The translations under genes and the position numbers were made by a program. Under the pieces are notes generated by a model that was given only the letters and a program-made list of their open reading frames with translations, ran no database searches and was not told the DNA's origin. From Paraburkholderia ginsengiterrae (lineage in GTDB: Bacteria; Pseudomonadota; Gammaproteobacteria; Burkholderiales; Burkholderiaceae): a stretch of 64,000 bases of DNA. Below are positions 1 through 64,000 of the stretch, in pieces. Location: positions 236,614-300,613 of the forward strand of contig NZ_LXKA01000327.1 of NCBI RefSeq assembly GCF_001645125.1, read 5' to 3'. The stretch's first letter is position 1; the number at the start of each line of letters is the position of its first letter.

Positions 1-963
1 AATCTGTCGATTCCGGCGGGCGAGGTGTTCGGCATCATCGGCCGCAGCGGCGCGGGCAAGAGCACGCTCGTGCGCACCCTCAATCTGCTGACGCGTCCCT
101 CGGAAGGCAATATCGTCGTCAACGGCCGCGATCTGACGACGCTGCCTGCCGCGCAATTGCGCGAGGCGCGCCGCGAGATCGGCATGATCTTCCAGCACTT
201 CAACCTGCTCTCGTCGCGCACGGTCTACGAGAACGTGGCGCTGCCGCTCGAGCTCGCCGGCATCAAGCGCGACGAAATCGAAGCGAACGTGCTGCCGCTG
301 CTCGATCTGGTTGGTCTCTCGGCACAGAAGGATCGCTATCCGGCGCAGATCAGCGGTGGGCAGAAGCAGCGCGTGGGTATCGCCCGCGCGCTTGCGAGCA
401 AGCCGAAAGTGCTGCTCTCCGACGAAGCGACCTCCGCGCTCGATCCCGAAACCACGCGCGCGATTCTCGACCTGCTCAAGCGCATCAATCGCGAACTGAA
501 CCTGACGATCGTGCTGATCACGCACCAGATGGATGTGATCAAGCAGGTCTGCGACCGCGTCGCCGTGCTGGATGCGGGCCGCGTGGTGGAAGAGGGCAAG
601 GTCATCGACGTGTTCCTGCAACCGCGTCACGAAGTCACGCGCGCGTTGATCGGCGACGTGATCGCGCAAGAGTTGCCGCCTGCCATGAAGGCACGCGTCG
701 CCGAGCGGCTCAAGACCGGCAGCGGCCATCTGCTGAGGCTCGCGTTCACCGGCTCGGGCGTCGATCAACCGATTCTGTCGGAAACGATTCGCCGCTACGA
801 ACTCGACTTCAACATCCTGCACGGCCAGATCGACGAGATCCAGGGGCAGGCGTTCGGCTCGCTCGCGGTGCTCGCGGGCGGCGAACCGGTGAAGGTGGCG
901 CAGGCGCTGACGTATCTGCGCGAGCAAGGCGTGGTGGTGGAGGAGCTCTCGTATGTTGAGTGA
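1..963 (+). CDS. metN: Methionine ABC transporter ATP-binding protein (5' end cut by window)
   Basis: ATPase subunit of the MetNIQ D/L-methionine importer at the cytoplasmic face of the inner membrane. The frame is open from base 1, so the true start lies upstream; about 320 residues are visible. Walker A reads GRSGAGKST, the Q-loop is in MIFQHFNLL, the ABC signature is [15 protein letters not shown] and Walker B is [12 protein letters not shown], followed by the switch His in LITHQMDV. The C-terminal ~90 residues form the ACT-like NIL regulatory domain that binds methionine in this family. The 3' end overlaps metI by 11 bases, indicating translational coupling. Identification is very secure because metI and metQ follow. 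Confidence 0.97.
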
Positions 964-1606
964 AATGTTCGATATGTTCGTCCAGTCGTTCTGGGAAACG
1001 CTCGTCATGGTGGGCATTTCCGGACTGGTCGGCGCGGCGGTGGGTTTGCCGCTCGGCGTGTTGCTGTATCTGACGGATCGTCAGGGCGTGTTGCAGAACA
1101 TCGCGGTCAATCGCGTGATGGGCGTGATCGTGAACGCGGTCCGTTCGACGCCGTTCATCATCCTGCTGGTGGCGGTGATTCCGTTCACGCGCCTCGTAGT
1201 GGGGTCGTCGATCGGGACGGCAGCCGCCGTCGTGCCGCTGACGATTGCCGCCGCGCCGTTCATCGCGCGTCTCGTCGAAACGGCGCTGCGCGAAGTGGAC
1301 CGCGGCCTGATCGAAGCGGCGCAGGCGATGGGCGCGACCACCAGCCAGATCGTCTTCAAGGTGCTGCTGCCGGAATCGCTGCCGGGCGTGGTTGCCGGCT
1401 TGACGATCACCTTCGTCTCGCTGGTCGGCTATTCGGCTATGGCAGGCGCGATCGGCGGCGGCGGTCTTGGCGATCTTGGCATTCGTTATGGGTATCAGCG
1501 GTTTCTGCCGGAAGTGATGCTGACGGTCGTGGTGATTCTGATCGTCTTCGTGCAACTGGTGCAGTCGTTCGGGGATTGGCTCGTGCGTCGTTTGAGCCAT
1601 AAATAA
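953..1606 (+). CDS. metI: Methionine ABC transporter permease
   Basis: Inner-membrane permease of the methionine importer, 217 residues, the usual size for MetI. Several hydrophobic segments are visible (around residues 15-45, 60-85, 90-110, 145-170 and 185-205). The EAA loop that docks on MetN is at [20 protein letters not shown]. The ATG start sits inside the 3' end of metN with a GGAGG-like site (GGTGGAGGAG) a few bases upstream. Middle gene of the metNIQ operon. Confidence 0.96.
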
Positions 1607-1636
1607 ACACAATCCAGAGATTCGCAAAGGTCCAAC

Positions 1637-2434
1637 ATGCAACGTCGTTTCATTCTCAAGCTGGCCGCCGCGCTCGGCGCCGCATCGCTCTTCGCCGCGG
1701 GCGCGGCGCACGCTGAAGACACGATCAAGGTCGGCGTGACCGGCGGTCCGCACGCGCAGATCATGGAAGTCGTGAAGACGGTCGCGGCGAAAAACGGCTT
1801 GAACATCAAGATCGTCGAATTCTCCGATTACGTGCAGCCGAACGCCGCGCTCGCCGGCGGCGATCTGGACGCGAACAGCTACCAGCACGACCCGTACTTG
1901 CAGGCGCAAGTGAAGGACCGCGGCTACAAGCTGATCCGTGTCGCGGACACCGTCACGTACCCCATGGGTATCTATTCGAAGAAAGTGAAGACGCTGGCCG
2001 AGCTGCAACCGGGTGCGAAGATCGCGGTGCCGAATGATCCGACGAATGGCGGCCGCGCGCTTCTGCTGCTGCAGAAGCAGGGTCTCCTGAAGCTGCGTGC
2101 CGACGCCGGCCTGAAGGCGACGCCGCTCGACATCGTCGACAACCCGAAGAAGCTGAAGATCGTCGAACTCGACGCCGCGCAAATCCCGCGCTCGCTGAAC
2201 GATGTGGACGCCGCGGCGATCAACACCAACTTCGCGATGGAAGCGGGCCTGAAGCCCAAGCAGGACGCGATCGCGATTGAAGATCCGAAAGGCCCGTACG
2301 TGAACATCATCGCGATCCGCGAGGCCGACCGGAACAAACCGTGGGTCGCCAAGCTGGTCGCGGCGTATCATTCGCCGGAAGTGAAGCAGTTCGTTGAAAG
2401 CAAATTTGGCGGGTCGGTGATCACCGCGTGGTGA
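1637..2434 (+). CDS. metQ: Methionine ABC transporter substrate-binding protein
   Basis: Periplasmic methionine-binding protein, 265 residues, NlpA/MetQ family. A cleavable Sec signal covers residues 1-26 (basic MQRRF, hydrophobic core, AAHA cleavage). There is no lipobox cysteine, so unlike E. coli MetQ it is predicted to be a soluble periplasmic protein rather than a lipoprotein. Family features include VGVTGGPHAQIMEVVK at the start of the mature protein and AINTNFAMEAGL later. Last gene of metNIQ, 30 bases after metI, and followed by an intrinsic terminator. Confidence 0.95.
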   Translation: MQRRFILKLAAALGAASLFAAGAAHAEDTIKVGVTGGPHAQIMEVVKTVAAKNGLNIKIVEFSDYVQPNAALAGGDLDANSYQHDPYLQAQVKDRGYKLIRVADTVTYPMGIYSKKVKTLAELQPGAKIAVPNDPTNGGRALLLLQKQGLLKLRADAGLKATPLDIVDNPKKLKIVELDAAQIPRSLNDVDAAAINTNFAMEAGLKPKQDAIAIEDPKGPYVNIIAIREADRNKPWVAKLVAAYHSPEVKQFVESKFGGSVITAW

Positions 2435-2495
2435 GCCGGCGGCCTATCGATGTAGCTAGACACGACGGCAATGCAAAATTAGAGTCGTAAATCGG

Positions 2496-2522
2496 AACCC
2501 GGGGTTGTCACCCGGGTTTTTT
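2496..2522 (+). terminator. Rho-independent terminator of metNIQ
   Basis: An AACCCGGG/CCCGGGTT stem with a short loop is followed directly by TTTTTT. It lies about 60 bases after the metQ stop and before the etfB promoter region. Confidence 0.85.
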
Positions 2523-2603
2523 CGAGATTAAAATAGAACGACCGTTCGATATTGCCGTCACGCCGCTGAGGAGCGATATCCTCTTGCTAGAGCGCCCGCG
2601 ACA

Positions 2604-2632
2604 GCGGCTGCCGTGAGGGCAGTCGCTATAAT
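2604..2632 (+). promoter_or_regulatory. Possible sigma-70 promoter of etfBA
   Basis: A perfect TATAAT is present at 2627-2632, 40 bases upstream of the etfB start. The -35 position about 17 bases upstream has no good match, so only the -10 element is well supported. Confidence 0.4.
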
Positions 2633-2672
2633 GTCCGTCGGGTTGACGTATTCGTAACTTTGGAGCGTGTGC

Positions 2673-3422
2673 ATGAAAATCCTGGTGCCAGTGAAGAGAG
2701 TGGTCGATTACAACGTGAAAGTCCGGGTGAAATCGGACGGCACGGGCGTCGATATCGCCAACGTGAAGATGTCGATGAATCCGTTCGACGAAATCGCGGT
2801 GGAAGAAGCGGTGCGTCTGCGCGAAGCGGGCGTGGCGACGGAAGTGATCGCCGTGTCGGCAGGTGTGACGCAGTCGCAGGAAACGCTGCGCACGGCGCTG
2901 GCAATCGGCGCGGACCGCGCGATCCTGATCGAGTCGAACGAAGACCTGCAGCCGCTGGCCGTGGCCAAGCTGCTGAAGGCGCTGGTCGACAAGGAACAGC
3001 CGCAACTGGTGATCCTGGGCAAGCAGGCCATCGACGACGACTCGAACCAGACCGGCCAGATGCTGGCTGCGCTGGCGAACCTGCCGCAGGCCACGTTTGC
3101 CTCGAAGGTTGTCGTTGCAGATGGCAAGGCCACCGTGTCGCGTGAAGTGGACGGCGGTGCCGAAACGCTGTCGCTGAGCTTGCCCGCTGTGATCACCACT
3201 GACCTGCGCCTGAACGAGCCGCGCTACGTGACGTTGCCGAACATCATGAAGGCGAAGAAGAAGCCGCTGGAAGTCATCAAGCCGGTAGACCTCGGCGTTG
3301 ACGTCGCACCGCGCCTGAAGACGCTGAAAGTCGCCGAGCCGCCCAAGCGCTCCGCCGGTGTGATGGTGCCGGACGTGAAGACGCTGGTCGAGAAGCTGAA
3401 GACCGAAGCCAAGGTGCTGTAA
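2673..3422 (+). CDS. etfB: Electron transfer flavoprotein beta subunit
   Basis: Small subunit of the FAD/AMP-containing electron-transfer flavoprotein, which accepts electrons from acyl-CoA dehydrogenases and passes them to ETF:ubiquinone oxidoreductase. It has 249 residues, the normal length. The start [19 protein letters not shown] and the later [20 protein letters not shown] are typical of EtfB. An upstream in-frame GTG at 2667 is possible, but the ATG at 2673 has TGGAG about 7 bases before it and gives the usual N-terminus. It is followed 14 bases later by etfA and then by an acyl-CoA dehydrogenase, consistent with a fatty-acid or amino-acid oxidation role. Confidence 0.96.
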
Positions 3423-3436
3423 GGGAGACAGAGCAA

Positions 3437-4372
3437 ATGACGAATCTGGTAATTGCAGAACACGACAACGCGTCGATCAAGGCCGCGACGCTGAACACGA
3501 TTGCAGCGGCGCAGAAGATTGGTGGCGACGTGCACGTGCTGGTGGCGGGTCACAACGCGCAAGCGGCTGCGGACGCGGCAGCGAAGATCGCAGGCGTGTC
3601 GAAGGTGCTGCTGGCTGACGCGCCGCAACTCGAAGCGGGCCTCGCGGAGAACGTCGAAGCGACGGTGATCGCGATCGCGAAGAACTACACGCACATCCTG
3701 GCTCCGGCAACGGCGGCGGGCAAGAACGTCACGCCGCGTATCGCCGCGAAGCTCGACGTCGCACAGATCAGCGACATCACCGCGGTCGATTCGCCGGACA
3801 CGTTCGAGCGTCCGATCTACGCAGGCAACGCGATCGCAACGGTGCAGTCGGCTGACCCGATCAAGGTCATCACGGTGCGCACGACCGGTTTCGACGCCGT
3901 GGCGGCCGAAGGCGGCAGCGCGGCGATCGAGAAGATCGAAGCCGCAGCAGACAGCGGCCTGTCGCAGTTCGTGAGCCGTGAAGTGACGAAGCTGGACCGT
4001 CCGGAACTGACGTCGGCGAAGATTATCGTTTCCGGTGGCCGGGGTCTCGGCAACGGCGAGAACTACACGAAGGTGCTGGAGCCGCTGGCCGACAAGCTGA
4101 ATGCGGCGCTGGGCGCATCGCGCGCGGCCGTCGATGCGGGCTTCGTGCCGAACGACTATCAGGTCGGCCAGACCGGCAAGATCGTCGCGCCGCAACTGTA
4201 CGTGGCGGTCGGCATCTCGGGTGCGATCCAGCATCTGGCGGGCATGAAGGATTCGAAGGTGATCGTCGCGATCAACAAGGACCCCGAAGCACCGATCTTC
4301 AGCGTTGCGGACTATGGTCTGGTGGGCGATCTGTTTACGCTCGTGCCGGAGCTCGTTAGCGAACTCGGCTAA
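3437..4372 (+). CDS. etfA: Electron transfer flavoprotein alpha subunit
   Basis: Large subunit of ETF, 311 residues, carrying the FAD-binding C-terminal domain. The family signatures are visible in [16 protein letters not shown] (start of domain II), [21 protein letters not shown] and the C-terminal [14 protein letters not shown]. It forms a heterodimer with the etfB product. It is preceded by GGGAGA and lies 14 bases after etfB, so the two are co-transcribed; an intrinsic terminator follows. Confidence 0.96.
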
Positions 4373-4414
4373 GCGCCGTAGCGCCGTGTAAAAGGCACCT
4401 GGCAGAACACGAAA

Positions 4415-4448
4415 GGGCGCAGGACCGTTCAGGTCCAGCGCCCTTTTT
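4415..4448 (+). terminator. Rho-independent terminator after etfBA
   Basis: GGGCGC-AGGACC stem arms pair with GGTCC-GCGCCC around a GTTCA loop, followed by TTTTT. It lies 43 bases after etfA and just before the ribosome-binding site of the next gene. Confidence 0.85.
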
Positions 4449-4474
4449 CACATCAAGGCGGGAGGAGAACTGAA

Positions 4475-6265
4475 ATGACCTATACGGCACCCATCAAGGA
4501 CATGTTGTTCGTGATGAAGGAACTGGCCGGTCTCGACGACATCGCGACGCTGCCAGGCTCTGAAGACGCGAACCTGGAGACGGCGCAGGCCGTGCTCGAA
4601 GAGTCGGCAAAACTGTGCGGCGAAGTGCTGGCGCCGCTGAACGTCGAGGGGGACCGCAATCCGAGCAGCTGGAAAGACGGCGTGGTGACCGCCTCGCCTG
4701 GGTTCAAGGAAGCGTTCCGCCAGTTCAGCGAAGGCGGCTGGCAAGGCGTTCAGCATCCGCTCGACTACGAAGGCCAGGGCCTGCCGAAGCTGATCGCAAC
4801 ACCTTGCGTGGAGATGCTCAACGCGTCGAACCTGTCGTTCGCGCTGTGTCCGCTGCTGACAGACGGCGCGATCGAAGCGTTGCTCACCGCCGGCACAGAA
4901 GCGCAAAAACAAACCTATGTGCCCAAGCTGATATCCGGTGAATGGACCGGCACGATGAACCTGACCGAGCCGCAGGCCGGCTCCGATCTCGCGCTGGTGC
5001 GCACGCGCGCCGAGCCGCAGGGCGACGGTTCGTTCAAGCTGTTCGGCACGAAGATTTTCATCACGTGGGGCGAGCACGACATGGCGGAGAACATCGTCCA
5101 TCTCGTGCTGGCGCGTACGCCGAACGCACCAGAAGGTGTAAAGGGTATTTCGCTCTTTATCGTGCCGAAGTTCCTCGTCAACGAAGACGGTTCGCTCGGT
5201 GAGCGTAACGACGTGCATTGCGTGTCGATCGAACACAAGCTTGGTATCAAGGCGAGCCCGACCGCGGTGCTGCAGTTCGGCGACCATGGCGGCGCGATCG
5301 GCCATCTGATCGGCGAGGAAAATCGCGGCCTCGAGTACATGTTCATCATGATGAACGCGGCGCGCTTCGCGGTGGGCATGCAAGGCGTCGCCGTATCGGA
5401 TCGCGCGTATCAGAAAGCGGTGGCGTATGCGAAAGATCGCGTGCAAAGCCGTCCAGTGGATGGCTCGGCGAAACAGTCGGTGGCGATCATCCAGCATCCC
5501 GACGTGCGCCGCATGCTCGCCACCATGCGCGGCCTCACGGAAGCATCGCGCGCGCTCGCGTATGTGGCCGCGGCTCACTGCGACATCGCGCATCGTCATG
5601 CGGATGAGGCGACACGCGCCGACCATCAGGCGATCTACGAATTCCTCGTGCCGATCGTGAAAGGCTGGAGCACCGAACTGTCGATCGACGTGACGAGCCT
5701 TGGCGTGCAGGTGCACGGCGGCATGGGTTTCATCGAAGAAACGGGTGCGGCGCAGTATTACCGCGATGCGCGCATCCTGCCGATCTACGAAGGCACCACC
5801 GCGATTCAGGCCAACGACCTGATTGGCCGCAAGACGTTGCGCGATGGCGGCAAGGTGGCGAAGTCGCTGCTCGCCGGTATCGCCGAAACGGTGGCGGCGC
5901 TCGATTCGCAGCAAGGCGCGCCGTTCGATTCGATGAAGAAGTATCTCGCGCAGGGGCAGCGGTCGTTGAGCGCCGCGGTCGATTTCGTGCTTGCCAATGC
6001 GAAGGGCGATCCGAACGCGGTGTTTGCCGGCAGCGTGCCGTATCTGAAGCTGGCAGGCGTCGTGCTGGGTGGCTGGCAGATGGCGCGCGCGCTGCTCGTG
6101 GCCGCACAGAAGCACGGCGAGGACCCCTCGTTCTATGGCGCCAAGATGGCGACCGCGCAGTTCTACGCGGAGCATGTGCTGCCGCTCGCGTCGGCGCTCG
6201 AGGCGTCGATTGTCAGTGCGAAGGGTGCGGAGAGCGTGCTGGCTTTGTCAGACGATCAGTTCTGA
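4475..6265 (+). CDS. Acyl-CoA dehydrogenase with C-terminal extension domain
   Basis: FAD-dependent acyl-CoA dehydrogenase of the ~600-residue type (596 residues) that has an extra C-terminal helical domain after the usual three-domain core. The middle domain motif is MNLTEPQAGSDLALVRTRAEP. The C-terminal helical domain carries GVQVHGGMGFIEETGAAQYY and ILPIYEGTTAIQANDLIGRK, the latter containing the catalytic-glutamate region. It oxidises acyl-CoA to enoyl-CoA and would pass electrons to ETF, encoded just upstream. The start has a strong GGGAGGAG site. Exact chain-length specificity cannot be read from the sequence. Confidence 0.93.
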   Translation: MTYTAPIKDMLFVMKELAGLDDIATLPGSEDANLETAQAVLEESAKLCGEVLAPLNVEGDRNPSSWKDGVVTASPGFKEAFRQFSEGGWQGVQHPLDYEGQGLPKLIATPCVEMLNASNLSFALCPLLTDGAIEALLTAGTEAQKQTYVPKLISGEWTGTMNLTEPQAGSDLALVRTRAEPQGDGSFKLFGTKIFITWGEHDMAENIVHLVLARTPNAPEGVKGISLFIVPKFLVNEDGSLGERNDVHCVSIEHKLGIKASPTAVLQFGDHGGAIGHLIGEENRGLEYMFIMMNAARFAVGMQGVAVSDRAYQKAVAYAKDRVQSRPVDGSAKQSVAIIQHPDVRRMLATMRGLTEASRALAYVAAAHCDIAHRHADEATRADHQAIYEFLVPIVKGWSTELSIDVTSLGVQVHGGMGFIEETGAAQYYRDARILPIYEGTTAIQANDLIGRKTLRDGGKVAKSLLAGIAETVAALDSQQGAPFDSMKKYLAQGQRSLSAAVDFVLANAKGDPNAVFAGSVPYLKLAGVVLGGWQMARALLVAAQKHGEDPSFYGAKMATAQFYAEHVLPLASALEASIVSAKGAESVLALSDDQF

Positions 6266-6282
6266 CACTGCTTCGGCTGGAA

Positions 6283-6318
6283 AACAAACGGCGCCTCACG
6301 TTGGAGGCGCCGTTTGTT
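6283..6318. terminator. Bidirectional terminator between acyl-CoA dehydrogenase and dadA
   Basis: A 15-bp perfect stem (AACAAACGGCGCCTC / GAGGCGCCGTTTGTT) with a 6-base loop lies between the two convergent genes. There is a T-rich run on the plus side, and the A-rich left arm gives a U-run for minus-strand transcripts. Confidence 0.8.
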
Positions 6319-6391
6319 TTTGTCGGGCTGGTAGGCGGGATTACGCAACAACCACCCACCAGCGCAACCGCTCGCGAAGCGTGGTTAAACC

Positions 6392-7678
6392 TTAGGCATA
6401 AGCCGGGCGCGGTTGGCCGCCGGTCTCGCCGAGGTAGCGATGCACCGACAGATCGTCCGCCTTGATGGCCGGCTGCTTGCCCGACATCACGTCGGCGAGC
6501 AACTGGCCCGAGCCGCACGACATCGTCCAGCCCAGCGTGCCGTGGCCCGTGTTGAGGAACAGGTTCGCCACCGGCGTGCGGCCGACGATAGGCGTGCCGT
6601 CCGGCGTCATGGGGCGCAGGCCGGTCCAGAACGTGGCCTTCGACGTATCGCCGCCGCCCGGGAACAGGTCGTTCACGCACAGCTCAAGCGTTTCGCGGCG
6701 CGCTTGGCGCAATGATTTGTCGAAGCCGACGATCTCGGCCATGCCGCCAACGCGAATCCGGTCGTCGAAACGCGTAATGGCAATCTTGTACGTTTCGTCG
6801 AGGACGGTGGACACCGGCGCGGACTTTTCGTTGACGATCGGCGCCGTGATCGAATACCCCTTGAGCGGATAGACCGGAATCTTCACGAGACCGGACAGGA
6901 ATTGGGTCGAGTACGAACCCAGCGCGACCACGAACGAATCCGCGCGCACCAGCTCACTGCCGCATTGCACGCCGGCAATCCGGTCGCCCGCCATGGCGAG
7001 CGAGTCGATCGGCGTGTTGTAGCGGAACTTGACGCCCAGTTGCTCGGCCAACGCGGCAAGGCGCGTGGTGAACATCTGGCAGTCGCCGGTTTCGTCGCCC
7101 GGCAGGCGCAGGCCACCGGTCAGCTTGCGCGACACCGCGGCAAGCGCCGGTTCGGCTTGCGCCAGTTCGGCCGGCGAAAGCAGTTCATACGGCACGTTGG
7201 CTTCCTCCAGCACGGCGATGTCTTTCGCGGCACCGTCGAATTGCTGCTGGGTGCGGAACACCTGCAACGTGCCGCCGGTGCGGCCCTCGTACTGAATGCC
7301 GGTTTCCGCGCGCAGCGCCTGCAGGCAGTCACGGCTGTATTCGGCGAGGCGGACCATGCGGCCCTTGTTCACCGCATAGCGTGACGACGTGCAGTTCTGC
7401 AGCATCTGCCACATCCATTGCAACTGGAATTGCGTGCCGTCGAGGCGGATCGCCAGCGGCGCGTGCTTCTGGAACATCCACTTGACGGCCTTCAGCGGCA
7501 CGCCGGGCGCGGCCCACGGCGATGCGTAGCCCGGCGAGATCTGGCCGGCATTGGCAAAGCTGGTTTCGAGCGCCGGGCCGGCTTCGCGATCGATCACTGT
7601 CACCTCGTGACCGGCGCGCGCCAGGTAATACGCACTCGTCACCCCGACGACGCCACTGCCCAAAACGACGATTCGCAT
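6392..7678 (-). CDS. dadA: D-amino acid dehydrogenase small subunit
   Basis: FAD-dependent membrane-associated oxidoreductase that converts D-amino acids (typically D-alanine) to 2-oxo acids and feeds electrons to the respiratory chain. It has 428 residues, the family length. The N-terminal dinucleotide-binding motif is [20 protein letters not shown], followed by [24 protein letters not shown], typical of DadA. The C-terminal FAD-binding DAO region contains [10 protein letters not shown] and [16 protein letters not shown]. It is transcribed divergently from an Lrp-type regulator, the arrangement seen where Lrp/DadR controls alanine catabolism. Confidence 0.94.
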
Positions 7679-7718
7679 AACTGCTCCAGGTATTCAAATA
7701 AGGTCTGAGGACGGCGCG

Positions 7719-7753
7719 CTCGTGGATTCGTTGGAATTCATTCGATTCACGAG
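7719..7753. promoter_or_regulatory. Imperfect inverted repeat in the dadA/lrp intergenic region, possible regulator site
   Basis: The arms CTCGTGGATTCG (7719-7730) and CGATTCACGAG (7743-7753) form an inverted repeat with one bulge and a 12-base AT-rich spacer. It lies 41-75 bases upstream of dadA and about 95 bases upstream of the Lrp gene, a plausible place for Lrp-family binding. Function is inferred from position and symmetry only. Confidence 0.45.
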
Positions 7754-7845
7754 GTAAAACGCGAGCCGGCCAGTGTTAGCCGCTATACTATTAACAGTCA
7801 GGCAGGTTTTGTTATCGTATTTTCAGGATTTTCAGAAAAAACATC

Positions 7846-8334
7846 ATGCGTACACAGCGCCAGCCGGTCCGGGCCCTCGACAAACTCGATCACAAGATCC
7901 TGCGTCTGCTTCAGGAGGACGGCCGCATGGCCATGAAAGACCTGGCAGAACAGGTGGGGCTGTCAGTGACGCCGTGCATCGAGCGCGTCAAGCGCATGGA
8001 GCGCGACGGCGTGATCACCGGCTACCACGCGCGCGTGAATCCGGCGGAGTTGGGCGCGGCGCTGCTGGTGTTCGTCGAAATTACGCTCGATCACAAGAGC
8101 GGCAACATGTTCGACCAGTTCCGCCGCGAGGTGCAGAAGATCCCCGAGGTGCTGGAGTGCCACCTCGTGTCGGGCGACTTCGACTATCTGATCAAGGCGC
8201 GCATCGGCGAAATGGCCGACTACCGGAAGTTGCTGGGCGACATCCTGCTGCAGCTGCCCGGCGCGGTGCAGTCGAAAAGCTACGTGGTGATGGAGGAAAT
8301 CAAGGAAACGTTGACGATCGCGGTGGGAGACTAG
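7846..8334 (+). CDS. Lrp/AsnC family transcriptional regulator
   Basis: Feast/famine DNA-binding regulator, 162 residues. The N-terminal winged HTH (about residues 12-60) includes LDKLDHKILRLLQEDGRM and LAEQVGLSVTPCIERVKRM. The C-terminal RAM ligand-binding domain contains VLECHLVSGDFDYLIKARI, the typical VxxCxxxxGxxDYxL block. The divergent position beside dadA suggests it activates or represses D-/L-alanine catabolism as a DadR-like regulator; that role is inferred. A -10-like TATACT lies upstream at 7784-7789. Confidence 0.92.
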   Translation: MRTQRQPVRALDKLDHKILRLLQEDGRMAMKDLAEQVGLSVTPCIERVKRMERDGVITGYHARVNPAELGAALLVFVEITLDHKSGNMFDQFRREVQKIPEVLECHLVSGDFDYLIKARIGEMADYRKLLGDILLQLPGAVQSKSYVVMEEIKETLTIAVGD

Positions 8335-8378
8335 GTCGCGCGGCAAACGCACGCGGGACTCGACAAACGGCGTAAACA

Positions 8379-8394
8379 CTGTATATTTATACAG
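8379..8394. promoter_or_regulatory. LexA (SOS) operator upstream of the radical-SAM gene
   Basis: CTGTATATTTATACAG matches the CTGT-N8-ACAG SOS-box consensus perfectly, with an AT-only core as in strong E. coli-type boxes. It is 50 bases upstream of the chosen start of the radical-SAM gene and 45 bases after the Lrp stop. Site identity is read directly; repression by LexA is inferred. Confidence 0.82.
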
Positions 8395-8443
8395 GTGTTT
8401 TGCGCCGTTTTTGTTTGCCGTTCTGTTAAGACGTGCTCCAGCC

Positions 8444-9592
8444 GTGACCGACTCCGATTCCCACTCCGTCAACGAATATCCGATCGCGCCGCCCGCGCCT
8501 CGCAAGGGCCGCGGCGCGGTGACGAACCTGCAAGGCCGCTACGAAGTCGACCAGCGCGAGGCAGTGGACGACGGCTGGCTGCCGGCGCAGGGCGAAGAGC
8601 ACGATGAGGCGAAGGTCTTGCGCACGCAGGTCTTCGAGGAACGGGCCAAGACCATTCTCACGCGCAATGCATCGCCGGACATCCCGTTCGGCGTATCCCT
8701 GAACCCGTATCGGGGTTGCGAGCACGGCTGCATTTATTGCTTTGCGCGGCCCACGCACAGTTATCTGGGGCTGTCGCCGGGACTCGACTTCGAAAGCCGC
8801 ATTTACGCAAAGGTCAACGCAGCGGAGTTGCTCGAGCGGGAGTTGTCGAAGAAGTCCTACGTGCCGGAGCCGATTGCGCTGGGCGTCAATACCGACGCCT
8901 GGCAGCCCGTTGAGCGCGACTGGCGGATCACGCGTGGCGTGATCGAAGTGCTCAGCGAACGCAATCATCCATTCGCGGCGATTACCAAGTCGTCGCTGAT
9001 CGAGCGTGATCTTGATCTGCTCGCGCCCATGGCGGCGCGCGGGCAATTCATGGCGGCCATTACCATCACGACGTTGGACGCGGAGATGGCGCGCACGCTC
9101 GAGCCGCGCGCAGCGACGCCGTCGCGCCGGTTGCGCACCATCCGCACGCTGAGCGAGGCGGGCATCCCGGTCGGCGTCAGCATCGCGCCCGTCATCCCAT
9201 TCGTCACAGAACCAGATATGGAGCGCGTGCTGGAGGCTTGCGCAGAGGCCGGTGCAAGCAACGCGAGCTACATTGTTCTACGGCTGCCGTGGGAGGTCGC
9301 GCCGCTATTCAAGGATTGGCTCGCAGCGCACTTTCCCGATCGGGCTGATCGGGTGATGAGCCGTGTGCGGGATATGCGGGGCGGCAAGGACTACGATTCG
9401 TCCTTCTCCACCAGAATGAAGGGAGAAGGTTTGTGGGCTGATCTGCTCAAACAGCGTTTCCAGAAGGCGGTGCGGCGGCTGGGTTTGAATCAGCGCGACC
9501 GTGGCATTCTGGATATGTCGCACTTCCGTCGAGTGGAGCTCCGGCGTGCCGAAGGACCGGCGCGCGACAATCCTCAACTGGACCTTTTCTAG
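8444..9592 (+). CDS. PA0069-type radical SAM protein
   Basis: Radical S-adenosylmethionine enzyme distantly related to spore photoproduct lyases, 382 residues from the chosen GTG. The cluster-binding motif is CEHGCIYCFARPTHSY (CxxxCxxC), preceded by SLNPYRG. Further family blocks are LGVNTDAWQPVER and ILTKS-like ITKSSLIERDLDLL. An upstream in-frame TTG at 8411 would start close to the operator; the GTG at 8444 is preferred because conserved sequence begins after it, but no strong ribosome-binding site decides the matter. The LexA-type operator 50 bases upstream implies DNA-damage induction. The substrate is unknown. Confidence 0.88.
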   Translation: MTDSDSHSVNEYPIAPPAPRKGRGAVTNLQGRYEVDQREAVDDGWLPAQGEEHDEAKVLRTQVFEERAKTILTRNASPDIPFGVSLNPYRGCEHGCIYCFARPTHSYLGLSPGLDFESRIYAKVNAAELLERELSKKSYVPEPIALGVNTDAWQPVERDWRITRGVIEVLSERNHPFAAITKSSLIERDLDLLAPMAARGQFMAAITITTLDAEMARTLEPRAATPSRRLRTIRTLSEAGIPVGVSIAPVIPFVTEPDMERVLEACAEAGASNASYIVLRLPWEVAPLFKDWLAAHFPDRADRVMSRVRDMRGGKDYDSSFSTRMKGEGLWADLLKQRFQKAVRRLGLNQRDRGILDMSHFRRVELRRAEGPARDNPQLDLF

Positions 9593-9608
9593 CGCGGGGC
9601 GCGGCGGG

Positions 9609-10076
9609 TCACTGCGAGAGCTCTTTAGCCGCCTGCACCTGGCTCTCGAAGTAGGTCTGGAATGAAATGGCGAGGCCGGTCATCAACAGAAATGCACCGA
9701 TCAGCAGCGAAAAGATCACGACGAAAATGACCGTCCAGCTGGAGCGGCTTTTGCGCTGGCTGTGTGCATTGAACTGCGCGTCCCACTTCTCGTCCGGGCG
9801 CAGTCCGTAGACGATCGCCGCTAGGAACGCGGCGAGCAGCGACACGGCGCCGGGAAACGCCAGTACCCAGCCAAGCATCGAAGTGCGTTCGCTGGCCACC
9901 ACCAGCATGGCGCCCGGAATGCCGATCAGCGTACCGATCACGTGAGCCCAGCCGTAAATGTCGCGCTTGCCATAGAGATAGAAGCGATGCAGGCCGAGGC
10001 TGCCGAGCAGGAATGCCAGCGCGGCGGTAATCGTCTTGGATCTGAAATACGGGGAGGTCGGGGCAACAGTGGACAT
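9609..10076 (-). CDS. TM2 domain-containing membrane protein
   Basis: Integral membrane protein of 155 residues. The N-terminal half carries the TM2 signature: a first helix (ITAALAFLLGSLGLHRFYL) with the G-HRFY motif, a short polar turn (YGKRDIYG) and a second helix. Two further hydrophobic segments occur at about residues 68-90 and 115-140. Its function is not known in bacteria. It converges with the radical-SAM gene, with 16 bases between stops. Confidence 0.75.
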   Translation of the reverse strand: MSTVAPTSPYFRSKTITAALAFLLGSLGLHRFYLYGKRDIYGWAHVIGTLIGIPGAMLVVASERTSMLGWVLAFPGAVSLLAAFLAAIVYGLRPDEKWDAQFNAHSQRKSRSSWTVIFVVIFSLLIGAFLLMTGLAISFQTYFESQVQAAKELSQ

Positions 10077-10164
10077 GTAGGCGAGAGCAGAGTGGCTGGC
10101 GGTCGAAAGGAGCGGCGCGCGGGTCGCGCGGACCGACGCGCATTCTACGCCCGCGGTGGGCTCC

Positions 10165-11286
10165 TTAGGGCGAGGGCGCCGAGTACGTGACGCGATAGAC
10201 CGCGCCGGCGTAGTCGTCGCTGATCAGGAGCGAACCGTCGGGCAGCGGCAACACATCGGCGGGGCGGCCCCAGACTACTTCGCCGGGCTGCAGCCATCCT
10301 TCGGCAAAGACTTCCTGGCGTGCGTGGGCGCCGTCCGGGTCGGCGATCACCCGCACGACGCGGTAGCCGACCTTCTTGCTGCGATTCCACGAGCCGTGCT
10401 CGGCGATGAAAATGGAGTTGCGATAAGCGGGTGGAAACATCGAGCCGCTGTAAAAACGCATGCCGAGCGAGGCAACGTGTGCGCCCAGTTTGAGGGTTGG
10501 CGGCGTGAACGCGCTGCACGGGTGGTCCTTGCCGAATTCGGGGTCGGGCGTGTCGCCGCCGTGGCAGTACGGAAAGCCGAAGTCCATCCCTTCGCGCGAC
10601 GCGCGGTTGAGCTTGTCGTCCGGTACGTCGTCGCCCATCAGGTCGCGGCCGTTGTCGGTGAACCACAGTTCGTGCGTGACCGGATGCCACGCGAACCCCA
10701 CCGAGTTGCGGATGCCCCGCGCCACGACTTCGTAGTGGTTGCCGTCCGGATCCATGCGGCCGATCAGTCCGAACCGGTTGCGATCTTTCAGGCAAACGTT
10801 GCAGGGTGCGCCTTGCGGCACGTACAACTTGCCGTCCGGGCCGAAAGCGATGAATTTCCAGCCGTGGTGCGCCTCCGTAGGTAACGTATCGATCACGACG
10901 GAAGGCTTAGGCGGGTCGTTCAGATGAGTGTCGATCGCGTCGAAGCGTAGAATTGTCGACACCGCGGATACGTAGAGCGCACCATCGCGCCATGCCACGC
11001 CCGCCGGCGTTTCCAGGCCGGAAGCGATCACATGGCGAGCTGTCACGTGCCCATTTTGCATTTCGAGCGCGTAGACGTGGCCGTCGAGGCTGCCTATATA
11101 GAGAATGCCCTTGGGCGAAAGCGTCATGGCGCGCGCGCTCGGCACGGCGTCCGACAGGATATCGACGTGAAAACCCGGCGGCAGTTTGATCAGTTCCACC
11201 GGCAGCGCGGCGAGCGCCGGCAGGGTGCTCGTGGCGAGCATAAAAGCCATGACCATACGCAGGTGCCGGCTTCGCCAAACGCGCAT
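10165..11286 (-). CDS. PQQ-dependent sugar dehydrogenase-like (sorbosone dehydrogenase family) protein
   Basis: Predicted periplasmic six-bladed beta-propeller of the glucose/sorbosone dehydrogenase family. Repeated blade-like blocks are visible: MTLSPKGILYIGSLDGHVYA, GVAWRDGALYVSAV, FGPDGKLYVPQGAPCNVC, FAWHPVTHELWFTDNGRD and IAEHGSWNRSKKVGYRV. The open frame continues upstream to a GTG at 11421, toward the rpsP promoter. The ATG at 11286 is chosen because MRVWRSRHLR plus the following hydrophobic stretch makes a normal signal peptide; 11256 is also possible. Whether it binds PQQ and what it oxidises cannot be told from sequence. Confidence 0.8.
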   Translation of the reverse strand: MRVWRSRHLRMVMAFMLATSTLPALAALPVELIKLPPGFHVDILSDAVPSARAMTLSPKGILYIGSLDGHVYALEMQNGHVTARHVIASGLETPAGVAWRDGALYVSAVSTILRFDAIDTHLNDPPKPSVVIDTLPTEAHHGWKFIAFGPDGKLYVPQGAPCNVCLKDRNRFGLIGRMDPDGNHYEVVARGIRNSVGFAWHPVTHELWFTDNGRDLMGDDVPDDKLNRASREGMDFGFPYCHGGDTPDPEFGKDHPCSAFTPPTLKLGAHVASLGMRFYSGSMFPPAYRNSIFIAEHGSWNRSKKVGYRVVRVIADPDGAHARQEVFAEGWLQPGEVVWGRPADVLPLPDGSLLISDDYAGAVYRVTYSAPSP

Positions 11287-11453
11287 CCGGGCGCAAAACC
11301 GTGTGACGGCGACAAAAAGAGCGAGCAAAAACGCTGTTGGCGGCAAGAGTTTCACGGGCGTTTCGTCAAGTAATTCGGGCGTTTCGACGCGGTTCGAGAG
11401 TGTGTTCCGTATGGCCGACACAACTTCGTTCCTCAGTTTATCCCGGTAAGTGT

Positions 11454-11482
11454 TTGTTATGGCGTCAGTTTCCCGCTATAAT
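11454..11482 (+). promoter_or_regulatory. Sigma-70 promoter of the rpsP operon
   Basis: TTGTTA (-35) and a perfect TATAAT (-10) are separated by exactly 17 bases, 45 bases upstream of the rpsP start. This is the best sigma-70 promoter seen in the window and fits a highly expressed ribosomal operon. Confidence 0.8.
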
Positions 11483-11527
11483 CGCGTGTTTCAGTCGTTC
11501 CGAACCCCGGTTTTCAAGGATTCTAGT

Positions 11528-11782
11528 ATGGTCATCATCCGCTTGGCTCGTGGCGGCTCCAAGAAGCGCCCGTTCTACAACATCGTCGCAACCGATTCGC
11601 GTAACCGTCGTGACGGCCGCTTCATCGAGCGCGTTGGCTTCTACAACCCGGTCGCTACGAAGGGTGAAGCACTGCGTATCGCTCAAGACCGCCTGACGTA
11701 CTGGCAAGGCGTTGGCGCACAACTGTCGCCGACCGTCGAGCGTCTCGTGAAGGAAGCTGCAAAGGCGCAGCCGGCTGCTTAA
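11528..11782 (+). CDS. rpsP: 30S ribosomal protein S16
   Basis: Small-subunit ribosomal protein bS16, 84 residues. The start [20 protein letters not shown] is diagnostic. An open frame extends upstream to 11450, but the ATG at 11528 gives the universal N-terminus and has AAGGA 8 bases before it. First gene of rpsP-rimM-trmD-rplS. Confidence 0.98.
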
Positions 11783-11902
11783 TGGTAGCTCGCATGCGTA
11801 TCGTCGTCGGTTCGGCCGGCGGCTCGCGCAGCTTGCGTGAGCAGTCCGATGCGCGAAGTGTTTTGCTGAAACAGGCGTCGAAGCTGGTAGCGAGGTTCTC
11901 TT

Positions 11903-12649
11903 ATGTCTGAGCGTGATTCCGGCAGTTCAGGGGGCGTAAAGACAGAAGCTGCGGCAAAAGCTGCAGGCCCGCGCGCAAAGACGTCTGATCAGACGCCGTT
12001 CGGTGCATTCGTCCGCAAGCCGGTCGAAAAAGCCGGGGGCAAGGCGAAAGCCAATGTTGCAAACGCCGGTTCTGATGCAGCAGAAATGCGCATGGAAACG
12101 GTGGAAAGCTGGCCGGCCGACGCGGTCGAGGTCGGCGCAATCGTCGACGCCTACGGCCTCAAAGGCTGGGTCAAGGTGGCCGCTCATGCGGATGCCGGGC
12201 ACGGCGGCGATGCGTTGCTGAGCGCCAAGCGCTGGTGGCTGCTAAAAGGCCGCGAGCGCAAGTCGGCACCGTCATTGCAGGCGAAAACGCATAGCGACAG
12301 TGTGGTGGCCCATCTGGGCGGCGTCACTGACCGTGATGTCGCGCTGGCACTGCGCGGCTCGCGCGTGTATATCAGCCGCAGCGAATTTCCGGCACTCGAG
12401 GCCGATGAGTTCTACTGGGTCGACCTGCTCGGCCTGGATGTGGTGAACCTCGCCGGCGTCAATCTCGGCAAGGTTGCAGACATGATCGACAACGGTGCGC
12501 ACTCGGTGTTGCGCATCGAATACCCGGCCGCCGACAAAAACGGCAAGCCGGTGACCGGCGAGCGTTTGATCCCGTTCGTCGGCGTCTTTGTCAAAACGGT
12601 GGACCAGACGGCGAAGCAGGTCACTGTCGACTGGGAAGCCGATTACTAA
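11903..12649 (+). CDS. rimM: Ribosome maturation factor RimM with N-terminal extension
   Basis: 16S processing and 30S maturation factor that binds S19. The conserved RimM part begins at about residue 72 ([21 protein letters not shown]). The second domain, a PRC barrel, contains [14 protein letters not shown] and [13 protein letters not shown]. The protein is 248 residues, longer than the usual ~170-180, because of about 65 extra residues at the N-terminus that are rich in Ala, Lys and Gly and look disordered. The ATG at 11903 has a weak upstream site; the extension could be shorter if an internal start (Met at about residue 62 or 64) is used. Confidence 0.93.
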
Positions 12650-12673
12650 ATAATTCGCTGAATGGAGAGAGCG

Positions 12674-13441
12674 ATGCAGTTCGATGTCGTGACGCTCTTT
12701 CCTGACATGTTTCGCGCGCTGACCGACTGGGGTATCACCAGCCGGGCGGCAAAGCAGGAGCGCTATGGGTTGCGTACGTGGAATCCGCGCGATTTCACGA
12801 CCGACAACTACCGCACGATCGACGATCGCCCGTACGGCGGTGGCCCCGGCATGGTGATGCTGGCCAAGCCGCTGGAAGACGCGATCGGTGCGGCGAAAGC
12901 CGCGCAGGCGGAGCAGGGCATCGGCGCGCCGCGCGTGGTGATGATGTCGCCGCAAGGCGCCACGCTGAATCATGACCGTGTCATGCAGTTCGCTGCCGAG
13001 CCCGGTCTGATCCTGTTGTGCGGGCGCTATGAAGCGATCGATCAGCGCTTGCTCGACCGTGTCGTAGACGAGGAAGTCAGCCTTGGCGACTTCGTGCTGT
13101 CGGGTGGCGAATTGCCGGCCATGGCGTTGATGGATGCCGTGGTGCGTCAGTTGCCCGGTGTGCTCAATGACTCGCAGTCGGCCGTGCAGGACAGTTTTGT
13201 CGACGTGCTGCTAGATTGTCCGCATTACACGCGTCCCGAGGAATACAACGGTGTGCGTGTGCCCGATGTGCTGCTTGGCGGCCATCATGCGGAAATCGAG
13301 GCGTGGCGTCGGCGTGAAGCGTTGCGCAACACGTTGAACAAACGGCCCGATCTGATCGTGAAGGCCAGAAAGAACAAGATGTTGAGCCGTGCCGACGAGG
13401 CATGGCTCACGAGTCTCGCGAAGGAAGCGTCGAAGGCGTAA
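12674..13441 (+). CDS. trmD: tRNA (guanine-N1)-methyltransferase
   Basis: SAM-dependent SPOUT methyltransferase that makes m1G37 in tRNAs reading CUN, CCN and CGG, preventing frameshifting. It has 255 residues. Typical blocks are [13 protein letters not shown] at the start, [13 protein letters not shown], the trefoil-knot SAM site [14 protein letters not shown] and [14 protein letters not shown]. An in-frame ATG at 12662 is also present, but GGAGAG lies at the right distance for 12674. Third gene of the rpsP operon. Confidence 0.97.
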
Positions 13442-13597
13442 AGCCTTGGCATTTCGAGCGGACATTAGGCGGCGCCGTGCATGCGTGCCCGGCGCCTGAC
13501 GTGAACCCATCCTCTATCGGGGCCGTAGCCTGGCGCAACAGGGAAACTTGGCGCTTGGCAGGTGCGAACGCCGACAAGATGGACTTAGGAGTCAGTG

Positions 13598-13984
13598 ATG
13601 AATCTGATTGCAAAACTCGAGCAGGAAGAAATCGCGCGCGCCCTCGGCGAGAAGACCATCCCCGAATTCGCTCCCGGCGATACGGTGATCGTTAGCGTGA
13701 ACGTGGTTGAAGGTACGCGTAAGCGTGTTCAGGCTTACGAAGGCGTCGTGATCGCCAAGCGTAACCGTGGTCTGAATTCGTCGTTCATCGTCCGTAAGAT
13801 TTCGTCGGGCGAAGGCGTCGAGCGTACGTTCCAGACGTACTCGCCGCTGCTGGCAAGCATCGTCGTGAAGCGTCGTGGCGATGTGCGTCGTGCGAAGCTG
13901 TACTACCTGCGCGACCGTTCGGGCAAGTCGGCTCGAATCAAGGAAAAGCTGGTCTCGAAAGACCGCGCTGCTTCCCAAGCGTAA
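13598..13984 (+). CDS. rplS: 50S ribosomal protein L19
   Basis: Large-subunit ribosomal protein bL19 located at the 30S-50S interface, 128 residues. The blocks [32 protein letters not shown] and [15 protein letters not shown] are characteristic. The ATG at 13598 has AGGAG 6 bases upstream; the GTG one codon earlier is less well placed. A 156-base spacer after trmD contains an inverted GGCGCCG/CGGCGCC (about 13474-13498), a possible leader structure. Last gene of the operon, with a terminator just after it. Confidence 0.97.
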
Positions 13985-13994
13985 ATGCTGTAAG

Positions 13995-14022
13995 AAAAAG
14001 CACCCCTCGCGGGTGCTTTTTT
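13995..14022 (+). terminator. Rho-independent terminator of rpsP-rimM-trmD-rplS
   Basis: The stem AAAAGCACCC/GGGTGCTTTT has a CTCGC loop and ends in TTTTTT, directly after the rplS stop. Confidence 0.9.
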
Positions 14023-14077
14023 GTTTGCCAGGTCAAAATAGCGGCATGTCCCATATCCGCTCATTTCGAGAGACCCG

Positions 14078-14794
14078 TTGATCCGCCCCGTCTTTGAGCC
14101 CGAAGCCCTGCCTGTCGAAGCGACCAGTGCCGATCTGCCACCGGTGGCCGGCGAGCGCCTCACGCCTGACGGTCTGCGCGCACGCTTCGAGCAGCATCTT
14201 TCCTGGACGCCCGAGCCGATTGTCGAACCGCCCTGGCGCGATCTCCGCACCGATCCGCGCGTTGCCGCCGTGCTCGTGCCGCTGGTGGTCCGCGATCACG
14301 GCCTGACTGTGCTTCTCACCCAGCGTGCCGATCATCTGAACGATCACGCGGGCCAGGTCAGCTTTCCCGGCGGCCGCCACGAACCCTTCGATGCTGACGC
14401 CACCGCGACCGCACTGCGCGAGGCAGAGGAAGAGGTCGGTCTTGCGCCGTCCCGGGTGGAAATTCTTGGCGCCTTGCCCGACTATTTGACGGGCACGGGG
14501 TTTCGTGTGACGCCGGTAATCGGCCTCGTGCATCCGCCGTTCACGGTGCAAGCGGACGCGCTGGAAGTGGCGGAAGTCTTCGAAGTGCCGCTCGCGTTCC
14601 TCATGAACCCCGCGCATCACGAAGTGCGCGTGTTCCGGTATGAAGGGGGCGAGCGCCGTTTCTTTGCGATGCCCTATCCGCGCATGGCGTCGGCTGAGAC
14701 AGGAGAGCCCGCCAGCGAGGTAGGCAGCCACTATTTCATCTGGGGTGCGACGGCGGCGATGTTGCGCAACTTCTATCGCTTCCTCATGGCGTGA
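14078..14794 (+). CDS. Nudix hydrolase, CoA pyrophosphatase type
   Basis: Nudix-fold pyrophosphohydrolase of the NudL/CoA-pyrophosphatase group, 238 residues. The Nudix box is in GQVSFPGGRHEPFDADATAT followed by ALREAEEEVGL, with the extended FPGGR-E-D-TALRE pattern typical of CoA diphosphatases. A second family block is ILGALPDYLTGTGFRVTPVI. The start is a TTG preceded by GAGAGA; no ATG would retain the full domain. Coenzyme A cleavage is inferred from the motif. Confidence 0.87.
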   Translation: MIRPVFEPEALPVEATSADLPPVAGERLTPDGLRARFEQHLSWTPEPIVEPPWRDLRTDPRVAAVLVPLVVRDHGLTVLLTQRADHLNDHAGQVSFPGGRHEPFDADATATALREAEEEVGLAPSRVEILGALPDYLTGTGFRVTPVIGLVHPPFTVQADALEVAEVFEVPLAFLMNPAHHEVRVFRYEGGERRFFAMPYPRMASAETGEPASEVGSHYFIWGATAAMLRNFYRFLMA

Positions 14795-14909
14795 TCGAGG
14801 CCGGGCCGTGCAGTTGTTGGGTGTTTGTCAACGTCGGCTCTCAGTCTCATCCGACCCTGTGCTATCGTTATAAAACAATCGTAAAAACTCGAAAAGCACG
14901 GCGCATCGC

Positions 14910-15848
14910 ATGACTTTTTTCTCCGTATTGCTGGCTCTGATCATTGAACAGGTGCGCGCGCTGTCGCCGAACAATCCGGTGTCGGCGCTGCTTCAATACC
15001 ATGCGGAGTCGGCGGCGCACGGATTTGACGCCGGCAAGCCCAAGCATGGCCTGCTTGCCTGGCTCGTCGTGGTGGTGCCCTGGACGCTGGCTGCGGCGCT
15101 CGTCTACTACGTGCTGTATCACATTCACTTTGCCCTGGCGTTCTTGTGGAACGTCGCGGTGCTGTACTTCACGCTCGGCTTCCGTCAGTTCAGCCATTAC
15201 TTTACGGACATCCACCTCGCGCTGAATAACGACGACGTGCCGCGCGCGCGCGAAATCCTGAATGAGTGGACCGGGCTCGATACCGTCGATATGCCCGTCA
15301 GCGAGATCGTGCGCCATACGCTCATTCACGCTGTGGTCGCTTCGCATCGGCACGTGTTCGGCGTGTTCTTCTGGTTCCTGATTCCGGTCGGCCCGGCGGG
15401 CGCGGTGCTGTATCGGATTGCCGAATATCTGGCGCGCTCGTGGGCGCGACCGGCCGACGACCGTACCGTCGCGTTTTCGAGCTTCGCACAGCGCGCTTTC
15501 TTCGTGATCGACTGGGTGCCGGCGCGGCTGACGTCGCTGGGCTTTGCGATTGTCGGCAATTTCGAAGACGCGATTTATGCGTGGCGCAATCATGCGCGTC
15601 AGTGGCCGGATGCGAACGACGGCGTGTTGCTGGCCGCGGGTAGCGGAGCCTTGGGCGCGCGTTTGAGCGGGCCGCTCGCCGAGCCGTCGAGCCTCGACGC
15701 GCTTGCCACCGGCGACGGCGGCCCGATGCAGGTCGGCGACGACTGCACGCCGCGTACGCTCCAATCGGCGGTCGGCCTGGTGTGGCGTGCGGTGGTGCTG
15801 TGGATGATTCTGCTGCTGATGCTGACGATTGCGGTGTGGCTCGCTTGA
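14910..15848 (+). CDS. CobD/CbiB family integral membrane protein
   Basis: Membrane protein of 312 residues with the N-terminal FFSVLLALIIEQVRAL segment and later hydrophobic stretches (about residues 50-72, 76-95, 150-172 and a C-terminal helix at 290-312). It resembles the CobD/CbiB/AmpE superfamily of inner-membrane proteins. No cobalamin genes surround it, so a role in adenosylcobinamide synthesis is doubtful; in Burkholderiales such stand-alone copies have no assigned function. It is preceded by a TATAAA-like element and followed by a strong terminator. Confidence 0.8.
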   Translation: MTFFSVLLALIIEQVRALSPNNPVSALLQYHAESAAHGFDAGKPKHGLLAWLVVVVPWTLAAALVYYVLYHIHFALAFLWNVAVLYFTLGFRQFSHYFTDIHLALNNDDVPRAREILNEWTGLDTVDMPVSEIVRHTLIHAVVASHRHVFGVFFWFLIPVGPAGAVLYRIAEYLARSWARPADDRTVAFSSFAQRAFFVIDWVPARLTSLGFAIVGNFEDAIYAWRNHARQWPDANDGVLLAAGSGALGARLSGPLAEPSSLDALATGDGGPMQVGDDCTPRTLQSAVGLVWRAVVLWMILLLMLTIAVWLA

Positions 15849-15870
15849 CGCCTGGCTAGCGCAGAACACG

Positions 15871-15901
15871 AAAAAAAACCGGACTCATGTCCGGTTTTTT
15901 T
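15871..15901. terminator. Bidirectional rho-independent terminator
   Basis: AAAAAACCGGAC / GTCCGG TTTTTT with a TCAT loop is symmetrical, with an A-run on one side and a T-run on the other. It serves the CobD-like gene and the convergent minus-strand gene. Confidence 0.88.
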
Positions 15902-15916
15902 ATTGCGCATGTCATT

Positions 15917-16237
15917 TCACCCATCCAGAGGATCCCGAGCCGTCCCACACTGCCAGCACACCGTGAACTGCGCCTCCAGCGTTTCACCACACTGACGGCA
16001 TTGCCAGCCAGGCGCTCCCGCCGCCGGCCCGCGCGAAGCCGCATCGATCAAGCTTCGCGCCATCGCCTCGTCGCGGTCATCGAGAAGCCACAACTCCGGC
16101 GAGCACTGATCCGCCGGAATCTCGCCGAGCGCGCCGTTCAGATAACGGTTGTGCAACTCGCACGCGATGCCGGCGGTGGCCAGCACGTTGATCCAATGCT
16201 GTCCGATGATCAGATTCGGCGCGCGCATCAGCTTCAT
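15917..16237 (-). CDS. DUF2007-type protein with C-terminal zinc ribbon
   Basis: Protein of 106 residues. The N-terminal part (MRAPNLIIGQHWINVLATAG) resembles the small DUF2007 'putative signal-transducing' domain. The C-terminus has a CRQCG ... CWQCG pair of CxxC knuckles predicted to bind one zinc ion. It starts one base after the rsgA stop and is therefore probably in the same transcript as the M48 peptidase and rsgA. Function unknown. Confidence 0.75.
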   Translation of the reverse strand: MKLMRAPNLIIGQHWINVLATAGIACELHNRYLNGALGEIPADQCSPELWLLDDRDEAMARSLIDAASRGPAAGAPGWQCRQCGETLEAQFTVCWQCGTARDPLDG

Positions 16238-16238
16238 G

Positions 16239-17189
16239 TCAACGGACGATCTGGCTAGCTTCGTGAACTAGTTGCGCATACAGCGCATGCCGTTCGCGGC
16301 GGATGCGGCTGTCCGCGACCGCTTCGAGGATCGCGCAGCCGGGTTCGTGCAGGTGATGGCAGTTGTAGAAGCGGCAGTTCGGCAGCAGCGGCCGGAACTC
16401 GGGAAACGCGCGTTCGAGCCGGCCTTCCGTCAGGTGATGCAGGCCAAACTCCTGGAAGCCAGGCGAATCGATCAGCGCGCCGCCCGCGCCGTTCGCGCTG
16501 CCCGGCAGCGGATAGAGGCGCGTGAACGTGGTGGTATGGCGTCCGCTGTTCAGCGCGGTCGAAATCTCGCGCGTGGCGACTTCGGCGTCCGGAATCAGCA
16601 GATTCACGAGCGTCGATTTGCCCATGCCGGACTGGCCGAGCAGCAGCGTCGAGTGCCCATGCAGATGTTCGATCAAAGCGGCACGAGCGGCCTCGGGCTG
16701 CATCTTGATCGACACCTCCACCACCGGATAGCCCAGCGCGCGATACGATTCGAGCCGCTTGCGCGCGCCTTCGAGCGCAACGGTCACATCGATCTTGTTC
16801 AGCACGATCAACGGCTTCAGCTCGTTCGCCTCGGCGGCCACCAGCGCGCGCCCGAGCAGGTCCTCGCTGAAATGCGGTTCAGTGGCGAGCACGATCAGCA
16901 ACTGATCCAGGTTGGCGGCAAAGAGTTTCGACTTGTACTGATCCGAGCGGTACAGCAGATTGCGCCGTTCGCCGATCTCGACGATCACGCCCTGATCCGC
17001 GGAGGTCGGCTCGTAGATCACACGATCGCCAACCGCTACCTCGCTGCGCTTGCCGCGCGGAAAGCATTGGAACATGGCGCCGCCGTCGTCCGGTGCGACC
17101 AGATAGTGACGGCCATGGGCGGCGATGACGAGGCCGCCTGCGCGCGTGCTGGACGGCGCGCGCGGCGCTTTGGGGGAGCGGCCGCTCAT
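16239..17189 (-). CDS. rsgA: Small ribosomal subunit biogenesis GTPase RsgA
   Basis: Circularly permuted GTPase that acts late in 30S assembly; 316 residues. An OB-fold occupies the N-terminal ~90 residues. The G motifs appear in permuted order: NKID (G4), then GQSGMGKST (G1) and [10 protein letters not shown] (G3). The C-terminal zinc site is [14 protein letters not shown]. The N-terminus overlaps the 3' end of the M48 peptidase gene by 4 bases, so the two are translationally coupled. Confidence 0.96.
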
Positions 17190-18445
17190 GCGTGGCGCAG
17201 CAGGCGGTCGATCCGCTGCGAAGCCGGCGGATGCGAATAGTAGAACGCGGTGTAGAGCGGGTCGGGCGTCAGGGTCGACGCGTTGTCCTCGTACAGCTTG
17301 ACGAGCGCGTTGACGAGGTCTTGCGCGTCAGTCTGCGTCGCGGCGAACGCGTCGGCTTCGAACTCGTGCTTGCGCGAGCTGAGGCTGCCGAGCGGCGTGA
17401 CGAAGAACAGGAACACCGGCAGCGCGAGAAAGAACAGCACCAGCGCGAGGCCGCTATTGCCGCCGATCAGCGACGGCCGCACGCCCAGCCCTTCATAGAA
17501 CCACACGCACTGCGTGAGCCAGCCGAGCAGGGCGAGCATCGCGAGGCTGATCGCGAACGTGACGAGCATGCGCTTGATCACGTGGCGGCGCTTGAAATGG
17601 CCGAGCTCGTGCGCGAGCACGGCCTCGATCTCATTGCCCGACAGGCGCGCGAGCAGCGTGTCGAAGAACACGATCCGCTTGGCCGCGCCGAAACCCGTGA
17701 AATAGGCGTTGCCGTGCGCCGAACGGCGGCTGCCGTCCATCACGAACAGACCTTTGGCCGCGAAGCCGCAGCGCTGCATCAGCGCCTCGATGCGGCTTTT
17801 CAGCGCTTCGTCCTTGAGCGGCTCGAACTTGTTGAAGAGGGGCGCGATAAACGACGGATACAGCACCAGCACGAGCATCTGGAACACGACCCAGACGATC
17901 CAGGTCCACAGCCACCACAGGCTGCCGGCCTGATTCATCAGCCACAGCACGACGAACAGCAGCGGCAGGCCGAACGCGGCGCCGAGCAGAACGCCCTTGA
18001 TCCGGTCGACGAAGAAAATGCCCTTGCTCATGCGGTTAAAGCCAAAACGCTGCTCGATCACGAACTGCCGGTAGTAATCGAACGGCAGGTCGATCACGCT
18101 GGTAATCGCGATCACCGCCGCGACCAACGCGATCTGGCCGATATAACCACGTCCGAGCCAGTCGGAGATCGACAGGTCGAGGGCCTGCACGCCGCCGAGC
18201 AGCGTCAGGCCGATCAGCACGGCCGCGCTGACGACGATTTCGATCATGGTGAGACGGGTGCGCTCGACGGTGTAGTCGGCGGCACGCTGGTGCGCGCTCA
18301 ACGCGATGGTGCCGGCGAACTGGTTCGGCACCTGTTCGCGATGGCCGGCCACGAAGCGGATTTGCCGCGACGCGAGCCATAGTTTGGTGCCGACCATCGC
18401 CACGACGGCGACGACGAACAGAACGGTGAAGTACAGGGTAGGCAT
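17186..18445 (-). CDS. M48 family membrane metallopeptidase (Ste24/CAAX-protease type)
   Basis: Zinc metallopeptidase of the inner membrane, 419 residues. The catalytic HExxH is in [14 protein letters not shown], with the third ligand in [10 protein letters not shown]. Multiple hydrophobic segments flank it: the N-terminal segment, about 65-120, 145-195 and 285-350. The length and the Ste24-like N-terminal membrane region separate it from the shorter HtpX. It probably degrades or processes membrane proteins. It heads a three-gene minus-strand operon with rsgA and the DUF2007 gene and is divergent from orn. Confidence 0.9.
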
Positions 18446-18602
18446 CCGGGGATTCCGTGGTATCTATGCGAGAATTATATGTTTCTTCCCGCCTCGCGGC
18501 GGGCAATGCGGTCAAACCGACGCAAACCAATCTCAAACGAACATTCGCCGCGGCGAGGCGGGCTTCCGGCCAGCCTTCCGCCGGGCTATCAGGGCTGCCT
18601 TC

Positions 18603-19253
18603 ATGACTGACATCCTCGCATCCACCGAACAGCCGCCGCTCGTGCGCAGCGACATGAATCTCGTCTGGCTGGACATGGAAATGACCGGGCTCGAGCCCGA
18701 TTCGGACCGCATCATCGAAATCGCGGTGGTGGTGACGAACTCCACCCTCGACAGAATGGTCGAGGGACCGGTGCTGGCGATTCATCAGAGCGATGAGACG
18801 CTCGCAAAAATGGACCAGTGGAATCAGAACACGCATGGCCGCTCGGGTCTGATCGACCGCGTGAAGGCTTCCACGGTGAGCGAGGCCGATGCCACGGTGC
18901 TGATTCGCGATTTCCTCGGCGCTTACGTGCCGCCCGGCAAATCGCCGATGTGCGGCAACTCGATCTGCCAGGACCGCCGCTTCATGGCGCGTTGGATGCC
19001 GGAACTGGAGAGCTTCTTCCACTACCGCAACCTCGATGTCAGCACGCTGAAGGAACTGTGCCGCCGCTGGCAGCCGGCCATCTACAAGGGTTTCCAGAAA
19101 CGCGCGATGCACACGGCGCTCGCCGACATTCACGAGTCGATCGACGAGCTGAAGTATTACCGCGAGCACTTCCTGATTCCGTCGGCGCCGGCAGCACCGG
19201 AAGCACCGGAAGCACCGGAAGCACCGGACACGCCCGCCGCCGCCGCCGAATAA
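18603..19253 (+). CDS. orn: Oligoribonuclease
   Basis: 3'-5' exoribonuclease that degrades 2-5-mers and the pGpG product of cyclic-di-GMP breakdown. It has 216 residues from the ATG at 18603. The DEDDh residues are seen in [25 protein letters not shown] and [14 protein letters not shown]. The open frame extends further upstream, but 18603 gives a family-like N-terminus; the ATG at 18654 is an alternative. The last ~24 residues form an Ala-Pro-Glu tail built from a repeated GAAGCACCG nonamer (19193-19230), absent from typical Orn. Confidence 0.95.
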
Positions 19254-19264
19254 GTGCGCCGAAC

Positions 19265-19921
19265 CTAAGCCTGCCGGGGAGCGCGCTGCGCGTTCTTCGG
19301 CCGGAACGCCTTGACCACCTCGGCGTGGGTTTCCACATACGGACCCCCGATCAGGTCGATACAGTACGGCACCGCGGCGAAAATGCCCGGCACCTTCACC
19401 GCGCCGCCGGCTTCAGCGTCGCGCAAGCCTTCCAGCGTTTCCTTGATCGACTTCGGCTGGCCCGGCAAGTTGATGATCAGCGCCGCATGATCCGCCGTTT
19501 CGCGGATCACGGCGACCTGGCGCGACAGAATCGCGGTCGGAACGAAATTCAGGCTGATCTGGCGCATCTGCTCGCCAAAACCCGGCATTTCCTTGGTCGC
19601 GATCGCAAGCGTTGCTTCAGGCGTCACGTCGCGGCGTGATGGGCCGGTGCCGCCGGTGGTCAGCACCAGATCGCAGCCGACCTCGTCGACCAGCTCGATC
19701 AGTGTGGCGGAAATGGTCGGTGCGTCGTCCTGGATCAGGCGGGTAACGACCTGCCACGGCGAGCTCAGCGCTGCGCCGAGCCATTCCTGCAGGGACGGCA
19801 GGCCCTTATCCTCGTACACGCCGGTCGATGCGCGGTCGCTGATCGACACGAGGCCGATCACGATCTCGTCGGGATGCCGACGGGGTTGCTTTTGAGCCAC
19901 GTTATGCGTCGCGCTCGTCAT
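19265..19921 (-). CDS. mog: Molybdopterin adenylyltransferase
   Basis: Adenylates molybdopterin before molybdenum insertion by MoeA. It has 218 residues from the ATG at 19921. MoCF-domain signatures are [11 protein letters not shown] near the N-terminus and [18 protein letters not shown], then [10 protein letters not shown]. An upstream in-frame start at 19981 lies inside darP and is less likely. The start overlaps the darP stop by 20 bases, so it is coupled to darP. The partner genes moeA, mobA and moaA are at the other end of the window. Confidence 0.93.
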
Positions 19922-20513
19922 CGTCTTCGTCCAGGGCTTCGTCGGTGTCGGAATCGGCTTCGGCGGACGGGCCGTCCGCATTCTTGATCCACTGGAACAG
20001 TTCGCGGAAGTAGCGCGGCGGCTTGCTCTGCTGCGCTTCCTTGCGGGCGTTGCGGATCAGCGTGCGGCCCTGCTGCGGGTCGGCGTTCGGGTGCTGGCGG
20101 ATGAACTCGGTCAGCGCGGCGTCGTCGGCGAGCAGTTTCTCGCGGGTGCGCTCGATCCAGTGGAGCTTGGCTGTTTCCGCCTTGTTGACGCCGTTATAGG
20201 TGTCGAGCGCCGTGCGCAGCGCGGCAGTTTCCTCGTCCAGCAGCGAGCGCATCACGCGGCCGACGTATTGCACCTGGCGGCGTTTGCCTTCGTGATCGGT
20301 GATGCGGCGCGCCTCGCGTACGGCGTCGTCGAGCTTTTCGGGCATCGGCATGCGCTTGAGCGCGTCTTTGGGCAATGCGATCAGCGCCGCGCCCAGTTCC
20401 TGCAGCTCGTGCATTTCGCGCTTGAGCTGGGATTTGCTGGGGCGGTCGTAGCCGTTCTCGTCGACTTCCGGCTCGGCGGATTCGATGGGTTGAATGCGGG
20501 TTTTGCGTGTCAT
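19902..20513 (-). CDS. darP: Ribosome-associated protein DarP (YjgA/DUF615)
   Basis: Late 50S assembly factor, 203 residues from the ATG at 20513. The family core is [19 protein letters not shown], then [15 protein letters not shown] and the C-terminal [20 protein letters not shown]. The C-terminus is highly acidic ([13 protein letters not shown]). The track upstream to 20564 adds residues not seen in the family. It is divergent from pmbA. Confidence 0.92.
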
Positions 20514-20737
20514 ACCGATATTGTAGCCTGCCGCGTCCGCCGAACCGGCCGTGCTGCCCCGCACAAGGCTTCTTGTTCCGCAAAGCGGCGGAGATCGCTG
20601 TATCAGCGAATGCCAGGTGCAGCATCGCGGACCTTGCTATGATCGCGGGATGCATAATCTCGCACACGTGCGTCCGCATGCGCGTGACATGAGCGAACAC
20701 CCAGGGCCGCTGGGCCCCGAACAGGACGGCAACGACA

Positions 20738-22108
20738 ATGGCAGCAGACATGGACGTCAAGCAGCGCTTTTTTCCGCATACCCAGGATGAACTGAAGGAA
20801 ATCGCCTCGGACATCCTTCGTCACGCGAAGTCGCTCGGCGGCACCGACGCGGCAACCGAAATTTCCGAGGGCGACGGCCTGTCCGTTTCCGTGCGGCGCG
20901 GCGAAGTCGAGACGATCGAGCACAACCGCGACAAGATGGTCGGAGTGACGGTGTTCATCGGCAACAAGCGCGGCAACGCGAGCACTTCGGACTTTTCGTC
21001 GCAAGCCCTGAAGGACACGGTCGCGGCGGCCTACAACATCGCCCGCTTCACGGCGGAAGACGACTGCGCGGGCCTCGCGGAAGCCGAGTTGCTCGAAACC
21101 GCGCCGCGCGATCTCGATCTCTATCACCCGTGGAACCTGTCCGCGGACGAGGCGGTGGAAATCGCCCGCCGCGCGGAAGATGCCGCGTTCGCGACCGATC
21201 CGCAGATCAAGAACTCGGAAGGCGCCAGCGTCTCGGCGCAGCACTCGCAGTTCGTGCTCGCCACCTCGCGCGGCTTCCTTGCGGGCTACCCGTATTCGCG
21301 CCACTACGTCGCGTGCGCGCCGATCGCGGGCAGCGGGCGCAACATGCAGCGCGACGACTGGTACACGTCGACCCGCAGCGCCGAGGAACTGGCCGATCCG
21401 GAGGCGGTGGGCCGTTACGCGGCGCAACGGGCGCTGGCGCGCATCGGCGCTCGCGGTCTCGACACGCGCAAGGTGCCGGTGCTGTTCGAAGCGCCGCTCG
21501 CCGCGGGCCTGCTCGGTGCGTTCGTGCAAGCCACGAGCGGCGGCGCCCTCTACCGCAAGACGTCGTTCCTCGTCGACAGCCTCGGCAAGCCGGTGTTCGC
21601 GCCGCACGTGCAGGTGGTCGAAGATCCGCACGTCGCGCGGGCCATGGGCAGCGCGCCTTTCGACGAAGAGGGCGTGCGCACCCGGCAGCGCTCGGTCGTG
21701 AAGGACGGTGTGGTGGAGGGCTATTTCCTCTCCACCTATTCGGCGCGCAAGCTCGGCATGCAAACCACCGGCAATGCGGGCGGCTCGCACAACCTGTCGT
21801 TGCTGAGCTCAGCCACGCGCCCCGAAGACGACTTCGAAGAGATGCTGCGTAAGCTCGGCACCGGCCTGCTGCTGACCGAATTGATGGGGCAGGGCGTGAA
21901 CTACGTGACGGGCGATTATTCGCGCGGCGCGTCGGGTTTCTGGGTCGAGAACGGCAAGATCCAGTATCCGGTCGAAGAAATCACGGTGGCGAGCACGCTG
22001 CAGGAGATGTTCCACCACATCGTCGCGATCGGCGCGGATACGATCACGCGCGGCACCAAGCGGACCGGTTCGGTGCTGATTGAACGGATGACGATCGCAG
22101 GGCAATAA
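20738..22108 (+). CDS. pmbA: Metalloprotease PmbA/TldE
   Basis: Partner of TldD in the TldD/TldE protease that processes modified peptides and antitoxins; 456 residues. Conserved blocks are SVSVRRGEVETIEHNRDK, GNASTSDFSSQALKDTV, VEGYFLSTYSARKLGM and GVNYVTGDYSRGASGFWVEN. PmbA itself lacks the HExxxH zinc site of TldD, and none is seen here. An ATG 12 bases downstream is an alternative start. A TATGAT -10-like element lies about 100 bases upstream. Confidence 0.95.
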   Translation: MAADMDVKQRFFPHTQDELKEIASDILRHAKSLGGTDAATEISEGDGLSVSVRRGEVETIEHNRDKMVGVTVFIGNKRGNASTSDFSSQALKDTVAAAYNIARFTAEDDCAGLAEAELLETAPRDLDLYHPWNLSADEAVEIARRAEDAAFATDPQIKNSEGASVSAQHSQFVLATSRGFLAGYPYSRHYVACAPIAGSGRNMQRDDWYTSTRSAEELADPEAVGRYAAQRALARIGARGLDTRKVPVLFEAPLAAGLLGAFVQATSGGALYRKTSFLVDSLGKPVFAPHVQVVEDPHVARAMGSAPFDEEGVRTRQRSVVKDGVVEGYFLSTYSARKLGMQTTGNAGGSHNLSLLSSATRPEDDFEEMLRKLGTGLLLTELMGQGVNYVTGDYSRGASGFWVENGKIQYPVEEITVASTLQEMFHHIVAIGADTITRGTKRTGSVLIERMTIAGQ

Positions 22109-22148
22109 CCGAGTCTGGCCGCGTAGCGGCCGTCTGGTCGCACCAATG

Positions 22149-22183
22149 AAAACGCCACGCAATAACTTGCGTGGCGTTTTTTT
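22149..22183 (+). terminator. Rho-independent terminator after pmbA
   Basis: AAAACGCCACGCAA / TTGCGTGGCGTTTT stem with a TAAC loop, followed by TTTTTTT. Confidence 0.88.
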
Positions 22184-22261
22184 ACATGAGTCTGTTCTGG
22201 CCGGCGGCGGCTACCGCGTGCATGCCGCATCACCGTAGTGCGTCCCGCCAGCCAGGCGCCC

Positions 22262-22762
22262 TCAAACGTGTTTGCGCGCGTAAGTCACGAACGCATAGTC
22301 GAAGTCGTTCGGCGCGTGGGCACGGTGCGTTTCGTGCGCGACTTCTTCCCATTCGTTCTCATCGAGCTCCGGAAACGTGGCGTCGCCCTCGAAGTCGGCG
22401 GAAATCTCCGTGATGATGAGCTTGTCCGCCTGACGCAGGCCTTCCGCGTACAACTGCGCCCCGCCGATCAGAAACGCCTCCGGCGCCTGATCCTGGGCCG
22501 CGAGCTTGAGCGCGTCTTCGAGCGTCGTGGCGGCGTCGCAGCCCTGAAAGCGCCGCGTGGCATCGCGCGTCACGACAATGTTGCGGCGTCCCGGCAGCGG
22601 CCGGCCGATCGACTCGTGCGTTTTGCGTCCCATGATGATGGGCGCACCCATAGTGGTGCGCTTGAAGAACGCGAGGTCTTCGGGAAGTCGCCATGGCAAC
22701 TGGTTGTCGCGGCCGATCACGCCGTTATTGGCGCGAGCGACGATCAGGGTGAGCGTCGTCAT
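22262..22762 (-). CDS. folA: Dihydrofolate reductase
   Basis: Reduces dihydrofolate to tetrahydrofolate with NADPH, replacing the folate oxidised by thymidylate synthase. It has 166 residues from the ATG at 22762. Signatures are [53 protein letters not shown] and [11 protein letters not shown]. The upstream extension to 22885 would overlap the neighbouring regulator gene and is rejected. Its usual partner thyA is 10 kb away on the other side of the amyloid block. Confidence 0.96.
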
Positions 22763-22881
22763 CGAATGGAAAGGGGAACGTAACCAGACTGATTCTACCT
22801 GAGGCGCGGGCCGGGGGCGCCGTGGCGGTTTGGGCCAGTGCGGGAGCCGGCGCTTCAGCGCCGCTCCCGCCAGGCGCGACA

Positions 22882-24420
22882 TCATTCGTGCGTGCTGTCG
22901 CCGACGGCGAAGGCCGCTTTCTCGTCGGCCGCGCTCAATTCGCGCAAGCCATGCTGACCCATCAGGCGGTACAGCGTGACACGCGAAATATTCAGATCCA
23001 ACGCCGCCTCGTTCAGCCGATGACGATGCCGCAGCAGGGCCGCCTCGATCGCCCGCTTCTCCGCAGCTTCGCGCGCCTGCGAGAGCGTCATGGTCTGCTG
23101 CGCGGTGAAGTGCGCGAGATCGAGGTCGTCGGCGGAAATCAGCTTGTTTTCCGCCATCACGATCGCGCGCCGCACCCGGTTGATCAGCTCGCGGACATTG
23201 CCAGGCCAGTTGTAGTTGTACAGCGCTTCGATTGCCGACGGCGTGAAGCCGCGAATCTTGCGCGCACTGTCGGTCTTGAACTTATGCAGGATGTGATGCG
23301 CGAGTATTTCGATGTCTTTGCCGCGCGCGCGCAGCGGCGGCTCGTCCACGCGCAGCACGCAGAGGCGGTGAAACAGGTCGGCGCGGAAACGTCCGTCGCG
23401 CATCGCGCTTTCCAGATCGACGTGGGTCGCGGAAATGATCCGCACGTCGACCGGAGTCGATTCGCGTCCGCCGAGCCGTTCGATCTTGCCCTCCTGCAGA
23501 AAGCGCAGCAGACTCGCCTGGCTTTCGAGCGGCAGATCGCCGATTTCGTCGAGCAGCAGCGTGCCGCCGTCGGCGGCTTCGACCCGGCCGATCTTGCGCT
23601 GATTGGCGCCGGTGAACGCGCCGCGCTCATAGCCGAATAGTTCGGACTGCAGCAGATGGTGCGGAATCGCCCCGCAGTTGATCGGGATGAACGGCGCTTT
23701 GCGGCGCGACGAACGCTCGTGAATCGCCAGCGCGGTCAGCTCCTTGCCGGTGCCCGACTCGCCGGAGATAAACACGCTCGCCTCGGTATTGGCCACCTTG
23801 CGGATGGTGCGAAAGAGCTGCTGCATGGCTTCGCAGGTGCCGACCATTTCCTCGTCGCCCGACTCGCTCACGGGGGGGGCGGCTTCGGGGTCGCACAGCG
23901 TCACCATGCCGAACGCGTGGCCGACCAGATAGTCGACCGTGGCGTTCGCCACCGGCAGCTTGACGAAGTCGAAACAGTAGTGACGCACGAGGCGCCGCAC
24001 GTCCGGATCGTTGAGACGCTCGCTGGTGGCGAGCGCGATCCAGCCGACCTGCTGCTGGCGCAGACTCGCTTCGAGTCCGGCGAGATCGCGCAGCGCAAAG
24101 CTCGCCAGATCGACAATGCCGGCGCAGGCCAGGTCGGGTTTGACCAGCCGGCCAAGCTCATGTGCCGAGCGCGCCGTCGCAACGTGCCAGCCGCGGCTCT
24201 TCAAATGCGCGATCAGACTTTCGTCTGGCGTGCGCGCCACGTACAGCAGCAGGCGCTGCAAACCGGAGTCGCCCGCGGGGGCGGGTTGCGCAGCGTCGCT
24301 GAGCGTGGCCGCCATCGCTGAGGACCGGCCCGCGGCGAGCTCCTTCGGCAGCGCGCGCGTTCCAAGCGCTCCTGCTCCGGCTAGCGGAGCCACACTGGTC
24401 AGATGAGGTGATTCACGCAC
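22882..24420 (-). CDS. Sigma-54-dependent activator, VpsR-like (copy 1, in the amyloid operon)
   Basis: Bacterial enhancer-binding protein, 512 residues. The N-terminal receiver-like domain (about 50-175) keeps an Asp in GIVDLASF (D104) but is otherwise unlike classical receivers and resembles VpsR-type domains. The AAA+ domain has Walker A GESGTGKE (about 220-227), the sigma-54 contact loop GAFTGA (267-272) and Walker [11 protein letters not shown]. The C-terminal Fis-type HTH is [20 protein letters not shown]. The GTG start at 24420 has a GAGG site and lies 24 bases after the fapF-like gene on the same strand, so it is probably the last gene of that operon. A shorter start at 24315 is possible. 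Regulation by cyclic-di-GMP is only inferred from VpsR/FleQ relatives. Confidence 0.9.
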
Positions 24421-24444
24421 GTTCGACCTCGTATCGTTGGCACG

Positions 24445-25881
24445 TCAGAAGGTATAGGGAAACCGCACGCCGACCACGAAGTTCGGCGCGTCCGGCGTCA
24501 AACCCACGGAGACCGAGCCGTTGATGGTCAGGTGCTTGTTCACGACGTGGTTCAAGCCAAAATTCAGCGCGGCGGCCGTGGTTTCGCTACCCGGCACCTT
24601 TTCGTACGAGCCACCCGGCGCGCGCGTCTTCGATTCAGGTTCGAGCGCCATCGTGTACGAGATGCTGGCGGAATCCTTGTCGGAGAATGCGAGCGCCACG
24701 CCGCCGCCGAACTGCACGATGTCGCCGAGCTTGACCGTTGCCGGCTGGGTTTGTCCCTGCACCGACGAGATATCCTCGAACGAGCGCGCAATGTTGTAGG
24801 TGTACGAAAGACTGCCGAACAGCACCACCGGGTCATAGGTCTTCAGCAGCGAGACGCCGGCCGTGATGTTCCAGAAGCCGGTGCCGGTGGGCAGTTTGCT
24901 CGGCGCCACCAGATTGGTGTTGTTGGCGTCCACCTGGAGCAGCTTCACGCCGAACGGCGAGCTGCCGGTCGGCGCCTTGATGCGCAGGCTGCCGACCACG
25001 TCCGGCAGGCTGTTGGTCTCTTTCAGGAACTGGTAGTAGATCCCGAAGTTGACGTCGCCGATATCGCTGCCGTTCACCGACGCGTCCGACAGCGTGTTCG
25101 CCGCGCCGCCCGCGCCGCCGACAATGAAGTTGCTATGCCGGTAGATGTACGGCACGTCGACGTCGATACTCATCCGGTCGGTCAGGCCGTAGCGGGTATC
25201 GAGATCGGCCATGACCTGGTGCGACTTGGTCTCGCCCAGGTTGATGTTGCCGAGAAAAATCGCGTCGAGCGCGAGGAAGCCCGACAACTGCAACTGGCGC
25301 CGGTCGTAGTAGGTGTCGCTGATACCCCAGTCCAACGTCAGCTTGTGATCGAAGAGCGGGGCGTGTTCGCGCTGCACGACGGCTTCTTCGGCCTGCGTGC
25401 GCACCGGTTCGGCGGCCTTCTGCGTCTGGCCGATGGCGCCGCTGCCGTCGGTCGCGGCCGGCAGGCCGCCGGCGCTGTTGCCTTGAGGCGGCGGCGGATT
25501 GACCGGCACGCCGGTCGCCGTGCCCGTGTTGCCGCCCGGCACCGGTGCGCCGGGATTGACCTGGGCGAGCGGCGGCAGCGGCACCGGCAGGCCGTCGGCG
25601 CCGGGCTGTTCGGCCACGGCTTCACTGCCGGCCGGCGCGCCGGAACCCGGCATGCCGCGGCCGCGCTGCGACATCTCCAGATCGGTGACCTGGCGTTCGA
25701 GCGAATGAATCTGCCGCTGTTGCTCGTCGACTATCCGCATCAACGTATTGAGGCGTTCTTCCACAGATTGTCCAGCGAGCGCCTGAGCGTTCGCCCCTTG
25801 CGAAAGTGCGAATAGCATGGCGGCGGCCGGAATGGCCGCCAGTGCCATGCGTGGCACATTTCTTGATGTAGCACTGGTCAT
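24445..25881 (-). CDS. fapF: FapF-like outer-membrane amyloid export porin
   Basis: Predicted outer-membrane beta-barrel of 478 residues. A signal peptide covers residues 1-33 (ANA-Q). Residues about 38-72 form a short coiled coil with heptad-spaced Leu/Ile (EERLNTLMRIVDEQQRQI), followed by a Pro/Gly-rich linker to about 165. The remainder is alternating polar/hydrophobic beta-strand sequence and ends FVVGVRFPYTF, with the terminal Phe recognised by the Bam machinery. Coiled coil, linker and barrel in this order match the FapF transporter of Pseudomonas. It is the last structural gene in the operon, as fapF is. The assignment rests on architecture and synteny. Confidence 0.8.
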   Translation of the reverse strand: MTSATSRNVPRMALAAIPAAAMLFALSQGANAQALAGQSVEERLNTLMRIVDEQQRQIHSLERQVTDLEMSQRGRGMPGSGAPAGSEAVAEQPGADGLPVPLPPLAQVNPGAPVPGGNTGTATGVPVNPPPPQGNSAGGLPAATDGSGAIGQTQKAAEPVRTQAEEAVVQREHAPLFDHKLTLDWGISDTYYDRRQLQLSGFLALDAIFLGNINLGETKSHQVMADLDTRYGLTDRMSIDVDVPYIYRHSNFIVGGAGGAANTLSDASVNGSDIGDVNFGIYYQFLKETNSLPDVVGSLRIKAPTGSSPFGVKLLQVDANNTNLVAPSKLPTGTGFWNITAGVSLLKTYDPVVLFGSLSYTYNIARSFEDISSVQGQTQPATVKLGDIVQFGGGVALAFSDKDSASISYTMALEPESKTRAPGGSYEKVPGSETTAAALNFGLNHVVNKHLTINGSVSVGLTPDAPNFVVGVRFPYTF

Positions 25882-25999
25882 TTTGTCTTCCCCCGGTATT
25901 CCGGCTGCGCAACATCCGTTTCTTGCAAGACGGCTACTGACGGTGCGCGGCCTTACGTGTACTGCTTTTGCTGCGGTTGGCGGGTGGCGGCCCGCATGT

Positions 26000-26806
26000 T
26001 TATCTCCTGTTTTGCAGGGCTTGTAGTACGCCTAACTGACGGATCATCGCGGCCGACATTTGCTGCGTCTGCAAATGCAACTGCAATGCGTTGGCGACTT
26101 GCTGGTTATTGCCTGCAATCTGTAACAACTGGGCGATTTGACCGTTGCCCGGTGCGATGGTCTGACTGGCGAGCCCGGCCGGAGTCTGCAGCGCGACACT
26201 GATGCCGTTGCTGCCGAACGAGATGCCGGCTTTGATCGAGCCGGTCGAATTGCTGGCCGCTGCTGAGGGTGCGTTCACGGTGCCCGTCGGCGTCACGGCG
26301 TTGTTGTTGAAATCGATGAGTGCCGAATTGGCGCCGCTGTTGTGGTCGCCCGCCACTTGAGTCGTTTGTGAAACACCGTTCACCGCGATGCCCTGCCCGC
26401 CGCTCACCTTAGCATTGGGATTGGCTCCCGAGCCGGCGGAACCGCTGCCCGGGCCGCCGCCGCTCACACTCGCCTGTGTCCTGACAGTGCTGGTGAGCTG
26501 GCCGGCTGTATTCTCTACCGCGGCAAGCGTGCCCTGGGCGAGGGCGGTCACGCCGTTGGGCAGTTGCCACTGGGAAAGAATGTTCAGAACAAAACCGGAG
26601 ATCATCGTGCCGCCGACATTTTTGCCGGTCTGGCTGGCGAGCACGTCGTCGTCCACCATCTGCACTTTGATGGCATCGATGCCGTTGTCGTGAGAAGAAA
26701 GAAACTCGGGCACCGGCGCCGCGCCCGAAGACGCCCAGGCGCTGCCGGTCACGCCGCACATCGTCGTGCAGATCGCAAGCCCGAGCTGTGTGAGGTGTTG
26801 CTTCAT
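26000..26806 (-). CDS. fapE: FapE-like secreted accessory protein
   Basis: Exported protein of 268 residues with a Sec signal at 1-25. Residues 51-62 read VDDDVLASQTGK, similar to a motif in the first gene of the operon. The rest is Gly/Ser/Asn/Gln-rich, with amyloid-like Q-V-AGD-N-N blocks such as TTQVAGDHNSGANSA and LLQIAGNNQQVANALQL at the C-terminus. Its position between the C39-like peptidase and the barrel protein is where fapE lies in Pseudomonas. The start is 8 bases after the peptidase stop, with no good ribosome-binding site of its own, suggesting coupling. There is a 118-base gap before fapF. The family call is by position and composition. Confidence 0.66.
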   Translation of the reverse strand: MKQHLTQLGLAICTTMCGVTGSAWASSGAAPVPEFLSSHDNGIDAIKVQMVDDDVLASQTGKNVGGTMISGFVLNILSQWQLPNGVTALAQGTLAAVENTAGQLTSTVRTQASVSGGGPGSGSAGSGANPNAKVSGGQGIAVNGVSQTTQVAGDHNSGANSALIDFNNNAVTPTGTVNAPSAAASNSTGSIKAGISFGSNGISVALQTPAGLASQTIAPGNGQIAQLLQIAGNNQQVANALQLHLQTQQMSAAMIRQLGVLQALQNRR

Positions 26807-26813
26807 GGTTGCG

Positions 26814-27527
26814 TCAGAACAGGTCTGCCTTGATCAAGCCGTACTCGACGAAGGGCGTCGCCGCCGTGCCGTTGGCCAGCGCACTGGCGCGCAGCTTGAG
26901 GGCGAGCGACTCGTTGTCCTGCAAGAGCGGGGAATCCTCCCTGAAGGGTTTGCCGAGGACCGCGAAAACAAGACCATTCCAGGTTTTGGCGAAGTCCTCT
27001 TCGAGCACGATGCGATTGCCGAGCGCCGGGTCCGCAATGAACACGCGGCCATCCTGGGCATGCTTGACGATCACGAAATGCTCGTACCCGTCGATGTTCA
27101 TCAGAACCATCACGGGAATCTGCAAGTGTTGGAGTGCGTCGGCGTTGACCCGGAAGCCACGCCCGCGCAAACCGATGGTCTCGACAAATTTCTTCATGTC
27201 GAGCATGGAGAAGCCATTTTTGACGACGACTTCAGGCGTCGAGAACACCATCATCCGGCGGATCAGTTCGGTCTCCGGAATGTCGATGCCATAGCCGTAT
27301 TTGAGGAGGGTCGCGAGCGCCGCTGCACCACAGCTGAAATCGAACTGCTGATTGACGATGTGGCTGTAGCGGATGTCCTTCATCGAGCGAACCGTCTTGG
27401 TCAACGGAACGCCCGCCAGCGTGGACGTGTCGATGGTCGCCTGTGCGTAAGGGTGGTCCACGCACAGTGTGCAGCTTGCCAGCGCTACAGCGAACCGTAG
27501 CGCCGGGAACCCCTTGAACCCGGACAT
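26814..27527 (-). CDS. fapD: FapD-like C39-family cysteine peptidase
   Basis: Papain-fold peptidase of the C39 type, 237 residues from the ATG at 27527 (GGGAGA 6 bases upstream; the longer frame to 27587 lacks a site). A signal-like hydrophobic N-terminus (about 1-30) puts it in the periplasm. Catalytic residues are visible: Cys66 in QQFDFSCGAAALATLL, His150 in GYEHFVIVK and Asp166 in IADPALGNR. C39 peptidases normally cut after double-glycine leaders, but this one lacks an ABC transporter, as FapD does. It lies between the FapC-like and FapE-like genes, the canonical fapD position. Confidence 0.86.
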   Translation of the reverse strand: MSGFKGFPALRFAVALASCTLCVDHPYAQATIDTSTLAGVPLTKTVRSMKDIRYSHIVNQQFDFSCGAAALATLLKYGYGIDIPETELIRRMMVFSTPEVVVKNGFSMLDMKKFVETIGLRGRGFRVNADALQHLQIPVMVLMNIDGYEHFVIVKHAQDGRVFIADPALGNRIVLEEDFAKTWNGLVFAVLGKPFREDSPLLQDNESLALKLRASALANGTAATPFVEYGLIKADLF

Positions 27528-27547
27528 GCTGGTCTCCCGCCTTATAC

Positions 27548-27576
27548 GCGCCGGCTGCTGCGATGGCAGCCGGCGC
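27548..27576 (-). repeat. Strong intercistronic hairpin between fapC-like and fapD-like genes
   Basis: An 11-bp perfect stem (GCGCCGGCTGC / GCAGCCGGCGC) with a 7-base loop lies in the 107-base gap after the amyloid-subunit gene and just before the peptidase ribosome-binding site. There is no T-run downstream on the minus strand. It is therefore more likely an mRNA-stabilising or attenuating structure than a full terminator. Confidence 0.75.
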
Positions 27577-27634
27577 GTCTTCCCCAAAACTGCTTTCTGG
27601 CTTCTTCTGCCGGGTTGCCGGCTCAGTTGCCGAT

Positions 27635-29026
27635 TTAGTGGCCGCTGTTCAGCGCAGCAATCGCAAGGCCGTTGTGTTGCAGGTTGCCCGCGCCGCCGGC
27701 GATATTCACGCCGATGTTGCCGGTCGCGTTAGCCAGCGTATTGGCCCCCAGCATCGCCGTGCCCTGGAATTGACCCTTGACCGCCATGCCGGCGGTTTGC
27801 GAGTTGTCATCCGTGGCGACCATTGCCGTGGTCAGTGCGTTGCCCGGGCTGGTCGTCGTTACCGCACCGGCAAGGCTGTTGTTCTGCACGTTGCCGATAC
27901 CCGAGGCGACGTTCACCCCGACGTTGCCCGTCACACCCGACAGCGAGCCATCCCCGATCGACGCGTTCAGATTGAAGTTGTTGATCTTGGCGGTGCCGGC
28001 CGAGGTTTGCGTGCTGAAGATCTGCGCATTGCCGAACACGTTGCCGATGTCGACCGAAGCGAGCGACACGTCGTTGCTTTGGGCGTTGCTGATGCCTTCC
28101 GCGACGTTGATGCCGAGGTTGCCCGAGACGCCCTTGGCCGCGTCGGCGCCGGTCGTGGCGTTCAGCGTGCCTGCCACTTGCGTGTTGGTGTGCACCGTCA
28201 CCGAGCCTTTGGTCGTCACATCTGTCGTAGCGAGGCTGGCGTCGACGCCCCAGGCCGCGTGGTAGGAGTCCGAGGAGGACGACCGGCTCTTTTCATAGCC
28301 GGACGAATGTTCGTCGGCCTTCGCGAAGCCCGATCCTTCGTTGGCCTGATAGCCCCACACCTTGGCGTTTCCAGATCCTTCCGATGCCTGGAAGCCGCCC
28401 GCTACAGCTGACGTGTTGGCGTAGTCCGATTCGTGATACCCGGCCTGGAATCCGCCACCCGCATGGAACGAACCGCTGCCGTGCGTCGGCGTGTCGTGGT
28501 TCTGATAGCTGTAGCTGCCGCCGATCGAACCGCCTGCCGAGATATGGCCACCGGAATTCTCGCTGGTGTGAGTAAAGGCCCCTTCAACGGCCGCTGCCTG
28601 CTGGTTGTTCTTATACCCGGTGCCTTCCACCGCGGCGCTTTGATTACCGTACGAATAGCTGGCGCTTGCCTTGGAGCCTTCCGACATGGAGGAACTGGCC
28701 GAATGGCTCTGGCTGGTCGTGAGAAACGCCGTGCCGCCGCCTTTGATCGACGAGGTATTGTTGTTCGTGGTGGTCGTCATGTGGCCGGTTGTATAGGTCT
28801 GGGCTTGCGGATCAAGCGACGCGTTCACGGTGACCGACTGGTTGTTGTTGATGACGGCGCCGGCGGTGCTGGACACGTGCACGCAGCCGTACAGGCCGAC
28901 CATGCCTTCGACGCCGATCTCCTCACCAACCAGTGTGGCATTGAACAGGTAGACCTTCTGTGGTGCGGCCAACACGCTGCCGGATGCTGCAACGAAAACG
29001 GCTGCGGCAATAAGAGTGCGCTTCAT
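27635..29026 (-). CDS. fapC: FapC-like major functional-amyloid subunit
   Basis: Secreted protein of 463 residues with a signal peptide at 1-20. The C-terminal third carries three imperfect repeats at about 301-325, 366-388 and 434-458, each of the form SGN-x-G-[IV]-N-[VI]-A-x-G-x-x-N-x-Q-x-N (for example TGNIGVNIAGGAGNLQHN), separated by ~42-residue linkers. Three repeats with two linkers is the FapC layout. Residues 30-290 are an unusual low-complexity Ser/Gly/Asn/Tyr/His-rich region. There is one Cys (47) and no C-terminal CxxC. Expected to polymerise outside the cell as a biofilm amyloid. The ATG has a GGAG site 6 bases upstream. Confidence 0.82.
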   Translation of the reverse strand: MKRTLIAAAVFVAASGSVLAAPQKVYLFNATLVGEEIGVEGMVGLYGCVHVSSTAGAVINNNQSVTVNASLDPQAQTYTTGHMTTTTNNNTSSIKGGGTAFLTTSQSHSASSSMSEGSKASASYSYGNQSAAVEGTGYKNNQQAAAVEGAFTHTSENSGGHISAGGSIGGSYSYQNHDTPTHGSGSFHAGGGFQAGYHESDYANTSAVAGGFQASEGSGNAKVWGYQANEGSGFAKADEHSSGYEKSRSSSSDSYHAAWGVDASLATTDVTTKGSVTVHTNTQVAGTLNATTGADAAKGVSGNLGINVAEGISNAQSNDVSLASVDIGNVFGNAQIFSTQTSAGTAKINNFNLNASIGDGSLSGVTGNVGVNVASGIGNVQNNSLAGAVTTTSPGNALTTAMVATDDNSQTAGMAVKGQFQGTAMLGANTLANATGNIGVNIAGGAGNLQHNGLAIAALNSGH

Positions 29027-29051
29027 GATTCGCTCCGATACTTAAGTGTGG

Positions 29052-29678
29052 TCAGTTAAAAAAAGTGCCCGCCGGGGGACGGAGCACAAAACTGTTTGCC
29101 GTGGCATTACCGGCGCCGGCTGTCTGGTTGATCTGCACGATCCCGCTGACGTTCTTGAAGGCATCGCTGGAAATATTTGCCTCGCGTACGCTATGAAGCC
29201 CGAAGGATTGACCTTGACTGCCGTTTTTCGGGGCCGTCGCGGATAGCTCCCCATCCGAGACGGTCTCGACTCCGAGCGCGGCAGTGCCCAACTGGGTGCT
29301 GTTGCGCTGCAGATTCCCTGCTCCGGCGGACTGGTTCACCAGTACCGCGCCGGATGAATTCGAAAATGCGTTGGCTTCGATCGACGCCCGCGCGCTCGTA
29401 ACCTTCGCGGCCACGGTGGCGCTTTGCGAGCTGGCGTTGTCGTTGCCGATCACGCCGCCGTTCGAGACCGTGATCTGGTTGGCCTGGGCGTTGTCGAGGC
29501 CGGCCGTTTCGTTGACCGCGAACGCGCCGGTTACGCCGGCGGCCGCGCCGTTGGCGATGGTCGAGGTGGCTGCGAGCGTCGGCACGGCTTGCGCGTGCGC
29601 GTGGCCTGCCACCAGGATGGCGCCGCTCACGCAGACGTACAGCGCCGCATGCAGCGAACGGAACGTGAGCGGGCTCAT
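29052..29678 (-). CDS. fapB: FapB-like minor amyloid subunit (nucleator)
   Basis: Secreted protein of 208 residues with a signal peptide at 1-30 (AHAQ). It has three repeats at about 50-70, 109-130 and 178-199 of the form SG-x-[VI]-x-[VI]-N-[QE]-[ST]-AG-x-x-N-x-x-x-N (for example LVNQSAGAGNLQRN). These are shorter than, but clearly related to, those of the next gene. Three repeats in a ~200-residue protein directly before the larger repeat protein match FapB. Between repeats 2 and 3 lies VSDGELSAT, reminiscent of the DD-x-x-L motifs in two other operon proteins. The start overlaps the upstream stop (ATGA) and has GGAGG 7 bases before it. Confidence 0.8.
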   Translation of the reverse strand: MSPLTFRSLHAALYVCVSGAILVAGHAHAQAVPTLAATSTIANGAAAGVTGAFAVNETAGLDNAQANQITVSNGGVIGNDNASSQSATVAAKVTSARASIEANAFSNSSGAVLVNQSAGAGNLQRNSTQLGTAALGVETVSDGELSATAPKNGSQGQSFGLHSVREANISSDAFKNVSGIVQINQTAGAGNATANSFVLRPPAGTFFN

Positions 29679-30214
29679 TTCAGACCTCCGAGCGCGCTGT
29701 TGAGCGCGTTCGAGAGCGGCGCCAGCGAGCCGGTCACCGACGAGGTGATGGTGCCGCCGATGCCTGGGGCGGGCATGCCGATGCCGCCGGCATTCAGCGC
29801 GACGGTGCTGCCGGTCGTCTTGCCGCTGAGGATCTGGGTGACGGCCTGCATGCCGGTTCCGCCGAGCACTCCGCCATCCGCCACGCCGCTCGACCCGTGC
29901 GCATTCGTCAGATCAGTGTCGCCAACGAGCGTGGCAACCGCCGGATTGAACGAGCTGGCCGGGAAGGTGGTAGCGCGTACGGCGACCGGGTCCTGATTCT
30001 TCGGCACCGGCACGAAGGCGTCGCGCGGTGTCACGGTGCGCTCGACGATGATGTCGCCCGGATTGGCGACCTGTTGAGCCATGACGTTGACAGCGAAGCC
30101 GGCGGTGAGCAGGACGACGACGGTGACCACGGCGGCCGGCAATGCGCTGGACGACGAGGTAGACGACAAAGCCCGCGACGTGGGTGCGCACAGCGTCCGG
30201 ATGGAGGTAATCAT
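29675..30214 (-). CDS. FapA-position periplasmic protein
   Basis: Protein of 179 residues with an N-terminal hydrophobic segment (about 25-45, AAVVTVVVLLTAGFAVNVMA), probably an uncleaved anchor or signal peptide. The body begins PGDIIVERTVTPRDAFVPV and ends in a Gly/Ala/Ser-rich stretch. No catalytic motif is seen. It overlaps the FapB-like gene by 4 bases and is immediately upstream of it, as fapA is; FapA is thought to act as a chaperone controlling subunit distribution. The call rests on position only, so no gene symbol is given. AAGGAC precedes the ATG. Confidence 0.6.
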   Translation of the reverse strand: MITSIRTLCAPTSRALSSTSSSSALPAAVVTVVVLLTAGFAVNVMAQQVANPGDIIVERTVTPRDAFVPVPKNQDPVAVRATTFPASSFNPAVATLVGDTDLTNAHGSSGVADGGVLGGTGMQAVTQILSGKTTGSTVALNAGGIGMPAPGIGGTITSSVTGSLAPLSNALNSALGGLK

Positions 30215-30302
30215 GTCGGTCCTTGCTTTAGTCTTGTCTTAAGAGCGGCTGATGTGTTTGTGATGCCCCGGCCGCCTGTCGTACGTCGTTAATAATTTCG
30301 GG

Positions 30303-30797
30303 CTATTTTCTCTGGTAGTTGGCGACGTTGCCTTGCGCAGAGCGCGCGGCGTCGACGGGAACCGGCAACGGCGAGGGCGGGGCGATCTCGTCCCATAGCG
30401 TCACGCCATTGCCGCCGCCGCTGCCGTGCATGAGCTGCGGGGTGGCGGCGACCATGACCATGCCGACCGCGCCGCCGCGTTGCCGCGACAGCATCTGATC
30501 GTCGAGCGAAAAATCGTTCACGGATGCACCATCGGCCGGAATGGCCGGCACGTTGGCATCCAGCGGGTGGAATAAGGCGGAGGAGTGCAGCGTTTGATCA
30601 AATGAGGCTGCTGTGGCGAGCGTGGTGCCGGGAACCGTGGCCGATCCTGCCTCGCCGGCTTCCGCCAGCATGGCGGATTGGGCCTGCAGGGTTTCCTGTG
30701 CGTGGACGCCAACGGGCGGCACAAGCAGAGCAATGGCGGTGCAGAGTGCCGCACATGGTGCAATGCCGTTCAAATCGATGCGGAAAGCGAATCGCAT
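30303..30797 (-). CDS. First gene of the amyloid operon: exported protein with a double-glycine-like motif
   Basis: Protein of 164 residues from the ATG at 30797, chosen because AAGGAG lies 7 bases upstream and just downstream of the sigma-54 promoter; the longer frame to 30863 would begin upstream of the promoter. Residues 1-34 are a signal peptide (VHAQ). Residues 95-109 read DFSLDDQMLSRQRGG, with L at -12, M/L at -8/-7 and GG at -2/-1, the pattern of C39-cleaved leaders. The remainder is hydrophobic and Pro-rich. I do not recognise the family and it has no counterpart in the standard fapA-F set. It could be a substrate of the peptidase encoded downstream. Confidence 0.75.
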   Translation of the reverse strand: MRFAFRIDLNGIAPCAALCTAIALLVPPVGVHAQETLQAQSAMLAEAGEAGSATVPGTTLATAASFDQTLHSSALFHPLDANVPAIPADGASVNDFSLDDQMLSRQRGGAVGMVMVAATPQLMHGSGGGNGVTLWDEIAPPSPLPVPVDAARSAQGNVANYQRK

Positions 30798-30824
30798 GAT
30801 GTGTCTCCTTGGTGCATGGCATTT

Positions 30825-30840
30825 AGCGAAACGTGTGCCA
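30825..30840 (-). promoter_or_regulatory. Sigma-54 (-24/-12) promoter of the amyloid operon
   Basis: On the minus strand TGGCACACGTTTCGCT matches TGGCACG-N4-TTGCW. GG (30839-30838) and GC (30827-30826) have the obligatory 10-base spacing, with two mismatches elsewhere. The predicted transcript start near 30814 leaves a 17-base leader containing the AAGGAG site for the ATG at 30797. Confidence 0.85.
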
Positions 30841-30913
30841 TCGCTCGCAACCCATTGATCCATGAGGATGCGAGTAAAAACTTCGGAGTAGGATTCGAAA
30901 AATCGGTCGAAAA

Positions 30914-30931
30914 CGTTTCAGCGCTGAAACG
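30914..30931. promoter_or_regulatory. 18-bp perfect palindrome, candidate enhancer for the sigma-54 activators
   Basis: CGTTTCAGCGCTGAAACG is perfectly self-complementary. Its centre lies about 108 bases upstream of the predicted transcript start, a typical place for an enhancer-binding protein. Binding is inferred. Confidence 0.7.
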
Positions 30932-31148
30932 GCACGCAGGAAATACCTGTAATTTGTTAATCCGCGCGGTAGGAGCTACCTTGGGGTCTGTGCCAGGAAA
31001 AGCGCTTCCACTAATGTTTTATTCGTCGGCTGAATAACTGTTTATCGCCCGCGAAGCCTTTCTGTGTAAGGGGTGCGCGATTAAATTCGCATAATTGTTT
31101 TCCAAGCAGCGCGCGTATAGTAAGCTCTCGAAAAAGAGCTTCAGATTT

Positions 31149-31169
31149 AAAAAAGCCCACTAACGGGCC
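31149..31169 (-). terminator. Terminator-like hairpin on the minus strand upstream of the amyloid promoter
   Basis: Read on the minus strand, GGCCCG-TTAG-TGGGCT is a six-pair stem (two G-U pairs) followed by TTTTT. It may stop antisense transcripts from the divergent activator side before they enter the enhancer and promoter. Confidence 0.5.
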
Positions 31170-31271
31170 GTCTCAAACACACACGCCGCTTTCTTGGGGA
31201 TCAGCTGTCCGCACGGAATGGAATGGCCGTTCGGTTTTTGCTATTGCGCAATCCCGGACGAGTCAGCGTGT

Positions 31272-31286
31272 CTGAACTCGGTTCAG
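31272..31286. repeat. Inverted repeat upstream of the second activator gene
   Basis: CTGAAC-TCG-GTTCAG is a perfect 6-bp inverted repeat 46 bases before the start codon. It shares the CTGAA/TTCAG half-site core with the 18-bp palindrome, so autoregulation is possible. Confidence 0.45.
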
Positions 31287-31331
31287 GTGCGTGCGTCATC
31301 CTTAACGTTCGTTGACGAGAGGATCTGAATA

Positions 31332-32726
31332 ATGGAACCCGCAACGCGGCAACTGATTTACGTTTCGCGTGATCCAAGCGCGGAACTGAACACGCGTTTT
31401 CACCAGCGCGGCTGGCATGTCGAAGTCGTGGGGTCCGCGCGCGACGTGCGCCGTGCGGTTCGCGCCGGCATGGCTGCGGGCGGCCTGCTTGATCTGTCTA
31501 GTGAATTCCAGCCACACGAAATCGCCGCCTTCGAATCCTGCCTGACCATGCCGAACGTCGGCTGGGTGGCGGCCACCATGCCCGGACAACTCCAGGACGC
31601 CGCGCTGCGCCGGCTCGTGCGCGACTATTGCTTCGACTATGTGACGGTGCCGTATTCGGGCGACAGGATCGTCGACTCAGTCGGTCATGCATACGGCATG
31701 ATTTCGCTGGGTGAACCGGCGTCCAACGACGGCTCGCAAGGGGCCGAGGGCGAAATGGTCGGTTCGTGCGACGCCATGCTCGCGCTGTTCCGTTCGATCC
31801 GCAAAGTGGCGATGACCGACGCGCCCGTGTTCATTTCCGGCGAGTCGGGCACGGGCAAGGAACTGACGGCGGTTGCGATCCACGAACGCTCGGCGCGGCG
31901 AAATGCGCCTTTCGTGCCGATCAACTGCGGCGCGATTCCGCCGCATCTGCTGCAATCCGAACTATTCGGCTACGAACGCGGGGCGTTTACCGGCGCCAAT
32001 CAGCGCAAGATCGGCCGGGTCGAGGCGGCGAACGGCGGCACACTGTTTCTCGACGAAATTGGCGACCTGCCGCTCGAAAGCCAGGCGAGCCTGCTGCGCT
32101 TCCTGCAGGAACGCAAGGTGGAGCGGCTGGGCGGGCACGGTGCGATCGAGGTCGACGTGCGCATCATCTCGGCCACGCACGTGGACATGACGGCAGCGAT
32201 GATCGAAGGACGCTTCCGTTCCGACTTGTATCACCGGCTGTGCGTGCTGCAGATCGACGAACCGCCGCTGCGCGCGCGTGGCAAGGATATCGAACTGCTC
32301 GCGCGGCACATGCTGGAACGTTTCAAGAAAGATGCCAGCCGCCGCTTGCGCGGCTTCGCTCCCGACGCGATCGCGGCGCTCCATAACTATGGCTGGCCGG
32401 GCAACGTGCGCGAGCTGATCAACCGGGTGCGGCGCGCTATCGTGATGTCGGAAGGGCGGGCTATCACGGCGCGTGATCTGGAGCTCGCCGAGTACGTTGA
32501 AATCGTGCCGGTGTCGCTCGCGCAGGCCCGCGAAGCGGCCGAACGTCAGGCCATCGAGCTGGCGCTGCTGCGTCATCGCGGGCGGCTTGGCGACGCGGCG
32601 CAGGAACTCGGCATCTCGCGCGTCACGCTTTACCGTCTGTTGTGCTCGCACGGCATGCGTCATATGGAAGGCGAGCCGCTCGCCGCACCGCACGGAGAAT
32701 TGCCCGCTTCGGTGCCGCATCTGTAA
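31332..32726 (+). CDS. Sigma-54-dependent activator, VpsR-like (copy 2, divergent)
   Basis: Enhancer-binding protein of 464 residues, a clear paralogue of the activator at the other end of the block. The N-terminal domain (1-130) shares RLVR-YCFD-V, WHV and LLDLSS/IVDLAS (Asp54) with it. The AAA+ domain has GESGTGKE (about 170-177), [19 protein letters not shown] and [15 protein letters not shown]. The Fis-type HTH is [25 protein letters not shown] is intact, so sigma-54 interaction is expected. Divergent orientation and the shared upstream region suggest it controls the amyloid operon, possibly with copy 1. A terminator follows. Confidence 0.9.
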
Positions 32727-32745
32727 AAACGCTTCTGCAAATCGT

Positions 32746-32786
32746 CTGGCCGGCTTCACGAGTCTCGTGGGCCGGCCACGTTTTTT
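32746..32786 (+). terminator. Rho-independent terminator after the second activator gene
   Basis: TGGCCGGC pairs with GCCGGCCA around a loop that itself contains CACGAG/CTCGTG, followed by TTTTTT at 32781-32786. Confidence 0.8.
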
Positions 32787-32820
32787 CCAAAGTCCGTTTT
32801 GCAAAGCACGGCTTGTAAAA

Positions 32821-32848
32821 CGGGTATCAGAACGCGGGTATCAGAACG
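32821..32848. repeat. Tandem 14-bp direct repeat upstream of thyA
   Basis: CGGGTATCAGAACG occurs twice in perfect tandem, followed by a small CGGCC-TT-CGGCCG-type hairpin. It lies about 95-120 bases before thyA. It could be a recent slippage duplication or a tandem regulator site. Confidence 0.6.
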
Positions 32849-32940
32849 GCCTTCGGCCGCGCTTGTTAAAATCGGGTTTTCCGCTCAATCTTCGTGGCGT
32901 CCGGATCGGTTCCGGCACACGCCTCGCCGAAGGAACCCGC

Positions 32941-33912
32941 ATGAAACAATACCTCGACCTCGTCCGCACGATTCTCGACACCGGCACGTGGCAGGAGAAC
33001 CGCACCGGCATCCGCACCATCAGCATGCCGGGCGCCATGCTGCGCTTCGACCTCCAGCAGGGCTTTCCGGCCGTCACCACGAAAAAGCTGGCGTTCAAGT
33101 CGGCGGTGGGCGAACTGGTCGGGTTTTTGCGCGCATCGCGCAGCGCCGCGGACTTTCGCGACCTCGGCTGCAAGGTGTGGGACGCAAACGCCAACCAGAA
33201 TCCGCAATGGCTGGCCAACCCCTACCGGCAGGGGCCGGACGATCTGGGCGACGTGTACGGCGTGCAGTGGCGTCAGTGGCCGGCCTACAAGGTGCTGGAT
33301 GCGAGTGCGAGCGCCCAGCTTGCCGATGCGCAAGCGCGCGGCTTTCAGGTGGTGACCGAGTTCGAAGAAGCCGGCGGCCGCAAAGTGCTGCTCTACAAGG
33401 CGATCGACCAGCTGCGCCAGTGTCTGGACACGATCATGCAGAATCCCGCCGACCGGCGCATTCTGTTTCATGCGTGGAACCCCGCGGTGCTGGACCAGAT
33501 CGCGCTGCCGGCTTGTCACTTGCTCTACCAATTCCTGCCGAACGCGGCGCGCCGCGAAATTTCGCTGTGCCTCTATATTCGCAGCAATGACGTTGGCCTC
33601 GGCACACCGTTCAATCTGACCGAAGGAGCGGCGTTGCTGCACCTGGTGGGCCGCCTGACGGGTTATACGCCGCGCTGGTTCACCTACTTCATCGGCGACG
33701 CGCACATCTACGAAAACCAGCTCGACATGCTGCAGCAGCAGCTCTTGCGCGAGCCGTACCAAAGCCCGGCGTTCGCGATCTCGGACCGAGTGCCGGAATA
33801 CGCGAAGACCGGTGTGTACGAGCCGGAATGGCTCGAGAAGATCGAACCGTCGGATTTCTCGCTGGTCGGCTACCGGCATCACGAACCGCTCACGGCGCCC
33901 ATGGCCGTTTGA
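32941..33912 (+). CDS. thyA: Thymidylate synthase (long form)
   Basis: Makes dTMP from dUMP with methylene-tetrahydrofolate. It has 323 residues from the ATG at 32941, about 60 more than E. coli ThyA. The N-terminus [20 protein letters not shown] is typical. The catalytic Cys is in [12 protein letters not shown], where ACH replaces the usual PCH. Other active-site blocks are [19 protein letters not shown] and [16 protein letters not shown]. The extra length is mainly an insert at about residues 115-150. The in-frame extension upstream to 32473 overlaps the activator gene and is rejected. A strong terminator follows. Confidence 0.95.
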
Positions 33913-33947
33913 GCGTCAGCCCGGCGGGCTCCGCGCTCCGTATAAAG

Positions 33948-33982
33948 AAAAACCCCCGCAATGTGAATTGCGGGGGTTTTTT
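33948..33982. terminator. Bidirectional rho-independent terminator after thyA
   Basis: A 15-bp perfect stem AAAAACCCCCGCAAT / ATTGCGGGGGTTTTT with a GTGA loop and T/A runs on both sides separates thyA from the convergent minus-strand gene. Confidence 0.92.
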
Positions 33983-34030
33983 CATGCTGTCGGCCGACGC
34001 CTGAACGTACAGCCGGACGCGCCAGGGCGT

Positions 34031-36493
34031 TTAGCCCTTGTGATGCTCATCGCGATTGCCGCCGCCCGAATGTTGTTCGGCGTGTTGAGGCTGCGGTTGC
34101 GGTTGCGGCCGTGGTTGCTGCGCCTGTTGCGGGTGCGGCTCAGGACGCGGCTGCGGCGCGGGTTGCGGATGAAACTCCGGCCGGGGCTGCTGTTGCACCT
34201 GCTGCTGACGCGGTTCGGGGCGCGGTTCCTGACGCGGCTGCGGTTGCTGCTGCGGCATTGGCTGCGGATGGTATTCCTGCCGTGGCTGCTGCGCCTGGAC
34301 TTCAGCCGGGCGCGGTGCTTGCGGCTCCGGCTGGCGCTGCATCTGCTGAGGCTGGCGCTGCACCTGTTGCGGCTGGGGCTGACGCTGCATCTGCTGCGGT
34401 TCCGGCTGACGCTGCACCTGTTGAGGCTGCGGCTGCGCACGGAACTCCGGCTGACGGGCCTGCTGCTGCGGGCCACCGTGCTGCTGGGCCTGCTGCGCCA
34501 TCGGCGTATGCGGTTGCGTCCAGGCGGGTTCGTGCCGCTCGTTGCCACCCGGCTGCTGGCCTGCCTGTTGCGGCATGCCGTGCTGCTGGGCCTGCTGCGC
34601 AAACCCCGCCGGCGGGATACCGCCGTTCGCTTGCGGCGGACGCGGCACACCATTCGCCGGATGTCCCGCCTCGCCCGGCTGCGGACGCTGGTTGGCCATC
34701 TGCGGCGGCATGCCTGGCCGCGCCTGCTGCTCGCCGGCGCGCGGTGCTTCGCCCGGCCGAGCTGCGGCCTGCGGCATGCCGTTAGGCCCGCCCGGCGCAC
34801 CCTGTGCCATGCCCGGGGCACGTCCGGCGATATGCGACTGCACGACGCGCACGTTCTGCACCGGTAACGCGCTCGGACCGCCCGCCATGTGCGCCGGCAC
34901 CGACGTCCGCACGATCGGCTGACCCGCGCCCGGCACCTGTCCGCCGCCTTGCGCGAAACGTTGCGCGAGCGTGTCGTGGTAAGCCGCCGGCGTCGCGGGC
35001 GTGCGTGTTGCCACGACCGGGCGCGCCATCACGGCGGCGGGCGGCCGGTAATTCGCATTCCGCAGGCCCGGCCCGAAGCTCTCCTTGACCGGCGCGATGC
35101 CCGGACCGCCCGGGTTGATCTTCGCGTTGCGCCATTGTTGCGGGTCGACCTTCTGGGCGAAGCGTGCAACCGGCTGACCGTGCACGAATGCCGTTGCCGG
35201 CACCGCGGTTACAGCGCCCGGCGCGCGGTAGTTGATATACGTGTTGTGAATGTTGGTCACATTCACGTTCGTCACGTTGCGGTTGTAGTTATTGACGATC
35301 GTCGTCTGGTTGACGCGGTTGTAGTAACCGGGGCTCCAGTGATCGTGATCGCCCCAGTGCGGATGCCACGGCTCGCCCGGGCCGAGCGGGAACCACGCGC
35401 AGCCGGCCGCCACCGCGCCGCCGATTGCCAGATCCACCCCCCAGCTCACGCCGCCGCCACCGCCGCCCACGAAGGCGACCAGCGCCGGGGCGTAGACGGG
35501 CGGCTCGCTGACCGCGACCGGGCCCGGCACCCATGCCCACGAATCGTCGACATAGGCCCAGCGGCCGTAGTGGTACGGCGCGAAGCCCCACGGCGCGTCG
35601 TCGACCCAGGTCCAGCCCCACGGCGCCTGCCATACCCAGTGGCCGTCGTGATAAGGCGCCCAGCCGGCGGGCGTGGCGCGCGGCACCCAGACTTCGCCAT
35701 ATTGCGGGCTCTCGCGCCACGTGCCGTTGTTGTCGAGATCCTGATAGCCGGGCATGTCGCGCGACACGTAGCGCGCCGACACCGACCGGTCTTCCGCGGC
35801 ATCGCGGCTGGCGGCCCATTGATCGAAGCCGTCGAGGCCGGGCGCGGAATTGTCGGCGACCTGCTGCAGGTTGGTGCCGCCAAAGGTAATCTGCTGGCCG
35901 GCCGCGACCGGCACCTGGCCGCCGTCGCCGTACACGGTCGCGCCGCCGCTGCGCACCGTGACGGTCGTGCTGCTGCCGTCCGGCGCGACATCGACGCGAT
36001 AGTCGCCGGGGCCGTTCAGGCCGAGCGCCAGATTCGGCGTGTCGATCTCGTAGGACGAGCCCGGCGGCAGTTCACGCACGCGCGCCGACAAGGAGCCTTG
36101 AACGACCTTGAGCTGCGCGCTGTTGTCGTCGAGATTCAGCAGGTCGAGGCTGGTGGACTGGCCGAGGCGAACCGCGGTCGAGCCGATATGCAGCTCCGAG
36201 CGCGCGTTCTGATCGTTCCACAACTGGTCGCCAGTGGTGAGCGGGCGGTTGATCTGCGCGTACGACCAGTCGCTGGCGCCGGCCGGTTCGGTGGTCACGG
36301 CGCCTGACGTGTAGTTCAGGCGCGCCACGCGCCCCGGCGGATCGGAATTCTGCAGGGCGACGGCGCCCTGCGACGCCTCCTGGTTTTCCTGGGCGAACGT
36401 GGCCTGCGCGGCAAACAGGAAGGTGGCAGCTGCAATCAGCGTGTAGCCGATGACCCGGCGGTTCGATTGGCGGTGTTTGGTGACTGTTCTCAT
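34031..36493 (-). CDS. FecR-domain/DUF6600-type secreted protein with Gln/Pro-rich tail
   Basis: Exported protein of 820 residues. A signal peptide (about 1-35) is followed by a FecR-like domain (about 50-215: VARLNYTSGAVTTEPAG, WNDQNARSELHIGSTAVRLG, GSSYEIDTPN). A Tyr/Trp/Gly-rich section then carries repeated WVPxxxPxGWAPYHDGHW-like units. From about residue 500 the sequence becomes low-complexity Pro/Gln/Ala, ending in near-tandem P-Q-x-Q-x-Q-R-Q-P repeats (about 680-800) and a Gly/His/Glu/Lys tail. Probably envelope-associated or surface-exposed; function unknown. CGGAGA lies upstream of the ATG. Confidence 0.82.
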   Translation of the reverse strand: MRTVTKHRQSNRRVIGYTLIAAATFLFAAQATFAQENQEASQGAVALQNSDPPGRVARLNYTSGAVTTEPAGASDWSYAQINRPLTTGDQLWNDQNARSELHIGSTAVRLGQSTSLDLLNLDDNSAQLKVVQGSLSARVRELPPGSSYEIDTPNLALGLNGPGDYRVDVAPDGSSTTVTVRSGGATVYGDGGQVPVAAGQQITFGGTNLQQVADNSAPGLDGFDQWAASRDAAEDRSVSARYVSRDMPGYQDLDNNGTWRESPQYGEVWVPRATPAGWAPYHDGHWVWQAPWGWTWVDDAPWGFAPYHYGRWAYVDDSWAWVPGPVAVSEPPVYAPALVAFVGGGGGGVSWGVDLAIGGAVAAGCAWFPLGPGEPWHPHWGDHDHWSPGYYNRVNQTTIVNNYNRNVTNVNVTNIHNTYINYRAPGAVTAVPATAFVHGQPVARFAQKVDPQQWRNAKINPGGPGIAPVKESFGPGLRNANYRPPAAVMARPVVATRTPATPAAYHDTLAQRFAQGGGQVPGAGQPIVRTSVPAHMAGGPSALPVQNVRVVQSHIAGRAPGMAQGAPGGPNGMPQAAARPGEAPRAGEQQARPGMPPQMANQRPQPGEAGHPANGVPRPPQANGGIPPAGFAQQAQQHGMPQQAGQQPGGNERHEPAWTQPHTPMAQQAQQHGGPQQQARQPEFRAQPQPQQVQRQPEPQQMQRQPQPQQVQRQPQQMQRQPEPQAPRPAEVQAQQPRQEYHPQPMPQQQPQPRQEPRPEPRQQQVQQQPRPEFHPQPAPQPRPEPHPQQAQQPRPQPQPQPQHAEQHSGGGNRDEHHKG

Positions 36494-36675
36494 GGTCTAT
36501 CTCCGACGGAGCCGGCATTTTGCGGCATCCGTGCAGTCACTGTACTAGCGGCGTATGTTTCAAGGCCCCCACTTTTGTAAGGCCGCCTCACCAGCATGTA
36601 ACAAAAGGTCTCGATAAGGCGATTCGTAAGCTGATTGCGGATTTCCTGTAATGGCATCAGGAGCTTGGGAGTGCG

Positions 36676-37389
36676 TCAGGCCGCAAGAAACGTATCGAAA
36701 TGACGGTGGCCGGCCGGAGTGATGCGCAGCATACGCGGCCGCTCCGTGCGTTCGACCCAGCCATGCGCCGACCACGAATCGAGGAGTGCCGCGCCTAGTG
36801 CGCCGCCCAGATGCGGACGCCGCTCGCTCCAGTCAGGGCAAGTGCAGGCGAAGCGGCGCCGGCGGGTCTTCTGCGCCGACATGTCGATCCCCCAGTCGGC
36901 GAAGCGCGCGGCGCCTTCGTCGGTCGCTTCCAGCGAGGTGCCGTCCAGCGTCAGCAGCCTGCTTTGCACGAGCCGCTCGAACACCCGCACCGACAGTTCG
37001 CCCGCCATGTGGTCGTAGCAGGTGCGGGCGTAGCGCATGTCGAGCGGCACGGTGCGCACGGGGCGCGGCACGGGCCGTTGCTGCGCGCTGACCTGTGCGA
37101 CGTTCGCGAGCGCTTCGATCGAAGCGGCGATGTCGGGCGACGCGATCCGGAAATAGCGGTGCCGGCCGCGCACCTCGAGCGCCAGCAAGCCGCCGTCGGT
37201 CAGGCGCGCGAGATGGGCGCTGGCCGCCGATGGCGACAGGCCGGCGATCATCGTCAGCTCGCCGGCCGGGCGGGCGCTGCCGTCCATCAGCGCCCACAGC
37301 ATCGCGGCGCGGCCAGGGTCGGCGAGCAGCGCGCCAATGCGGCTCAAGCCAGGGAAGTGATTCTGTTCGTCTGCGAGGGAAGCGGGCAT
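36676..37389 (-). CDS. ArsR-type winged-helix transcriptional regulator
   Basis: DNA-binding protein of 237 residues. The winged HTH occupies about residues 15-85, with AGELTMIAGLSPSAASAHLARLTDGGLL as recognition region and VRGRHRYFRIASPDIAASIEAL as the wing. The C-terminal half contains CYDHMAGELSVRVFERLV and a Cys pair in FACTCPDWSERR that could sense metal or redox state. Longer than most ArsR repressors but typical of the long DUF-fused group in Burkholderia. Target unknown. Confidence 0.82.
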   Translation of the reverse strand: MPASLADEQNHFPGLSRIGALLADPGRAAMLWALMDGSARPAGELTMIAGLSPSAASAHLARLTDGGLLALEVRGRHRYFRIASPDIAASIEALANVAQVSAQQRPVPRPVRTVPLDMRYARTCYDHMAGELSVRVFERLVQSRLLTLDGTSLEATDEGAARFADWGIDMSAQKTRRRRFACTCPDWSERRPHLGGALGAALLDSWSAHGWVERTERPRMLRITPAGHRHFDTFLAA

Positions 37390-37619
37390 CTGATGTCTCC
37401 ATCCAGTGAGCGGCGCGTCATGGCGCCATGCAGCCTACTGTATCCGGCTGCGGTATTCGATGTTTCAGCTTAGCGTGAACTGTGGGATGCGGCAGCTACG
37501 AAAACCTGGCGCCCGGAGCGGGCAGGGCAGGCGGGGGCCGTCCGGGCGAGCCTGCGCTCAGGCGCCGCCAGGGCCGGCCAGGCTAGAATCGAACTCTGTC
37601 CTTGCAGGAACACGCTGTC

Positions 37620-37763
37620 ATGAAAACGCTTTTTGCCGCTATTGCCGCAGTCCTGTTGTGCACTGCGTGCGCGCAAGGCGGCGGTGCTTCGGGGTCGGGC
37701 GCGGGCACCGGCAGCATCACGATGTACGGCACGATCGACGAGGGCATCACCGTGCGCAAATAA
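37620..37763 (+). CDS. Small putative lipoprotein, 47 residues
   Basis: A short gene below common ORF cut-offs. It encodes MKTLFAAIAAVLLCTAC as a lipoprotein-type signal with the modifiable Cys at 17 (position -3 is Cys rather than Leu), then a Gly/Ser-rich spacer and a compact ending ITMYGTIDEGITVRK. The ATG has AGGA 12 bases upstream. The signal-peptide logic and hydrophobic core support a real gene; function unknown. Confidence 0.6.
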   Translation: MKTLFAAIAAVLLCTACAQGGGASGSGAGTGSITMYGTIDEGITVRK

Positions 37764-37860
37764 GCGCCGCTCGGGCATTTCATCAGGTCGAGGCCAGCAG
37801 GTCGAAGCAATAACTGGCAGAAATTGATGCATCATTGTCACTTCTGCCATCGGTGCGCGT

Positions 37861-39162
37861 GTGACGATCGTGTCATCCCCACTGCCGTTGCCCCGGAACC
37901 TGCTCATGCCACCTTCCGCCGCCTCCTCCCTGTCCCCTCGTTCGGCTGGCTTGCGCGACTTCGATCCGCATGGCCGGCGTGCCGCGCGCGTGGTGGCCGT
38001 GTGCCAGGCGCTGTACACCTCATCGGTCTCGATCGATCTGACTTTGACCGGCCTGGTCGGCTACACGCTCGCCGACGACAAGGCGCTCGCCACGCTGCCG
38101 TTCTCGCTGATCACCGTCGCCGCCGCGTTGACGACGGTCTTCGCGTCGTTTCTGATGGCGCGGATCGGCCGGCGCGCGGGCTTCGTGCTCGGCGCGGGCG
38201 TCGGCGCGCTGGGCGGCGCGGTCTCCGTCTGGGCGATCTTCCACCACAGTTTCTGGGCGTTCTGCGCCGGCACCACCACGGTCGGCGTGTTTCAGGCGTT
38301 CGCGCAGTACTACCGGCTGGCGGCCGCGGATGCCGTCGGCATGGAAGGCAAAAGCCGCGCGATTTCGACCGTGCTGACGGGCGGTGTGGTCGCCGCCGTC
38401 TGCGGGCCGCTGCTGGCCGCGTGGAGCAAGGACTGGCTGGCGCCGGTGGCGTTCGCGGGTTCTTACGCGCTCGTCACAGGCCTCGCGCTCTTATCGATCG
38501 CCTTGCTGGCGCTGTTGTATCGCGATGCGGCGCCGGTCGTGAACACGGCGTCGACTCACGAGCCGGCGCGGCCGCTCGGCGAAGTCGTCCGACAGCCGAT
38601 CTTCATGGCGGCGCTGGCCAACAACGCGCTCGGCTACGCCGTCATGATGTTCGTGATGACCGCGACACCCATCGCCGCGGTCGCCTGTGGCCACACGATC
38701 GGCGACGGTGCCGCGATCATCCAGTGGCACCTGGTTGGCATGTTTGCGCCGTCGCTGTTTTCCGCGCGGCTGATCCAGCGCTTCGGCGTGCTGCGGGTGA
38801 TCGGCGCGGGCATCGTGCTGTCGGCGCTGTGCGGCGTGCTGGCCCTGCGGTCGACCGATCTGCCGCATTTTTACGCCGCGCTCGCGTGTCTGGGCGTGGG
38901 CTGGAACTTCATGTTCGTCGGCGGCACGACGCTTCTGACGCAGTCGTACCGGCCGTCTGAGCGGGCCAGGACCCAGGCTGCCAGCGAGTTCACGACCTTT
39001 GCGTTCTCCGCGCTGGGCTCCCTGTTCGCCGGCCAGTTGCTGGCTCGCTTCGGCTGGGCGACGATCAACGCCGCGATCTTTCCGCTCCTCGGGGCGGCGG
39101 CGCTGGCCACGCTGGGTTATGCATGGTCGCGTAAGCAGAGCTCGATGAGGGAGATGTCCTGA
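37861..39162 (+). CDS. MFS transporter
   Basis: Major facilitator superfamily permease, 433 residues from a GTG, or 418 from the ATG at 37906; neither start has a clear ribosome-binding site. About 12 hydrophobic helices can be traced. The A-motif-like loop ARIGRRAGFVLGAGVGALGG lies between helices 2 and 3. Substrate unknown. The stop overlaps the start of a GlxA-type regulator (TGATG), so regulator and transporter are translationally coupled and probably functionally linked. Confidence 0.85.
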   Translation: MTIVSSPLPLPRNLLMPPSAASSLSPRSAGLRDFDPHGRRAARVVAVCQALYTSSVSIDLTLTGLVGYTLADDKALATLPFSLITVAAALTTVFASFLMARIGRRAGFVLGAGVGALGGAVSVWAIFHHSFWAFCAGTTTVGVFQAFAQYYRLAAADAVGMEGKSRAISTVLTGGVVAAVCGPLLAAWSKDWLAPVAFAGSYALVTGLALLSIALLALLYRDAAPVVNTASTHEPARPLGEVVRQPIFMAALANNALGYAVMMFVMTATPIAAVACGHTIGDGAAIIQWHLVGMFAPSLFSARLIQRFGVLRVIGAGIVLSALCGVLALRSTDLPHFYAALACLGVGWNFMFVGGTTLLTQSYRPSERARTQAASEFTTFAFSALGSLFAGQLLARFGWATINAAIFPLLGAAALATLGYAWSRKQSSMREMS

Positions 39163-40268
39163 TGGCAGTGCGTCATATCGTTTTCGCGGTCGCACCGGAT
39201 CTGGTGCTGCTCGATGCTTGCGGGCCATTGGAGGCCTTCTGGCGTGCGGAGTTGACTATTGCCGCCTCGGCCGCCGCAGGCAGGCCCGCCGGATCCGGCG
39301 ATTCGGGCCGATCAGCCGGGTCCGCGGGCACCTCCGCACAACCGGTGGCTTACCGCACGACGGTCGCCTCGATCGACGGCGGCGCGCTGCAAACCTTTCC
39401 CGGCTTGCCGATCGTCACCGAACGGCTCGATACGCTCGACGATCAGCCCATCGACACGCTCATCATTCCCGGCGTTCCGATCGATGCACACTGCACGCTG
39501 CAAGCGGAACTCGTCGCCTGGATCCGGCGTAATGCGCCGCGCGCGCGGCGGGTGTGCTCGGTGTGCACCGGCGCGTTCTATCTGGCGGCGGCCGGCCTGC
39601 TCGACGGCCGTCGCGCGACGACGCACTGGGGCGACGCCTCCCAGCTTGCGCGCCGCTTTCCCAAAGTGCAGGTGGATGCCGATCCGATCTTCATTCGCGA
39701 CGCCGGGCGGGGGCCAAGCGAGAGCGTCGTGTGGACGTCGGCGGGTGTGACGGCGGGCATCGATCTGGCGCTCGCGCTGATCGAGGAAGACGTCGGCCAC
39801 GCCGTCGCGATGCAGGCGGCGCGGCGGCTGGTGGTGTTCATGAAGCGGCCGGGCGGGCAGTCGCAGTTCAGCGCGGCGCTGGCGGCGCAGGCCTCGGCCG
39901 ACGGGCCATTCGAAGCGCTGCATGGCTGGATGGCGGCGCACTTGTGCGACGACCTGTCAGTCGAACGGCTTGCCGAGCGCACGCAGATGAGTCCGCGGAC
40001 ATTCGCGCGGCGCTACGTCGACGAAGTCGGCCGCACGCCCGCCAAAACCGTGTCGGCGCTGCGTCTCGAGGCGGCCTCGCGGGCGCTGGCGGAATCGCGC
40101 CGACCGCTCAAACGGATTGCGCTCGATTGCGGCTTCGGCAGCGAACAGAACTTGCGACGGGCTTTTTTGCGGCGCTTCGGCGTGCTTCCGCTCGATTATC
40201 GCGAGCGTTTCATGTCGGCAGCCGCGCCGCATGGCGGCGCTGTTTCAGCCGTCGCCGAGACGAATTAG
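39162..40268 (+). CDS. GlxA family transcriptional regulator (DJ-1/PfpI domain plus AraC HTH)
   Basis: Transcription factor of 368 residues. The N-terminal class-I glutamine-amidotransferase-like domain (about 1-215) includes DLVLLDACGPLEAFWRA, LIIPG and the nucleophile-elbow region RRVCSVCTGAFYLAAAGLLDGR. The C-terminal AraC HTH pair (about 255-355) includes LAERTQMSPRTFARRYVDEV and IALDCGFGSEQNLRRAFLRRFG. Coupled to the upstream MFS gene. The ligand is unknown; relatives control catabolism of choline derivatives, arginine and similar compounds. Confidence 0.9.
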   Translation: MAVRHIVFAVAPDLVLLDACGPLEAFWRAELTIAASAAAGRPAGSGDSGRSAGSAGTSAQPVAYRTTVASIDGGALQTFPGLPIVTERLDTLDDQPIDTLIIPGVPIDAHCTLQAELVAWIRRNAPRARRVCSVCTGAFYLAAAGLLDGRRATTHWGDASQLARRFPKVQVDADPIFIRDAGRGPSESVVWTSAGVTAGIDLALALIEEDVGHAVAMQAARRLVVFMKRPGGQSQFSAALAAQASADGPFEALHGWMAAHLCDDLSVERLAERTQMSPRTFARRYVDEVGRTPAKTVSALRLEAASRALAESRRPLKRIALDCGFGSEQNLRRAFLRRFGVLPLDYRERFMSAAAPHGGAVSAVAETN

Positions 40269-40414
40269 ACGGACCGCAAAAAGCCAGGCGCCTGGCAAAC
40301 CTGGCGCCGGTCCGCACGGAATTTCGCACGGAAGGTGCGGCCAACCCGCGACGCGCTCAATAATGCGCTCGTATAATCGCCTCCTTTCAATGCATCCGAT
40401 TGACCGGAGTCAAG

Positions 40415-40921
40415 ATGAGCACCCCTCCCGTAGCGCCGATGGACCGTTCTGAGACCACTTTCCGCTTTCTCGCCGAACCGACTTCGGTCAACTTCGGCGG
40501 CAAGGTGCATGGCGGCGCGCTGATGAAGTGGATCGACGAGACCGCTTATGCGTGTTCGGCGGTGTGGTCGGGGCGCTACTGCGTGACGGTCAGCGTCGGC
40601 AATATCCGTTTCCGCCGGCCGATTCTGGTCGGCAATCTGGTCGAATTGCGCGCGCGAGTCGTGGCAACGGGCCGCACCAGCATGCATATCCACGTGTCGG
40701 TGCAGGCGGGCGATCCGAAGGGCGGCGAGCTGCTGCAAACCACGGATTGCCTCGTCGTGATGGTCGCCGTCAACGAAAACGGCCACCCGGTGCCGGTGCC
40801 CGCGTTCGTGCCGCAGACGGAGGAGCAGCAACGCCTTGCCAAATACGCGATGGATGTGAAGGAAGCGCTCGACGCGATCGTCGAACTGAAGCCGGAAGAA
40901 GTCGCGCAAGGCAAGGCCTGA
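40415..40921 (+). CDS. Hotdog-fold acyl-CoA thioesterase
   Basis: Acyl-CoA hydrolase of the YciA/BFIT-like hotdog family, 168 residues from the ATG at 40415 (GGAG upstream). The active-site helix region is NFGGKVHGGALMKWIDETAYAC and the core strands include YCVTVSVGNIRFRRPILVGN. The C-terminal segment QRLAKYAMDVKEALDAI is helical. Probable role in fatty-acyl-CoA or CoA recycling. A TATAAT lies about 40 bases upstream of the start. Confidence 0.88.
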   Translation: MSTPPVAPMDRSETTFRFLAEPTSVNFGGKVHGGALMKWIDETAYACSAVWSGRYCVTVSVGNIRFRRPILVGNLVELRARVVATGRTSMHIHVSVQAGDPKGGELLQTTDCLVVMVAVNENGHPVPVPAFVPQTEEQQRLAKYAMDVKEALDAIVELKPEEVAQGKA

Positions 40922-41094
40922 GGGAATGGCCTGGGCGCGGCGCGCCGGTATCGGCAGGCGGCCGCGCAAACTTGAGGTTTGCGTGGCCCGTGGTGAAGCA
41001 CGCCAGCCGCTCGGCGCGGCATGGCCCCGGCGGTCTGGTGGCCCCGTGGTCTGGTGGCCTGAGCCTGCCGCTCCTGGCGCGGCTTTACGGTTGA

Positions 41095-42495
41095 TTACCC
41101 CGCCGTGTTCCCGACCATATCATCGGGGCGCACCCATTCATCGAATTGCTGCTCGGTGACATAGCCGAGCGCGAGCGCCGACGCCTTCAGCGTGGTGCCT
41201 TCCTTGTGCGCCTTCTTCGCGATCTTCGCGGCCTTGTCGTAGCCGATGTGCGGATTGAGCGCCGTCACGAGCATCAGCGATTCGTTGAGCAACGTGTCGA
41301 TGCGCTCGCGGTTCGGCTCGATCCCCACCGCGCAGTTGTCGTTGAAACTATGCGCGCCGTCGGCGAGCAAACGGACCGATTGCAGCACGTTGTGCGCGAT
41401 CATCGGACGGAACACGTTCAACTCGAAGTTGCCGCTGGCGCCGCCGATATTCACCGCCACATCGTTGCCGAACACCTGCGAGCACAGCATCGTCAAGGCT
41501 TCGGACTGGGTGGGATTGACCTTGCCTGGCATGATCGAGCTGCCCGGCTCGTTCTCCGGAATCGACAGTTCGCCGAGACCGCAACGCGGGCCGCTCGCGA
41601 GCCAGCGGATGTCGTTGGCGATCTTGTTCAGGCTGGCCGCCACCGTTTTCAGCGCGCCGTGCGCGAACACCAGTGCATCGGCCGCAGCCATCACCTCGAA
41701 TTTGTTCGGTGCGGAGACGAAGGGCACGCCGGTCAGCTTCGCGATCGCCGCCGCCACCTTGTCCGCGAACTCCGGATGCGCATTAAGGCCCGTGCCGACC
41801 GCGGTGCCGCCCTGCGCGAGCTGGTACAGATGCGGCAACGCCGATTCCACATGACGCATGCCCTGTTCGAGCTGCGCGACGTAGCCGGAGAACTCCTGGC
41901 CGAGCGTGAGCGGAGTGGCGTCCTGCAAGTGCGTGCGGCCGATCTTGACGATCTCGGCGAAGGCTTTGGCCTTGCCGTCGAGCGTATCGCGCAGCGTTTT
42001 CAACGCCGGCAGCAGATGTTTGACGATTGCGTATGCAGCCGCCACGTGCATGGCGGTAGGGAACACGTCGTTGGACGACTGGCCGCGGTTCACGTCGTCG
42101 TTCGGATGCACTTTGCGCGCCTCGCCGCGCTCGCCGCCGAGCAGTTCGCTGGCGCGATTGGCGATCACCTCGTTGAGGTTCATGTTGGTCTGCGTGCCGG
42201 AACCGGTCTGCCAGACCGCGAGCGGAAACTCCTCCGGATGCTTGCCGTCGATAATCTCGTCGGCTGCTTGCATGATCGCCTTCGCCTTGCCTTCGTCGAG
42301 CACGCCGAGGCCCAGGTTGACCTCGGCGGCGGCGCGTTTGATGACGGCCAGCGCGGTAATCAGTTCGGGCGATTGCTTCTCGGTCGAAATGCGGAAATTC
42401 TGCAGCGAGCGCTGAGTCTGCGCGCCCCATAGACGGGCGTTCGGCACGGCGATCTCACCGAACGTGTCGCGCTCCATTCGTACGTCTTCAGTCAT
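41095..42495 (-). CDS. fumC: Class II fumarate hydratase
   Basis: Iron-independent, heat-stable fumarase of the TCA cycle, 466 residues. The superfamily signature [17 protein letters not shown] contains the flexible catalytic loop. Other blocks are [42 protein letters not shown] and [18 protein letters not shown]-terminal [22 protein letters not shown] is typical of FumC. Confidence 0.97.
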
Positions 42496-42510
42496 GTTCC
42501 ACTCCGCTTT

Positions 42511-44187
42511 TCAAAGTTCTGCGTTGACGGGCAATAGGGAGAATAGACCTGTTAGCGCATTCCGGTATAACCCCGCTTGCGGATCGAAGATGTACGTGCG
42601 GCGCGTGCCGTTTTCGACATCGGTCCAGACGAGCGGCGAGGGCGGCGCTCCGATCGAGCGCAGGTAGGCGAACTGCGCCGCGTCGGCGAGCGTGACGCGA
42701 TAACTCACTTCGGGCGCGGTGGCGCGATCGAAGAGTTGCGCCACCTGCCCGGCGAGCGCCGGGCTATGGATGACCAACGCCAGCTCGGTATTCAGATTGG
42801 CCGAACGCGGATCGAGGTTCATCGAGCCGATCACCAGAATCTCGCGGTCGATCACATAGGTTTTGGCATGCAGGCTGGCCCGCGATCCCGACCCGGCGGC
42901 ACTGGTGGGTGCCGTGTTCTGCTGCGGCTTGAATTCGTATAATTCGACGCCCGCCCGCAGCAACGGCACGCGAAACGGACTGTAGCCCGCCTGCACGGCG
43001 ACGGCGTCGGTCGCGGCGAGCGAATTGGTCAGGATGGCGATGCGAATGCCGCGCTGCGTCAGTTCGCCGAGCGCCTTGACGCCCGCATCATGCGGCACGA
43101 AGTAGGGCGAGGTGATCAGGAAATCTTTCTTCGCATCGTGCATCAGCTCGCCCAGACGCTGCATGGGGGGACTGACATAGTCCGGCGACGGATGTTCGAT
43201 TTTCTCCGGCAGGTCGGCTTTGAACTCGGCGCGCGCCCATGTCAGGCCCAACTGCTGCCCGGCAATCTGCGCGGCGAGCGGCGTGGCGTTCAGCGGCTTC
43301 GCGTTGTACGGATCGGCGTTGGTGCGCCAGTGCTGGCGCAACTCGTCGCGTGTCTGGTCGAGCACCTTGGCGTCGAATTTCTGCTTGTTCAGCGCCCGCA
43401 ACGGATAGGCAATGCTGCTGTTCCAGTAGTCGTCGAAACTGGCTGAGATGTCGGCGGCAATCGGGCCGGCGGCCAGCACGTCGAGGTCGCGGAACTGCAG
43501 CGTTTCGCTGGCGCTGAAGTATTCGTCGCCGAGATTGCGGCCGCCCACGATCGCCGCCTGGTTGTCCGCGATCATCGCCTTGTTATGCATGCGGCGAGTG
43601 AAATGGCCGATCTGCGTGAACACGTTCGTGGTGCGTTCGAACACGCCTTGCTGCGCGCTGCCGAACGGATTGAAGACGCGAATCTCGATGTTCTCGTGCG
43701 AGTTCAGCCCCGCCATCACGCGGTCGATATCATTGAAGTTCAGGTCGTCGACCAGCATGCGCACGCGCACCCCGTGATCCGCCGCATACAGCGCGGCGCC
43801 GAGCAGCAGCTTGCCGGTGGTGTCCTCGTTGGCAATGTAGTACTGCATGTCGAGGGTTTGCGTCGCGGCGCGCGCGAGCGCGATGCGCATCTGCAGGGCG
43901 TCGGTGCCGCTTGCCAGCACGCGGAAACCGGACTGATCCGGGTGCGCGGCCTCGAACGGTGCGAGCGCTGTGTGAAGCGGCGTGGTTTGCGTCACCGGCA
44001 GTGCGTGGGTGACGTGACGCTCGAACGCGGTGGCAGGGGGCCTGGTGGCACAGGCGGTCAGCATGGCCGTGGCACAGCACAGCAGGAAGACATGCCGCGT
44101 TGCCTCCCAGCGTGATTTTCTGCGGGATATGACGAACGCGGTTTTGTGCTGCGGTGTGGTCAGGTTCTGATTGTGATTCGACGGCAC
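42511..44187 (-). CDS. Phospholipase D-family lipoprotein, cardiolipin synthase C-like
   Basis: Protein of 558 residues with two HKD motifs: HNKAMIADNQAAIVGGRN and HAKTYVIDREILVIGSMNLD. An N-terminal signal ends in a lipobox-like LTACATRPP, predicting a lipoprotein. The overall layout resembles ClsC/YmdC-type phosphatidyl transferases. The GTG at 44187 is chosen because AAGGGGA lies 5-10 bases upstream; the frame extends to a TTG at 44250. Phosphatidylglycerol/phosphatidylethanolamine transfer is inferred from family. Confidence 0.86.
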   Translation of the reverse strand: MPSNHNQNLTTPQHKTAFVISRRKSRWEATRHVFLLCCATAMLTACATRPPATAFERHVTHALPVTQTTPLHTALAPFEAAHPDQSGFRVLASGTDALQMRIALARAATQTLDMQYYIANEDTTGKLLLGAALYAADHGVRVRMLVDDLNFNDIDRVMAGLNSHENIEIRVFNPFGSAQQGVFERTTNVFTQIGHFTRRMHNKAMIADNQAAIVGGRNLGDEYFSASETLQFRDLDVLAAGPIAADISASFDDYWNSSIAYPLRALNKQKFDAKVLDQTRDELRQHWRTNADPYNAKPLNATPLAAQIAGQQLGLTWARAEFKADLPEKIEHPSPDYVSPPMQRLGELMHDAKKDFLITSPYFVPHDAGVKALGELTQRGIRIAILTNSLAATDAVAVQAGYSPFRVPLLRAGVELYEFKPQQNTAPTSAAGSGSRASLHAKTYVIDREILVIGSMNLDPRSANLNTELALVIHSPALAGQVAQLFDRATAPEVSYRVTLADAAQFAYLRSIGAPPSPLVWTDVENGTRRTYIFDPQAGLYRNALTGLFSLLPVNAEL

Positions 44188-44333
44188 ACTGTTCCCCTTG
44201 TTTGCGGGCTTCTCATCGCTGCTGCGCGTGAGTAACCCATGCAGTAGCAAAATTCATTCTAAGGGGAATCAGGCCGCGTTCGCGCGTTCGGCACCGGACC
44301 GTCATCAACGTGCGAAGCGGCGCTTTGTTTTGC

Positions 44334-45746
44334 TCAGACGGATTGGGCGGGCGGGGCGCCAGCTGCGTCCGGCGCATGCTGCAGGCTCAGCTTGTGAAAC
44401 CGCAGCGTCATCAGCAGCGCGACGCTCGCGAGGCCGGCGGCGAGCCCCCACCACAAGCCGCGCGCGCCGAGGCCGAAGTGAAACGCCAGCGTGTAGCCGG
44501 TCGGAAAACCGATGACCCAGTAACCGAACGCGGCGGCGATCATCGGCACGCGCGTGTCCTTCAAACCGCGCAGGCAGCCGGAGCCGACTGTCTGCATGCC
44601 GTCGACGATCTGGAAGATCGCGGCTACGCCGAGCAGCGAACTCGCGAGCGTGACCGTGGCGGCATTGGCCGGGTCGTCGAGATGCAGATAGAGGCCGACG
44701 ATCCAGTGCGGCGCGGCGATCAGCACGAGCCCCGACATCGACATGAAGCCGATGCCGAGCGCCAGCGCGACAAAGCCCGCGTGACGCGCGGCGAGCGGCT
44801 GGCCCGCGCCGGACCAGAAGCCGACCCGCACGTTGGCGGCCTGGCCGATCGCGAGCGGCACCATGAAGGCCACCGAAGCAACGTTCAGCGCGATCTGATG
44901 CGCGGCCAGTTGCGACTCGCCGAGCAGGCCGACCATCAGGCCCGTGGCGAGGAAGAGCGTCGACTCGACGCCGTAGGTGATCGCAACCGGCCAGCCGATG
45001 CCGAACAACTCGCTCATCAAAGGCACGTTCGGCCGCGTGGCGACGACGAAATGACGGTAGCGCGGACGCAGATGCAGCAGCGCCATCAGCACGAGCGCGC
45101 TCAGCCAGACGGTGATGGACGTCGCCGCCGCCGAGCCGAGAAAGCCGAGCCGCGGCAGGCCGTAGGCGCCGTGGATCAGGCCGTAGTTGAGAAAGCCGTT
45201 CACGCCCACGCTCACGAGCGACACCCACAACAGCCGCTTGGCTGCGCCGATGGCCGGCAGGAAGGAGCGCATCAGACCGACGCCGATCAGGCTGCCGAGG
45301 GAGCCCCAGCGCAACACCGCGGCGTATTCGCCGACGTTGTGCGCGAGCAGGGCCGGCTCGCCGAACGCCAGCAGGATCGGCGTGGCGAACGACAGCAGGA
45401 TGAACGCCGGCACCGACAGCAGCACGGACAGCACGAGGCCGGTCCAGTAGATGTGCGGCACGCGGCCTTCGTCCTGAGCGCCGCGTGCGTGCGACACGCT
45501 CACGCTGACGGAGGTCAGCACGCCCTGCAGCAGCGTGACCACCACGAAGAACAGGTTCGCGCCGAGGCCCCCGGCGGCCAGCGCGTCGGGGCCGAGCGAG
45601 CCGAGCAGGATCGTGTCGGTGACGCCCATGGCCATTTGCGAGAGCTGCGCGATGGCGAGCGGCGCGGCGAGCCGGGCGGTGTCGGCTGCGTGACGGGTCA
45701 GGGTCGGCGGCCGGGCGGCCACCCGGGAGAAGCCGGATTGAGTCAT
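44334..45746 (-). CDS. MATE family efflux transporter
   Basis: Multidrug and toxic compound extrusion permease (NorM type), 470 residues with 12 hydrophobic helices in two halves. Typical features are LAAPLAIAQLSQMAMGVTDTIL in helix 1 and GWPVAITYGVESTLFLATGLMVG starting the second half. Predicted to export cationic drugs using a Na+ or H+ gradient. Same strand as, but 146 bases upstream of, the phospholipase-D gene. Confidence 0.92.
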   Translation of the reverse strand: MTQSGFSRVAARPPTLTRHAADTARLAAPLAIAQLSQMAMGVTDTILLGSLGPDALAAGGLGANLFFVVVTLLQGVLTSVSVSVSHARGAQDEGRVPHIYWTGLVLSVLLSVPAFILLSFATPILLAFGEPALLAHNVGEYAAVLRWGSLGSLIGVGLMRSFLPAIGAAKRLLWVSLVSVGVNGFLNYGLIHGAYGLPRLGFLGSAAATSITVWLSALVLMALLHLRPRYRHFVVATRPNVPLMSELFGIGWPVAITYGVESTLFLATGLMVGLLGESQLAAHQIALNVASVAFMVPLAIGQAANVRVGFWSGAGQPLAARHAGFVALALGIGFMSMSGLVLIAAPHWIVGLYLHLDDPANAATVTLASSLLGVAAIFQIVDGMQTVGSGCLRGLKDTRVPMIAAAFGYWVIGFPTGYTLAFHFGLGARGLWWGLAAGLASVALLMTLRFHKLSLQHAPDAAGAPPAQSV

Positions 45747-46006
45747 GGAGCGCCTGGCGGCGGAAGTGGCGACAGTGCGCCCAAGGGGCGCGCCGCCTGC
45801 GTGGGCGGCCTGGCATGCGTTGGCGCTAGCGTTAATGCGGGGCCGTCGCCAGCCAGTTGTCAGCCGATTGTCTGTCTGTCGAAACCAACAGCTTATTGCT
45901 TAGGCGTGGCGATGTCGATGGAAGAAGCACGATTTTGGTGCGTGCGATCCTCCGGTTTTTCGGACTGTGGGGTGGCGTCTTTTGAGCTCAGGCGGGGTTT
46001 AAGGGT

Positions 46007-46225
46007 TTAAGCCTCGTGAACCGCGATTCGCGTATCGCCAAGCAGTACGACCTGGCCCGCGCGGATCTTGCACGTTTTGCGCGTTTCGACCCGGCCGTCG
46101 ACGGTGACCGCGCCGTCCGCGACCATCATTTTTGCGGAGCCGCCGCTGTCCGCCAGCCCCGTTATCTTCAGGAGATTGTGCAGTTCGACGTAGTCGCCGG
46201 TGAGCGTGAAATCGAGGTTAGGCAT
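46007..46225 (-). CDS. S4-domain RNA-binding protein (YbcJ type)
   Basis: Small protein of 72 residues made almost entirely of an S4-like RNA-binding fold: YVELHNLLKITGLADSGGSAK, then GAVTVDGRVETRKTCKIRAG. The ATG at 46225 gives the YbcJ length; the longer frame to 46468 has no supporting site. A role in RNA or ribosome binding is expected from family. Confidence 0.87.
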   Translation of the reverse strand: MPNLDFTLTGDYVELHNLLKITGLADSGGSAKMMVADGAVTVDGRVETRKTCKIRAGQVVLLGDTRIAVHEA

Positions 46226-46491
46226 GGCGTTCGCACCTTCAGGCAAAGGGTTCGCATCATAAGCCAGAAGCCGGTTCTGGATGCATTTCACGTTGTGTCC
46301 TTGACCTCGCGCAGGCAATCGCAATGCAGATGTTATGTAATTGTCAGAAAATGAAACGTTCCGTAACTCCGGTCGCGAGATAAGAACTTCACTCGTAAAG
46401 TGCGGGTCAGTAGTAAAGCCTGCTGGATTTTCTGGCAGTGAGCAGGCCGGACTCGACGCCTGCATCACAACAATTTGAGAGAGGATTAGCC

Positions 46492-46941
46492 ATGACTCCC
46501 ATTCGTACGCTCCTGATCGGTACCGCCCTGACCGCTTTTGCCGCTACCGCTGCCGTCGCGCAGACCGAGCAGCCGGCCGCGGGTATGAACGGCCAGGCCC
46601 AGGTCCAACTGCAGGGTGCCGCTAATGCCGCGCCTGCCGCGCAAGGCGTGCAGCCGGTGGCACCGGCGCCGACCCAGCTCGCGGTGCCGGGTTCGACCGA
46701 TCCGCTGGTGCAAAAGCGCAACGCCGATGCGAAGGCGAACGCGGAATATCGTGCGTCGAAGAAGGCCTCCAAGGCTGAATTGAAGGCTCAGCAGAAGGCA
46801 GCCAAGTCGCAATACAAGGAGCAGGTAGGCGACGCCAAAATCAACCAGAAGGCCGACAAGCAAGCGGCCAGCAACGAAATGAAGATCGACATGCAAGGCC
46901 AGGCCGGCGCACAGGCGGACGGCGCCGACGTCAAGCAGTAA
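46492..46941 (+). CDS. Small secreted Lys/Ala/Gln-rich protein
   Basis: Protein of 149 residues. A signal peptide (1-23, AVAQ) is followed by a Gln/Ala/Pro-rich stretch to about 68. A strongly basic helical segment (about 75-120: KRNADAKANAEYRASKKASK and following lysine-rich residues) comes next, then a Gln/Ala/Asp tail. No Cys and no known domain. The ATG at 46492 is preceded by AGAGAGGA. It could be a periplasmic or cell-surface helical protein; function unknown. Confidence 0.75.
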   Translation: MTPIRTLLIGTALTAFAATAAVAQTEQPAAGMNGQAQVQLQGAANAAPAAQGVQPVAPAPTQLAVPGSTDPLVQKRNADAKANAEYRASKKASKAELKAQQKAAKSQYKEQVGDAKINQKADKQAASNEMKIDMQGQAGAQADGADVKQ

Positions 46942-47124
46942 GACTGTGCGCTGAGGCCGAGGGTGTGGCGGTATGTGCCGCCACACCGGTCGTCGATGAA
47001 TGGCCCGAGCGTATTCACGCGACGGGCCATTTTTTTGTCCGTTCGTCGAACTCCATGGCCACGAGTTGGCGGAGCACATGCGGGTTCGGGCGTGGACGAA
47101 AAAAGGGGCGCTTGTCTGCGAAGG

Positions 47125-47140
47125 TTGTATGGATATACAG
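47125..47140. promoter_or_regulatory. LexA-like (SOS) site upstream of the UvrD-type helicase
   Basis: TTGTATGGATATACAG differs from CTGT-N8-ACAG by one base in the left half-site and continues ...ACAGTA on the right as in strong boxes. It ends 54 bases before the helicase GTG start. Confidence 0.6.
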
Positions 47141-47194
47141 TATGCGTCGCCGCCCTGAATCCACTCCTGAATCCACTCCATACCTAAATCGATC

Positions 47195-49330
47195 GTGCTC
47201 TCCGTCGCCGACTCCCCGCCGTCCTCGTCTTCCGAAAGCGCCGATTGGCTCGCGAAGCTCAACGAGGCGCAGCGCGAAGCCGTCGAATACGGCGCCGACA
47301 CGCCCAGCGCGCCTCCGGGCGCACTGCTGGTGATCGCGGGCGCGGGTTCCGGCAAGACCAACACGCTCGCGCACCGGGTCGCGAATCTGGTGGTGAAGGG
47401 CGCCGATCCGCGCCGCATCCTGCTGCTGACCTTCTCGCGCCGCGCGGCGCTCGAAATGACCCGCCGCGTCACGCGGATCGCCGGCGCGGCGCTCGGCTCG
47501 CGGGCCGCGCTCGCGCAAGGGCTGACGTGGTCGGGCACCTTCCATAGCGTCGGCGCGCGGCTGTTGCGCGAGTATGCGGAGCTGATCGGCCTCGCGCCGG
47601 CCTTCACGATCAACGACCGGGAGGATTCCGCCGACCTCATGAATCTGGTGCGCCACGAACTCGGTTTGTCGGCGAAAGAGCGGCGTTTCCCGGCCAAAAG
47701 CACCTGTTTCGCCATTTACTCGCGGGTCGTGAACACCGGTGCAGCGCTTCCCCAGGTGCTCGACAAGGCGTTCCCCTGGTGCCGCGAATGGGAAGCCGAT
47801 CTGCGCATGCTGTTCGCGGCTTATGTCGAGGCCAAACAGAAGCAGAGCGTGCTCGACTACGACGACCTGTTGCTCTACTGGTCGCATATGGCCGCCGAGC
47901 CTGCTATCGCGGCCGATCTGTCGGCACGCTTCGATCACGTGCTGGTCGACGAGTATCAGGACACCAACCGTCTGCAGGCGTCGATCCTGCTCGCCCTGAA
48001 GCCGGACGGCCGCGGCCTGACCGTGGTCGGCGACGACGCGCAGTCGATTTACTCGTTTCGCGGCGCGACCGTGCGCAATATTCTCGACTTCCCGGCGCAT
48101 TTCGATCCACCGGCCAAACAGGTCACGCTCGAGCGCAACTACCGCTCGACCACACCGATTCTGGCGGCGTCGAACGCGGTGATCGAACTCGCCAGCGAGC
48201 GCTACACGAAGAATTTGTGGACCGACAAGGCGTCGGCGCAGCGGCCACGGCTCGTGACTGTCGCCGACGAAGCGGATCAGGCGCGCTACATCGTCGAACA
48301 GGTGCTCGAGGCGCGCGAGCAGGGCATGAAGCTCAAGGCGCAGGCGGTGCTGTTTCGCGCCGCGCATCACAGCGCCGCGCTGGAGATCGAACTGACCCGG
48401 CGCAATATTCCTTTCGTGAAATTCGGCGGGCTGAAGTTTCTCGATTCAGTACACGTCAAAGACGTGCTGGCCGTGCTGCGCTGGGCGGAGAATCCGCGTG
48501 ACCGCGTCGCCGGGTTTCGCGTCGTGCAACTGCTGCCGGGCGTGGGTCCGGCCACGGCGGCGAAGGTGCTCGACGACATCGTCGCGCGCGCGGGCGCCGG
48601 CAACCCCGCCGACACCGCCGGCAGCGCACTGGCTGCCTTCGCGGCGCCGGCTCGCGCGCAGGAAGACTGGCATCCGTTCGTCAAGCTGATGTCGAGCGTG
48701 TATGGGCGCCAGACGCCCTGGCCTGCCGAGTTCGAAATGGTGCGCCGCTGGTACGAGCCGCATCTCGAGCGCAATCATGAAGACGCGGCGATCCGTCACG
48801 CGGACGTGTTGCAGATGGAGAGCATCGCGGGGACGTATCCGTCGCGTGAACGCTTTCTGACCGAGTTGACGCTCGATCCCCCCGGCGCCACCAGCGACGA
48901 ATCCGGTGTCCCCTTGATCGACGAGGACTACCTGATCCTTTCCACGATCCATTCCGCGAAAGGGCAGGAATGGCGCAACGTGTTCGTGCTGAACGGCGTG
49001 GACGGTTGTATTCCGTCCGACCTCGGAACCGGCAGCGAAGAGGAAATCGACGAGGAGCGCCGTCTGCTCTACGTGGCGATGACGCGCGCGAAGGAGGATC
49101 TGCACATCGTCGTGCCGCAGCGCTTTTATGTGCACAACCAGACGCATCTGGGCGACCGTCATGTGTGGGCGTCGCGCACGCGCTTCATTCCCGCGCACCT
49201 GATGCCGCTGTTCGACGCTCACGCATGGCCGCGCGTGCCGGTGCCGAGCGCGCCCACGGCGGCCGGCCTTGCCGCGGCTGCACAGGCGAAGATCGAGATT
49301 GGCGCGAAGCTCAGGAAAATGTGGGATTGA
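47195..49330 (+). CDS. UvrD/Rep-family ATP-dependent DNA helicase
   Basis: Superfamily 1A 3'-5' helicase of 711 residues. Motifs in order: I (VIAGAGSGKTNTLAHRV), Ia (LLLTFSRRAALEMTRRV), II (HVLVDEYQDTNRLQ), III (LTVVGDDAQSIYSFRGA), IV (RNYRSTTPILAASNAVI), V (LSTIHSAKGQEWRNVFVLNG) and VI (EERRLLYVAMTRAKEDLHI). Motif order and spacing fit a complete enzyme. Start is a GTG with no strong ribosome-binding site. It may act in nucleotide-excision or recombination repair, and a LexA-like site lies upstream. It is shorter than UvrD proper and could be a UvrD paralogue. Confidence 0.92.
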   Translation: MLSVADSPPSSSSESADWLAKLNEAQREAVEYGADTPSAPPGALLVIAGAGSGKTNTLAHRVANLVVKGADPRRILLLTFSRRAALEMTRRVTRIAGAALGSRAALAQGLTWSGTFHSVGARLLREYAELIGLAPAFTINDREDSADLMNLVRHELGLSAKERRFPAKSTCFAIYSRVVNTGAALPQVLDKAFPWCREWEADLRMLFAAYVEAKQKQSVLDYDDLLLYWSHMAAEPAIAADLSARFDHVLVDEYQDTNRLQASILLALKPDGRGLTVVGDDAQSIYSFRGATVRNILDFPAHFDPPAKQVTLERNYRSTTPILAASNAVIELASERYTKNLWTDKASAQRPRLVTVADEADQARYIVEQVLEAREQGMKLKAQAVLFRAAHHSAALEIELTRRNIPFVKFGGLKFLDSVHVKDVLAVLRWAENPRDRVAGFRVVQLLPGVGPATAAKVLDDIVARAGAGNPADTAGSALAAFAAPARAQEDWHPFVKLMSSVYGRQTPWPAEFEMVRRWYEPHLERNHEDAAIRHADVLQMESIAGTYPSRERFLTELTLDPPGATSDESGVPLIDEDYLILSTIHSAKGQEWRNVFVLNGVDGCIPSDLGTGSEEEIDEERRLLYVAMTRAKEDLHIVVPQRFYVHNQTHLGDRHVWASRTRFIPAHLMPLFDAHAWPRVPVPSAPTAAGLAAAAQAKIEIGAKLRKMWD

Positions 49331-49419
49331 GCGATTGGCGGTGGCGAGCGCTTACGTGAGGCGGCCGCCTGAGCGGACAAGGCCGCGGCGACTTGCCGGG
49401 CCTCCGCTTCCAGATGGGG

Positions 49420-50190
49420 CTAGCGCGACTGCCGTTGCTGTTGTTGCTGCGGCGCCGGTTGCGGCGGCACGAAGAAGTTGCGCAACCAGGCCGCGATCCG
49501 CGAAAACACGTCGTACGGCTCTTCCACGAAAATTTCCGGCTTGAGCAGGCGCAAAAACTCCATGATCTGCTGGGCTTCCTGCTTCTGGAACGAGCCGTGT
49601 GAGATGCCCAGGCGCAATAGTCCGCGCAGTTCGCCGAGTTTTTCGCGCGCGGTGCTGCCCACGCTCGTTTCGCACGCCACTTTGGCCTCGTAGACCCGCT
49701 GGCGCAGCGATTCCACCAGCCGCCATGCGGGCGTTTGCATGAGTTCCTCGAGTGCCTGGATGTCCTGCGCCTCGCTCTTGATTTGCGCCGCAAGCGGGTC
49801 GATCAGCGCTGCGTCGCCTTCAGCTTCCTTGACGATCGCGGCCGCCCAGTCGCGGCATTGCTTGGCGAGCTCTTCCGGCGTCCATTCCGAGCGGGCCGCG
49901 AAACCGAAGCCGAACTCGCCCGCCTGCCGCATCAGAATCGCGACGACGTCCGGGAACTCCTTATCCAGCGTGCGTTTCGCCCACGCGTACTGGCCCCCCT
50001 GCAACATGCGCTGAACCGCGTGTTCGGTCAGCGGCACCATGTTGTCGAGCAGCTTGGCACGCAAAAAATCCTCAAACGACGGCGTCGCGAACTGCGGATC
50101 GAGCTTCAGCGAGACCCGCAGAAACGCGTCGAAATCCTTGCGCAGCGACGCAATGGTCTCGTCTTTGAGCGTGAGGGTGATTTGACCCAT
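49420..50190 (-). CDS. Conserved hypothetical protein
   Basis: Protein of 256 residues with a good ATG but no domain I recognise. It begins MGQITLTLKDETIASLRKDF, is largely alpha-helical by composition (Leu/Ala/Glu/Arg-rich), has no signal peptide or membrane segment until a hydrophobic IAAWLRNFFVPP near the end, and finishes with a Pro/Gln-rich tail. It converges with the helicase gene. Coding is supported by codon bias and the absence of a better frame. Confidence 0.75.
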   Translation of the reverse strand: MGQITLTLKDETIASLRKDFDAFLRVSLKLDPQFATPSFEDFLRAKLLDNMVPLTEHAVQRMLQGGQYAWAKRTLDKEFPDVVAILMRQAGEFGFGFAARSEWTPEELAKQCRDWAAAIVKEAEGDAALIDPLAAQIKSEAQDIQALEELMQTPAWRLVESLRQRVYEAKVACETSVGSTAREKLGELRGLLRLGISHGSFQKQEAQQIMEFLRLLKPEIFVEEPYDVFSRIAAWLRNFFVPPQPAPQQQQQRQSR

Positions 50191-50436
50191 GTGTTATCCC
50201 GTTTGGTCCTGCCGCGCAGCTCGCCACCCGGCCGCACGGACGGCGCCAGATGCCGGCGCGTTGGACTCCTGCCTGTTGCCGCGTAACCGCCGGGATGTAT
50301 CCCGACGAGCGGACCTCGACTACATATCGGCGGATTCAGGGGAAACTTAAGGGTGAGCGGAGTGGGGGCACCAGCTTTAGAGGGAAGCGTCATCCGGCTT
50401 CGCGCGAAGGGCGCAAGCCGGACGACACTGGCGTGG

Positions 50437-50456
50437 CGCCGCCTGCAGGCGGCGCG
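50437..50456. repeat. 20-bp perfect palindrome downstream of azlD
   Basis: GCGCCGCCTGCAGGCGGCGC is perfectly self-complementary. It lies just after the azlD stop on the minus strand, in the gap before the conserved hypothetical gene. It can form a stable hairpin but has no U-run, so it may be a rho-dependent stop aid or an mRNA 3' stabiliser. Confidence 0.6.
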
Positions 50457-50468
50457 CGTCTACTGCGA

Positions 50469-50792
50469 TTACTTAAGGACGACGCATTGCCAGACAAAAA
50501 ACACAGTCAGGCCGACGGCGATGGTCAGGAGCGGCCGCCGCGTCAGCGCGCTGACCACCACGGCCGCCAAGGCCCCGACCAGTTGCGGGTTGCGCCAGGT
50601 CAATTCGGCGTTGCCGCCGTGCGGCGCAACCGCCATCGGCACGATGATCGCCGTCAGCACGGTGACCGGCACGAAGCCGAGGGCCGTGCGCACGAGCGGC
50701 GGGAACACCAGCCGGTCGCCCATCACGAAAACGGCGGCACGGATCACCCATGTGATGGCCGCCATGCCGAGAATCAGAACGACGTAATTCAT
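50469..50792 (-). CDS. azlD: AzlD family branched-chain amino acid export subunit
   Basis: Small inner-membrane protein of 107 residues with about four hydrophobic segments. It pairs with AzlC (LIV-E type exporter). The ATG overlaps the azlC stop by 4 bases (ATGA), showing tight coupling. The longer frame upstream overlaps azlC and is not used. Confidence 0.92.
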   Translation of the reverse strand: MNYVVLILGMAAITWVIRAAVFVMGDRLVFPPLVRTALGFVPVTVLTAIIVPMAVAPHGGNAELTWRNPQLVGALAAVVVSALTRRPLLTIAVGLTVFFVWQCVVLK

Positions 50793-51553
50793 CGCGATGC
50801 TCCCAATGTCTTGCCCGTGCCTCCGCGCAGCTTGACCCGCGACGTGGACAGCAGCACGCCGATCGCCACGCCCGCGAAGACCGCGCCGAGCAGGCCGAGC
50901 TTGTACGGCCACGCCTGCCAGAAGAAGGCCAGCGTCCCGGCGGTGACGGCGGCTGCCATGTAGCGCAGTGCGACGAGTTGCGGCACGACGATCGCAATGA
51001 AGGTGGCGACCATCGCAAAATCGAGCCCGAGCGATTGCAGGCCTGGGAATGCCGCGCCGAACAGCAGTCCGGCGACAGTCCAGAGCTGCCAGTTCAGGTA
51101 CATGGCCAGACCTGCGCCGAAGAAGTAATGCGGGCCGACGGTGCCGGGCTCCCTGTGCCGGTAGTGCTCCCACGCGACCGCGAAGACCTCGTCGGTCAGC
51201 AGCGCGCCGAGCGCCCAGCGCCAGCGTGCCGGCAGATGCGCGACGTGCGGCGCGAGCGTGGCGCTGTACAACACGTGGCGCAAATTGACGACGAGCGTGG
51301 TTGCCCAGATCACGGCAAAACTCGCGTGACCGGCGATCAGGCCGAGCGCGATGAACTGCGCGGAGCCGGCGAATACGACGAGCGACATCAACTGGCCGTG
51401 CCAGAGATGCAGCGGGCCGGACGCGACGAGCGTGCCGAGAATCACACCGAACGGCGCCGCGCCGACCATCATCGGGATGATGCCGCGTGCGCCTGCGGTG
51501 AACGCTTTCAAATGCGCCGAGCTCGTGGGTTGGACTGCGGTGGAATGGGTCAA
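50789..51553 (-). CDS. azlC: AzlC family branched-chain amino acid exporter
   Basis: Inner-membrane permease of 254 residues. Core: ARGIIPMMVGAAPFGVILGTL, FAGSAQFIALGLI and VVNLRHVLYSATLAPH. The start is taken as a TTG at 51553 because AAGGAGG lies 5 bases upstream, an ideal site. An in-frame extension to 51778 would add an (His-Arg)n stretch encoded by the GATGGC repeat and overlap the araC-type gene, so it is rejected. Forms an operon with azlD and probably with the upstream AraC-type regulator. Confidence 0.9.
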   Translation of the reverse strand: MTHSTAVQPTSSAHLKAFTAGARGIIPMMVGAAPFGVILGTLVASGPLHLWHGQLMSLVVFAGSAQFIALGLIAGHASFAVIWATTLVVNLRHVLYSATLAPHVAHLPARWRWALGALLTDEVFAVAWEHYRHREPGTVGPHYFFGAGLAMYLNWQLWTVAGLLFGAAFPGLQSLGLDFAMVATFIAIVVPQLVALRYMAAAVTAGTLAFFWQAWPYKLGLLGAVFAGVAIGVLLSTSRVKLRGGTGKTLGASR

Positions 51554-51615
51554 TCTAGCCTCCTTGAGTGGGGAAGCATAGCTGGGGCGTCCGGGCGCGG
51601 CTTGTACGTTCTTGC

Positions 51616-51687
51616 GGCGATGGCGATGGCGATGGCGATGGCGATGGCGATGTCGATGGCGATGTCGATGGCCATGGCCATGGCGAT
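51616..51687. repeat. GATGGC hexanucleotide microsatellite in the araC-azlC spacer
   Basis: About 11-12 units of a GATGGC-type hexamer, the first six or so perfect, then with GATGTC and GCCATG variants. It lies 63 bases upstream of the azlC ribosome-binding site, within the untranslated spacer between the regulator and azlC. Confidence 0.85.
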
Positions 51688-51743
51688 ACGCACGGCTGCC
51701 GCCCCGGTGCGCGATCACCGCCGGCGCATGGGCGAGCGCCGCG

Positions 51744-52574
51744 TCAGACGCCTTGCCAGCGTCCAGGCGGCACGCCAAACATGCGCCGGAAGTGCCGCGT
51801 GAAGTGGCTCTGGTCGGTGAATCCGCTGGCGGCGGCGACTTCGGTTACCGACACACCGGCGCGCAACGGCGCCAGAGCGCGCTGCAGGCGCACCTGATTG
51901 CGCCAGGCGTGGGGCGGCAGGCCGGTCGACTGGGTGAACAGGCGCGCCGCGTGGAACGGCGAGAGTCCCGCCGCCTGGGCCATGTCTGCGAGCGTGACGG
52001 GCGCGACGAGGTCGCCGGTCAGGCGCTCCTGCATGATTGCCACGCGGGCGTCGTCGGTGGCGAGGCGCACGGGCTCCGGCTGCGTTTGCGAATAGCGGAC
52101 CAGCAGCGTGGACAGGGCGTCAAGCATGGCGGCCTCGGCCGCGAGCGGGTCGTCACTCGCCTCCAGAAGACGATGCGCGTGCGCGATCCGCCTCGCCAGA
52201 TCGGGATCGCGAATCACGCCGGGCGCAAACCACGGCAACGCCTGCGGCTTGCCGTTGACCTCATTGGCGAGAGCGTGGACAAAATCCACCGGCGCATACA
52301 TCACGCGATACCGCCAGCCTGCCTCGACCGCCTTCGATCCGGTGTGCAGTTCGCCGGGATTGATGATCGGCACGCCGCCGGCTTCGGCGACATAGTCGGA
52401 ACCGCGATACCGGTAACCCTCGGCGCCCGCGACGATCACCGGAATCGTGTACGCGTCGTGCCAATGCGGCGTGAACTCGTGATCGTGATATTCGGCCGTG
52501 AGCAGATCCGCGCCGGGCAGGAGCGGCGTGCGCCAATAGCGGGCGGAATTCTTGAAAGGTCGGGCGACGGTCAT
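51744..52574 (-). CDS. AraC family transcriptional regulator
   Basis: Regulator of 276 residues with an N-terminal cupin-like domain (EFTPHWHDAYTIPVIVAGAEG, PGELHTG) and C-terminal AraC HTHs (LADMAQAAGLSPFHAARLFT and EVAAASGFTDQSHFTRHFRR). It precedes azlCD on the same strand, so it likely regulates branched-chain amino acid export. Confidence 0.9.
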   Translation of the reverse strand: MTVARPFKNSARYWRTPLLPGADLLTAEYHDHEFTPHWHDAYTIPVIVAGAEGYRYRGSDYVAEAGGVPIINPGELHTGSKAVEAGWRYRVMYAPVDFVHALANEVNGKPQALPWFAPGVIRDPDLARRIAHAHRLLEASDDPLAAEAAMLDALSTLLVRYSQTQPEPVRLATDDARVAIMQERLTGDLVAPVTLADMAQAAGLSPFHAARLFTQSTGLPPHAWRNQVRLQRALAPLRAGVSVTEVAAASGFTDQSHFTRHFRRMFGVPPGRWQGV

Positions 52575-52677
52575 GATGAAGGTCCGGCAGGACCGTTCAG
52601 TGTAGCGCGTCGCGACGGCAACCGCTGCACCGGCCTAGGCGTCGGCCGCGCGCGTTTTGTCGTAGTGGGCGGCGCGC

Positions 52678-53154
52678 TTACTTGAGCGGGATCGTGGTGC
52701 CGGCCGGCATCGGCACGGCGCTTACGCTGTTTTTCGCGCTGCCGCTGACCACCCGGTCGCTGTACGTGAGATAGACCAGCGCGTTGCGCTTCGCGTCGAC
52801 CACCCGCACTACATGCAGCGATTTGAAGATGAGCGACATGCTGACCGAGAACACGTCGGACTGCTGCTTGACCGGGCCCGTGAAATGAATTGCGCCGACC
52901 TGACGGCAGGCAATCGACGCCTCGGTGGGATCTTCGGCGATACCGAGCGTACCCTTCACGCCGCCGGTACGCGCCCGCGATACGTAGCAGGTCACGCCCT
53001 GAACGAGAGGATCGTCATAAGCCTCGACGACCACCCGGTCGGAGCCGGTGATGCGGAAGTTGGTATTGACGCTGCCGACTTCTTCGCCGTGCGCCGAAGG
53101 CAGCAGGAGGGCGGCAGTGGCCGCAAGGGCGATGCGCAGCACAGTGGGTTTCAT
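52678..53154 (-). CDS. creA: CreA family periplasmic protein
   Basis: Exported protein of 158 residues with a signal peptide at 1-23. Family blocks are GSVNTNFRITGSDRVVVEAY, DDPLVQGVTCYVSRA and VYLTYSDRVVSGSAKNS. E. coli CreA is a secreted protein of unknown molecular function. Confidence 0.88.
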   Translation of the reverse strand: MKPTVLRIALAATAALLLPSAHGEEVGSVNTNFRITGSDRVVVEAYDDPLVQGVTCYVSRARTGGVKGTLGIAEDPTEASIACRQVGAIHFTGPVKQQSDVFSVSMSLIFKSLHVVRVVDAKRNALVYLTYSDRVVSGSAKNSVSAVPMPAGTTIPLK

Positions 53155-53345
53155 GGGGTTGCCGGAAATTGAGCGTCTGGATTGGGCGCGGGACGCGCCG
53201 GGGAATCGCCATCGTATAACGGCCGGCGGGTCAGAGGGCGGGGTAGACGGCCGACGCCGCTGCCTAAGCTTCTGATTGACACGGCGTCATGAACGTCGGC
53301 ATCGGACGATGTGACCCGCGGTTGGCAAAGGCGACGCGCAAAAAG

Positions 53346-53374
53346 AAAAAGGCCCGCACGGATGCGGGCCTTTC
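53346..53374 (-). terminator. Terminator downstream of the first tRNA-Asn gene
   Basis: Read on the minus strand, AAAGGCCCGC-ATCCGT-GCGGGCCTTT is followed by a T-rich run. Confidence 0.85.
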
Positions 53375-53382
53375 AAAATTTT

Positions 53383-53458
53383 TGGCTCCTCGACCTGGGC
53401 TCGAACCAGGGACCTACGGATTAACAGTCCGGCGCTCTACCGACTGAGCTATCGAGGA
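53383..53458 (-). tRNA. tRNA-Asn (GTT), copy nearest creA
   Basis: Cloverleaf read on the minus strand: acceptor TCCTCGA/TCGAGGA with encoded CCA, D-arm AGCTCAGTCGGTAGAGC, anticodon loop CTGTTAA (GTT), T-loop GGTTCGAGCC. About 76 bases; ends are accurate to about one base. Confidence 0.96.
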
Positions 53459-53482
53459 ACAGCAGTACAACTTGATCTACAT

Positions 53483-53512
53483 AAAAAAGCCCGTCTTGGT
53501 TAACGGGCTTTT
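53483..53512 (-). terminator. Terminator between the two tRNA-Asn genes
   Basis: On the minus strand AAAAGCCCGT / ACGGGCTTTT forms a stem with an 8-base loop and a T-run. It would follow the upstream tRNA copy. Confidence 0.78.
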
Positions 53513-53520
53513 GCAATTCT

Positions 53521-53596
53521 TGGCTCCTCGACCTGGGCTCGAACCAGGGACCTACGGATTAACAGTCCGGCGCTCTACCGACTGAGCTATCGAGGA
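53521..53596 (-). tRNA. tRNA-Asn (GTT), second copy
   Basis: Identical to the first copy over the 76 bases compared. It lies 62 bases upstream of it in transcription order. Confidence 0.97.
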
Positions 53597-53712
53597 ACAG
53601 AACAACAACAGCAGAGAAACGAAATTGTAGAAGCAGCTTAAGCGCCTGTCAATACCTTGCGTTCATCTCGATTTCATTCGAATCCGGCGACGCGGGTGAC
53701 AGGCAACGGCGC

Positions 53713-54036
53713 TCAGCGAACGAGCAGCTCGAGCTTTTCCTTCACGTCCTTAAATTCGTCGGCTTCCGGCAGCGGGGCCTTGGTCTTGGTGATGCTCGGC
53801 CAGTTCTTTGCCAGATCGGCATTCAGCTCGATGAAATTCTGCTGGTCGCCCGGCACGTCTTCTTCGGCATAAATGGCGTTCACCGGGCACTCGGCCACGC
53901 ACACTGCGCAGTCGATGCATTCATCGGGGTCGATCGCGAGGAAGTTGGGACCTTCGCGAAAGCAGTCCACCGGGCACACATCGACGCAGTCGGTATAGCG
54001 GCACTTGATGCAGCTTTCGGTCACAACGTGAGTCAT
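53713..54036 (-). CDS. fdxA: Seven-iron ferredoxin
   Basis: [3Fe-4S][4Fe-4S] ferredoxin of the FdxA type, 107 residues. Cluster ligands are in [18 protein letters not shown] and [17 protein letters not shown]. The C-terminal extension (to KLELLVR) is typical of this class. Electron-transfer partner unknown. Confidence 0.95.
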
Positions 54037-54340
54037 TCAGGCAGCTCCTGCATGCGGAATCAGGGAAGGCGGAAACGCCAAAAGCGCTATTGTATCGTAA
54101 CGTCAAGAGGCGCATACAGCATCGCGTAATGCCTCTTATATGTTTTCGTGATTAGTTTATGGCTTCCCGAAGGGGGCTTGCTTCGGGCGCGTGCCGCTAG
54201 AGACCGGCTGCGCGCAGAAGCGGGGCGCATTCGGGTAACATGCGTCAGGTCGGCGCGCTCGGGGCGCGCCGTACGCGCATGGGTGAGTCGGGCCTGCCTT
54301 GTCAGGCCGTCCGTTTTCTCGCAGTCCAGTTCGCACCATC
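54037..54340. other. Divergent intergenic region fdxA/pncB
   Basis: 304 bases without a credible gene. It contains a minus-strand -10-like TACAAT about 45 bases before fdxA and an inverted repeat CCCGAAG (54166-54172)/CTTCGGG (54181-54187). No clear riboswitch or convincing promoter for pncB was recognised. Confidence 0.5.
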
Positions 54341-55537
54341 ATGATTATTACTTCGCTGCTCGACACCGATCTGTACAAGTTCACGATGATGCAGGTGGTG
54401 TTGCATCATTTCCCCGCGGCGAACGTGGAGTATCGCTTCCGCTGCCGCACGCCGAATGTCAATCTCGTGCCTTATATCAGCGAGATTCGCGATGAGGTGC
54501 GCAAGCTCTGCCAGCTCCGTTTTTCCGACGGCGAGCTTGACTATCTGCGGCGCATGCGCTTCATCAAGGGCGACTTCATTGAATTTCTCGCGCTGTTCCA
54601 CCTGAACGAGAAATATATTTCGATCGAGCCTTCGCCGAAGGGTAACGGGGAAATCGACATCGAAATCAAGGGACCGTGGCTGCACACGATCCTGTTCGAG
54701 ATTCCGATGCTCGCGATCGTCAACGAAGTCTACTTCCGCAACACCCAGCAAAAGCCTGACTACAGCGAAGGGCGCGGCCGCCTCGTGGACAAGATCAAGC
54801 TGCTGGGCGCGCGCCCGGAATTCGCCGACTGCAAGATCGCCGACTACGGCACACGCCGCCGCTTCTCGAAGCAATGGCACGAGGAAGTGATCCTCAAGCT
54901 GAAGGACGATCTCGGCGAGCAGTTCGCCGGGACCAGCAACGTCTTCTACGCGATGAAGCACAGCCTCACGCCACTCGGCACGATGGCGCATGAATATCTG
55001 CAGGCGTGCCAGGCACTCGGGCCGCGGCTGCGCGACTCGCAGACCTACGGCTTCGAAATGTGGGCGAAGGAGTATCGCGGCGACCTGGGTATCGCGCTCT
55101 CCGACGTGTACGGCATGGAAGCCTTTCTGCGCGACTTCGACATGTACTTCTGCAAGCTCTTCGACGGCGCGCGCCACGACTCAGGCGATCCGTTCGACTG
55201 GGGCGAGCGGCTGCTCAAGCACTACGAGGCGAACCGCTGCGACCCGCGCACCAAGATCCTCGTGTTCTCCGACGCGCTCGACATTCCGATAGTGCTGCAA
55301 CTGTACGAACGTTTTCGCGGACGCTGCAAGCTGGCCTTCGGCGTGGGCACCAACCTGACCAACGACCTCGGCTACAACCCGCTGCAGATCGTCATCAAGA
55401 TGGTTCGCTGCAATGGTCAGCCGGTGGCGAAGCTCTCGGACTCGCCGGGCAAGAACATGTGCGACGACAAGGCCTATCTCGCGTATCTGCGGCAGGTGTT
55501 CGGCATTGCGCAGCCCGAGGAAGAAGCGGCGAAGTAG
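54341..55537 (+). CDS. pncB: Nicotinate phosphoribosyltransferase
   Basis: First enzyme of the Preiss-Handler NAD salvage route, joining nicotinate and PRPP with ATP. It has 398 residues from the ATG at 54341. Typical blocks: [55 protein letters not shown] and [21 protein letters not shown]. The open frame to 54299 adds residues outside the family. Confidence 0.95.
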
Positions 55538-55674
55538 CGCGCTTCGTACCTGGCTATAGCGTAGGCCGCGTGGGCGATACGCGGCAATAGCCCGTTCGGC
55601 CAGGGTGTTCGCGCGCAGGGTGGCCGGTATAATCCTCGTCATATCGCACGGCTGTCGACACGAGGATTTCGCAC

Positions 55675-56337
55675 ATGGACACATCGATTGCCCGCCGCAA
55701 CATCCTGGCGCGCATCCGCGCAGCGCAAGGGCGTGACGCGGAGCCGTCCGCCTCCGAGCGCGAGGCTGCCGCGGAGTACCTCACGCGTCATCCTGCGGGT
55801 CCGCGTCCCGAGATGCCGGCCGACCTGGTCACGCGCTTCGTCGAAGAAGCGCAGAAAATGGCGACCACGGTCGACACGGTTCAGGCAATGAGCGAAGTGC
55901 CGGCCGCGGCGCACCGCTACCTCACGCAACACGCCTTGCCGCTGCAGGCGATCGCCTGGCAAACGCTACAGGAACTGCCTTGGGCCGAAGCCGGCCTCAG
56001 CGTCGAATTTCGCAAGCCGCAAGACGGCGACGTGGTGGGTCTCACGGGCTGCTTCTGTGCGACCGCCGAGACAGGCACGCTCGTGTTGCTGTCGGGACCA
56101 CAAACGTATGCGTCTGCCGGTCTGCTCCCGGAAACGCATATTGCCATCGTGCCGGCTTCGCGCATCGTCTCCGGCCATGAAGAGGCCTTCGGACTGATCC
56201 GCAAGGAGCGCGGAGAACTTCCACGCGCGGTCAATTTCGTCTCCGGGCCCTCCCGAACCGGCGATATCGAACAGACTATCGTGCTTGGCGCGCATGGGCC
56301 TTACCGGGTGCATGTGATCGTCGTGCACGGCGCCTGA
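55675..56337 (+). CDS. LUD-domain (LutC/YkgG) protein
   Basis: 220-residue LUD-domain protein related to LutC, a subunit of the iron-sulfur L-lactate oxidase LutABC. Blocks: VGLTGCFCATAETGTLVLLSG, LPETHIAIVPASRIVSGHEE and NFVSGPSRTGDIEQTIVLGAHGP. lutA and lutB are not adjacent here, so a lactate role is uncertain. A TATAAT lies about 45 bases upstream. Confidence 0.85.
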   Translation: MDTSIARRNILARIRAAQGRDAEPSASEREAAAEYLTRHPAGPRPEMPADLVTRFVEEAQKMATTVDTVQAMSEVPAAAHRYLTQHALPLQAIAWQTLQELPWAEAGLSVEFRKPQDGDVVGLTGCFCATAETGTLVLLSGPQTYASAGLLPETHIAIVPASRIVSGHEEAFGLIRKERGELPRAVNFVSGPSRTGDIEQTIVLGAHGPYRVHVIVVHGA

Positions 56338-56411
56338 CCGGCAAAAGCGGCCGTGCCATGGGTCGCCTGCGCTCGCGCGCGGCGACCTCCAATAACAAGG
56401 ACTTCAAAGAT

Positions 56412-57854
56412 ATGAAACAACGTGCCGGGTGGACGGGCGCGGGGCTTGCTGCTGTGTTGACGTTGATGTTGACGCTGGCTGGCTGGCCGCAACCGGCGTC
56501 TGCCGCCATGCTCGATGGGGCGACTTTATCGGCGTTGTGGGGACTGCCGTTCGCAGGCGTGCTGCTGTCTATCGCAATATTTCCGCTTATTGCCCCGGCC
56601 TTCTGGCATTACCATTTCGGCAAAATTGCCGCTGCCTGGGCACTCGTGTTCCTCGTGCCGTTTGCACTCAGTTTCGGTACGGGCGTCGCATTCGGCGCGC
56701 TCGTGCACGCGCTGCTCGAAGAGTACGTTCCGTTCATCGTGTTGTTGACGGCGCTCTATACGGTGGCCGGTGGCATTTGCGTGCGTGGCAATCTGCATGG
56801 CACGCCGCGCCTGAATACGGCGATACTCGCGCTCGGCACGTTGCTGGCAAGCTTTATGGGCACGACCGGCGCGGCCATGCTGCTGATCCGTCCGTTGCTG
56901 CGCGCCAACGACAATCGCAAACACGTCGTCCACGTGGTCGTATTCTTTATTTTCCTGGTGGCAAACGCCGGTGGCTCGCTTTCGCCGCTGGGCGATCCGC
57001 CGCTGTTCCTCGGCTTTTTGCAGGGCGTCGGCTTTTTCTGGACCACCACGCACCTCGCGCTGCCCATGCTGTTCGTCTGCGGCGTGTTGCTGATCGGGTT
57101 CTATGCGCTCGACTCGTTCTACTTTCACCGGCGTGAGGAAGAGCGCTCGCGCTTTCTCGATCCGACGCCCGATACACCGCCGCTTGGTATCGACGGAAAG
57201 ATCAATTTTGTGCTGCTGGCCGCGGTGGTTGGACTGGTGCTGATGAGCGGGCTGTGGAGTCCGGGTGTGGTGTTCGATGTGTTCGGCACGCACGTGGCCC
57301 TGCAGAATGCCGTGCGCGATGCCGCCCTGATCGGTGTGACGCTGCTTTCATTGGTGCTGACGCCGCGCGCGGCTCGCGCGGGCAATGATTTCAACTGGGC
57401 GCCGATCGAAGAGGTGGCCAAACTGTTCGCCGGCATCTTCGTGACGATCGCGCCAGTCATCATGATCCTGCGCGCGGGCGAGGCCGGGGCGTTCGCGGGC
57501 ATCGTCCATCTGGTCCACGACGCGTCCGGCCAGCCGCACGATCTGATGTACTTCTGGGCAACCGGGCTGCTATCGTCGTTTCTCGACAATGCGCCGACGT
57601 ACCTCGTGTTCTTCAACCTGGCCGGCGGCGACGCGCAGACGCTCATGACCGCTGGCGCCACCACGCTCGCGGCGATCTCAGCTGGCGCTGTGTTCATGGG
57701 GGCGAACACGTATATCGGCAATGCGCCGAACTTCATGGTGAAAGCGATTGCGGAATCGCGCGGCGTTCGCATGCCAAGCTTTTTCGCGTATCTGGGCTGG
57801 TCCGCCACGATCCTGTTGCCGGTCTTTTTCGTCACCGGGTGGCTGTTTTTCTGA
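56412..57854 (+). CDS. NhaD-type sodium:proton antiporter
   Basis: Inner-membrane protein of 480 residues from the ATG at 56412, with an N-terminal signal-like helix and about 10-12 hydrophobic segments. Ion-transporter-superfamily features include LASFMGTTGAAMLLIRPLLRAN, NAGGSLSPLGDPPLFLGFLQG and LSSFLDNAPTYLVFFNLAGG. The paired G-x-PP/DNAPT signature is typical of NhaD and citrate-type carriers. Ion specificity is inferred. Confidence 0.86.
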   Translation: MKQRAGWTGAGLAAVLTLMLTLAGWPQPASAAMLDGATLSALWGLPFAGVLLSIAIFPLIAPAFWHYHFGKIAAAWALVFLVPFALSFGTGVAFGALVHALLEEYVPFIVLLTALYTVAGGICVRGNLHGTPRLNTAILALGTLLASFMGTTGAAMLLIRPLLRANDNRKHVVHVVVFFIFLVANAGGSLSPLGDPPLFLGFLQGVGFFWTTTHLALPMLFVCGVLLIGFYALDSFYFHRREEERSRFLDPTPDTPPLGIDGKINFVLLAAVVGLVLMSGLWSPGVVFDVFGTHVALQNAVRDAALIGVTLLSLVLTPRAARAGNDFNWAPIEEVAKLFAGIFVTIAPVIMILRAGEAGAFAGIVHLVHDASGQPHDLMYFWATGLLSSFLDNAPTYLVFFNLAGGDAQTLMTAGATTLAAISAGAVFMGANTYIGNAPNFMVKAIAESRGVRMPSFFAYLGWSATILLPVFFVTGWLFF

Positions 57855-57909
57855 AGCCGGCGTTTGACGCCGAGGCGGTCGAACTCGACGCACTATACGG
57901 AGAATTGCA

Positions 57910-58899
57910 ATGCAGAAGATCCTTGTTGCCCGTCCCATCTTTCCTGACGTGATCGAACGGCTCAAACAGTATTTCGACGTCGAGTGGAATCAGGGCGACG
58001 TGTTGTCCACTGACGAACTCACGCGCCGTCTTGCCGATAAGGACGGCGCGCTGACCGCGGGCGAACCGATCGGCTCCGCCGTGTTCGCGGCGGCGCCGCG
58101 TCTGCGCGTGGTGTCGAATATGGCGGTTGGCTACAACAACTTCGACATGGACGACTTCGACGCTGCAAACGTGGTCTGCACAGATACGGCGGACGTGCTC
58201 AACGAATCGACCGCGGATTTTGGCTGGGCGCTGATGATGGCGGCGGCGCGCCGCATCGCCGAATCGGAGCACTGGCTGCGCGCGGGCAAATGGCAGAAGT
58301 GGGCGTACGACAGCTTTCTCGGCAGCGATTTGTACGGATCGACGCTGGGCGTGATCGGCATGGGCCGGATCGGCCAGGCGCTGGCACGTCGCGCGAAGGG
58401 TTTCAACATGCAGGTGATCTATCACAATCGCTCGCGCGTTGCGCCGGAAATCGAAGCCGAGCTGAACGCCGAGTACGTATCGAAGCAGGACCTGCTAAGG
58501 CGCGCGGATCATGTCGTGCTGGTGCTGCCGTACACGCAGGAGAACCATCACACGATGGGCGCGGCCGAGTTCGCCTTGATGAAGCCGACCGCAACGCTTA
58601 CCAACATCGCGCGCGGCGGCATCGTCGACGACGCGGCGCTCGTCGAAGCGCTGCGTTCGAAGCAGATTGCAGCCGCCGGCCTCGACGTATTCGAAGGTGA
58701 GCCGCATCTGAATCAGGATCTGTTGAGCGTGCCGAACATCGTGCTGACCGCGCATATCGCCAGCGCGACCGAAGCGACGCGCCGCGCCATGGCGAATCTC
58801 GCGGCGGACAACCTGATCGCGGGGTTGGGTGAGGGGCCGCGAGCGGGGCGGCCGCCGAATCCGATCAATCCGGGCGTTATCGGCAAGGCGCGTTCATGA
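57910..58899 (+). CDS. D-isomer specific 2-hydroxyacid dehydrogenase (GhrB-like)
   Basis: NAD(P)H-dependent glyoxylate/hydroxypyruvate-type reductase, 329 residues. Rossmann motif: GSTLGVIGMGRIGQALARRAKGF. Catalytic region: NIARGGIVDDAALVEALRS (Arg), DVFEGEP (Glu) and LTAHIASATEATRRAM (His). The stop overlaps the rmuC start by 4 bases. Confidence 0.92.
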   Translation: MQKILVARPIFPDVIERLKQYFDVEWNQGDVLSTDELTRRLADKDGALTAGEPIGSAVFAAAPRLRVVSNMAVGYNNFDMDDFDAANVVCTDTADVLNESTADFGWALMMAAARRIAESEHWLRAGKWQKWAYDSFLGSDLYGSTLGVIGMGRIGQALARRAKGFNMQVIYHNRSRVAPEIEAELNAEYVSKQDLLRRADHVVLVLPYTQENHHTMGAAEFALMKPTATLTNIARGGIVDDAALVEALRSKQIAAAGLDVFEGEPHLNQDLLSVPNIVLTAHIASATEATRRAMANLAADNLIAGLGEGPRAGRPPNPINPGVIGKARS

Positions 58900-60344
58900 C
58901 AATGATTCTGGTGGCGGCCGTCGCGGTGCTGGCGGTTGCATTGGTCATCGCCCTGGCCTTGCTGATACGCGGTTACGGCCGCGCGGAAGAAAGCGAACAG
59001 TTCGAACTGCTGAACGAACGCATGGACGCCGCAGCCGACGCGCAAGCGCATGCGTACGAGCGCCTCGAACGGCAACTGCGCAATGACATCGGCGAGACGG
59101 CGCGCGTCTCGCGCACCGAACAGAGTGGTGGCTTCGCGCAGTTCCAGCAAACGCTGGCCACGCAGTTCGGCAGTATGGCGACCGTGCAAGGCGGCAAGAT
59201 CGACGGTTTCGCTCAACAACTCGACGCCGTGCGTCAGAGTTTGCAGGCGCAGGCCCAGCAGGCGCGCGACGAGCAGGGCCGCTCGCTCAAGCAGTTTGGC
59301 GACACCCTGAGTCTGCAATTGGGGCAACTCACCGAGTCCAACGACCGCCGCTTCGCCGAAGTGCGCGCGACTATCGAGCAGCGGCTGAAGGATATCGAGG
59401 CGAACAACTCGGTCAAGCTGGAGGAAATGCGCCGCACCGTTGACGAAAAACTGCACGCGACCCTCGAACAGCGCCTCGGCGAGTCGTTCAAGCTGGTGTC
59501 GGACCGGCTTGAACAGGTGCATCGCGGGCTGGGTGAAATGCAGACGCTGGCAGCGGGTGTCGGCGATCTCAAGAAGGTGCTGACCAATGTGAAGACGCGC
59601 GGCACGTGGGGCGAAGTGCAGCTGGAAGCGTTGCTCGAGCAGATGCTCACCGCCGACCAGTACGCGAAAAACATTGCGACGGTGCCGAAAAGCACGGAGC
59701 GCGTCGAATTTGCGATCAAGCTGCCGGGGCGCGCGGAGCAAGGGGACGCGGCTGCGCCGGTCTGGCTGCCAATCGACGCCAAATTCCCGCGTGAAGATTA
59801 CGAACGGCTGATCGACGCACAGGAGCGTGCCGATCCGGTTGCGGTGGAAGAGGCATCGCGTGCGCTCGAAACGCGGATTCGCGCCGAGGCGCGCACGATC
59901 GCGGAGAAGTACGTTGCGCCGCCGTACACCACCGACTTCGCGTTGCTGTTCCTGCCTACCGAGGGCCTGTACGCCGAAGTGCTACGCCGGCCGGGTCTGA
60001 CGGATCTGCTGCAACGCGACTATCGCGTGACGATCGCGGGGCCGACCACGCTGACCGCGTTGCTCAACAGCTTGCAGATGGGTTTCCGCACGCTCGCGAT
60101 CGAAAAGCGCTCGAGCGAGGTGTGGCAGGTGCTCGGCGCGGTGAAAACGGAGTTCGGCAAGTTCGGCGACGTGCTGGCCAAAACGAAGGCGCAACTGGAA
60201 ACCGTCACGCGTTCTATCGAAGCGGCGGAAACGCGCACACGTGTCATGAGCCGCAGGTTGCGCGACGTTGAAGCATTGCCGGGCGAAGCGGCGAGCGGGT
60301 TGCTCGGCGATGCGCTCGCGGGTGTCGATCCCGACGAGCAATGA
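58896..60344 (+). CDS. rmuC: DNA recombination protein RmuC
   Basis: Predicted nuclease-like protein that limits inversions at short inverted repeats; 482 residues. N-terminal membrane anchor (about 1-25), a long coiled coil (about 30-200) and the RmuC core with GTWGEVQLEALLEQML, VWLPIDAKFPREDYERLIDA and LLFLPTEGLYAEVL. Coupled (ATGA) to the dehydrogenase gene. Confidence 0.94.
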   Translation: MTMILVAAVAVLAVALVIALALLIRGYGRAEESEQFELLNERMDAAADAQAHAYERLERQLRNDIGETARVSRTEQSGGFAQFQQTLATQFGSMATVQGGKIDGFAQQLDAVRQSLQAQAQQARDEQGRSLKQFGDTLSLQLGQLTESNDRRFAEVRATIEQRLKDIEANNSVKLEEMRRTVDEKLHATLEQRLGESFKLVSDRLEQVHRGLGEMQTLAAGVGDLKKVLTNVKTRGTWGEVQLEALLEQMLTADQYAKNIATVPKSTERVEFAIKLPGRAEQGDAAAPVWLPIDAKFPREDYERLIDAQERADPVAVEEASRALETRIRAEARTIAEKYVAPPYTTDFALLFLPTEGLYAEVLRRPGLTDLLQRDYRVTIAGPTTLTALLNSLQMGFRTLAIEKRSSEVWQVLGAVKTEFGKFGDVLAKTKAQLETVTRSIEAAETRTRVMSRRLRDVEALPGEAASGLLGDALAGVDPDEQ

Positions 60345-60386
60345 GCCTGCGGGCCCGGGATCAGGCGGCGCTGATCGTTGCGGGCA

Positions 60387-60662
60387 TCAGGCTTCTTCGG
60401 GCGCGTCGGTCAGGTGAATTTCGATGCCGCCGAAACGCGAGGCAACCCAGTTGTACGCATGGCACGCAATCCACAGCAGGATGAAACCGAGAATCGCGTT
60501 CAGCAGCAGCGCGCTGAACACCGTGCTCAGTTCCACGGAGCCATAGCGTATAAACGCGACCAGCACGCCGAGCAGGACGATCGGCACCGAGAACGTCAGG
60601 TACACGAGGATCAGTGCTTTGGCCGTCTGTCCCGGTGCAATGAACGAGATCTGTTTTTTCAT
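60387..60662 (-). CDS. Small membrane protein, conserved hypothetical
   Basis: Protein of 91 residues with two predicted helices (AKALILVYLTFSVPIVLLGV and LNAILGFILLWIACHAYNWV). The ATG at 60662 is chosen over the TTG three codons upstream. Family not recognised; converges with rmuC. Confidence 0.7.
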   Translation of the reverse strand: MKKQISFIAPGQTAKALILVYLTFSVPIVLLGVLVAFIRYGSVELSTVFSALLLNAILGFILLWIACHAYNWVASRFGGIEIHLTDAPEEA

Positions 60663-60746
60663 GTAAGTCAAACCCGTGTGTCGTAGTGGTAATGGGTAAA
60701 GCGAGAGCCAATGATCGCCGGTAGGGCGGGTTGCGTCGGTCAGGCG

Positions 60747-62048
60747 TCAGATGAGGCCGTCGAACGGCATGATAACGACGCGTTCTCCTTCGGCAATGTC
60801 GCCTTCATCGTGCCCGAGCACGATGAAACAATTGGCTTCGCTCATCGAACTCAGCACGCCGGAGCTTTGCGAGCCGGTTGGCGTGACGTGCCAGATGCCG
60901 TGCGCGTCCTGTTCGGCGACGCCGCGCTGGAATTCGGTGCGCCTGGCGCGCTTACGGATGGCCTGGCGGCTAATGGCGTCGATGCGCGGCAGCGGCTGTG
61001 GCGTGGCGCCGGACATCAGGAGCAGCGCCTCGCGCACGATCTGATAGAAGGTCACCATCACGGCGACCGGATTGCCCGGCAGACCAAAGAATAACGCGGG
61101 AAGTCCGGCACCGGGCCGCTCACCGGACCAGACGCGGCCAAATGCGAGCGGCCGGCCCGGGCGCATGGCGAGACTCCAGAACGCGACGTCGCCGAATGTA
61201 TGCAGCAGTTGCCGCGTGAAATCCGCCTCGCCCACGGACACGCCGCCCGAGGTCAACACCACGTCGGCGCTGGCCGCCGCGCAGCGCAAGGCGGCTTCCA
61301 TGGCGGCGGGCTCGTCGCGCACCACGCCGAGATCGAGCGTGTCGATGTTCAGGCGGCGGAGCATGGCAAACAGCGTGTAGCGGTTGCTGTCGTACACGGA
61401 ACCCGGGTCGAGCGGTTCGCCGAGCGAGCGCAATTCGTCGCCGGTCGAGAAGAAGGCGACGCGCAAACGCCGCCGGACATTGACTTCGCCGATGCCGAGC
61501 GACGCCAGCAGGCCCAGATCCGACGCGCGCATGATACGGCCGGCTCGCAGCGCGGCCTGGCCGCGGGCGAGGTCCTCTCCTGCGCGGCGCCGGGTTGCCC
61601 CGGCCGCCACGGCGTTGCCGGCGAAGCGCGCCGAGTCGCCGCCGGCGGTGCGCTCGACGAGTTCCTGGGGCACGACCGTGTCGCAGTCGGGCGGCATGCA
61701 GGCACCGGTCATGACGCGCACGCATTGGGTGGTCTCGACCCGGCCCGTGAACGGATGTCCGGCCAGCGCCTTGCCGATGACCGTCAACTCGACGGAGGAT
61801 CCGCCGGCCGCGAGCGCCGCGCCGTTGAATGCGTAGCCGTCCATCGCGGAGTTGTCATGCGAAGGGACGTCGATCGGCGACACGATATCGGCGGCGAGCA
61901 CGCGGTCGAGCGCGTCGCGCAGGGGCACCCGTTCAACGGACGTGACCGGCGCGGCCCACTGGCGAACAATTGCCTGAGCGGCCGAAACAGGTAGCGCGTG
62001 TGGATCGTACTGCGCGACGCAGCGGGAAAATTCGTTAAGCGTGGTCAT
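60747..62048 (-). CDS. moeA: Molybdopterin molybdenumtransferase
   Basis: Inserts molybdate into adenylated molybdopterin; 433 residues. Blocks: PLRDALDRVLAADIVSPIDV, DNSAMDGYAFNGAALAAGG, GEDLARGQAALRAGRIMRA, TSGGVSVGEADFTRQLLH and FGLPGNPVAVMVTFYQIVR. Third in the minus-strand order moaA-mobA-moeA; works with mog at 19 kb. Confidence 0.95.
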   Translation of the reverse strand: MTTLNEFSRCVAQYDPHALPVSAAQAIVRQWAAPVTSVERVPLRDALDRVLAADIVSPIDVPSHDNSAMDGYAFNGAALAAGGSSVELTVIGKALAGHPFTGRVETTQCVRVMTGACMPPDCDTVVPQELVERTAGGDSARFAGNAVAAGATRRRAGEDLARGQAALRAGRIMRASDLGLLASLGIGEVNVRRRLRVAFFSTGDELRSLGEPLDPGSVYDSNRYTLFAMLRRLNIDTLDLGVVRDEPAAMEAALRCAAASADVVLTSGGVSVGEADFTRQLLHTFGDVAFWSLAMRPGRPLAFGRVWSGERPGAGLPALFFGLPGNPVAVMVTFYQIVREALLLMSGATPQPLPRIDAISRQAIRKRARRTEFQRGVAEQDAHGIWHVTPTGSQSSGVLSSMSEANCFIVLGHDEGDIAEGERVVIMPFDGLI

Positions 62049-62110
62049 GAAGAGCTGGACGTCGCGGCTGGAGGCGGGACCGGCTGTTGCCGTTCAACCG
62101 GAGCGGGATT

Positions 62111-62737
62111 TCAACCGGGTCCTCGATCACGTTCGAGGTCAGCGAGTTCTTGTAGCGAATTGATATTGTAAAACGCACGCTCGTCGGTAAAGACGACTTC
62201 GACCGTCTTGTGGCGCGCGTACCACGCGCGGACTTTGCGCCCGCCGGCTTCCAGAAAGCCTGACAGGTCGTCTGCGAGACCCGTGCGCAGCAGCGCAAAG
62301 ACGGGGTGCGGGGACAGTTGGCCGTGGGCGTCGGAGGTAGCGGCCATGGCGATGTCCGACGTGGTCGAGTCCAGCTCGTGGGCGAGGCGGATGGCAAGCT
62401 CGGTGGGCAGCCAGGGCGAGTCGCAGGGCGCGCTGAGCACGTACGCGGTATCCGCCGCGCGCAGTCCGGCGAGCAGGCCAGCCAGCGGGCCGGGAAAGCC
62501 GTCGAGGGTATCGGCCACCACCGTGGCGCCATAAGGTGCGCCCAGTGCGGCGTACCTTTCAGGATGACGATTGGCGCTGATCAGCAGGGCGCCGGTTTGC
62601 GGCGCGAGGCGCCTCAGCACGTGGACGGCGAGTGGTTCGCCGTGCAGTATTTGCAGCCCCTTGTCGGCCCCGCCCATGCGTATGCCGCGGCCGCCCGCGA
62701 GCAGCAGCCCGGTGATGTCTTCTCGCACCGGCTTCAT
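62111..62737 (-). CDS. mobA: Molybdenum cofactor guanylyltransferase
   Basis: Adds GMP to Mo-molybdopterin to make the MGD cofactor; 208 residues. The nucleotide-binding motif is GLLLAGGRGIRMGGADKGLQ, followed by SANRHPERYAALG and VLSAPCDSPWLP. Middle gene of moaA-mobA-moeA. Confidence 0.93.
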   Translation of the reverse strand: MKPVREDITGLLLAGGRGIRMGGADKGLQILHGEPLAVHVLRRLAPQTGALLISANRHPERYAALGAPYGATVVADTLDGFPGPLAGLLAGLRAADTAYVLSAPCDSPWLPTELAIRLAHELDSTTSDIAMAATSDAHGQLSPHPVFALLRTGLADDLSGFLEAGGRKVRAWYARHKTVEVVFTDERAFYNINSLQELADLERDRGPG

Positions 62738-62769
62738 GTGCCGCAGCTCATTTGCCGTTCATCTGCCAC

Positions 62770-63879
62770 TTAGCCGCCGATATACGACATTTCGACGCGG
62801 CGGCCATCCTGCGCGGGCACATCGGCTGCGCCGCTGCCGCGCAGCTGCGAATAGCGGTCGCCGCGGTTCTGCCAGATTTCGGCGACGGCGGTGGCGATCG
62901 CGGCGTCGCTCGCGCCGCTGCGCACCAGCGCGCGCAGGTCGTGGCCGGCCGACGCGAACAGGCACAGATACAACTTCCCCTCGGTGGACAGACGCGCCCG
63001 CGTGCAACTACCGCAAAACGCGCGCGTGACGCTGGATATCACGCCGATCTCGCCGCCGCCGTCCACGTAACCCCAGCGCTGGGCGGTCTCGGCTGCGCTG
63101 TGCGCCTCGAGCGGCGCGAGCGGGAAATGCTCGGCGATGCGCATGACGACGTCGGCGGAGGGCAGTACCTCCGTCATGTTCCAGCCGTTGGACGTGCCGA
63201 CGTCCATGTATTCGATGAACCGCAGCACCGCACCCGAGCCCTTGAAGTGACGCGCCATCGGCACGATCTCGCCGTCGTTGGTGCCGCGCTTGACCACCAT
63301 GTTGACCTTGACCGGCGCGAGCCCCACCGCGTGTGCGGCAGCGATGCCGTCCAGCACGTCGGCGACCGCAAAGTCGGCGTCGTTCATGCGGCGAAACAGG
63401 GCGTCGTCGAGCGCGTCCAGGCTGACGGTCACGCGGGTCAGGCCGGCATCCTTCAGGCTGCGTGCCTTGCGCTCCAGCAGCGAGCCGTTGGTCGTGAGCG
63501 TCAGATCGAGCGGGCGGCCTGCCGGGGTGGTCAGTTGCGCGAGCCGTTCGATCAGGAATTCCAGATTTTTGCGCAGCAGCGGTTCGCCGCCCGTCAGACG
63601 GATTTTTTCGACGCCATGCGCGACGAAAAGCCGCGCGAGGCGTTCGATTTCCTCGAAGCTGAGCAAAGCGCTATGCGGCAGGAACGTGTAGTCCTTGTCG
63701 AACACCGCGCGCGGCATGCAGTAGACGCAACGGAAATTGCAGCGATCCGTCACCGAGATGCGCAGATCGCGCAGCGGGCGCGCAAGCGTGTCGTGCAGCG
63801 CGCCGCTAGGCGTCTGCACCGGGCCGGCAATAACTGGCACCGCGCTGTGATCGGCAACGGGGATGATGCGTCGGGACAT
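62770..63879 (-). CDS. moaA: GTP 3',8-cyclase
   Basis: Radical-SAM enzyme for the first step of molybdopterin synthesis; 369 residues. N-terminal cluster ligands: [17 protein letters not shown]-terminal cluster region: [20 protein letters not shown]. The protein ends in the functional GG dipeptide (SYIGG), which completes the GTP-binding active site. First gene of the minus-strand moaA-mobA-moeA cluster; the 121 bases beyond it to the window edge contain no visible gene. Confidence 0.96.
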
Positions 63880-64000
63880 GAATTGCTTCGGTGGGCGCTT
63901 GAAAAGAAAGCCAGATATTCATTTTAGCGGAAATGCTTCCAGCGGCAGCGGCGCCCAAGGCCCTGGCGGGGTATACGGGGAGGGGCATATCGCCCGGCGG

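Follow-up and report, generated by a model that had tools for sequence, protein, structure and literature searches.

The Fap operon of Pseudomonas, fapABCDEF, encodes functional amyloid: FapB and FapC leave through the FapF barrel to form fibres, and FapA is the chaperone. The fourth product, FapD, is a C39 peptidase, and FapC secretion in Pseudomonas depends on the FapD Cys; the same report, in the part available to us, notes that Fap proteins lack a canonical C39 site and that no FapE peptides were seen within the first ~70 residues (PMC5557850). C39 substrates carry the pattern Leu(-12)-X3-Glu(-8)-Leu(-7) ahead of the double-Gly position, and degenerate C39-like domains serve in substrate recruitment, according to the accessible sections of a study on LahT/PCAT1 (PMC6363468). 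Fap operons are of a known kind and have already been reported from Burkholderia and other Betaproteobacteria (PMC3792158, accessible part), and thus the operon described below is in itself no discovery; that account, which catalogues the same system in related bacteria, makes no mention in the same part of the leading gene, the C39-type site, or the activators on which we focus here.

The window analyzed in this study is a 64,000-nucleotide stretch of Paraburkholderia ginsengiterrae (contig NZ_LXKA01000327.1). The initial annotation had read positions 22882..30840 as a Fap operon headed by one additional gene and with a sigma-54 activator as the eighth gene, and this reading is supported by our analyses. 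The listing of open reading frames agrees on seven minus-strand frames plus the activator gene at these positions, and the six products following the leading gene matched the NCBIfam profiles of FapA to FapF in the same order and on the same strand; the profile and sequence matches include FapB, FapC, and FapF, the three putative identities on which the annotation had made its claim depend. All six proteins score below the curated NCBIfam equivalog cut-offs (e.g., 361 vs 700 bits for FapF), which are a stricter criterion than family membership.

The individual genes all lie on the minus strand. The product of fapA (29675..30214; NCBIfam E-value 9.3e-9) is a probable periplasmic chaperone, and fapB (29052..29678; 1.5e-19), which overlaps fapA by 4 bases, encodes the putative minor, nucleator-like amyloid subunit. 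The putative major subunit FapC (27635..29026; 1.2e-14) consists of a long Gly/Ser/His-rich region followed by three repeats, and matches the FapC fibril structures 9nqd and 9u4u by sequence (E-values of 1.6e-11 and 2.9e-11, respectively). The three repeats each in FapB and FapC, noted in the initial annotation and shared with Pseudomonas, were recognized again by eye and in the profile matches; a tandem-repeat search found nothing within the operon. FapD (26814..27527; 1.6e-63; Pfam C39 9.8e-23) has a signal-peptide-like start, and its closest PDB match is 6mpz, 'Double Glycine Motif Protease' (E-value of 2.6e-6). The Cys, His, and Asp proposed earlier as catalytic (C67, H151, and D167 in the numbering of P0005), together with Q61, are invariant in 79/79 rows of the alignment. 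FapE (26000..26806; 5.6e-12) is a putative fibre-associated protein, and FapF (24445..25881; 9.4e-108) is predicted to be an outer-membrane exporter with a coiled coil and a 12-strand beta-barrel, its residues 178-478 matching the solved FapF structure 5o65 (E-value of 1.1e-82). CxxC in FapC has been called conserved (PMC6173800). Unlike the Pseudomonas system, neither FapC of the window nor that of any of its 78 relatives carries CxxC, and only 4 of the 21 distant FapC sequences do; thus, we do not treat this motif as defining for FapC. A stand-alone C39 peptidase and a FapF-like barrel are also found in the Fil pilus cluster (NCBIfam FilB and FilC), but the bit scores strongly favor Fap (214 vs 113 for FapD and 361 vs 74 for FapF), and a FilB-like locus (L214) gave no FapB or FapC match. 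Altogether, the locus looks, on the basis of these matches, like a genuine operon for extracellular amyloid fibres in Paraburkholderia, and we infer amyloid production in this organism.

The leading gene, which we term X (30303..30797, minus strand) and which the Pseudomonas operon does not have, most likely starts at the ATG at 30797, preceded by AAGGAG, and then encodes 164 amino acids (186 in the longer listed frame). The protein comprises a signal-peptide-like start, a variable spacer, a C39-type motif LDDQMLSRQRGG, and the tail VTLWDEIAPP, and had no Pfam match and no NCBIfam match below an E-value of 0.1. X was found in 78 of the 80 related loci, the other two (L053 and L107) ending at contig ends. 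Distant Fap operons are also headed by genes that combine a motif-like site with a WDE tail (L151, L217, L229, and twice in L149). X is not universal, as the frames of at least 70 amino acids flanking the Pseudomonas-type operons L144-L148 included no WDE-tail gene. In a family sample of 300 genomes, tallied by hand from the tables, 94 had a strong FapF match (at least 180 bits), and X was found in at least 75 of these among the first 12 candidates of each genome; one of the 19 genomes in which it was missed (G161) did show X on another search. Judged by this distribution, X appears to be an overlooked component of many such Fap operons.

The motif of X reads L-D-D-x-x-L-x-x-Q-R-G-G and resembles the double-glycine leader of C39 peptidase substrates, and a site of the same type occurs in FapE (VDDDVLASQTGK). 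The FapE site is conserved across 79 rows and present in all 18 distant FapE sequences examined (FapE of L157 was not recovered), including IELKDQELAQLRGK, which fits the published Leu(-12)-X3-Glu(-8)-Leu(-7) pattern. As in the LahT/PCAT1 substrates, in the part of that study available to us (PMC6363468), both X and FapE have a hydrophobic residue at -12, L at -7, and G at -2, with a helix ahead of the putative cut; the AlphaFold helices at the motif (residues 100-106 in X and 53-60 in FapE) are of low confidence, and the models are poor as a whole (mean pLDDT of 55 and 44, respectively). Unlike those substrates, the proteins here would be exported by Sec and served by a stand-alone peptidase, and FapE has K or R at -1. 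In detail, X of the window has M at -8, Q at -4, and G at -1, and FapE has V, Q, and K at the same positions (E, L, and K in FapE of L145); the deviations are the non-hydrophobic Q at -4, M or V instead of E at -8, and K at -1 of FapE outside the usual G/A/S. As far as sequence comparison can tell, we regard X as a conserved protein family that shares a likely C39-protease site with FapE.

How far could such a site arise by chance? A scoring matrix was trained on the 18 distant FapE sites, three of which come from other genera within the same family. With this matrix, the 99% shuffle level was exceeded for X in 78/79 rows, FapE in 76/79, FapA in 67/79, FapB in 42/79, FapC in 15/79, and FapD and FapF in 0/79. 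Among 623 flanking proteins, a background including many homologous flanks, the medians of X, FapE, FapA, and FapB were reached by 28, 18, 72, and 116 proteins, respectively. FapF and FapC, the match of the latter lying inside a repeat, were dropped as motif-bearing substrates on these counts. The FapA site (VGDTDLTNAHGS) is a degenerate form of the motif, and 'VSDGELS' in FapB is a weak lead, above the shuffle level in about half of the rows yet equalled so often in the background. In the reverse test, in which the matrix was trained on X and applied to distant X-like and FapE proteins, the scores of the X-like sites were reached by 37/500 shuffles (the second X of L149) and 105/500 (L151); the site was not significant in several distant FapE sequences (98/200 shuffles in L148, 109/200 in L152, and 44/200 in L154), and the best match lay elsewhere in those of L139, L153, and L155. 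NCBIfam searches at E-values up to 10 with ten FapE and X relatives returned no bacteriocin-leader family over the cut-off; one sub-threshold lantibiotic match (E-value of 0.91) overlaps the site in L154. The motif score by itself is only modest evidence, and this leaves some room for an ordinary Fap operon, in which X is a minor accessory, the common motif is chance or a generic amphipathic helix, and cleavage by FapD is confined to other sites in the N-terminus of FapE and/or the linker of FapF, as suggested in reviews. We nevertheless consider this reading rather unlikely, as the motif hardly varies within X and FapE, recurs in distant FapE proteins, and is gone from X where fap is absent (see below).

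The model that we prefer, and hold to be somewhat probable as a whole, is as follows. FapB and FapC would travel through the FapF barrel to form fibres, with FapA chaperoning them, as in Pseudomonas. FapE and X would be exported to the periplasm by Sec, where FapD, as a periplasmic C39 peptidase, would recognize a short helix in which positions -12 and -7 are hydrophobic and -2 is G, cutting X after RGG and FapE after TGK. The cleavage, which may be linked to the opening of FapF or to fibre capping, would free an X peptide of ~55 residues bearing VTLWDEIAPP and a trimmed FapE; FapA, with its degenerate site, may only dock. The operon would be transcribed from a sigma-54 promoter ahead of X, on which the divergent activator Rup would most likely act from a palindrome 90 bp upstream. 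Alternatively, the motif might serve for docking, either to FapD without cleavage or to the coiled coil of FapF, and so bring X, FapE, FapA, and perhaps also FapB to the exporter. The degenerate versions in FapA and FapB, which have no clear scissile GG, and the recruiting role of degenerate C39-like domains (PMC6363468, accessible part) suit this idea, but it seems to us somewhat improbable given the invariant catalytic residues of FapD, the requirement for its Cys in Pseudomonas (PMC5557850, accessible part), and the G of RG/TG, which is retained in X and FapE beyond the needs of helix docking.

As for the promoter in the preferred model, an alignment of the leaders (omitting 5 of the 78 in which no palindrome was recognized: L034, L037, L040, L043, and L065) revealed a sigma-54-like element, TGGCACACGTTTCGCT (GG-N10-GC; 30825..30840, minus strand), which fits the sigma-54 consensus at -24 and, with one mismatch, at -12. 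The element is present in 78/78 leaders under a loose pattern; a stricter pattern found nothing in the genome itself and was too strict. The stretch delimited in the initial annotation ends at 30840, where the element ends. The palindrome GTTTCAGCGCTGAAAC (30915..30930, no strand assigned), a candidate activator-binding site, has exact half-sites in 70/78 leaders including that of the window, occurs twice in the 8.5 Mb genome, and lies 90 or 91 bp upstream of the element in 70/78 leaders. In 46/49 fap-less regions, the spacing is 90-92 bp.

Two VpsR-type activators adjoin the operon, which again sets it apart from that of Pseudomonas. The eighth gene (22882..24420, minus strand; Pfam VpsR 1.5e-25, Sigma54_activat 1.1e-68, and HTH_8), here termed Rdn, is the sigma-54 activator recognized in the initial annotation. 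Rup (31332..32726, plus strand; Pfam VpsR 5.3e-20) lies divergently upstream and was absent from that description. Both have a VpsR domain, a sigma-54 AAA+ domain with GAFTGA as read in the sequences, and HTH_8. They belong to the same activator class as BerB and VpsR, which are tied to c-di-GMP and the biofilm matrix, but BerB, which is encoded beside the bep polysaccharide cluster, reportedly lacks an N-terminal input domain (PMC5552954). Rup is 97-99% identical in 6/8 fap-less congeners, and matches were found in 40/40 further fap-less regions, in 36 of which Rup outscored Rdn. The Rdn matches in the fap-less L161-L164, L166-L168, and L173 are only cross-matches to Rup, and L165 retains a 26-residue remnant. 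Because an Rdn-like gene is kept, as the better match, in the remaining 4/40 regions (L206, L207, L210, and L212), Rdn does not go strictly with fap and could be what binds the palindrome in those regions. We infer that Rup, ahead of Rdn, is most likely the binder of the palindrome.

X without a strong FapF match was found in 48 of the 300 genomes, of which 47 were fetched (G173 was left out; L167 and L174 are one genome). The orphan X proteins keep the VTLWDE tail, the count of LWDE among them being circular since the frames were chosen by such a pattern, but have the C39-type motif in 0/39 frames, as opposed to 78/78 beside fap. Across 30 orphan genes (L179 and L199 left out), the uncorrected pN/pS was 0.62 for the entire gene but 0.33 for the segment encoding VTLWDE. 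Tentatively, and with more doubt than conviction, we suggest that X is a secreted peptide released by FapD with an LWDE tail of its own function, that Rup, the palindrome, and X form a stable core in much of the family around which the amyloid genes come and go, and that X gains or loses the protease site with the presence of FapD. That X is no Fap component but the primary Rup target, with nothing except the promoter in common with fap, would suit the X-only genomes, most of which have the palindrome and the promoter-like element, but is unlikely given the motif in all 78 X proteins beside fap and the X-like genes heading Fap operons of other lineages.

In the published Fap accounts, as far as their accessible parts go, FapD is required for Fap secretion and its substrate is unsettled. 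The motif of X, matching that of another fibre protein, points to what the protease of the operon may cut, and with a candidate cut site conserved in both FapE and an unnamed seventh protein, the question of the FapD substrate becomes simply testable. Our results also suggest that many Fap operons outside Pseudomonas contain a component that the usual list of six genes does not include and are under a dedicated sigma-54-type operator.

The minus-strand genes claimed in the initial annotation were all found at their places in the window, and the claimed order of fapA-F was borne out by NCBIfam profile matches to FapA, B, C, D, E, and F in the same order, albeit none of the six Fap proteins reached the curated equivalog cut-off. 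FapF and FapC were recognised by sequence against the solved FapF and FapC structures, and the nearest solved structure to FapD in a sequence search was a double-glycine-motif protease. The host genome is 8.5 Mb in size, and the closest named relatives by FapF are of Paraburkholderia (e.g., P. xenovorans LB400 with 94% and P. bryophila with 93% identity). The portions of PMC3792158 (2013) consulted give average identities of 17-39% between the Fap proteins of PAO1 and homologues outside Pseudomonadales, and report frequent occurrence of the Fap system in Burkholderia. Because of the FapA-F matches and these published homologues, including those of Burkholderia, we regard the operon as a Fap system of a kind already known.

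A second FapD-E-F-like cluster was seen in L134, L135, L136, L137, L143, L218, and L223. It comprises a C39 peptidase, an adjoining FapE-like protein with ...L..[ML]RGG, and a FapF-like barrel (about 31-35% identical to FapF in the L134-L143 group), and no FapB or FapC match was seen in the cluster at these loci. In L219 and L220, a C39 peptidase and a FapF-like barrel adjoin FapB-repeat-like proteins that bear QVQQNNGSNNAMQQ or a similar sequence; these genes may represent another amyloid-like export cluster.

The extra first gene of the operon (30303..30797, minus strand; termed X) starts at 30797 and opens with a signal-peptide-like stretch. X was present in 78 of the 80 named loci compared, and the two X-negative loci (L053 and L107) were both truncated by contig ends. 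Sequence varies freely across the loci in the N-terminal half of X; strong conservation in the C-terminal half centres on LDDQxLSRQRGG, VAATPQLM, and VTLWDEIAPPxPLPIPVD. No Pfam or NCBIfam family covers X of the window, and its relatives gave weak, sub-threshold family matches only. In other lineages, genes with the WDE tail and a motif-like site head the Fap operons of L149, L151, L217, and L229. L149 possesses two tandem operons with X in each (both in L149:2736-12703, with one fapF within the fetched part). No WDE-tail/motif gene was found adjoining the Pseudomonas-type operons (L144-L148) among ORFs of at least 70 residues. In L169, L170, and L171, a second, diverged X was observed downstream of fapF in convergent orientation.

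The operon leaders have in common a palindrome, GTTTCA-N4-TGAAAC, and a GG-N10-GC element. Exact palindrome half-sites were found in 70 of 78 leaders, each of these 70 with the element 90 or 91 bp downstream. The whole genome has the palindrome at two sites. Loci without a fap operon (fap-less) in Paraburkholderia keep the order pmbA-folA-(gap)-Rup-thyA, Rup being the divergent VpsR-type sigma-54 activator (31332..32726, plus strand). Rup was 97-99% identical in six of the eight fap-less congeners; the remaining two had a broken Rup (G237) or no close Rup match (G150). Of 49 fap-less regions, 46 have retained both palindrome and element; one genome was counted twice among the 49, and nearly all were selected for an X match. 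A Rup match was found in all 40 further fap-less regions and was better than that to the downstream activator Rdn (22882..24420, minus strand) in 36, these regions spanning ~2.5 kb with more distant genes possible beyond; an Rdn-like gene was the better match in L206, L207, L210, and L212, near the X frame. Rup and Rdn each comprise VpsR, AAA+, and Fis-type domains. Since the operator is retained in most loci in which Rup but no Rdn was seen, Rup is a likelier candidate than Rdn for binding the palindrome. L169-L171, of another genus, have a single activator, upstream, and the exact palindrome was not found there. Two further features of the window are a conserved TCAATGG(A/G)TTGCG directly upstream of the -24 element (30843-30858, minus strand) and a perfect 14-base tandem duplication, CGGGTATCAGAACG, between Rup and thyA (32821-32848).

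A C39-type, double-glycine-like site is found in FapE as well as X. FapE of the window and its close relatives bears V[DG]DDVLAxQTGK with small variations, and 18 distant FapE proteins, Pseudomonas type included (FapE of L157 was not recovered and is outside this set), bear IELKDQELAQLRGK, ELTDEEMGDMRGR, ELSDSELAQQRGR, and similar, mostly directly after the signal peptide. Numbered back from its last residue, IELKDQELAQLRGK has Leu-12, Glu-8, Leu-7, Leu-4, and Gly-2, the same residue pattern as that published for C39 leaders (PMC6363468, in the portion consulted). FapA bears a degenerate form of the site. In the linker of FapB (gene at 29052-29678), VSDGELS, whose D is found in all 79 rows and L in 78, resembles the start of the motif but lacks the glycine.

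A scoring matrix was trained solely on the 18 distant FapE sites, three of them belonging to the same family but to other genera. The 99% shuffle level was exceeded by X in 78, FapE in 76, FapA in 67, FapB in 42, and FapC in 15 of 79 rows, and by FapD and FapF in none, the rows not being independent trials because they are related. The scores were less striking against real flanking proteins, 28, 18, and 72 of 623 of which reached at least the median of X, FapE, and FapA, respectively. With a reverse matrix trained on X, the top-scoring position in most distant FapE proteins was the site itself; the best match was off the site in L139, L153, and L155, and several other distant FapE sites were not above chance.

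Among the fap-less loci, the site was absent in L161, L162, L163, L167, and L168, degraded in L164, and retained within a stop-bearing X remnant in L165; X was broken in L173, and no X was seen in L166. A FapB remnant is still found in two fap-less loci, L168 and L179, the latter being one of the 40 regions described next. From 40 regions with an X match but without a strong FapF match, an X frame was obtained in 39 (orphan X; L174-L212), which have the VTLWDE tail and usually the palindrome and a promoter-like element. The site was found in none of the 39 orphan frames, in contrast to 78 of 78 X with fap. The count of the WDE tail in orphan X is circular, because the frames were chosen by such a pattern, but the absence of the site is not. 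The joint disappearance of the site and the peptidase fits FapD as the reader of the site.

By analogy with Pseudomonas (PMC5557850, in the portion consulted), FapB and FapC would exit via FapF, and FapD activity would be needed for that export; amyloid production by this strain is a prediction. The same portion terms the FapD target unclear, states that a canonical C39 site does not exist in Fap proteins, and reports no FapE peptides in about the first 70 residues. No description of X or the X/FapE site was found in the main-text portions consulted of PMC3792158, PMC6173800, PMC5557850, PMC5552954, PMC6363468, and PMC12822426; either may already have been described elsewhere. Two things are added here: FapE gains a specific candidate site, and X becomes a second candidate substrate of FapD. 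Cleavage of both is putative, as is any role of the X peptide that it would free.
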